From IMG/VR virus record IMGVR_UViG_3300030098_006327, positions 1 through 25,531 of that record: DNA of 25,531 nucleotides; one strand, written 5' to 3'. The position numbers and the translations under genes were made by a program. This document shows, piece by piece, positions 1-25,531 of this stretch; the stretch's first letter is position 1, and the number at the start of each line of letters is the position of its first letter. This DNA is from a virus. A model generated the notes under the pieces. That model was not told where the DNA came from, ran no database searches, and was given only the letters and a program-made list of their open reading frames with translations.

Positions 1-834
1 TAATGTGTAATATTCAGGATATTCTGCATCCTCTTTAATCTTAGGCATTTTACCTCTAGCATTTGAGTTCATATAATGAAATAAATGAACACATGATGTC
101 CACTCTTCAGGACAATATTTGTATTTCTTTAAAGTATAATTACCAGTATCTCTAGTATATAAACAATATAAGTCATCAATTTCACCAAACTTATCACCAT
201 ATATTTTATCAAATAACATCTTATAGCAAGTAAGTTGTAGTTCATGGAACTTAGGATACTCTTTACCAGTCTTTAAGTCTACAATAGATAATCTAGGCTT
301 ACTAGAGTCTTTTTTATCCTTTAAAACCATTATATAATCCACAGTACCTGCAAATGGTAACTCTACATCATATAACATTATCTCTATACCCATTATTACT
401 GGGTTATTTTCTCTGTAAAATTTAATAAATGCTTCTATATTTTTTGCTATTTTAGGAGTTATTTCCTCATCTTCTCCTGTCCTGGTGTTTTTAATCTTAA
501 TATTACTTGGTAAATCTTCACCTGCAGCAAGTATAGAATTACATACATGAATGAATGTTCCTTTATCTGCAGCTTCATTCATTATATCATCACATTTATG
601 TCCATTTAATTTCAACCAAGACTTAAACCCATACCCTTTATCCAATACATTTAATATTGTAGTTGCAGAGTAAATGTAATCTCTCTCATTATCTTCAGCA
701 CCCATATTATAATAGGCCCTACCTACTGATGTGTCTTTCCTAGCTATAAATAACTGATTTTGAATCTTTAATGAATCACCTTTAGGGGTGTAATCAGAAT
801 CTATCTGTTGAATAGTTTTATCTTTTTTCGCCAT
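1..834 (-). CDS. RecB/Cas4-like PD-(D/E)XK exonuclease (partial, C-terminus cut by window edge)
   Basis: The reading frame is open for all 278 codons from the ATG at 834 to the window edge, so the C-terminus is missing. Visible motifs, in order, match the PD-(D/E)XK nuclease superfamily: GTFIH (residues 92-96), Glu151, GTVDY (163-167, catalytic Asp166), DLKTG (186-190, catalytic Asp186 and Lys188) and a downstream Gln200-x3-Tyr204. In this family these residues coordinate the metal and cut DNA. Phage members act in recombination, replication or degradation of host DNA. The start is supported by AAAGGAGTT 4-5 bases before the ATG. The gene overlaps the end of the small upstream gene by 34 bp, suggesting co-transcription. 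The N-terminal ~50 residues are unassigned. Superfamily membership is secure; the exact role (recombination exonuclease versus Cas4-like) is inferred. Confidence 0.85.
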   Translation of the reverse strand, partial: MAKKDKTIQQIDSDYTPKGDSLKIQNQLFIARKDTSVGRAYYNMGAEDNERDYIYSATTILNVLDKGYGFKSWLKLNGHKCDDIMNEAADKGTFIHVCNSILAAGEDLPSNIKIKNTRTGEDEEITPKIAKNIEAFIKFYRENNPVIMGIEIMLYDVELPFAGTVDYIMVLKDKKDSSKPRLSIVDLKTGKEYPKFHELQLTCYKMLFDKIYGDKFGEIDDLYCLYTRDTGNYTLKKYKYCPEEWTSCVHLFHYMNSNARGKMPKIKEDAEYPEYYTL

Positions 835-992
835 GATCTAACTCCTTTAATTAACAAGTCTACTATTAAATCCTTTTTATTATTACTAGCTCCAGGATTA
901 TCTATCTTATTTTTAAGTAATATCTTTTCAATCTCTATATTTAAAGATTGTGGGATATTAATGTTAATAGGATGTTTATCTTTCTTTGCCAT
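801..992 (-). CDS. Small ribbon-helix-helix-like protein, 63 aa
   Basis: This short basic protein has a strand-like segment near the N-terminus (HPININIPQSL), a Lys-rich helix, and a second predicted helix (KKDLIVDLLIKGVRSW). That order resembles the strand-helix-helix layout of CopG/Arc-type DNA-binding proteins, which usually act as dimeric repressors. The start has a good ribosome binding site (GAGAGGAATTC). The 3' end overlaps the nuclease gene by 34 bp and the 5' end overlaps the zinc-knuckle gene, so the three form one transcription unit. The family call rests only on the pattern of hydrophobic residues. It could equally be a small accessory protein of the nuclease. Confidence 0.6.
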   Translation of the reverse strand: MAKKDKHPININIPQSLNIEIEKILLKNKIDNPGASNNKKDLIVDLLIKGVRSWRKKIKLFNR

Positions 993-1173
993 TTAAGAAT
1001 TCCTCTCTACTCATTAATCTGTTTTTCCAATTAAAACCTTTGCCATTACAAGTAGTACATAAATATGCACATATACCAGTAGTATCATGGTTTTCTGTAA
1101 GCATATCGCCAGTACCATTACATCGTTTGCATTTAGATTTTATTCTTGTAGATATATATATAATTTCTTTCAT
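976..1173 (-). CDS. Small zinc-knuckle protein with two DnaJ-type CxxCxGxG motifs, 65 aa
   Basis: Two CxxCNGxG motifs (Cys15/Cys18 with NGTG, and Cys39/Cys42 with NGKG) match the repeat unit of the DnaJ central zinc-binding domain. Four cysteines could hold one zinc ion; a fifth, Cys35, is nearby. There is no J-domain, so this is not a chaperone of DnaJ type. Small phage proteins with this knuckle are known but mostly unassigned, and nucleic-acid or protein binding is the usual guess. The gene is the first of the leftward early-type cluster, preceded by AAAGGAATGTT and by a candidate promoter about 30 bp further up. It overlaps the next gene by 17 bp. The zinc site is convincing; the function is unknown. 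Confidence 0.75.
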   Translation of the reverse strand: MKEIIYISTRIKSKCKRCNGTGDMLTENHDTTGICAYLCTTCNGKGFNWKNRLMSREEFLNGKER

Positions 1174-1201
1174 AACATTCCTTTGCTCTAGTAACTATTC
1201 A

Positions 1202-1229
1202 ATATTACACAACCTACAATTAATAACAA
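1202..1229 (-). promoter_or_regulatory. Candidate sigma70-type promoter for the leftward early-type cluster
   Basis: On the minus strand TTGTTA (1224-1229) and TAATAT (1202-1207) are separated by 16 bases and lie just upstream of the zinc-knuckle gene start at 1173. A promoter is expected here because a terminator (1281-1305) ends the preceding operon. AT-rich DNA gives many chance matches, so this remains a candidate. Confidence 0.35.
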
Positions 1230-1280
1230 AGTTATTTTTATTATTTTAGTTATTTTAATTACTTTATTAAAGAGAAGAAC

Positions 1281-1305
1281 AAAAAACCCCATAATATGAG
1301 GTTCT
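1281..1305 (-). terminator. Rho-independent terminator of the late structural operon
   Basis: Read on the minus strand, AACCTCAT-ATT-ATGGGGTT forms a hairpin with one T-G pair and a 3-base loop. It is followed directly by a T-run (GGGGTTTTTTGTTC). It lies 35-55 bp after the last gene of the late operon (stop at 1340) and before the separate early-type cluster. Confidence 0.75.
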
Positions 1306-1339
1306 TTGTTGTACTGGTAGCACTATCTAAACTCGGTGA

Positions 1340-1564
1340 TTAGTTTAGAATTTCCTTTAAAGCTATTAATACACTAAATACAGCCACAAAAGTAATAAGG
1401 CCACCCCTTATTAAGGATATACGATTTTCTGCTATATTTAGTCGTTTATTTAAGCTATATGAGAATTCCTCGATCCTTTGCATATTACTTCTAATATGGG
1501 CCACATCTCTTTGGATTTCTTTTAATGTTACTTGTAAAAATGTATTTTGATCTTCTGTTTCCAT
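1340..1564 (-). CDS. Small coiled-coil protein with C-terminal membrane segment (XhlA-like layout)
   Basis: The 74-residue product has an N-terminal helical, heptad-like region (about residues 8-45) and one C-terminal hydrophobic stretch (about GGLITFVAVFSVLIAL), followed by a short tail. This layout is like XhlA-type proteins, which assist holins at the inner membrane during lysis. I place the start at 1564 because its ATG overlaps the upstream stop as TAATG, the pattern used repeatedly in this operon. An upstream in-frame ATG at 1573 would add three residues. It is the last gene before the terminator and lies about 14 kb from the lysozyme, so a tail-associated or host-takeover role is equally possible. 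Confidence 0.65.
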   Translation of the reverse strand: METEDQNTFLQVTLKEIQRDVAHIRSNMQRIEEFSYSLNKRLNIAENRISLIRGGLITFVAVFSVLIALKEILN

Positions 1565-2742
1565 TACCAACATTCTTTTATTTTTAAGCTGATAGTATAT
1601 TTATTATAAGCCACTTGCTTTACTTGTAGTGAGTTTTGGTCAAATCTACAGATTGCAAAATTTGAAGGACTATTATCAGGTGTAGAGCCACCTCCTTGTG
1701 GATTAAAGATGAATGGCAAATTACCTGCACCCATTGTTTTATTCCATACTGCACTAAAAAAATCTTCTCCATCTAATACATTAGAATTAAAGTAATCAGA
1801 ATTAACATCATCTGTATAATCATCAGAATCATAAGAACTAGCATTACTTGTATCAAATACTGTATTTCCAAGTGCATTTATAGGTAGAACTTGTTTATCT
1901 GAAAGATAGCTGAAGGTCAAATTCCACACTCGCCTTCCCCCCCTTGCACTTAATGTAGAGGCAATAGAGCCATCTCCTAATTCCCAACACCCTAAATCAC
2001 CCCATTTAGGAGCACCAGTATATCTAGCATTAGTAAGGGTAGCACCACCTTTAGTCTGTTGTGTAGTAATACCATCATTCTCTATTGTCATAGTTAGGTT
2101 AAGGTCAGGTGAATGTGGAAAGTCATAATAATTTCCAAATGCAATACCACCTATTTTAACTTGTTCTCCACCAGGGAATGGACTACCTGCTGTTTCTCCT
2201 GCATCTAGTGAACTATAAAATGCAGCATATATATTATTATGTGCATCACCACTCCACTCACAAGTAGCTAAACTAAAGCCATCATATTCAGGTTTCATTA
2301 TATTCTGTTGCCATGATGGATTAGCATTAATCCCACCTGTGATTAAAAATTCCCCACTATAATCATTAGTTGCATTAGAATAAGCATCAAGACCAAACTC
2401 TATAGGACTGCCTGTTCTTTGACTTTCACTAGCCATATTATGGTTTAAAATAGCATAATAACAATTCCCTTCCATCATTTGAGAAACAATAGTATTTTTA
2501 TATCTAGTAATAAAAGAAACTGCATCATGTGGAGTTTCTTTAAAATACCATGTTTTTGCTTTTATAGGATTAGAACCATCTTCAAAAACTCTGCGAATAT
2601 CCTCTGTTTTAGTATTCCAACCATCACCACTCATAGCATGAGAACCTGAAAAATATGGGTTTTGTTCATCAAGTAACCCTATAGATTTTGCCCATGAATG
2701 TAAATTTACATATATCCTAGGTGTGCCTACATTTTGACCCAT
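1564..2742 (-). CDS. Virion structural protein, probably tail tip/baseplate region, 392 aa
   Basis: A 392-residue soluble protein rich in Gly, Asn, Ser and aromatic residues, with no signal peptide or membrane segment. The C-terminal part (about residues 320-392) contains a pattern I associate with phage distal-tail proteins: a VWNKT helix, then LPFIFNP, a Gly/Pro-rich loop, FAICRFD, and a final beta-rich segment ending in LKIKEC. The gene follows the 157-residue tail protein with a TAATG overlap and a strong ribosome binding site (AGGAGGTTATTA). It stands downstream of the tape measure and tail-tip genes, where distal-tail or receptor-binding genes usually lie. Being a virion protein is well supported by context; the exact part is an inference. 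Confidence 0.6.
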   Translation of the reverse strand: MGQNVGTPRIYVNLHSWAKSIGLLDEQNPYFSGSHAMSGDGWNTKTEDIRRVFEDGSNPIKAKTWYFKETPHDAVSFITRYKNTIVSQMMEGNCYYAILNHNMASESQRTGSPIEFGLDAYSNATNDYSGEFLITGGINANPSWQQNIMKPEYDGFSLATCEWSGDAHNNIYAAFYSSLDAGETAGSPFPGGEQVKIGGIAFGNYYDFPHSPDLNLTMTIENDGITTQQTKGGATLTNARYTGAPKWGDLGCWELGDGSIASTLSARGGRRVWNLTFSYLSDKQVLPINALGNTVFDTSNASSYDSDDYTDDVNSDYFNSNVLDGEDFFSAVWNKTMGAGNLPFIFNPQGGGSTPDNSPSNFAICRFDQNSLQVKQVAYNKYTISLKIKECW

Positions 2743-3215
2743 TAATAACCTCCTGTACCTGAACTTCTAGGTGGAGTAGGCTGTGATATACTTACTCTCC
2801 TAGTTTCAGTTTCTTCAATTTCTGTTTTCTCTTTAATAGATGTTTTTCTAGGTATCTTGCCTGTAACATAAGTACCATTAAAATCTTCAGGGAATTGTGT
2901 AAAATCTTCCCAATTAGTATTTAATACATTCCAAAACCCTAACCCTTCTGCTACTGGTGTTGCATACTCCTGATATAAATCTCTATTTGTAACCCTGCAA
3001 GACAATATTCTTAATTCACCTTCATAAGTAAATAATACTTCAGGTTGCACATCACCTAAACTAATACCAATAATCATTCTATTATTATTCCTCATAAACC
3101 AACTATCAGGCAATTCTGAATCTGCATTAATCTTACCTTTGTATCTAATCTCAAATGCAGCTACATCAACTGCACCTTCTAATCTAACTTCGCCATTTCC
3201 ATAATAAATTCTCAT
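2742..3215 (-). CDS. Putative minor tail protein, 157 aa
   Basis: I do not recognise the family. The protein starts with a beta-rich stretch (about residues 1-75) that includes FEIRYKGKI and FTYEGELRI. The C-terminal ~35 residues are low-complexity, charged and Pro/Ser/Gly-rich (from about KTSIKEKTEIEE to the end), which suggests a disordered tail. It lies 13 bp after the tail-tip gene with AGAGGATAGATA as ribosome binding site, and its stop overlaps the next start (TAATG). The position between tail-tip and distal-tail genes points to a tail role. Confidence 0.6.
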   Translation of the reverse strand: MRIYYGNGEVRLEGAVDVAAFEIRYKGKINADSELPDSWFMRNNNRMIIGISLGDVQPEVLFTYEGELRILSCRVTNRDLYQEYATPVAEGLGFWNVLNTNWEDFTQFPEDFNGTYVTGKIPRKTSIKEKTEIEETETRRVSISQPTPPRSSGTGGY

Positions 3216-3228
3216 TATCTATCCTCTA

Positions 3229-6200
3229 TTAAGGTGCATTTAATACAATATCTACTATACCAACAATATCTAAAATATTAACCACACCATCACCATTAAC
3301 ATCTGCTGCATCAATTTGTGATTGGCTATAATCATGGTCACCAATTATAAAAGCAACAACAGACACTACATCTAAAACATTAACAATACCATCTTCAGTT
3401 GCATCTCCACTACCTGCTCCTAATGCTACTCCATTGTTATCTCCATTGTCATCATCAACTTCATCTTCTTCATTATCACCCCATGGTATAGATTCTTGCA
3501 CACTAAATGGAGGGTCATATCTTAATGTTATACCACTTTCTATAGGTTGTAGAATTTCTATCCTGATTTCAGTTTGTTCAGGGATAATTTCCATGCCTTG
3601 AGTTATATCTAAATTGTACTCAATTTGATTTAAAGTTGTATTCCAATTAGCCATTACATATATTGTAGATTGAAGGCTTTGCTCATAATTCTGTGTTGTA
3701 TCTAATGCTTGTATTACAATAATTGGTAAGTTAGATGTTCCACTATTTAATTCTACATCAACTAAATCTCCAAAAGAGCTAATGGGGTCAGCATCTTGTG
3801 CAAATGGACTATCTTGCCTATACCATTTATCCATACTAAATAAATTATTAAAGTCTGTATCACTTATATCAGAATCTTGACTTATTGTATATGATTCTTC
3901 TCCATTAAAATTAGAAAATCTAAATATTTCATCTCTTTGTGTTTGAGTAAATAATCTATCAGGAATATCTGCATCTTCATAGTAAGAAATATCTAAAGTA
4001 TCACCATCTATTAAATCATGTAATTGCATTAATTCAACAGATACACTATCTATATTTTTTTGTAAAGATGTAACATAAAATAATGGATAGGCTTGGTGTG
4101 TATCAGGTAAAAGTTCCACCTTTGTATAATCTCTACCATAAGCAGTTATGCCACCTAACAGTTCATCAAATTTCACTAAATCTCCTACAGATAAACCTAT
4201 GTACTTAACTGGCAGTTTTAATTTCAGTATTAGATGTTGGTTTTTATAGTGATTATGTAGAAATCTATTCATCCAATCAGCAGTATATTCATCTCTTATA
4301 TAACTAGATTGTAATTTACCTATATTATCATCAGGTGCATCAAATCCATAGAAATCTAAATAATCTGTATCTGTAACTGAATAATCACTAGAAACCTTTT
4401 TTAGATGGCTTTTTTGTGCATAATCATAATAGTAATCAACTTCATATTTAGAATAGATTTGTTCAGGTTTAGTTTTACTAAATGAATAATCTATAACATC
4501 ACTTACAGGCATTAAAAATGCTGATTCATAATCAGTTACATCTTGGTCTTGATATTGCAAATCATCTTGACCTATAGAGTAAAATCTTTTCATAGTATTA
4601 AATCTAAACTTACCATCATTACCAAAGTGTGGAAACATTAATGTACTTTTAGCAATATCCTCTATTAGCTTCTTACTAGATATTTGTTTGTCATGTACTG
4701 TAAATCCATATTTTAATCCTCTGTGTTCCCATACTGCTATTTGGTAATCTTCTTCATCAAAATCTGTATAACCTAATTCTTCTTCTAATATATGCCTTAT
4801 TATTACAGCAGGGTTTTCTGCCAGTTCATCTTGATATTCTCTACCTTTAACATTAGCATAGAAATCCTTATCAAAAACTTTTGTGGCATTTACCTCTCTT
4901 AATAAACTTATCTCATCAAAACCACCATTAGCAAGATTAGGTGTAGTTACTTTTCCAGTAAAAGTTGCTTTATTGCCATCTATATCTATCCAATTTTCAT
5001 AATGTATTGGTGCATTAGGGTTTGCTCCTTGACCTTCCCAACCACTTGGTGCTTCTGAACCCCAATCTGCATTTACAAAATTTATTTGTTGTGTTATCAT
5101 ACTATATTCATTAACAGATAATTCAGCTAATGAATGATAACCTGAATAATTTGCACTTAAACCACCACCTATATCATCTCCAAGATTAGAGTTAATATCA
5201 CTACTGGTTTGTATAACATAACCCCATTGTGGTAAAAGTGTTCCTTGACTATATGGAGTTATGCTACTAAAGTTTACACCATTTAATGTTAAACCTATTA
5301 GCCTAACAATATCAGAATCAGAAACATTTACATAGTCATATTGTGGTAAAAATTTAAACCCTAATTTTAACATCATAGCTTCATAATTACCTGATGAACC
5401 TGCTGTTTCTATATTATATATTGACCTAAATTCAATATTTAAATAACCTTCATTGCTATCATAAAGTAAAATTATATCATTACCTTTAGTAAATTCAGTA
5501 ATATCATCATTTAATTCAAAAACTCTTTTACCCTCCCAATGAACATCATTTGGTTCTAATGAGCCATCAAAAATTAAAGGTAAAGAATCACCTGAAAATG
5601 TTAAATCTAAATCAGAGCTATCTTCTACATCTTCATCAAGATTAGATAAAGATACTTGAAAATTATTTGAAGCATCTCTGCATTTAAGTGAAATATCTTC
5701 CACATTATCAGAAGCAGTTATTTGGCTTATTTTAGATGTTTTAAACTTTATATTACTATCTGAAGGATGGGTACTATACTGGTTTTCTTTCCTAACCTCT
5801 AAATAGCTGTCTAAATATACAAAAAGTGGATGTTGCCATTTTTCAAAATCTGTATAAATATCAGGATAACCCTGCATTTGTCTATAATCAGAAACTAAAG
5901 TGTTATATAAATCATTAAATACTAAAGGACTTCTATCAACATAACCATAAACCATAGGTATAGGTTTATTTCTGTATTTATCTAAAACACTTTCATCAGC
6001 AGGTAAAAATTCTTGTGGTAAGTCTTTATGTGCATTACTCTCTGTTAAATCTTCTAACTCTACAGTAACTGTATCAGTAGTATGTGATATTCTTCTAATT
6101 TTACCTGTATATATTTTAGGGCAATCAGTATCTTCACCTGCATCTAATGTTGTAGATGTTTGTGATTTCCAATACACACATACTTCTTTATTTATCATAG

Positions 6201-6471
6201 ATGTATTTTGAAGTAAATCAGAAAACCTAGAGCCTTCATACTCATAATTAGAAATAGATAAAGTAACAGATGATATTTTAAATCTTCTATTCTCTATATC
6301 TACTGATTGTTTAATTGAAGGAATATTTAATAATATAGGCTGAAAGTATTGCCCATCTACAGAAAGATTGTTTGTTGATATAAATATATCTAAATCAGTA
6401 AATACAACTAATGGAATTAAACTTGTGTCTTTGCCTTGTATGTCATTTAAAAAATTAGCAGGTAAGTTCAT
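3229..6471 (-). CDS. Large tail-tip/hub protein with C-terminal dockerin-like pair, 1080 aa
   Basis: This is the longest gene of the window and lies directly after the tape measure gene (TAATG overlap), the usual place of the tail-tip or central hub protein. The first ~170 residues are beta-rich (LVVFTDLDIFI, ISSVTLSISNYEYEGSRF, VCVYWKS, IYTGKIRRI) and resemble the start of hub proteins that bind the distal tail ring. The middle (about 540-850) has an alpha/beta part with ADWMNRFLHNHYKNQHL and LPVKYIGLSVGDLVKFDE, similar in style to lambda gpJ or DUF2163-type proteins. An acidic Asp/Glu/Asn linker (about 1000-1020) leads into two dockerin-type F-hand repeats at the end (about 1022-1080). The hub call is mainly from position and size; the dockerin-like end is read directly. 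Confidence 0.75.
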   Translation of the reverse strand: MNLPANFLNDIQGKDTSLIPLVVFTDLDIFISTNNLSVDGQYFQPILLNIPSIKQSVDIENRRFKISSVTLSISNYEYEGSRFSDLLQNTSMINKEVCVYWKSQTSTTLDAGEDTDCPKIYTGKIRRISHTTDTVTVELEDLTESNAHKDLPQEFLPADESVLDKYRNKPIPMVYGYVDRSPLVFNDLYNTLVSDYRQMQGYPDIYTDFEKWQHPLFVYLDSYLEVRKENQYSTHPSDSNIKFKTSKISQITASDNVEDISLKCRDASNNFQVSLSNLDEDVEDSSDLDLTFSGDSLPLIFDGSLEPNDVHWEGKRVFELNDDITEFTKGNDIILLYDSNEGYLNIEFRSIYNIETAGSSGNYEAMMLKLGFKFLPQYDYVNVSDSDIVRLIGLTLNGVNFSSITPYSQGTLLPQWGYVIQTSSDINSNLGDDIGGGLSANYSGYHSLAELSVNEYSMITQQINFVNADWGSEAPSGWEGQGANPNAPIHYENWIDIDGNKATFTGKVTTPNLANGGFDEISLLREVNATKVFDKDFYANVKGREYQDELAENPAVIIRHILEEELGYTDFDEEDYQIAVWEHRGLKYGFTVHDKQISSKKLIEDIAKSTLMFPHFGNDGKFRFNTMKRFYSIGQDDLQYQDQDVTDYESAFLMPVSDVIDYSFSKTKPEQIYSKYEVDYYYDYAQKSHLKKVSSDYSVTDTDYLDFYGFDAPDDNIGKLQSSYIRDEYTADWMNRFLHNHYKNQHLILKLKLPVKYIGLSVGDLVKFDELLGGITAYGRDYTKVELLPDTHQAYPLFYVTSLQKNIDSVSVELMQLHDLIDGDTLDISYYEDADIPDRLFTQTQRDEIFRFSNFNGEESYTISQDSDISDTDFNNLFSMDKWYRQDSPFAQDADPISSFGDLVDVELNSGTSNLPIIVIQALDTTQNYEQSLQSTIYVMANWNTTLNQIEYNLDITQGMEIIPEQTEIRIEILQPIESGITLRYDPPFSVQESIPWGDNEEDEVDDDNGDNNGVALGAGSGDATEDGIVNVLDVVSVVAFIIGDHDYSQSQIDAADVNGDGVVNILDIVGIVDIVLNAP
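3232..3408 (-). other. Dockerin type I-like domain (two Ca-binding F-hand repeats) within the tail-tip gene
   Basis: The final 59 residues contain GDATEDGIVNVLDVVSVV and, 35 residues later, ADVNGDGVVNILDIVGIV. Both fit the 12-residue Ca loop D-x-[NDT]-x-D-G-x-[VI]-N-x-x-D followed by a helix, the dockerin/EF-hand-like pattern. Known dockerins bind cohesins in cellulosomes, but many bacteria carry such repeats on surface proteins outside cellulosomes. An acidic flexible linker precedes the domain, so it is probably displayed outward on the tail tip. Confidence 0.88.
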
Positions 6472-8168
6472 TAGCTAAATGCAACCCCTTTCCTAGTAGC
6501 TTCTCTAATTGCATCTGCTAGATCGCCTTCTACAAAATCTTGTGTTAAAATATTTCCTGATACATTTACTGTTACTGATCCTCCTTGTGGGCCATCAATA
6601 TTAGGGCCTTCAAGAGGAGTGATTGATACTTGCTCTGCTTTATTATTTTCCCCTGCCATAATCAATGTAGGCCTATTAACTACTTCATCCATTCCAGTTT
6701 CAGCAAATTTTATAGATTTTAAACCTGAAACAGCATTTTGCATTAAAGAACCAATAACTGCACCTGCAGTAGCAGATGCGATAGCCCCACCTATAGGGCC
6801 AAACATTCCAAAACTACCTGAGATATGTTTAGCTATAGCTATTTGAAGTTGTGCTATAATTTCTTTCTGAGCAGATTCTTGTGCAGCTTTTGCTACATTT
6901 TTATATGCCATTCCTTGCTGCATAGATGAAATTAATGTTGATTCCATTGATTTTCTTAAATCATCTTGTGTTTTCTTAGCATCTTTCTGTGCATTAGTTA
7001 GCAAATTAAGAGATGCAGCTAACTCAGGATATTGCTCTTGAAACCTTTCAATAAACTCTTGCTCTTTAATTCGTTCATCATTTGTCTTAATTAATTTTTC
7101 AGTAAAATCACTATATTCTTTACTTGCAAGTTGATGTGATTCTATCCAATCAGGTAGACTGTTGTCTTGGTATAATATATTTACTTCATTAAGCCTTTCA
7201 GATAATGCTGCTATAATACCTTCTAATTCCTTAACTCTTGGAGTTTCATTAGGATCAACATAACCAACCCTCACAGCATCTTGTTTAGCTTTCACCAAAT
7301 CCTTTGTTCGCTTTTCTATCTCGCCTAATAACTTAAAGAAATCCGTAGAGCTTTCTATTTCCCCTAAATTTAAGCGATGCAAACTGTCAAGGTAAGCAGT
7401 TACAGCTTCCGATGCACCCTTAAATAGCTTTGCTGACCTAATAATTAAAGGCTCTAATAACTGACCTATAACTTCTGCTGTATCCCCTGCAGCATTTCCT
7501 GCCTGAGATAAAGCACCTGCCATAGTTTCAGCTTGTGCTGTAGCTTGTCCACCAAACAATCTCGCAGCATTATTAGTCAAAGAAGTTAATCTTTCAGTAG
7601 ACCCTGCAGCACCCTCTGCTTGTATACCATACCTAGATAATGCATTAGTAGATGATCCAAATGATTTAGCAACTAAATCTGCTGCAGCATTTAAATCCAT
7701 ACCTTTTGCAGCAGCCAAATCTAAAGTTGTTCTTGTTAATTGTCTGATTTGCTCTTCATCTTTTGTAAAAGCAGCAATTAATGATTGTACTCCTATTATA
7801 GCTTCATCACCAAATGCAGTTTGTTGTTGCAATGCAGATGCCTGATCTAATAAAGCTTGTGATGTCCTCCCTAAAGCAGATGATAATTTCTTTTCTGCTA
7901 GTTCTTGCTCTGCAAAAGCATCAACAGCTTTTTTAATAGAAGCAATAGTACCACCTAATGCAAAAGTAACTAGCAATAGGTTGTTTCTCATAGCACCTAA
8001 ACCTCTTCTTAGGCCCTCAGTTTTAATCCTTAATCTTCCAAAACCTTCTGCAGCACTATCTGACTTCTTTTTTACATCATCAACACCTTTGCCTAATTTC
8101 TTAAATTCTGAATTAGCCTTACTTGTTTGTGCCTTTACTTCAAATATTAATTGGTTTTTATCAGCCAT
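6471..8168 (-). CDS. Tail tape measure protein, 565 aa
   Basis: The protein has the usual tape-measure composition: a helical, Ala/Lys-rich N-terminus (about 1-50), a hydrophobic segment (about NNLLLVTFALGGTIASI), a long Ala/Gln/Leu-rich helical body, and a second Gly/Ala-rich hydrophobic segment near residue 450 (GPIGGAIASATAGAVIGSL). Tape measures set tail length and help DNA pass the membrane. At about 0.15 nm per residue, a known rule for the family, 565 residues would give a tail of roughly 85 nm, short for a siphovirus. It follows the frameshifted chaperone genes (8-bp overlap) and precedes the tail-tip gene, the classic order. Confidence 0.88.
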   Translation of the reverse strand: MADKNQLIFEVKAQTSKANSEFKKLGKGVDDVKKKSDSAAEGFGRLRIKTEGLRRGLGAMRNNLLLVTFALGGTIASIKKAVDAFAEQELAEKKLSSALGRTSQALLDQASALQQQTAFGDEAIIGVQSLIAAFTKDEEQIRQLTRTTLDLAAAKGMDLNAAADLVAKSFGSSTNALSRYGIQAEGAAGSTERLTSLTNNAARLFGGQATAQAETMAGALSQAGNAAGDTAEVIGQLLEPLIIRSAKLFKGASEAVTAYLDSLHRLNLGEIESSTDFFKLLGEIEKRTKDLVKAKQDAVRVGYVDPNETPRVKELEGIIAALSERLNEVNILYQDNSLPDWIESHQLASKEYSDFTEKLIKTNDERIKEQEFIERFQEQYPELAASLNLLTNAQKDAKKTQDDLRKSMESTLISSMQQGMAYKNVAKAAQESAQKEIIAQLQIAIAKHISGSFGMFGPIGGAIASATAGAVIGSLMQNAVSGLKSIKFAETGMDEVVNRPTLIMAGENNKAEQVSITPLEGPNIDGPQGGSVTVNVSGNILTQDFVEGDLADAIREATRKGVAFS

Positions 8169-8601
8169 TTTTCATTTTCTCTTTTAATTTATTATCTCTC
8201 ATAGCCATAGCAGTTTTAATTATATAATATTTCTCAATCCATAATGATGGGGTATCTGAATAAGCTCCCTCATAAGGTGGTGTATTCGTTTCTTTGCAGT
8301 AAATATATTTCGCTATATCTTTTTGACATTCAGAGTCCACTAATTTATTATAACAACAAAAAAAGGGTAACTGTTCGTATATATCTGATATATAATTAAA
8401 CGAATTACCCTTACTCATTTCTTGCGATTCCTCTTTTAGTTTAAATATATAATTCCATAAATCTTCTTCATCTTTAAACTCAATTTGAGGATATATCCCA
8501 TTCTGCCTAATAATACCTTTGGCTTTATAAGGAAATTCATCATATCTACACCCCTCACAACTATTGTCAATTAAGACATTAAATGCTAGTTGGAGGGTTT
8601 T
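8161..8601 (-). CDS. Tail assembly chaperone, gpT-like extension reached by -1 frameshift
   Basis: The frame is open from 8601 to the stop at 8161 (about 146 codons), but the first ~180 bp contain no ATG, GTG or TTG start in that frame. It lies in the -1 frame relative to the gene ending at 8586 and overlaps that gene's last codons. This is the layout of lambda G/GT, where frameshifting makes a longer chaperone (here about 246 residues) that loads the tape measure. The extension has several cysteines (SCEGC, FFCCYNK, SECQ), possibly metal-binding. An internal ATG at 8418 preceded by GAGGA could also give an 85-residue separate product. Position directly before the tape measure gene makes the chaperone role likely. 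Confidence 0.78.
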   Translation of the reverse strand, partial: KTLQLAFNVLIDNSCEGCRYDEFPYKAKGIIRQNGIYPQIEFKDEEDLWNYIFKLKEESQEMSKGNSFNYISDIYEQLPFFCCYNKLVDSECQKDIAKYIYCKETNTPPYEGAYSDTPSLWIEKYYIIKTAMAMRDNKLKEKMKNG

Positions 8602-8900
8602 TCTTCCCCCATTACTTGTGCTGCCTGTATAACATCAAATAGTTCTTCTCGTTCTATATCTGTTAATTGTCGCAACACATCATCAGGAGGGGCAACCCCA
8701 TTAGGCTTCCAACCTTTAAAATCTCCACCACCTAAACCTGCTCTAATCCATGCAGACCTAGCTTTGTTTAGATTTTTAATAGTAGACTTTCCACCTGGCA
8801 TATAAATAACTTCGATAATATCTTTTAAATCATCTATTTGATCTATAGATAACTCTCTTATACTTACTTTTCTGCCTGTAGATAGGGTTTTTTCAATCAT
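8586..8900 (-). CDS. Tail assembly chaperone, gpG-like, 104 aa
   Basis: A small, mostly helical soluble protein immediately upstream of the frameshift extension and the tape measure gene, and downstream of the major tail protein gene, exactly where gpG-type chaperones lie in long-tailed phages. The N-terminus (IEKTLSTGRKVSIRELSIDQ) has the beta-hairpin then helix start that many gpG analogues show. The protein ends at 8586 in the zero frame, while the -1 frame carries on. There is an ATG at 8900 with an AAGGAGTTAAG ribosome binding site. Sequence alone would not identify it; the gene order and the frameshift arrangement do. Confidence 0.78.
   Translation of the reverse strand: MIEKTLSTGRKVSIRELSIDQIDDLKDIIEVIYMPGGKSTIKNLNKARSAWIRAGLGGGDFKGWKPNGVAPPDDVLRQLTDIEREELFDVIQAAQVMGEEKPSN
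8595..8612 (-). promoter_or_regulatory. Probable -1 ribosomal frameshift site in the tail chaperone genes
   Basis: Zero-frame codons here are ATG GGG GAA GAA AAA CCC, followed by TCC AAC TAG. The -1 frame is open through this stretch and continues for about 146 codons. Slippage is possible at A-AAA (Lys tRNA re-pairs fully) or at G-GGG (Gly tRNA re-pairs fully). Neither gives a perfect X-XXY-YYZ heptamer, so the exact slip codon is not settled. Confidence 0.65.
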
Positions 8901-8913
8901 CTTAACTCCTTAA

Positions 8914-9942
8914 TTAAGTAAATTTAAGTGTAGCTAAAGAACTACCTGCATCATCTCCTGATGTAGCTGTAAATGCAACAGTAGCAAATATTCCTTCTTC
9001 TGCCATATCTAAACTGTAATCTGATATATTGGCTTTTGGAATAGAAAAATCAATATTAGTACCATCTCCTAATGCTATTGCTGCTTCAGTATTAGCTTCC
9101 CAAAATGTATCTTTATTAGCTTGTTGTAAGCTATCAGCTTTCATAGTTATAGAACCAGTAATACCAAATGCTCCTGCCCTACTATACCCATCTGTTTCAC
9201 CACTACTACCTTGATAGCCGACTCTTGTAGCAGGATTATCAATAGTTACTGAAAATGATTTAACTACAGCAGCATCACCACCAAAAGTACTTGTAGTACA
9301 ATCAAATAATCCTTTTGAGTAATCAGATGCACTTGTATCAGCAGTAACAGTATTAGCTTCAATTATTGGTTTATAACCTGTCATAAATTGACCTGAAGCA
9401 TTTAATTGACCACCATTTGTACCTGCATCCATACTTAAAGTAAGATTCTGCAAATTAGCACTATGCATATAGTGATCTCTTGAAGTTAATGGATTCTGTA
9501 AAATAATAAATGCTAATTTACTTACAGTTTCGGTAGTTTCTAAATGAGATAAATCATTTACTGTTGGAGCAGCAGGATATGTTATAGAAGTTGTTATTGT
9601 TCCACCATGATTAGGATACATTAATTCAACCAAATTTTGAATACCCTTTTCATTATCTACAACCCAATCAAAATCCCAAGTCCATACACCTGAACCATAA
9701 TGATTAATTATATCTTCAGCTCGTAATGTCCTACTACCTGCTCTAGCTATTTCTGCTCTTTGATAACCACCTCCCCATACAAAATCATTTACTGGGGAAT
9801 TAACCCTCATAAGGAATTTACTACCTGAAACAGCATTAGCATCTTGTGTTGCAGCACCAACTGCTCCTGCAGAGCTACCTGCATCATTATCTGCTATTCC
9901 TACTATAGCCGACCATTCATTGCCTGAATATATTCTTCCCAT
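8914..9942 (-). CDS. Major tail tube protein, 342 aa
   Basis: A 342-residue, Gly/Ala/Thr/Ser-rich beta protein located between the tail terminator region and the tail chaperones, the standard place of the tail tube gene. It has no membrane or signal segment. Sequence features fitting a tube subunit include alternating beta strands with small residues (TLSMDAGTNGGQLNASGQF, FSVTIDNPATRVGY, AFGITGSITMKAD) and a C-terminal part (ISDYSLDMAEEGIFATVAF) like the closing strand of tube proteins. It is longer than minimal tube proteins (about 200), so an extra surface domain is likely. Start at ATG 9942 with AAAGGAGTAAG upstream. Confidence 0.72.
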   Translation of the reverse strand: MGRIYSGNEWSAIVGIADNDAGSSAGAVGAATQDANAVSGSKFLMRVNSPVNDFVWGGGYQRAEIARAGSRTLRAEDIINHYGSGVWTWDFDWVVDNEKGIQNLVELMYPNHGGTITTSITYPAAPTVNDLSHLETTETVSKLAFIILQNPLTSRDHYMHSANLQNLTLSMDAGTNGGQLNASGQFMTGYKPIIEANTVTADTSASDYSKGLFDCTTSTFGGDAAVVKSFSVTIDNPATRVGYQGSSGETDGYSRAGAFGITGSITMKADSLQQANKDTFWEANTEAAIALGDGTNIDFSIPKANISDYSLDMAEEGIFATVAFTATSGDDAGSSLATLKFT

Positions 9943-9945
9943 GTC

Positions 9946-10125
9946 TTACTCCTTTATTAGAACATTATTTATTAATAAATTTTTAATAATCTTATTATTT
10001 TCGTCTAAATCAACAGATTGCCCTTTACATAATTCATTATATCCAGGAACTATGTTATTATAATCATTTATAAATCTATCAATATCTAATGCTTTATATT
10101 TAACTTTCTTATTTTTAGTTGCCAT
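9946..10125 (-). CDS. Small hypothetical protein between tail genes, 59 aa
   Basis: I do not recognise this family. I chose the ATG at 10125 (MATKNKKVKYKALDI) because it has GAGAGGGTTAAT in front and begins one base after the upstream stop. The longer in-frame start at 10197 would overlap the upstream gene by 71 bp without such a site. The protein has a basic N-terminus and a helical, Asn/Leu-rich remainder. It lies between the tail terminator-like gene and the major tail protein gene, and probably has a small role in tail assembly. Confidence 0.6.
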   Translation of the reverse strand: MATKNKKVKYKALDIDRFINDYNNIVPGYNELCKGQSVDLDENNKIIKNLLINNVLIKE

Positions 10126-10126
10126 A

Positions 10127-10597
10127 TTAACCCTCTCTTTCAACTTTACAATTAAAGGCATACGATATTTTATGCAATCCCTCAGTATCACCTTCATTAC
10201 CTACAAAGTCATTGTAAGTAATTGATTCTACATTACCATCAATCCAAGTCAACTCTTTAGAGCCAACTGTTATTGATTTAGTTTGATTGTTAAATAGTAA
10301 CTGATACATTCTTTCCGATCTTGCATAAAATTCTTCATAAAACTTTTCTGATGGGTTTGCTTCTAACATATAAACAGATATATCCACATTATATGTCTTT
10401 AAATGTGATGTTGTCCATGTTTCTATATCTGTAACTGCAACACCCCATAATTTAACTTGAAATGATGTTGTGTTTTGCATATTTTCTGCTACATATACAT
10501 CAGCATGAGCTAAATCAGTATTTATTATACTCTTTAATCCTTTTAGGACATAATCATAAAATATATTCTGATATGTTGTGTCTTTAACTAACCCCAT
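10127..10597 (-). CDS. Probable tail terminator/completion protein, 156 aa
   Basis: The size, mixed alpha/beta look and place (between the head-tail adaptor and the major tail protein) fit a tail terminator, which caps the tube and joins it to the head. An N-terminal helix (YQNIFYDYVLKGLKSII) is followed by beta strands (DVYVAENMQ, FQVKLWGVAVTDIE, KTYNVDISVYML) and a helix (EKFYEEFYARSERMYQLLF), the order seen in lambda gpU-type folds. It ends in a strand (ISYAFNCKVER), also typical. The start overlaps the upstream stop as TAATG. Fold-level call from pattern only. Confidence 0.6.
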   Translation of the reverse strand: MGLVKDTTYQNIFYDYVLKGLKSIINTDLAHADVYVAENMQNTTSFQVKLWGVAVTDIETWTTSHLKTYNVDISVYMLEANPSEKFYEEFYARSERMYQLLFNNQTKSITVGSKELTWIDGNVESITYNDFVGNEGDTEGLHKISYAFNCKVEREG

Positions 10598-11571
10598 TAA
10601 CTTCTCGTCATTGATATTGAACTAACTTGGCCTGGAGTAGAAGAGTCTAATCCATGACCAAATAATTCTATTTCGTATTCATCGTCAGCAGTAGTTACAG
10701 CTGCATCATTATCTCCTGCCCATCTAATCTTCATACCATTAACACCTAATGATTGATAATCTCCAGTAATAATCTCTGAATCTATTAATACTTCACTTTT
10801 TAATGTAGTAGAAGATTTACCTTTAACAGTCATCCTTGTTGTACCAACTACCCCATTTTCACCTGAGTCTATATAAACTTTTAATAACTCATAACCACTA
10901 CCTGCATAAAAACCATCTAACTCTACTGGCCTTAAATCGGAATTAGCATTTACAGAAACCTCTCTAATAATGCCTTTACCACTATCCATAGTTCTTTGTA
11001 GGCCTAATATAATTATTGTGCCTGAAATCACACCTTCAACTAATTCATCTAATTCAGCTTTGAGGGGAACTATATGTTCACTATTAGGGTCATGCGACAT
11101 AAGCGATAATATAACGGTTTGAAGAGATGACATTCGCACAACCACATCAGGATAATTCCCCTCTCTATCTTTTTGTATTTGATCTTGAACTCTATATCCA
11201 ATCTTTGAATCTATCATCCTAGAAGCTCTTTTTCTAAGCCTAGTTAATAATGTAGAAAAATCATCACCTGATTCCATTAATAAGTCTGCAGGACTAGATG
11301 CAGAATTAAAATAATAAACTGTATCTAAATTAGAATCATAATACCACTCCCCATTAGCATTAACAACTCCACTATTATCTTCTGCATCTCCCAAGTCTTC
11401 GCCATTAGCAAATAACTGGGTAACTAAACCTGCATCTCTAGCTAAGTATAAATTAGATGTACCTGTTGTTTCCCATCCATAAATAGGAGTTTTATTATCA
11501 AATTCATCTATATTAGGATAAGTGTCTTTAACATCTTGGTGTGTGCAATATGCTACATTACTTGTTGCCAT
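10597..11571 (-). CDS. Probable head-tail adaptor with a large insertion, 324 aa
   Basis: The N-terminus (YCTHQDVKDTYPNIDEFD) and a later helix (LLTRLRKRASRMIDSKIG, about residues 105-123) together resemble gp6/gp15-type connector proteins, in which both elements normally follow each other closely in ~100 residues. Here about 75 residues of Gly/Asn/Tyr-rich, beta-like sequence separate them. A further ~120-residue beta-rich domain follows the helical part (from about VSVNANSDLRPVELDG). The gene lies upstream of the tail terminator-like gene, as an adaptor should. The start overlaps the preceding stop (TAATG) and has AAAGGTAAG upstream. The adaptor call is moderate; the extra domains are unassigned. 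Confidence 0.55.
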   Translation of the reverse strand: MATSNVAYCTHQDVKDTYPNIDEFDNKTPIYGWETTGTSNLYLARDAGLVTQLFANGEDLGDAEDNSGVVNANGEWYYDSNLDTVYYFNSASSPADLLMESGDDFSTLLTRLRKRASRMIDSKIGYRVQDQIQKDREGNYPDVVVRMSSLQTVILSLMSHDPNSEHIVPLKAELDELVEGVISGTIIILGLQRTMDSGKGIIREVSVNANSDLRPVELDGFYAGSGYELLKVYIDSGENGVVGTTRMTVKGKSSTTLKSEVLIDSEIITGDYQSLGVNGMKIRWAGDNDAAVTTADDEYEIELFGHGLDSSTPGQVSSISMTRS

Positions 11572-11825
11572 TATTTCTTACCTTTTTTATTTAGTTTTTC
11601 TAGCTTAATTATTCTTGCTTCTAATTTTAAATTTTCCTCTAACCTATTTTTATTTTCACTTTTATAGAAATCTAATTCAACCCTGTGAGCCTTTATTGCC
11701 CTGTCTAGCTCGTTATCATCTTCCATGTAAGATACAAGCCTGTCTAACTTTTTTAAGGCAGGTATTTGGCCCATTAAGCCTTTTAACACCATTGGCAATA
11801 CTTTAGATGCTAAAGATGCAATCAT
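11571..11825 (-). CDS. Small coiled-coil protein, 84 aa
   Basis: No family recognised. The first ~25 residues form an amphipathic, hydrophobic segment (SLASKVLPMVLKGLMGQIPAL), followed by a charged coiled-coil-like stretch (about 35-80) with a Lys-rich end. It could contact a membrane or an oligomeric partner. It starts inside the end of the mini-gene (ATGA overlap) and ends on the start of the adaptor gene (TAATG), so translation is coupled on both sides. Confidence 0.6.
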   Translation of the reverse strand: MIASLASKVLPMVLKGLMGQIPALKKLDRLVSYMEDDNELDRAIKAHRVELDFYKSENKNRLEENLKLEARIIKLEKLNKKGKK

Positions 11826-11902
11826 TTTCTTTTCCTTTTAATTGATTTTTTCTTTTTAGGTCTTCCAACTTTTTTTCCATATGTACCTTTACCCTTTGGC
11901 AT
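11822..11902 (-). CDS. Very basic 26-aa mini-protein with AT-hook-like GRPKK core
   Basis: The 27 codons run from the ATG at 11902 to TGA at 11822. It has one of the best ribosome binding sites in the operon (AAGGAGATAAT) and ends in an ATGA overlap with the next gene, so it is very likely translated. The product starts MPKGKGTYGKKVGRPKKKK and has 13 Lys/Arg in 26 residues. GRP flanked by Lys/Arg is the core of AT-hook motifs, which bind the minor groove of AT-rich DNA. Similar tiny MPKGKGTYG-type proteins are known, to my recollection, from other environmental phages. Packaged-DNA or capsid-interior binding is an inference. Confidence 0.75.
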   Translation of the reverse strand: MPKGKGTYGKKVGRPKKKKSIKRKRK

Positions 11903-11911
11903 ATTATCTCC

Positions 11912-13474
11912 TTATTTCAATCCTATAATCTCTATAGTTGTATTTATTTTAGAGTTACCTGACCTAGCAGCTATTGCATCAATAGAGTTTCCTATAGTAG
12001 TTCCAAACTCATTGCCACCACTTAAACCACCATTATAATCAAATGATAGTGCTAAATCTGCATTTGGAGGGCATCCCTGTAAATCCATAGCTCCAGTTTC
12101 ATAGTTTATAGTTCCAGTACAAGCACCCTTAATATTTCCATGCCCATCATCATAAAAGAATACACCTTTGTTTGGTGCTTCATTTCCTGATTTGTTATTA
12201 AATACAGTATCATCAGGTAATCTAGCTTCTACAGCACCTTGTATCGCTGTTACTGCCATTGTAAACCTACCTACCTCAAATGGAGTAGTGCCACTAGCAG
12301 GAGCAGAAATTGATATAGCAGATGTTGCAAGATGGCTCATTGAAGTAAACCTTATATCACCCCCAACTATACCTACTGTAATCTTTTTACCCAGTAAATT
12401 AGAACCTGTAGTGTAAAACTGCACATCTAAAGCAGCTTGTATTTTTTTTATTAAGTTTCTAAAAGTTCCATCAGAACTATCAGTAGTGAATGAAAGTGTA
12501 TGATCAGAACCACCATCTACTGCAATATCAAAAGCATAGGCAGTTGAAGCAGCCAAGCCAGTTTTTGTAGAAGGTGTTATACCTGATAATCCTAATTCTT
12601 GGTAGCCATTAGTGTAAAATTTACCAGTAATAGCTGATATACCATCTCCTATTTGATCTGCTGTCCTAGCATAACCCATCATATTAGATATTTTCAACCT
12701 ACCTGAAGAATCAGTTGATAACTTTGTGCTTGTATCATAATCTCCATACTCATTAAAGAATGGAAAGTGAACATTAGCACCACTTACAGCACCATTAGTT
12801 GCATCTGTTTGATTGTCTTTGTCTGCCTTGCTTGTTCCATATAATGCTCTATCAACTGTCATCTCACCTGCACCTGTGTCTGCTGCTTTAGCAGTAACTC
12901 TCATAATTTCAATTCTTGTAGCAGTTGTATCATTTATCCCTACCTGTATCAAATCACCTACTCTAAAGAAATCCAAGTCTGTAACATTTACAACTGTATG
13001 GCTATCTTCTAATGCAGCATTAAGATTCACAGTTGAATCTGCATACAAAGCACCACTATTAACATCAGCAGGTTCTAAATTATTAGTCTTTGCAGCACCT
13101 CTCATGCCTGAATTATCACTTGCAGATGTAATGTTTTTCATGTTAGGTAAGAATATATAATCACCTGCACCTAATACAAAGTGTTCAAATATTTGGTCTG
13201 TTACTGCTTCATCTGATAGATTTGTACTCCATGAGTTACAAGTTAATTGAATCTCTGCTGAAACATCACCATCATTCTTTATAATGATTGCATTAGCATC
13301 TCTTAATGAGTTTGATGCAATATCTTTACCTGCAACTATTAAAGGTATAAAAGATGTACTATCATTAACTTCTTGCCTAATATTAAAAATATCTTCATAG
13401 TTACCTGCTTTAGATGCAGTTAAACTTTCACCTCTATCTGTTACTATTGTTGTTGTTGCTGTATATCTTGGCAT
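11912..13474 (-). CDS. Virion structural protein, decoration/fibre-like, 520 aa
   Basis: A Thr/Ser/Ala/Asp-rich beta protein without signal or membrane segment. The N-terminal ~130 residues include LTCNSWSTNL and FVLGAGDYIFLPN, a pattern often seen in beta-sandwich virion proteins. Around residues 160-230, VVNVTDLDFFRVGDLIQVG, then IEIMRV and a basic MTVDRALYGT, match a recurring domain of marine phage structural proteins in which a short 'DFxVGDxIxVG...EIMxVT' unit repeats. The C-terminal part is Gly/Asn-rich. It lies between the fibre genes and the head-tail adaptor, so it could decorate the head or neck. Structural role likely; exact part unknown. Confidence 0.6.
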   Translation of the reverse strand: MPRYTATTTIVTDRGESLTASKAGNYEDIFNIRQEVNDSTSFIPLIVAGKDIASNSLRDANAIIIKNDGDVSAEIQLTCNSWSTNLSDEAVTDQIFEHFVLGAGDYIFLPNMKNITSASDNSGMRGAAKTNNLEPADVNSGALYADSTVNLNAALEDSHTVVNVTDLDFFRVGDLIQVGINDTTATRIEIMRVTAKAADTGAGEMTVDRALYGTSKADKDNQTDATNGAVSGANVHFPFFNEYGDYDTSTKLSTDSSGRLKISNMMGYARTADQIGDGISAITGKFYTNGYQELGLSGITPSTKTGLAASTAYAFDIAVDGGSDHTLSFTTDSSDGTFRNLIKKIQAALDVQFYTTGSNLLGKKITVGIVGGDIRFTSMSHLATSAISISAPASGTTPFEVGRFTMAVTAIQGAVEARLPDDTVFNNKSGNEAPNKGVFFYDDGHGNIKGACTGTINYETGAMDLQGCPPNADLALSFDYNGGLSGGNEFGTTIGNSIDAIAARSGNSKINTTIEIIGLK

Positions 13475-13492
13475 TTCTTCTCCTATCTCAAA

Positions 13493-14284
13493 TTATCTTG
13501 TATGGTAAACTAATTGCATATTTACTGTTAAGTCTGAATTTGTACCATCTTGGTGTACACAAGCCACTATAGCTCTACCTAAATCCACATTAGCACTACT
13601 TACTGTTAATGCTTGATAATATGCTTGTTCATATCCTGCACCTGTTATTGTTGATGGACTTACACAAACTTCTGTACCATCACTTAAATTTCCACCATTA
13701 GAACTATTATCTGCTACTATTGCATAACTCATAACACTAAACTTAACCACATCACCACTAGCATCATCTTGACCAAACCATACATTACAAGAATCTATTG
13801 CTATATTAAATGGAACAAACCAAATAGATTGTACAAGGTTCATAGCATTTGCTGTATTAGTATAACTAGTAGCAGGTGTACTTCCAGTACCCATCTCAAT
13901 AGGTGCAGCATTAAACCTTGTAGCACCCACAGAATCTAACATTGTCCAAGTGTTTCCAGTAGCAGGACTTGCATTTACAGATGTAAGTGCAAACTGTTGC
14001 ATAGCAGTATTAGCAATCTGTAAACCTTGATTAATTCTAACATAGTTATTACTTGTATCTACTTGTATATGCCTATTACCACTTGTATCTGTTACAGAAA
14101 ATGTATTTGTGCTATTATCATTCTTTGGTTGTACTTTAAAATCATCATCTGATAAATGCATAGATGTATGTGTACCTTCTCCATCTGTTACTACTTCAGA
14201 TGCTGTATCTACACCATTAGTGTCATCATTAACTCTTAATAAACTTTTATATGTACTTGATACTGTTTTACCTGTTAAACTCAT
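13493..14284 (-). CDS. Fibre-like protein, 263 aa
   Basis: The N-terminal ~95 residues are low-complexity and beta-repeat-like (SLLRVNDDTNGVDT, TSMHLSDDDFKV, HIQVDTSNNYVRINQ), the appearance of a slender trimeric fibre shaft. The C-terminal ~150 residues form a compact beta domain: a VPFNIAIDS strand, FSVMSYAIV, then YYQALTVSSANVDLGRAIVACV and a last strand (NMQLVYHT). The neighbouring 242-residue protein has a C-terminal domain of the same order. Such proteins usually bind the host surface or decorate the capsid. Start is coupled to the 42-residue gene by ATGA. Confidence 0.6.
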   Translation of the reverse strand: MSLTGKTVSSTYKSLLRVNDDTNGVDTASEVVTDGEGTHTSMHLSDDDFKVQPKNDNSTNTFSVTDTSGNRHIQVDTSNNYVRINQGLQIANTAMQQFALTSVNASPATGNTWTMLDSVGATRFNAAPIEMGTGSTPATSYTNTANAMNLVQSIWFVPFNIAIDSCNVWFGQDDASGDVVKFSVMSYAIVADNSSNGGNLSDGTEVCVSPSTITGAGYEQAYYQALTVSSANVDLGRAIVACVHQDGTNSDLTVNMQLVYHTR

Positions 14285-14409
14285 TGACTATTTATCCAAT
14301 CTATAATTTCATTTATTTTATCTACACAATCTTTTATTGATACTGAAATTGGGTCATTTTCACTTGTAACTAAAGATATATCTTCTGTACTTGTGTCTAT
14401 TTTTTCCAT
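14281..14409 (-). CDS. Small acidic protein between fibre genes, 42 aa
   Basis: The ATG at 14409 overlaps the upstream stop (TAATG) and the TGA at 14281 overlaps the next start (ATGA), so the gene sits exactly between its neighbours and is probably translated by coupling. The product (MEKIDTSTEDISLVTSENDP, then a helical end with IKDCVDKINEIIDWI) is acidic, with a probable amphipathic C-terminal helix. It may be a fibre chaperone or a small virion part; no family recognised. Confidence 0.65.
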   Translation of the reverse strand: MEKIDTSTEDISLVTSENDPISVSIKDCVDKINEIIDWINSQ

Positions 14410-15137
14410 TATGATTTCTCCATAATTACATTTAAACTTAAATATATATATGCAGATGAAGTTCCACTAGCTCTTGAGATATAAATAGCCAAAACATCAC
14501 CTGCTGAAACTGATACACTTCCATCAGTTTTAGACACTTGAACCATTTTGTAGCTATCAGCACCACTTGATGTCACATCCAATGCTGTATCTGAAAAAAC
14601 TAAATCAGAAGTAGTAGATGTATTATAACTTGGTGTAGCTTTCCATATTTCAAACAAATAAGTGTTAGCACCTGTGCTATAAAATGAACCTGTCATACCT
14701 TTTAAAGTTCCATCATAAGGAACATGGATTACCCTTGATGCCATTTGATACTCATTAGTATCATGAGCACCATGGTCTCTGTCAGCTAAAGCATTTGAAC
14801 TACTCCAAAATGGATAGTTTAATCCATAAGTTCCTGCTGTCCAAAATTTTGTTGAGCTTGAAATACTACCAACCCTTGCAGTATAAGACCAAATTATAGT
14901 ATTTGTACTACTGCCACCTCCACCACCTGCATTATCATCTACATATTTTTTAGTTGCTAAATGATTATCTGCTGTAGGTGTATCACCTTTAACAAAACCT
15001 CCAACAATCTCTACATCACCAGTAAATCTAGCACCATTACCTTTAGATGAAAGTTCAAGGGAAGAAAGTTCTTCCCCTGACTTTAGGGGTTTAAGGTGAG
15101 TGTCTAGTTGAGTGTCGGTAGTAAGGTTTTTTGCCAT
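14409..15137 (-). CDS. Fibre-like protein with N-terminal anchor and receptor-type C-terminal domain, 242 aa
   Basis: The N-terminal ~65 residues end in ATKKYVDDN, a heptad-like motif common in the shafts of phage tail fibres. A Gly5-Ser-Ser linker (about 72-78) separates it from the C-terminal domain. That domain contains VIHVPYDGTLKGMTG, YLFEIWKATPSYN, VQVSKTDGSVSVSAGDVLAIYI and a final beta strand (IYLSLNVIM). The layout of shaft, flexible linker and compact beta head fits a receptor-binding fibre. The domain order matches the end of the 263-residue neighbour. Start is coupled to the upstream membrane-protein gene (TAATG). Confidence 0.65.
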   Translation of the reverse strand: MAKNLTTDTQLDTHLKPLKSGEELSSLELSSKGNGARFTGDVEIVGGFVKGDTPTADNHLATKKYVDDNAGGGGGSSTNTIIWSYTARVGSISSSTKFWTAGTYGLNYPFWSSSNALADRDHGAHDTNEYQMASRVIHVPYDGTLKGMTGSFYSTGANTYLFEIWKATPSYNTSTTSDLVFSDTALDVTSSGADSYKMVQVSKTDGSVSVSAGDVLAIYISRASGTSSAYIYLSLNVIMEKS

Positions 15138-15433
15138 TATTTATTATCTGATCTTAATCCTTTTATAAACCCTCTTATCATTCCACCCATTACATTATCA
15201 AATAGGTCAATAAACCAAGGTTCTATTGTAGAGTTCCAGAACTTCTTACTAAAACTCCATTTACTTAATCCTACTGTCATAACTGTACCACAAGTTTCAG
15301 CAGCAGTTTCTACTATATTAGCTATCTGCTCATTTGGTACTTTCTTTAAAATAAATAAGATGATACCTGCTGTACCACCTCCTAATAATAATCCTGAATT
15401 GTTTCCTGCTATTCCCATCAATGTATCAAACAT
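15137..15433 (-). CDS. Small membrane protein next to lysozyme, possible holin component, 98 aa
   Basis: One hydrophobic segment (about residues 12-30, NSGLLLGGGTAGIILFILK) is followed by a soluble part with two amphipathic stretches and a basic end (KGLRSDNK). It lies directly after the YvrJ/BhlA-like gene (8-bp overlap, AAGGAG site) and two genes after the lysozyme, so a role in membrane permeabilisation at lysis is plausible. No conserved motif fixes the family. Confidence 0.6.
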   Translation of the reverse strand: MFDTLMGIAGNNSGLLLGGGTAGIILFILKKVPNEQIANIVETAAETCGTVMTVGLSKWSFSKKFWNSTIEPWFIDLFDNVMGGMIRGFIKGLRSDNK

Positions 15434-15695
15434 CTTTGTTCTCCTTCTTTAAAAGTTTTGTTATTATATCCACTAATGATTGATATGATCTTACTATTCC
15501 TCTCATCTCAATCTGCATCTTTTTCTGTTGGTCAATCAATTTAATGATTATTCCTTCCAACCTTGTAAAGCGATTTGCCAAGTCTTTAGACAAATCATCT
15601 TGTATATATTTATTTTGCTTCCATATAAAGAATCCAAATGCCATTGCTACTGCTACTGGTATGCCAAACTTTTCTACTATTTCTATTGGATTCAT
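15426..15695 (-). CDS. BhlA/UviB (YvrJ)-like holin, 89 aa
   Basis: An N-terminal membrane segment (about residues 10-25, FGIPVAVAMAFGFFIW) follows a short polar start with IVEKFG. After it comes a long charged helical domain. This order (short amphipathic start, one membrane helix, cytoplasmic coiled coil) is that of BhlA/UviB-type holins. A holin is needed here because the adjacent lysozyme lacks a signal peptide. The gene lies just downstream of the lysozyme (6-bp gap). Confidence 0.7.
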   Translation of the reverse strand: MNPIEIVEKFGIPVAVAMAFGFFIWKQNKYIQDDLSKDLANRFTRLEGIIIKLIDQQKKMQIEMRGIVRSYQSLVDIITKLLKKENKDV

Positions 15696-15701
15696 TCATT
15701 C

Positions 15702-16109
15702 CTATCCTACTGAAGCAACTATCTTGCTCAATTTCTTTGCTCTGTTTGGTGTTTGTTTCGCCCATTTAGAATCCAACATCTCTTTAGATGCTTCTAAATA
15801 GTTCTCTTTTTCTAAATATGATATAGTTTTTTTAAACTTGCTAAAACCACCTAGTCCTAACTGGTAACACATCTCAATTACAACCTCTTTAATAATATCA
15901 GGAGCAGTATTGAACCAATCAAATTTATTCTGTACTCTTAATGCTAAAGCCTTAACTTTCCTTAACAATATTTCTTCTGCTATATCTTCATCAAGAATTA
16001 AATCTTTTATTGCAAAGCCATACCCTATTGTTGGTATTCCAAGTGAATCATTGTAAACATGCTCTACAAATCCTTCACTCTCTTTGATATTTTCAATTAG
16101 GTTTTTCAT
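15702..16109 (-). CDS. T4-type lysozyme (GH24 endolysin), 135 aa
   Basis: The catalytic triad of T4-type lysozymes is visible: Glu12, then eight residues, Asp21, five residues, Thr27, in the string ESEGFVEHVYNDSLGIPT followed by IGYGF. The enzyme cuts the MurNAc-GlcNAc bond of peptidoglycan. Length is slightly below T4 lysozyme (164), with the helical C-terminal lobe shortened. There is no signal peptide, so it depends on the neighbouring holins. I chose the ATG at 16109, which overlaps the preceding stop as ATGA. The in-frame ATG at 16124 would add five residues and overlap the upstream gene by 19 bp. Confidence 0.9.
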   Translation of the reverse strand: MKNLIENIKESEGFVEHVYNDSLGIPTIGYGFAIKDLILDEDIAEEILLRKVKALALRVQNKFDWFNTAPDIIKEVVIEMCYQLGLGGFSKFKKTISYLEKENYLEASKEMLDSKWAKQTPNRAKKLSKIVASVG

Positions 16110-16339
16110 TCTGAACTTGTCCATTCTGATTTAGCTAATTCTGTTAATATTTCACTATGAGTATAAGTAGTCATACCATCAAAGCAACTAGGAGTATCAC
16201 CATTCCATTTAAGTATTGCTTTAGTATCATCATTTGTTTTTCTTAATGTAGCAGTAGATGATTGCATAGCACTTAAAATCATCTCATCTGTAATATCAGA
16301 TACATTTACTATAACCCATTTTCTATTAAAATAATCCAT
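16106..16339 (-). CDS. Hypothetical protein upstream of lysozyme, 77 aa
   Basis: No family recognised with certainty. The N-terminus (YFNRKWVIVNVSDITDEM) is followed by a Ser/Thr-rich helical stretch and a short C-terminal part containing KWNGDTPSCFDG and a final helix (HSEILTELAKS). The start overlaps the LamG gene stop (TAATG) with GGAG ten bases upstream, and the end overlaps the lysozyme start. It may be a small virion-associated or tail-fibre related protein. Confidence 0.6.
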   Translation of the reverse strand: MDYFNRKWVIVNVSDITDEMILSAMQSSTATLRKTNDDTKAILKWNGDTPSCFDGMTTYTHSEILTELAKSEWTSSE

Positions 16340-17049
16340 TATGGTGTATCTCCTTGAAAATCATCTGCTGCCATATTAGTCATAGTTCCATTATTAGAGT
16401 TATCTGACATATCATAAATAGTAGTGCCTGAATGATTTTCTAAACCATCACCCATTCTATACCAACCTTTAAGATGCAACCTTAAATAGCCATGGTCAAG
16501 ATAATTAAATATTTCACCACTATTATATATTACTTTAATTTGTTGTGCAGTTAATGTTGTATTATATATAACAACTTCAGATATGTTCCCATTAAAAAAG
16601 TATTGACTTCCACTTGCAGGTAAACTATCTCCACCTATCATAGCATTTGTATCAGTATCTAAATCAGTTTCTGTTCTAGTTTCTGTTTCCATTAAAACTC
16701 CATCAACATATACTTTTTGATTAATGCCATTGTATGTTGCTACAATATGATACCATCTACCTGCTGTTATAGCCACACCTGTTGTATTGACATTCTCAAC
16801 TTTAAATACTATTTCTTCACTACCATTTACATATAATAATATTCCTTTAGTAGTTCCATTCTTCCTATTAGAGAAAATAGTTTTATAGTCACCATCATCA
16901 GTTACTTTAATCCAAGAAGCTATAGTTATATTTGTGTGATTAAATGGAGTGCCTAATTGCACATAATCATCAGTACCATCAAATGCTAATGAAAATTCAT
17001 CTCTGAACTTATCACCACCCATTGTTGTTATTCTTCTAGTGGTAAACAT
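16339..17049 (-). CDS. LamG/concanavalin A-like lectin domain protein, 236 aa
   Basis: About residues 18-185 match the laminin G-type 3 (concanavalin A-like) fold: SLAFDGTDDYVQLGTP, ITIASWIKVTDD, ILLYVNGSEEIVFKV, GRWYHIVATYNG, KVYVDGVL, and FFNGNISEVVIYN then LTAQQIKVIYNSG. These domains bind carbohydrates and other ligands. In phages they are found on capsid or tail surface proteins that stick to host polysaccharide. A C-terminal ~50 residues (YRMGDGLENHSGTTIYDMSD) resembles the start of a second LamG-type unit. Start overlaps the preceding stop (TAATG); no signal peptide. It is encoded close to the capsid gene, so display on the head is as likely as on the tail. Confidence 0.82.
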   Translation of the reverse strand: MFTTRRITTMGGDKFRDEFSLAFDGTDDYVQLGTPFNHTNITIASWIKVTDDGDYKTIFSNRKNGTTKGILLYVNGSEEIVFKVENVNTTGVAITAGRWYHIVATYNGINQKVYVDGVLMETETRTETDLDTDTNAMIGGDSLPASGSQYFFNGNISEVVIYNTTLTAQQIKVIYNSGEIFNYLDHGYLRLHLKGWYRMGDGLENHSGTTIYDMSDNSNNGTMTNMAADDFQGDTP

Positions 17050-17555
17050 TAATCTTTTACAATGCCTATTCTCATTTTAAGGTCTGTTGTTGCAGCAGGA
17101 GTATAAGTTCCACCACTTCTGTTAATAGCATGAACATAAATGCTCCTTGTGTCTGATGCTGCCTTTACAACTAAACCTACATTAGTTTTAGTAGCAACTT
17201 GGCATCCAACTAAATCTGTATAATTAGATACATTAACAAATCCTAATATATCCCTTGCATTTGTATCTGATATATTAACTACTTCACCTTCATCTGATGC
17301 TAAAGCAGTATTATCAGTTTGGAAAACCAAATCTATTGCAGGTGCTTCATCATCTTCATCTAAAATCATTATTGATTGTATGATTGCAGACCCACCAGTA
17401 ACTGATACTGCATTTGCTATTTCTATTGATTGTGCAATTACATCATTATTTGCATGAGCTTCTACATCTGTGGTTAAAGTAACATCAATTAAATCAACAT
17501 CCATTTTGTTGAGTTTTTCAATTACTGCATATTTTCTTAAATTTGTTTCTGCCAT
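17049..17555 (-). CDS. Virion structural protein, possible decoration or fibre subunit, 168 aa
   Basis: A compact beta-rich protein with strands such as VSVTGGSAIIQSIMIL, APAIDLVFQTD and VGLVVKAASDTRSIYV and a basic closing strand (LKMRIGIVKD). It has an N-terminal helical start (LRKYAVIEKLNKMDVDLIDV), is coded soon after the capsid gene and has an AGAGAGGAAG site. No signal peptide or membrane segment. Position and composition suggest a decoration or fibre protein, but no family is certain. Confidence 0.55.
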   Translation of the reverse strand: MAETNLRKYAVIEKLNKMDVDLIDVTLTTDVEAHANNDVIAQSIEIANAVSVTGGSAIIQSIMILDEDDEAPAIDLVFQTDNTALASDEGEVVNISDTNARDILGFVNVSNYTDLVGCQVATKTNVGLVVKAASDTRSIYVHAINRSGGTYTPAATTDLKMRIGIVKD

Positions 17556-17609
17556 AATTTTCTTCCTCTCTAAAGTTTATGGTTACTATGAACGAGCCTT
17601 AAAGTTTAA

Positions 17610-17771
17610 TTACTTTTTAGCTTTTTTAATTTTTTTCTTTGTTTCTTTCTTTGGTAATGCTTTTCCATTAGCACCACATTCTTCAAATCTATCTTCTAAT
17701 GATTTTATATCATGGTTAGCTTCTGCCTTAATAATAACACCATTTGGTTTTTTGAAAAATCTATCTGCCAT
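17610..17771 (-). CDS. Small basic protein after the capsid gene, 53 aa
   Basis: An open frame of 54 codons from ATG 17771 (with GGAGATAGTTT upstream) to TAA at 17610. The product starts MADRFFKKPNGVIIKAEANH and ends in a Lys-rich tail (PKKETKKKIKKAKK). It is the first gene after the terminator that follows the capsid gene. Small basic proteins at this place are often head-associated (decoration or DNA-binding), but this one has no recognisable domain. Confidence 0.65.
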   Translation of the reverse strand: MADRFFKKPNGVIIKAEANHDIKSLEDRFEECGANGKALPKKETKKKIKKAKK

Positions 17772-17785
17772 AATAAACTATCTCC

Positions 17786-17819
17786 TATTTAAAAAGAGAG
17801 GGGGAATAAACCCCCTCTC
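17786..17819 (-). terminator. Rho-independent terminator directly after the major capsid gene
   Basis: On the minus strand GAGAGGGGG and CCCCCTCTC form a perfect 9-bp stem with a 6-base loop, followed by TTTTTAAAT. It lies 13 bp after the capsid gene stop and before the next gene, all in the same direction. It probably lets only part of the transcripts continue, giving more capsid mRNA than downstream mRNA. Capsid-proximal terminators are well known, for example T-phi in T7. Confidence 0.88.
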
Positions 17820-17831
17820 AATCATTAACTA

Positions 17832-18776
17832 TTAAGAAACATCTGAAAGAACATAAACACCAAAGGAATCTTTGATTTCTATTTCTCCCCAAAATCCAGT
17901 AACAACATACTCTGTTGATCTGAATGAAGCATTTCGTTCTGTTTCTAATCTCATTAAGCCTTCAGGCCCAACTGCGATTCCAATAGCACCTTTAGACATA
18001 GCAAATCCTGCAGCATCGCCACCTGAACTTACATCTTCGTCTATTTGGTCTGACCAGTAAATATTGAAACCTGCAAGAGATCCAACATAACCAGTTTGCA
18101 TAGCTTCTTCGCCTTTACTGCCCATAAATGACATTGGCTTTGCATTTGAGCCAGTAACAGCATCATCATGCAATAGGCTGATAATACCTTTGCCACCCCA
18201 AACTTGCTTTGGAGATAGCACTAAAGAATAAGGCATTGGCGCACCTGCAGCTCTTAATTGTCGCATTGAACCAAACACATGAGATAATGCAAGTGAAGTA
18301 CCTGCACCACACTCTGTTTGACTAAATGATTTACCTAATTCTACTACATCGTCATCTAATTTAGCAGCTACTGCATTACCTAGAACAGCTCCAACATTAC
18401 CAACTAGGTCTTCAGCATTACCCATAACTGCTAAATCGGTCACATCTGCTCTAATCACATGCTCAGTTATAGTTGCTGTTCTAGCTGCTGTTGTTACTGA
18501 AGTTACAGTAGTTTCATCAGCACCATCACCTGGTGTTCCAACATCACTTGTTGCTAGTTTTGTATAGTCTGCGAATTGTACTGAAACTGATCCTTGATTT
18601 GCCTGTTTAACTGTACAAAGTGGAAGCATAACATTAGCTTTGTTAAATGCTATTACAGCATCACCAATAGTTTTACCTATACCACCTGCAGCAACTCCAG
18701 TATCCGTTTCTGCCATTTGTAAATTAGCACCCATTGGACACAATGGATTATAATTAATATTGTTAATAAATCCCAT
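17832..18776 (-). CDS. Major capsid protein (HK97-fold), 314 aa
   Basis: A 314-residue protein right after the scaffold-like genes, with size and residue use of a capsid protein. Segments include the Ala-rich spine-helix-like ISDAVIAF/AKLDDDVVELG region (about 130-150), LRAAGAPMPYSLVLSPKQVWG (a typical P-domain strand-loop), AGFNIYWSDQIDEDV and a C-terminal MRLETERNASFRSTEYVVTGFWGEIEI, which matches the ending of HK97-type capsids. No N-terminal delta domain is seen, in line with a separate scaffold gene. It is followed by a strong terminator. The start at 18776 has AAGGAG ten bases upstream. Confidence 0.82.
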   Translation of the reverse strand: MGFINNINYNPLCPMGANLQMAETDTGVAAGGIGKTIGDAVIAFNKANVMLPLCTVKQANQGSVSVQFADYTKLATSDVGTPGDGADETTVTSVTTAARTATITEHVIRADVTDLAVMGNAEDLVGNVGAVLGNAVAAKLDDDVVELGKSFSQTECGAGTSLALSHVFGSMRQLRAAGAPMPYSLVLSPKQVWGGKGIISLLHDDAVTGSNAKPMSFMGSKGEEAMQTGYVGSLAGFNIYWSDQIDEDVSSGGDAAGFAMSKGAIGIAVGPEGLMRLETERNASFRSTEYVVTGFWGEIEIKDSFGVYVLSDVS

Positions 18777-18783
18777 GATTCAT

Positions 18784-19056
18784 TTACTCCTTGTTATTTG
18801 TTTGATAAGGTTTTCTTAAAGTGCCTTCACCAAAACCACTAAACATACCAATGGATGACTTAACAATAGGTTTACCCTCTTGTTTATTCGTAGCTCTTTC
18901 TTCCATTTCATCTAAGTATTGACCATACCTCATTTTGCTACCCTTATATTTAACATCAATATCACCATCAGGTAATATCTTATGCTCCATATCTTTTTTA
19001 GGGTCTAGGTCTACACCCAATACTTTATTACATGTATCCAAGCTTAATATCTCCAT
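18784..19056 (-). CDS. Small protein between scaffold and capsid genes, start uncertain
   Basis: The frame ends at 18784 and is open upstream to beyond 19140, overlapping the scaffold gene. Three starts are possible: ATG at 19056 (90 residues, no ribosome binding site), TTG at 19041 (GGAG nine bases upstream, about 85 residues), or GTG at 19140 (118 residues, no site). I list the ATG but find the TTG credible. The product is Lys/Asp/Glu-rich with MRYGQYLDEMEERATN and a C-terminal SSIGMFSGFGEGTLRKPYQ. The frame is +1 relative to the scaffold gene, so a frameshifted longer scaffold is also possible but no slippery site is seen. The role is probably in head assembly. Confidence 0.55.
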   Translation of the reverse strand: MEILSLDTCNKVLGVDLDPKKDMEHKILPDGDIDVKYKGSKMRYGQYLDEMEERATNKQEGKPIVKSSIGMFSGFGEGTLRKPYQTNNKE

Positions 19057-19612
19057 TAATAATATTGCTATTAGCTTTTTCGTATCCTTCAGGGTCTTTA
19101 GTTGCCCACTCTTGATATGAGCTATATCCACCAAATTCACTTAATTTGGCATCTCTACCCTCAGGTACATTAGGCACTTTAGTAGATTGAGCATTCAATC
19201 TCTTTGATAATTTTTCTATTTCATTTAAAGGTAAATGACCAAAGCTTTCTCTATCTTCATCTGAAAAAGTTTCAAGAATTTTATTCTTACGATTATCAAA
19301 GTAAGCTTTATATTCACCAACTTGACCTTTTAAATTGTCAATTTGTGTATCCCTTTCTTTAATAATAGATTGATATTCTCCTGCTTCTTCCATCTTTTTT
19401 TGACGAGCAGCAGCCTTATCTTTCTCTATTGCTTCAAGCCTAGATTCCAACTCTTGGTTTTTTGATCTTAACTTTTTATTGTAAGAAACTTCATTTTCAT
19501 GTAAAGATTTCCAGTTTGTATCATTTCCAGTTTGAACTGACTGTTCGGATTGAGCTGACTGCTCACCAGGATTTACTGTCTGTGCATCTTGGTTTATGTT
19601 TTCACTTGACAT
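19028..19612 (-). CDS. Putative capsid scaffolding protein, 194 aa
   Basis: A Gln/Glu/Lys/Ser-rich protein with a low-complexity, disordered-looking N-terminus (about residues 1-30, NINQDAQTVNPGEQSAQSEQ) and a long charged coiled coil (about 35-110, KNQELESRLEAIEKDKAAAR). Helical segments follow, ending with about 50 residues rich in Ser, Asn and Tyr. This is the make-up of scaffolding proteins, which guide capsid assembly and leave. It is the first gene of the leftward late operon, two genes before the capsid gene. GGAG lies nine bases before the ATG. Confidence 0.72.
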   Translation of the reverse strand: MSSENINQDAQTVNPGEQSAQSEQSVQTGNDTNWKSLHENEVSYNKKLRSKNQELESRLEAIEKDKAAARQKKMEEAGEYQSIIKERDTQIDNLKGQVGEYKAYFDNRKNKILETFSDEDRESFGHLPLNEIEKLSKRLNAQSTKVPNVPEGRDAKLSEFGGYSSYQEWATKDPEGYEKANSNIINGDIKLGYM

Positions 19613-19650
19613 TTGAATTTACTCCTTTTTTGTCTTTGAAATTAAACAAA

Positions 19651-19672
19651 TTTATAAAATATCTTTTATAAA
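19651..19672. repeat. Perfect inverted repeat in the divergent control region (operator candidate)
   Basis: TTTATAAAA and TTTTATAAA are exact inverted copies (9-bp arms, 4-base spacer). The repeat lies between the divergent scaffold and terL genes and overlaps the candidate -10 box and spacer of the leftward promoter, so it could be an operator for a dimeric regulator. AT-only sequence raises the chance of a random match. Confidence 0.5.
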
Positions 19673-19684
19673 TCATACCTTAAA
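19656..19684 (-). promoter_or_regulatory. Candidate promoter of the leftward late operon
   Basis: TTTAAG (19679-19684) and TATTTT (19656-19661) are 17 bases apart on the minus strand, upstream of the scaffold start at 19612. The boxes are weak matches in very AT-rich DNA. A promoter is expected between the divergent genes. Confidence 0.3.
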
Positions 19685-19698
19685 ATATAAATTAATAG

Positions 19699-19727
19699 TT
19701 GTTTATTACAATAATATTTATTATAAA
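19699..19727 (+). promoter_or_regulatory. Candidate promoter of the terL operon
   Basis: TTGTTT (19699-19704), a 17-base spacer and TATAAA (19722-19727) fit a sigma70-type promoter. Transcription would start around 19734-19738, next to or on the terL ATG at 19738, which has no ribosome binding site. Confidence 0.4.
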
Positions 19728-19737
19728 TGTTAAAATA

Positions 19738-21105
19738 ATGCAAAATATTAATACTTACAGGCAAGAATGGTTTAACTTTGTTAACTATGAACCTCATAAT
19801 GGGCAATTAAAGCTGCATAATCCACCTAATGGAATATATGATGCAGATAATAATCCTGATGGTACAAGATTTACAGTAGTATCTGCAGGTAGAAGGTTTG
19901 GCAAAAGCTTTTCTGCAGCCAGGGAAATAGAAATACAATTATGTATTCCTGCATCTACTTGTTGGATAGTTAGTCCTAATTATGCGACTTCATCTCGTAT
20001 ATTTGATTTTGTTTATAAAGAATTAGTTTTAGAAAAAGGTTACAAGCCATCAAGATATTCAGCTAAAGATCAGATACTGGAATTTGATTGGGCAGGTGGT
20101 AAATCAATATTAAAAGGATTATCATGTGAGCATCCTAATTCTATGATTGGAGCAGGAGTTAGTTTAGTTGTTTTTGATGAGTGTGCTAAAATACAAAACC
20201 TACAAAGAATATGGGAGATGTATGTTAGGCCCACATTATCAGATGGTAGTGTAGGTAAAGGAAGAGCAATATTTATATCTACACCTATGGGTAATAATTT
20301 TTTTAAAACATTATATGACAGAGGGCAAAATGAAAAAGGTTGGTTTTCATTCCAATCTCCTTCTTATGAAAACACTTTTGCTTACCCTGAAGGAAAAGAT
20401 GATCCTGACTTAATAGAAGCTAAACGAATGATGAGTGATGAAGTTTTTAGGCAAGAATATTTAGCAGACTTTACTACATTACAGGGTGCAGTTTACAATG
20501 ATTTTTCAAGGTCACAGAATGTAGGTGACTATAAATATGACTACAGATTACCAACTTTTTTATCTGTAGATTTTGGTTATAGACAACCTGCTGTATTATG
20601 GTTTCAAACTAAAACAATAAATGGTGTAGACCATGTATATATAATAGATGAGATAATTCATCAAAAAAATATAAAGACATCTGAGTTAGTAGATATGATT
20701 AAAAGTAGACCTTATCAACTAACAATGGTATATGGTGACCCTGCAGGTTACCAAGTTCAGGCTTCAGTAGGTATGGGAGAAGCAGATATATTTTACAAGC
20801 AAATTGGTTGGAGAATATTTGCTTTAAGAGATAGGTCATCTCGTAGTATTGCTTCAGGTGTATCTCATACAAGGAACTTTATATTATCTTCTAGTGGTGA
20901 AAGAAGATTGCATATAGATAAAAGTTGTACTGGTATCATTAGCGACATAGAGGGATATGCTTATCCTGATACGAAAGAGGGTCACAATTTAAAGGAATTG
21001 CCTTTAAAAGATGGCTATTACGATCATGGTTGTGATGCTCTTCGTTATTTTTTGGTTAATCATTTCCCTATAAAACAATATAAAATAAAATTCGGAGAAA
21101 GATAA
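19738..21105 (+). CDS. terL: Terminase large subunit (ATPase and nuclease), 455 aa
   Basis: All motor motifs are present. The ATPase part has Walker A SAGRRFGKS (residues 49-57), Walker B VVFDE (144-148) and the coupling motif STP (181-183). The nuclease part, of the RNase H-like fold, has FLSVDFG (Asp278), YGDPAG (Asp334) and DHGCDALR (Asp433). The enzyme packages DNA into the capsid and cuts it. I start at the ATG 19738; the in-frame TTG at 19699 would lie inside the candidate promoter. There is no ribosome binding site before the ATG, unusual for this genome. The stop overlaps the portal start (TAATG). Confidence 0.95.
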   Translation: MQNINTYRQEWFNFVNYEPHNGQLKLHNPPNGIYDADNNPDGTRFTVVSAGRRFGKSFSAAREIEIQLCIPASTCWIVSPNYATSSRIFDFVYKELVLEKGYKPSRYSAKDQILEFDWAGGKSILKGLSCEHPNSMIGAGVSLVVFDECAKIQNLQRIWEMYVRPTLSDGSVGKGRAIFISTPMGNNFFKTLYDRGQNEKGWFSFQSPSYENTFAYPEGKDDPDLIEAKRMMSDEVFRQEYLADFTTLQGAVYNDFSRSQNVGDYKYDYRLPTFLSVDFGYRQPAVLWFQTKTINGVDHVYIIDEIIHQKNIKTSELVDMIKSRPYQLTMVYGDPAGYQVQASVGMGEADIFYKQIGWRIFALRDRSSRSIASGVSHTRNFILSSSGERRLHIDKSCTGIISDIEGYAYPDTKEGHNLKELPLKDGYYDHGCDALRYFLVNHFPIKQYKIKFGER

Positions 21106-22460
21106 TGATATATTCTATGGCAAGGCGAATTATTGATGAATCAGTAAAAGAGCAAAAACTTAATATGGCCAAAAATAGAAGAGCATTGACTTATAAAATG
21201 CTTGACTATTATAATGGTGATAACACAAAACAATATATAGATGGATATTTTAAAGCACAATCATTTAGGGAAATACCTCCTACTGCTATGAATATAACCA
21301 AAAGGTTTATTAATAAAATGGCCAGGACTTATACTTTAGGTGCAAATAGAACTTTAGATAATAAGCAAGAACAATATAATTCACTAACTAGATTTAAAGA
21401 TTTAAAATTAAAACATTTTGAGAAAATGACTAAGCTTTTAGGTACTATGGCAGTCCATGTGGGCCTAGAAGAGCAGCCAAATGGTGATAAATTCTTTAAA
21501 TATACACCTAAGTATGCATTTGATGTAGAGCTTGACCCTAATGATCCATTTAAAGCTATAGCAATTAAATATCCTATTATGCTAAACACCGATGATGTTA
21601 CTGTTGGCAACGAAGTTTTGCAATATGCTTATTATGATGACCAGGGATTTATAATATATGATGAAACTGGTAAAGAGCTACAAGCAGAAACACATGATTT
21701 AGGTGTATTGCCTTTTGTTTTCTTACATAGAGATCATCAGCAATTAGAGTTTAATGTTCCAGGAGCTACTGATATAATATCTGCAAATGAGCAACTTAAT
21801 ATTCTGTTTACTGAAATGAACCTTGGTATGAGATTCCAAATGTTTGGCCAATATACTATTACTGGAATGTATGCTGATGAAAACTTTCAAAGAGCAGGTT
21901 CTGATGAAATGATAATACTACCTGAGGGTGCAGATTTAGATATTGTATCTCCATCAGTTAATATAAACGATGCTATATCACTTGCCAAAAGTATGTTAGA
22001 AATTGTCGCTTCTAATAATCACTTAACAGTATCATTTATCGACCCACAAAAAGACAGACCACAGTCAGGAACTGCATTGCAAATAAGAAATATAGAATAT
22101 AACGAAAAATATTTAGATGATTTAGGTATTTGGGTTGGTGCAGAGATGGAATTATATGAACTCGAAAAATTAATTGCATCTAGGGCAGGAATTAATTTGC
22201 CTGATAGATTAGGAATTGACTTTAATGAACCTAAGACTATAATGACAGTACCTGAGGAAATATCTTGGAATACATGGAAATTAGAAAACAATCTAACAAC
22301 TAAAGCTAAAATATTACAGGAACAAAATAAAGACTTGACAATAGAACAAGCTCAAGCTTTAGTAGATGAAAATAAGGAAATAAATGGCCCAAAAGAACAA
22401 GAACAACAAACAGGATCAATTTTTAATAGGCTTCGTCAAAGACCTACAGAAGTTAAATAA
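21105..22460 (+). CDS. Portal protein, 451 aa
   Basis: The protein follows terL with a TAATG overlap and has the size of SPP1/HK97-type portals. N-terminal MLDYYNGDN and IPPTAMNITKRFINKMARTY match the family start, where a short helix and a conserved N-x3-RF/I-x3-V/M-type helix occur. Further on come YTPKYAFDVELDPNDP, VLPFVFLHRDH (the strand with conserved Phe), SANEQLNILFTEM and the helical crown-like C-terminus (about 330-451). The portal forms the dodecameric channel for DNA. The last 77 bp are shared with the next gene in another frame. Confidence 0.9.
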   Translation: MIYSMARRIIDESVKEQKLNMAKNRRALTYKMLDYYNGDNTKQYIDGYFKAQSFREIPPTAMNITKRFINKMARTYTLGANRTLDNKQEQYNSLTRFKDLKLKHFEKMTKLLGTMAVHVGLEEQPNGDKFFKYTPKYAFDVELDPNDPFKAIAIKYPIMLNTDDVTVGNEVLQYAYYDDQGFIIYDETGKELQAETHDLGVLPFVFLHRDHQQLEFNVPGATDIISANEQLNILFTEMNLGMRFQMFGQYTITGMYADENFQRAGSDEMIILPEGADLDIVSPSVNINDAISLAKSMLEIVASNNHLTVSFIDPQKDRPQSGTALQIRNIEYNEKYLDDLGIWVGAEMELYELEKLIASRAGINLPDRLGIDFNEPKTIMTVPEEISWNTWKLENNLTTKAKILQEQNKDLTIEQAQALVDENKEINGPKEQEQQTGSIFNRLRQRPTEVK

Positions 22461-22635
22461 GGTTAAGATAAAAGTACCTAAAAAAAATATTGCCGATGTT
22501 TTAGATAATCCTAGGGAATATGCAATAAATTTTATTGAAAGTAGTTTTGTTCAATATATTCCTAGGTATATAAAAGCACATAAATTAGGTCAGAAATTTG
22601 GAAAGGATTTAGTTGAAAATAACTCTAAAGACTAA
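22384..22635 (+). CDS. Small basic protein overlapping the portal gene, 83 aa
   Basis: The ATG at 22384 is preceded by AAGGAAATAA inside the portal gene, and the first ~25 codons share DNA with the portal C-terminus. The protein continues well beyond it to 22635. It is Lys-rich with helical segments (LIGFVKDLQKLNKVKIKVP, INFIESSFVQYIPRYIKAHK). The next gene starts (TTG 22613) inside its end. It probably assists portal or neck assembly, but no family is recognised. Confidence 0.62.
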   Translation: MAQKNKNNKQDQFLIGFVKDLQKLNKVKIKVPKKNIADVLDNPREYAINFIESSFVQYIPRYIKAHKLGQKFGKDLVENNSKD

Positions 22636-23146
22636 TTTTGATATAGAAACTGCAATTAAAAGTTTAAACGAAAATGCACAAAAGTTCGTAAACGAAGTTG
22701 CAGAAGAGTTTAAAAAGGGTACAGATGCACATATAAAAACAGGTGCATTTAAACCTTTAAAAGAATCAACTAAAAAGCTACATGGAAGCCATCTGCCTTT
22801 ACATCTAACTGGAAAACTAGCAAAATCTAATAAATTATTTCCTGCAAAAGGGAAATCTCTAATAGCTAGAGTAAAAAACACAGCTAAAAGTACTAAATCT
22901 TATAGAGTATTTAAAAACAATGGTAAAGTATATAGAGGTAAGCGAAATAAAACAGGTGAATTCTATGGATACTATCAAAACAAAGGATTTAAAACAGCTC
23001 CTGACTCTTTAATACCTAATAAAACTGTACCTGCAAGAACTTTTTTCGAAGTGGATGAGGATAAATTGTTTTTAAAGTATAAATTTGACAAGTTTACAGA
23101 AAGAGTTAATAAATCATTTAAATTTTATAAGAGAATGGTGAGATAA
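22613..23146 (+). CDS. Mu gpG-like virion morphogenesis/neck protein, 177 aa
   Basis: The pattern fits the phage virion morphogenesis family (Mu gpG/tail S type): an N-terminal helix with many charged residues, FKPLKESTKKLHG, then LHLTGKLAKSNKL (the conserved L-x-x-TGxL-x-x-S), a short basic strand, FYGYYQNKGF near an expected aromatic/His-G, and PARTFFEV near the end. Such proteins join head and tail. I take TTG 22613 as start, because AAAGGA lies about seven bases upstream and the frame has no better start there. It overlaps the previous gene by 23 bp and touches the next (TAATG). Confidence 0.72.
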   Translation: MKITLKTNFDIETAIKSLNENAQKFVNEVAEEFKKGTDAHIKTGAFKPLKESTKKLHGSHLPLHLTGKLAKSNKLFPAKGKSLIARVKNTAKSTKSYRVFKNNGKVYRGKRNKTGEFYGYYQNKGFKTAPDSLIPNKTVPARTFFEVDEDKLFLKYKFDKFTERVNKSFKFYKRMVR

Positions 23147-23709
23147 TGCCTATACAAGACTATACAGAATACTTTGGTGAAGATTTCGAAGAAATAATAG
23201 ATAAACTTGAAGAAGAATTTCCTGATCAGATAGAAACTATACTAGATGAAATAATAACTCTAATGCTATTTGACTCCGAAATTTTTGCAGTCAATATAGA
23301 AAAGCAAATAAGAACTCTACGAGTAAATGGAATGGATGACTCGCAAATAGCCGATGTTATACAAAAAGATATGGATGAAGAAGGTAAAATATTCGGTGCA
23401 TTAAGAAATACTATTGCAGCTTCTATTGTTTTAGGAATAGCACAGTCTGCTAGGCAAGGACAATACGAAAACTATGATATGGAACAACTATTTACTTGGG
23501 TTACTGTTTCAGGACATCGAATTTGTGACGACTGTCAAACTAGAGCAGGAGAAACATTAACTTTTAGTGAATGGGAATCCCTTGGACTTCCAGGAAGTGG
23601 GTGGAGTGTTTGTGGCAGTTATTGCTACTGTATACTAGACCCAACTGGAAGTGTAACATCACAAATACAATTACCTAAAGACTCTAAAATAAGAGAAAAA
23701 ACAGCTTAA
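23146..23709 (+). CDS. MuF/SPP1 gp7-like minor head protein, 187 aa
   Basis: The C-terminal part has the hallmark of the MuF family: TWVTVSGHRICDDC (Cys127, Cys130), then GETLTFSEWESLGLPGSGW and a Cys-rich end (Cys156, Cys160, Cys162 in CGSYCYCILDP) in place of the usual HPNCRC. The N-terminal ~110 residues are helical and acidic. MuF-type proteins are minor head proteins often ejected with DNA. It is shorter than most relatives, keeping mainly the C-terminal region. The stop codon overlaps the stop of the opposite terS-like gene by 4 bp. Confidence 0.78.
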   Translation: MPIQDYTEYFGEDFEEIIDKLEEEFPDQIETILDEIITLMLFDSEIFAVNIEKQIRTLRVNGMDDSQIADVIQKDMDEEGKIFGALRNTIAASIVLGIAQSARQGQYENYDMEQLFTWVTVSGHRICDDCQTRAGETLTFSEWESLGLPGSGWSVCGSYCYCILDPTGSVTSQIQLPKDSKIREKTA

Positions 23710-24431
23710 TCTTCGTACTTACTAAGCTTCTCTGCTTCCAATCTCTCTAATTCCCTTAACCAAGCATCCCTAACTTCTTTTTTAGGTTTACCTGGAGGTA
23801 AGAATTCTAATCCAACTGCCATAGCTCGTTTACGTAACCGTTTACGTTCCTTTGCCGAGGATGTAGCTTTCTTTTTAGAATACGTTTTTTTAAGTGACTT
23901 TTTTTGTTCATTATACTTCTTATAAGGACTATCATTCGATTTATCTCTAGGTGGAAGAGTAATATCCTGATCTACAACTATACTATTACCTATCTCTATA
24001 GCATCTTGTTTATCCACAACCTCTGCTTCTTCAATATTATTATACTTCAAGTGCTGCATAAATGGAGCTTCTACTTTAACAACTAAAGTATCCTGTAATT
24101 TACCAGTCTGCTTCAATATCAACTCTGCAGCCCTAGTATTACCTCTTTTAGCTTCCTCTATCTGAGCAGCTATAATATCAGGTAAGTGTGATCCTACTAA
24201 CTCCATATACCTATTCCATATAGCATCTATAACTTTAGGTGTACTTCTCCACTTCATAACAGTTTTAATATTAACTCTTAATTTATCAGCTAACTGTTTA
24301 TTTGTTGTGGCAGGATTATGTGCAACGAATTCTATTAAAGCTCGTTGTGCATCTTTTAATGCTCTCTTCGTTGGTTTCGTACCAGTTACGTTATTAGTTA
24401 CGTTATTTCCCATGAAATAATATACAAACAT
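23706..24431 (-). CDS. terS: Probable terminase small subunit with N-terminal helix-turn-helix, 241 aa
   Basis: Residues ~30-60 hold a helix-turn-helix (LIEFVAHNPATTNKQLADKL, then RVNIKTVMKWRSTPKV), and about 80-110 a helical segment with AQIEEAKRGNTRAAELILKQTGKL, a pattern typical of small terminase subunits. The C-terminal ~100 residues are very basic (KKSLKKTYSKKKATSSAKER and a following Arg/Lys-rich run). TerS recognises packaging sites. Oddly the gene is on the minus strand, away from and convergent with terL, portal and minor head genes. Start ATG 24431 or 24413; neither has a good ribosome binding site. It could also be a regulator, but the GNTRAAELILKQTGKL pattern favours TerS. Confidence 0.65.
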   Translation of the reverse strand: MFVYYFMGNNVTNNVTGTKPTKRALKDAQRALIEFVAHNPATTNKQLADKLRVNIKTVMKWRSTPKVIDAIWNRYMELVGSHLPDIIAAQIEEAKRGNTRAAELILKQTGKLQDTLVVKVEAPFMQHLKYNNIEEAEVVDKQDAIEIGNSIVVDQDITLPPRDKSNDSPYKKYNEQKKSLKKTYSKKKATSSAKERKRLRKRAMAVGLEFLPPGKPKKEVRDAWLRELERLEAEKLSKYED

Positions 24432-24466
24432 ATGGTGGTTACGTAAAAGTTATGTTTTATACTTGT

Positions 24467-24500
24467 GGGGGGCTACGACGGTATAGTTACGTTTCCCCCC
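24467..24500. repeat. G6/C6 hairpin in the gene-free region
   Basis: GGGGGG (24467-24472) and CCCCCC (24495-24500) can pair. Inside, ACG and CGT can pair after a 2x2 internal loop, with a 12-base loop at the tip that includes part of a GTTACGT site. G/C runs are very rare in this AT-rich DNA. Confidence 0.6.
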
Positions 24501-24543
24501 TTCCACTTTTCGTAACTTTGGGCCAAAACTTTACATAATATAT

Positions 24544-24572
24544 CTTATCGGAATAAGGTTCTCCTCGGTAAG
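24544..24572. repeat. Inverted repeat CTTATCGG / TCGGTAAG
   Basis: Eight positions pair (six Watson-Crick and two G-T) around a 13-base loop. No T-run follows on either side, so it is not a standard terminator. It stands about 45 bp from the G6/C6 hairpin in the same gene-free stretch. Confidence 0.4.
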
Positions 24573-24609
24573 CTTAGTTTATAAGGTGAAATCTTAATTA
24601 TTTTAGGTG

Positions 24610-24641
24610 TTTTAATGGTATTACCTTAAAAGATTTTTTTT
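24610..24641 (+). terminator. Possible weak plus-strand terminator
   Basis: TTTTAATGGTA and TACCTTAAAA can pair with one bulged base; a run of eight T follows (24634-24641). It could stop the terL-portal-MuF transcript after reading antisense through terS. The stem has only three G-C pairs, so this is uncertain. Confidence 0.3.
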
Positions 24642-24664
24642 AGTAGTTACGTAAAATAATTGTG

Positions 24665-24858
24665 CTAGTGTGCTTAAAATACCAGTAATCCATGTATTAT
24701 TACTTATAATGATACATTACATACCATTGCACTAGATACGGCCTTAAATGATACGTTTTACTTTAAATAGATACCATCTAAATATATAACATAGCTCTAT
24801 GAGTTTAAATATTATAGCTATAAGCTTATTAAATGTTTTATTGATGTATTGGTATACC
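24665..24858. repeat. Nested inverted repeats and iterated GATAC/ATACC words (possible origin or control site)
   Basis: ATGTATTATTA (24692-24702) and TAATGATACAT (24707-24717) pair along 11 positions with one G-T. They are framed by CTAGTG (24665-24670) and CACTAG (24730-24735). GATAC follows at 24711, 24735, 24750 and 24770, and ATACC at 24679, 24721, 24771 and 24854. A 12-bp palindrome TTATAGCTATAA lies at 24812-24823. The stretch contains no credible gene. Iterated short words beside palindromes are found at phage origins and operators, but AT-rich DNA can mimic this. Confidence 0.4.
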
Positions 24859-24904
24859 TAAATAAATAAAAGCTCTTTAAATAGGTAAATTTGGAATGAT
24901 AACA

Positions 24905-24934
24905 AAAAAGCTCTGGAATTAACCAAAGCTTTTA
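24905..24934 (-). terminator. Rho-independent terminator for the right-edge minus-strand genes
   Basis: On the minus strand AAAAGCTTTGG-TTAATT-CCAGAGCTTTT forms an 11-pair stem with one mismatch, followed by TTTTTTGTT. It lies about 30 bp after the 35-residue membrane peptide gene (stop at 24962). Confidence 0.75.
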
Positions 24935-24961
24935 AGTTTATTTTATATAGTTAGTGTTTTA

Positions 24962-25069
24962 TTATAGCTTATCTTCTATATGTGCTAACAGTTCCAGGAA
25001 TAAAAAAACCAGTCCTATCTTAAAGCCTAAATAACTAACTATTAAAATTATGCCTGTCATTATATCCAT
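24962..25069 (-). CDS. 35-aa single-span membrane peptide
   Basis: An ATG at 25069 with AAGGAACTAAACTA upstream opens 35 codons to TAA at 24962. The product starts MDIMTGIILIVSYLGFKIGL and is one hydrophobic segment to about residue 28, with a short charged end (AHIEDKL). It lies between the 103-residue gene and the terminator, so it belongs to the same transcript. Small phage membrane peptides often modify the host envelope, but the role here is unknown. Confidence 0.6.
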   Translation of the reverse strand: MDIMTGIILIVSYLGFKIGLVFLFLELLAHIEDKL

Positions 25070-25087
25070 TAGTTTAGTTCCTTTTTT

Positions 25088-25399
25088 TTAATTATTAAAT
25101 TGCTTACGGCCAACTTCGTTCCCATTACTATCAAAGAAGACAAAGCTCTTTATTTTATTAAAATATTCCCATTCATCAAGGTCTGTGCATCCCATGTTTA
25201 TATTATGTTTATCTATACTATCTTTCCTGATAATACTTGTCGGAATATATCCCATACTATCCCAACAAGATTCCCAAGATATTGATAAGGTGCCGCCGCT
25301 CATTATTCCTGATTTTACCTGATAACCTAGCTCTTCAATTTCTTTGGGGTCGCTATAGTACCAGTCAACAAGTCTTTCTATATTTATATTAATATCCAT
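25088..25399 (-). CDS. Hypothetical early-type protein, 103 aa
   Basis: A small soluble protein with a helical N-terminus (INIERLVDWYYSDPKEIEEL), a Gly/Ser/Trp-rich middle (SGGTLSISWESCWDSMGYIP) and a C-terminal beta-like part (IKSFVFFDSNGNEVGRKQ). AAAGGAACTAATAAA precedes the ATG. No family is recognised. It is followed by the 35-residue peptide gene and a terminator, and preceded by another minus-strand gene. Confidence 0.65.
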   Translation of the reverse strand: MDININIERLVDWYYSDPKEIEELGYQVKSGIMSGGTLSISWESCWDSMGYIPTSIIRKDSIDKHNINMGCTDLDEWEYFNKIKSFVFFDSNGNEVGRKQFNN

Positions 25400-25423
25400 T
25401 TTATTAGTTCCTTTTATTATTTA

Positions 25424-25531
25424 TTAGTTATTAGTATGTACTACAAATCCTGAATTATCTTTTTTTGCAGGGCCTTTTGCAATTAATCCGATAATAGATT
25501 TATCAGGATCTAAAAAACGTAGATCCGACTT
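25424..25531 (-). CDS. C-terminal end of an unknown minus-strand gene (partial)
   Basis: The minus-strand frame enters from the right window edge and ends with TAA at 25424 after 35 residues (ending GPAKKDNSGFVVHTNN). The next gene start is 25 bp downstream with its own ribosome binding site, so these look like one operon. The fragment is too short to identify. Confidence 0.55.
   Translation of the reverse strand, partial: KSDLRFLDPDKSIIGLIAKGPAKKDNSGFVVHTNN

Follow-up and report, generated by a model that had tools for sequence, protein, structure and literature searches.

A dockerin at the tail tip of a marine phage lineage, next to a gene for a predicted cohesin-like protein with a counterpart in Fidelibacterota

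Results

The tail-tip protein ends in a dockerin

The window analysed here spans an entire IMG/VR virus record (25,531 bases) and comes from a marine virus of bacteria. The features discussed below are collected in Table 1. The 1080-residue protein is labelled a tail-tip protein because its gene lies directly downstream of the tape-measure gene. It comprises a hub conserved at about residues 1-200 and 520-830, a variable middle and post-hub region, and a C-terminal dockerin. Phage tail-tip hubs such as lambda gpJ carry C-terminal receptor-binding extensions, and the window protein resembles the gpJ type in its large size, in the place of its gene after the tape measure, and in combining a conserved hub with a variable distal C-terminus. 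It differs in that its distal module is a dockerin and in that the hub body gave no match at useful E-values to PHROG, Pfam or PDB profiles, those of characterised hubs included. The next gene downstream, which we call X, starts 13 bases after the stop codon of the dockerin gene.

Table 1. Positions of the tail-tip block and related features in the window
Feature	Position	Strand	Basis
Tape-measure protein, directly upstream of the tail-tip gene	6471..8168	-	phrog_27166, E 2.9e-9
Tail-tip (hub) protein, 1080 aa	3229..6471	-	ORF and homologues
Second conserved hub region, residues 549-819 (dockerin-blind query)	4015..4827	-	Alignments A1-A3
Acidic linker preceding the dockerin	3409..3480 (approx.)	-	Sequence
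Dockerin type I module, residues 1022-1080	3232..3408	-	PF00404 match; conservation across 99 sequences
F-hand Ca loop 1, DATEDGIVNVLD, residues 1023-1034	3370..3405	-	Sequence; ligand positions kept in relatives
F-hand Ca loop 2, DVNGDGVVNILD, residues 1057-1068	3268..3303	-	Sequence; ligand positions kept in relatives
Gene X, 157 aa, cohesin-like beta-sandwich (predicted), flexible tail and GGY end	2742..3215	-	AF2 model, cohesin fold matches, adjacency, host homologues
X beta-sandwich domain, residues 1-90, pLDDT >90	2946..3215	-	AF2 model
GGY end of X	2745-2753	-	
Third gene of the tail-tip block, 392 aa	1564..2742	-	Conserved in relatives
Separate LamG/ConA-like lectin	16339-17049	-	Laminin_G_3, 104.5 bits

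A sequence-only reading of this DNA had placed paired F-hand loops, preceded by an acidic linker, at the end of the tail-tip protein, and had taken them for a dockerin. The loops, the linker and their positions were all confirmed from the sequence, and the identity is borne out by the Pfam profile PF00404 (Dockerin_1), which matches residues 1022-1069 (E 3.6e-7; 30.7 bits, where the cut-off is 22.9). Both loops follow the F-hand ligand pattern D1, N/D3, D5, N9, D12, with a threonine at position 3 of loop 1. In the PDB, phmmer found dockerin 6kg9 of Clostridium acetobutylicum (E 0.0015), and the dockerin in the model of a relative, L138, matched the dockerin fold of 2ccl_B (Z 9.5, 61 residues aligned, 2.1 A). 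The C-terminal end of the tail-tip protein is thus a genuine dockerin. It is like the type I cellulosomal dockerins of Clostridium thermocellum (1ohz/2ccl) and C. acetobutylicum (6kg9) in its two F-hand calcium loops, each with a helix, in its C-terminal position and, judged by the L138 model, in its predicted fold (Z 8-9.5). Unlike them, it sits on a tail protein, carries [VI]L at positions 10-11 and has no enzyme or cellulose context.

The dockerin is conserved across a viral family

A degenerate DNA pattern for DG[IV]VN[IV]LD[IV]V, run over viral contigs, gave 34 loci, at most of which the motif formed the C-terminus of a homologue of the window tail protein. Since this search itself used the dockerin, it was rerun with alignments restricted to the hub body; the hub alignment A1 was too diverse for scanning, and two subsets of it (A2 and A3) were scanned against the viral contigs. 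In these two dockerin-blind scans, 88 of the 101 non-redundant complete homologues ended in a dockerin. Above a hub score of 300 the proportion was 73/75, and in one of the two exceptions (L202) the dockerin lies in an adjoining ORF. Over all dockerin-bearing complete ORFs, the median distance from the end of the module to the C-terminus is 2 residues.

The calcium ligands are strongly conserved among 99 sequences: D 0.99, N 0.86 (with T, as in the window, at 0.12), D 0.98, N 0.93 and D 0.99 in loop 1, and D 0.98, N 0.89, D 0.95, N 0.92 and D 1.00 in loop 2. Positions 10-11 of the loops are nearly always [VI]L; in 21% of the sequences, position 11 of loop 2 is Q. The sequence-only reading had allowed that this might be an ordinary end of the protein family with no conserved calcium residues; the end is indeed typical of the family, but the calcium residues are conserved. 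At greater distance the module decays, being degenerate in its second loop in three relatives (L254, L257 and L258) and missing from two (L237 and L247).

A dockerin might also appear at such a place by chance resemblance or by mis-assembly with host DNA. Recurrence of the same C-terminal module in homologues gathered without using the dockerin argues that the match is more than chance, the Pfam score lies over its cut-off, and about 100 distinct viral contigs repeat the same gene order. Nothing was found in favour of this explanation, and, refuted in this way by the relatives, it retains next to no credence.

The whole window tail protein, as a direct query, matched nothing in the viral contigs or INPHARED; the tips of two relatives (L009 and L033) and the dockerin alone matched nothing in INPHARED; and a terminase-based search gave 3 relatives only. 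One related viral contig has, between integrase-like and repressor-like genes, a gene for a small half-dockerin protein that appears to carry a signal peptide (L251:11761-12303, minus strand).

The neighbouring gene encodes a predicted cohesin-like protein

Gene X lies beside the tip in 99 of 101 dockerin-bearing non-redundant tips; in the other two (L149 and L257) the contig edge is reached, so that X is present in 99/99 tips with downstream sequence. AlphaFold2, run on 32 aligned X proteins, predicted a nine-stranded sandwich over residues 1-90 (pLDDT >90), followed by a disordered tail. With this model as query, the best PDB match in Foldseek was the cohesin 2vo8 (E 1.1e-3), and rows 1-17 from a structural aligner were all cohesins (Z 10.3 to 8.6); among the matches listed in this PDB-wide comparison, no other fold ranked above them. 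X of relative L138, in a modelled chain described below, likewise matched cohesin (Z 10.4). At the sequence level X gave no useful match to Pfam or PDB, none of the 32 members matched the Cohesin family, and hhalign against PF00963 cohesins gave a probability of 0.5 for phage X and 11 for the host X described below. We therefore call X cohesin-like rather than a cohesin, the assignment resting on a predicted nine-stranded beta-sandwich. The model has the same sandwich arrangement as the non-cellulosomal cohesins of C. perfringens (2vo8/2jh2) and Archaeoglobus fulgidus (2xdh; Z 9-10). Unlike these, X is shorter (~90-100 residues), shows no detectable PF00963 sequence similarity, and would bind dockerin only putatively.

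In 72 of about 90 phage X proteins the flexible tail closes with GGY, a pattern that would suit an end peptide docking onto another protein. The X proteins of one subgroup (L006, L033 and L226) have a tail with an inserted HIHxDGxxMxGGxH-type segment. A 1389-residue viral protein in BFVD (A0A516LNX3) has an X-like fold and is possibly a natural fusion of tip and X.

Three relatives depart from the usual arrangement. In L244 the post-hub region and dockerin form a separate ORF (L244:7590-8270) between the hub gene and X, directly before X, a natural gene split. In L220 (L220:7377-8966) X is fused to a LamG lectin that is 32% identical (E 3e-23) to the separate LamG protein of the window. The third-gene homologue of L038 (L038:4305-5627) carries an inserted dockerin at residues 241-300 that has no counterpart in the window homologue. 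Each is a single observation, and all three fit a role of X as an adaptor. The window LamG protein and the X-LamG fusion of L220 both end in ...DTP.

Fidelibacterota carry dockerin and X in one exported chain

The sequence-only reading had suggested that the dockerin might reveal the host lineage, and it does carry a hint of this kind. Its closest bacterial relative is a dockerin of the Fidelibacterota (Marinimicrobia, SAR406), at 53% identity, and the X gene indicates the same phylum. The X profile found homologues in 28/199 Fidelibacterota genomes (best E 7.4e-23), with up to 15 copies per genome, as against 0/198 Bacteroidota and 0/82 KSB1 phylum genomes. Phage X and host X align by hhalign with a probability of 99.7 and an E-value of 3e-25 over 106 columns. 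Hub homologues in phage-type gene blocks were found in 5/199 Fidelibacterota genomes vs 0/198 Bacteroidota, although some of these may sit on mis-binned contigs. Prophage-like regions of Fidelibacterota genomes with hub homologues (L313, L314, L315 and L317) have neither dockerin nor X, and so back the host phylum rather than the module. On the dockerin match, the restriction of X to one phylum among those tested and the hub homologues, we favour Fidelibacterota as the probable hosts.

All 51 host X copies that were read have a dockerin 4-20 aa upstream; one of the 51 is cut by the contig end, with half a dockerin visible. Complete chains have a PNPFN-type T9SS sorting domain (Por_Secre_tail) downstream. 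A strict sorting motif was counted in 41/51 copies, the listed exceptions being variant motifs or truncated chains. In the proteins scanned, no Pfam family covers the host X domain (L263-L312), which is apparently an unannotated cohesin-fold domain that follows dockerins in T9SS-exported proteins. Compared with the phage, the host X is homologous and the dockerin lies directly upstream in both; the host has one chain with a sorting tail, whereas the phage has two adjacent genes and no sorting tail. Such a Rosetta-stone arrangement suggests that the modules work together, although two modules may share a host chain without binding one another.

Recent acquisition of X from the host was considered and is not favoured: in a tree of this short domain, phage and host X fall in separate clades but for 2 of 150 sequences.

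In type II cellulosomal scaffoldins an X module precedes the dockerin in one chain. The present pairing resembles these X-module-dockerin dyads in that a beta-sandwich module accompanies a dockerin; it differs from them in its order, since X here follows the dockerin (host) or is a separate protein (phage).

The post-hub region and dockerin are exchanged between constant flanks

Among 46 pairs of relatives with hub identity above 85%, hub and X had a mean identity of 0.93, compared with 0.78 in the post-hub region and 0.75 in the dockerin. In L217 vs L227, hub and X are each 100% identical, whereas the post-hub regions share 29% and the dockerins 38%. The post-hub and dockerin segment is a cassette exchanged between constant flanks, which is typical of host-recognition parts; its swapping in near-identical phages points to host recognition. 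Since one X coexists with different dockerins, any binding between them must use a conserved face.

Such exchange, as seen in receptor-binding parts, also suits our main rival explanation, in which the dockerin is a receptor-binding end that grips a cohesin on the host surface, with or without X (as a split X-dockerin dyad), and so mimics the dockerin-bearing exports of the host. The cohesins are there: a search of putative hosts, as the sequence-only reading had proposed, found PF00963 in 8/8 of the Fidelibacterota genomes first examined, 7 of them above the family cut-off. Among the cohesin proteins scanned, 5/6 also match Por_Secre_tail, 3 above its cut-off, so that they are probably exported, and a surface cohesin as receptor must be considered a serious rival. 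Positions 10-11 of the dockerin repeats are the usual recognition sites, however, and here they are conserved rather than diversifying; a grip on host cohesin also leaves, by itself, the constant place of X after the dockerin unexplained. We regard this explanation as a real possibility, though short of probable.

The pairing of dockerin with X was modelled by AlphaFold2 as a read-through chain of L138 (alignment A5), in which the stop codon between the two was taken as a residue, solely as a modelling device. Both modules were folded (pTM 0.56), but their mutual docking was not confirmed at that pTM. Co-evolution of the two was also tested and proved weak: once the hub was controlled for, their distances correlated with a partial rho of 0.12, the largest of 500 permutations reaching 0.15. 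Moreover, X is kept without a recognisable dockerin in several relatives (L226, L251, L246, where it is weak, and L248/L252), which implies that some role of X needs no dockerin. These retentions, the lack of a confident contact in the read-through model and the degenerate second loops of the distant relatives would all suit a dockerin that, stabilised by calcium, serves as a structural end-cap or in oligomerisation and has no partner of the cohesin type, with X acting independently as a tail protein bound to the hub or to the product of the third gene. This we consider improbable, since the host fusions pair exactly dockerin and X in every copy read and the [VI]L helix starts, being conserved and exposed, point to a surface that binds protein.

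Discussion

The finding is larger than first thought: a phage lineage has a dockerin at its tail tip and a neighbouring gene of predicted cohesin fold, matching a dockerin-X module of its putative hosts. Taken as a whole, the sequence-only interpretation, which looked to a cohesin-like or other partner on the host surface or to adsorption that might depend on calcium, is partly supported: the dockerin identity, the paired calcium loops and a hint of the host lineage are borne out. A cohesin-like partner is plausible; besides a host protein, the phage itself offers the nearest candidate, in its next gene.

We consider the chances about even that phage dockerin and X are a host-derived dockerin/cohesin-like pair, forming a tail-tip joint with a role in host recognition. 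The phages would then carry a two-gene version of the Fidelibacterota module found on T9SS-exported proteins. Where the host strings dockerin, X domain of predicted cohesin fold and sorting tail along one chain, the phage has the dockerin as the C-terminal end of its hub and X as the product of the next gene. Most likely, the calcium-loaded dockerin would be bound in trans by X through the conserved hydrophobic [VI]L helix starts, the two proteins thus making direct contact. The joint, presumably dependent on calcium, would fix X, its flexible tail and any cargo, such as the LamG lectin in one relative, at the distal end of the tail, so that X would be a component of the virion. There, X and its cargo may serve host recognition.

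Cohesin-dockerin pairs are among the strongest reversible protein joints known, and have been described in cellulosomes and in microbial surface proteins whose use is unclear. We found no precedent among the named phages of INPHARED, nor any paper in the literature searched that describes phage tail tips with a dockerin or cohesin, preprints and most subscription papers lying outside that search. The nearest mentions are a tail protein modelled on a template that is a dockerin-related carbohydrate-binding structure (PMC5967307) and gene 40 of Vibrio phage VvAW1, with a blastp resemblance to a dockerin protein (PMC3558961).

If the proposed pairing is true, it would be the first joint of the cohesin-dockerin type known in a virion. 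The work also proposes hosts (Fidelibacterota/SAR406) for a group of phages that matches no named phage, and exposes in this abundant marine phylum an unannotated domain, apparently of cohesin fold, that is linked to dockerins and T9SS export. The occurrence of both folds, that of X as predicted, in adjacent tail-tip genes of about 100 viral contigs points to a new means of building or aiming phage tails. A marine phage lineage might build its tail tip with a calcium-dependent dockerin/cohesin-like pair from the surface-protein assembly of its hosts, the dockerin being the exchangeable recognition end and X the constant adaptor, a picture to which we give slightly under an even chance. These viruses may, in other words, put together their tail tip, or hold on to cells, by means of a borrowed plug-and-socket joint.
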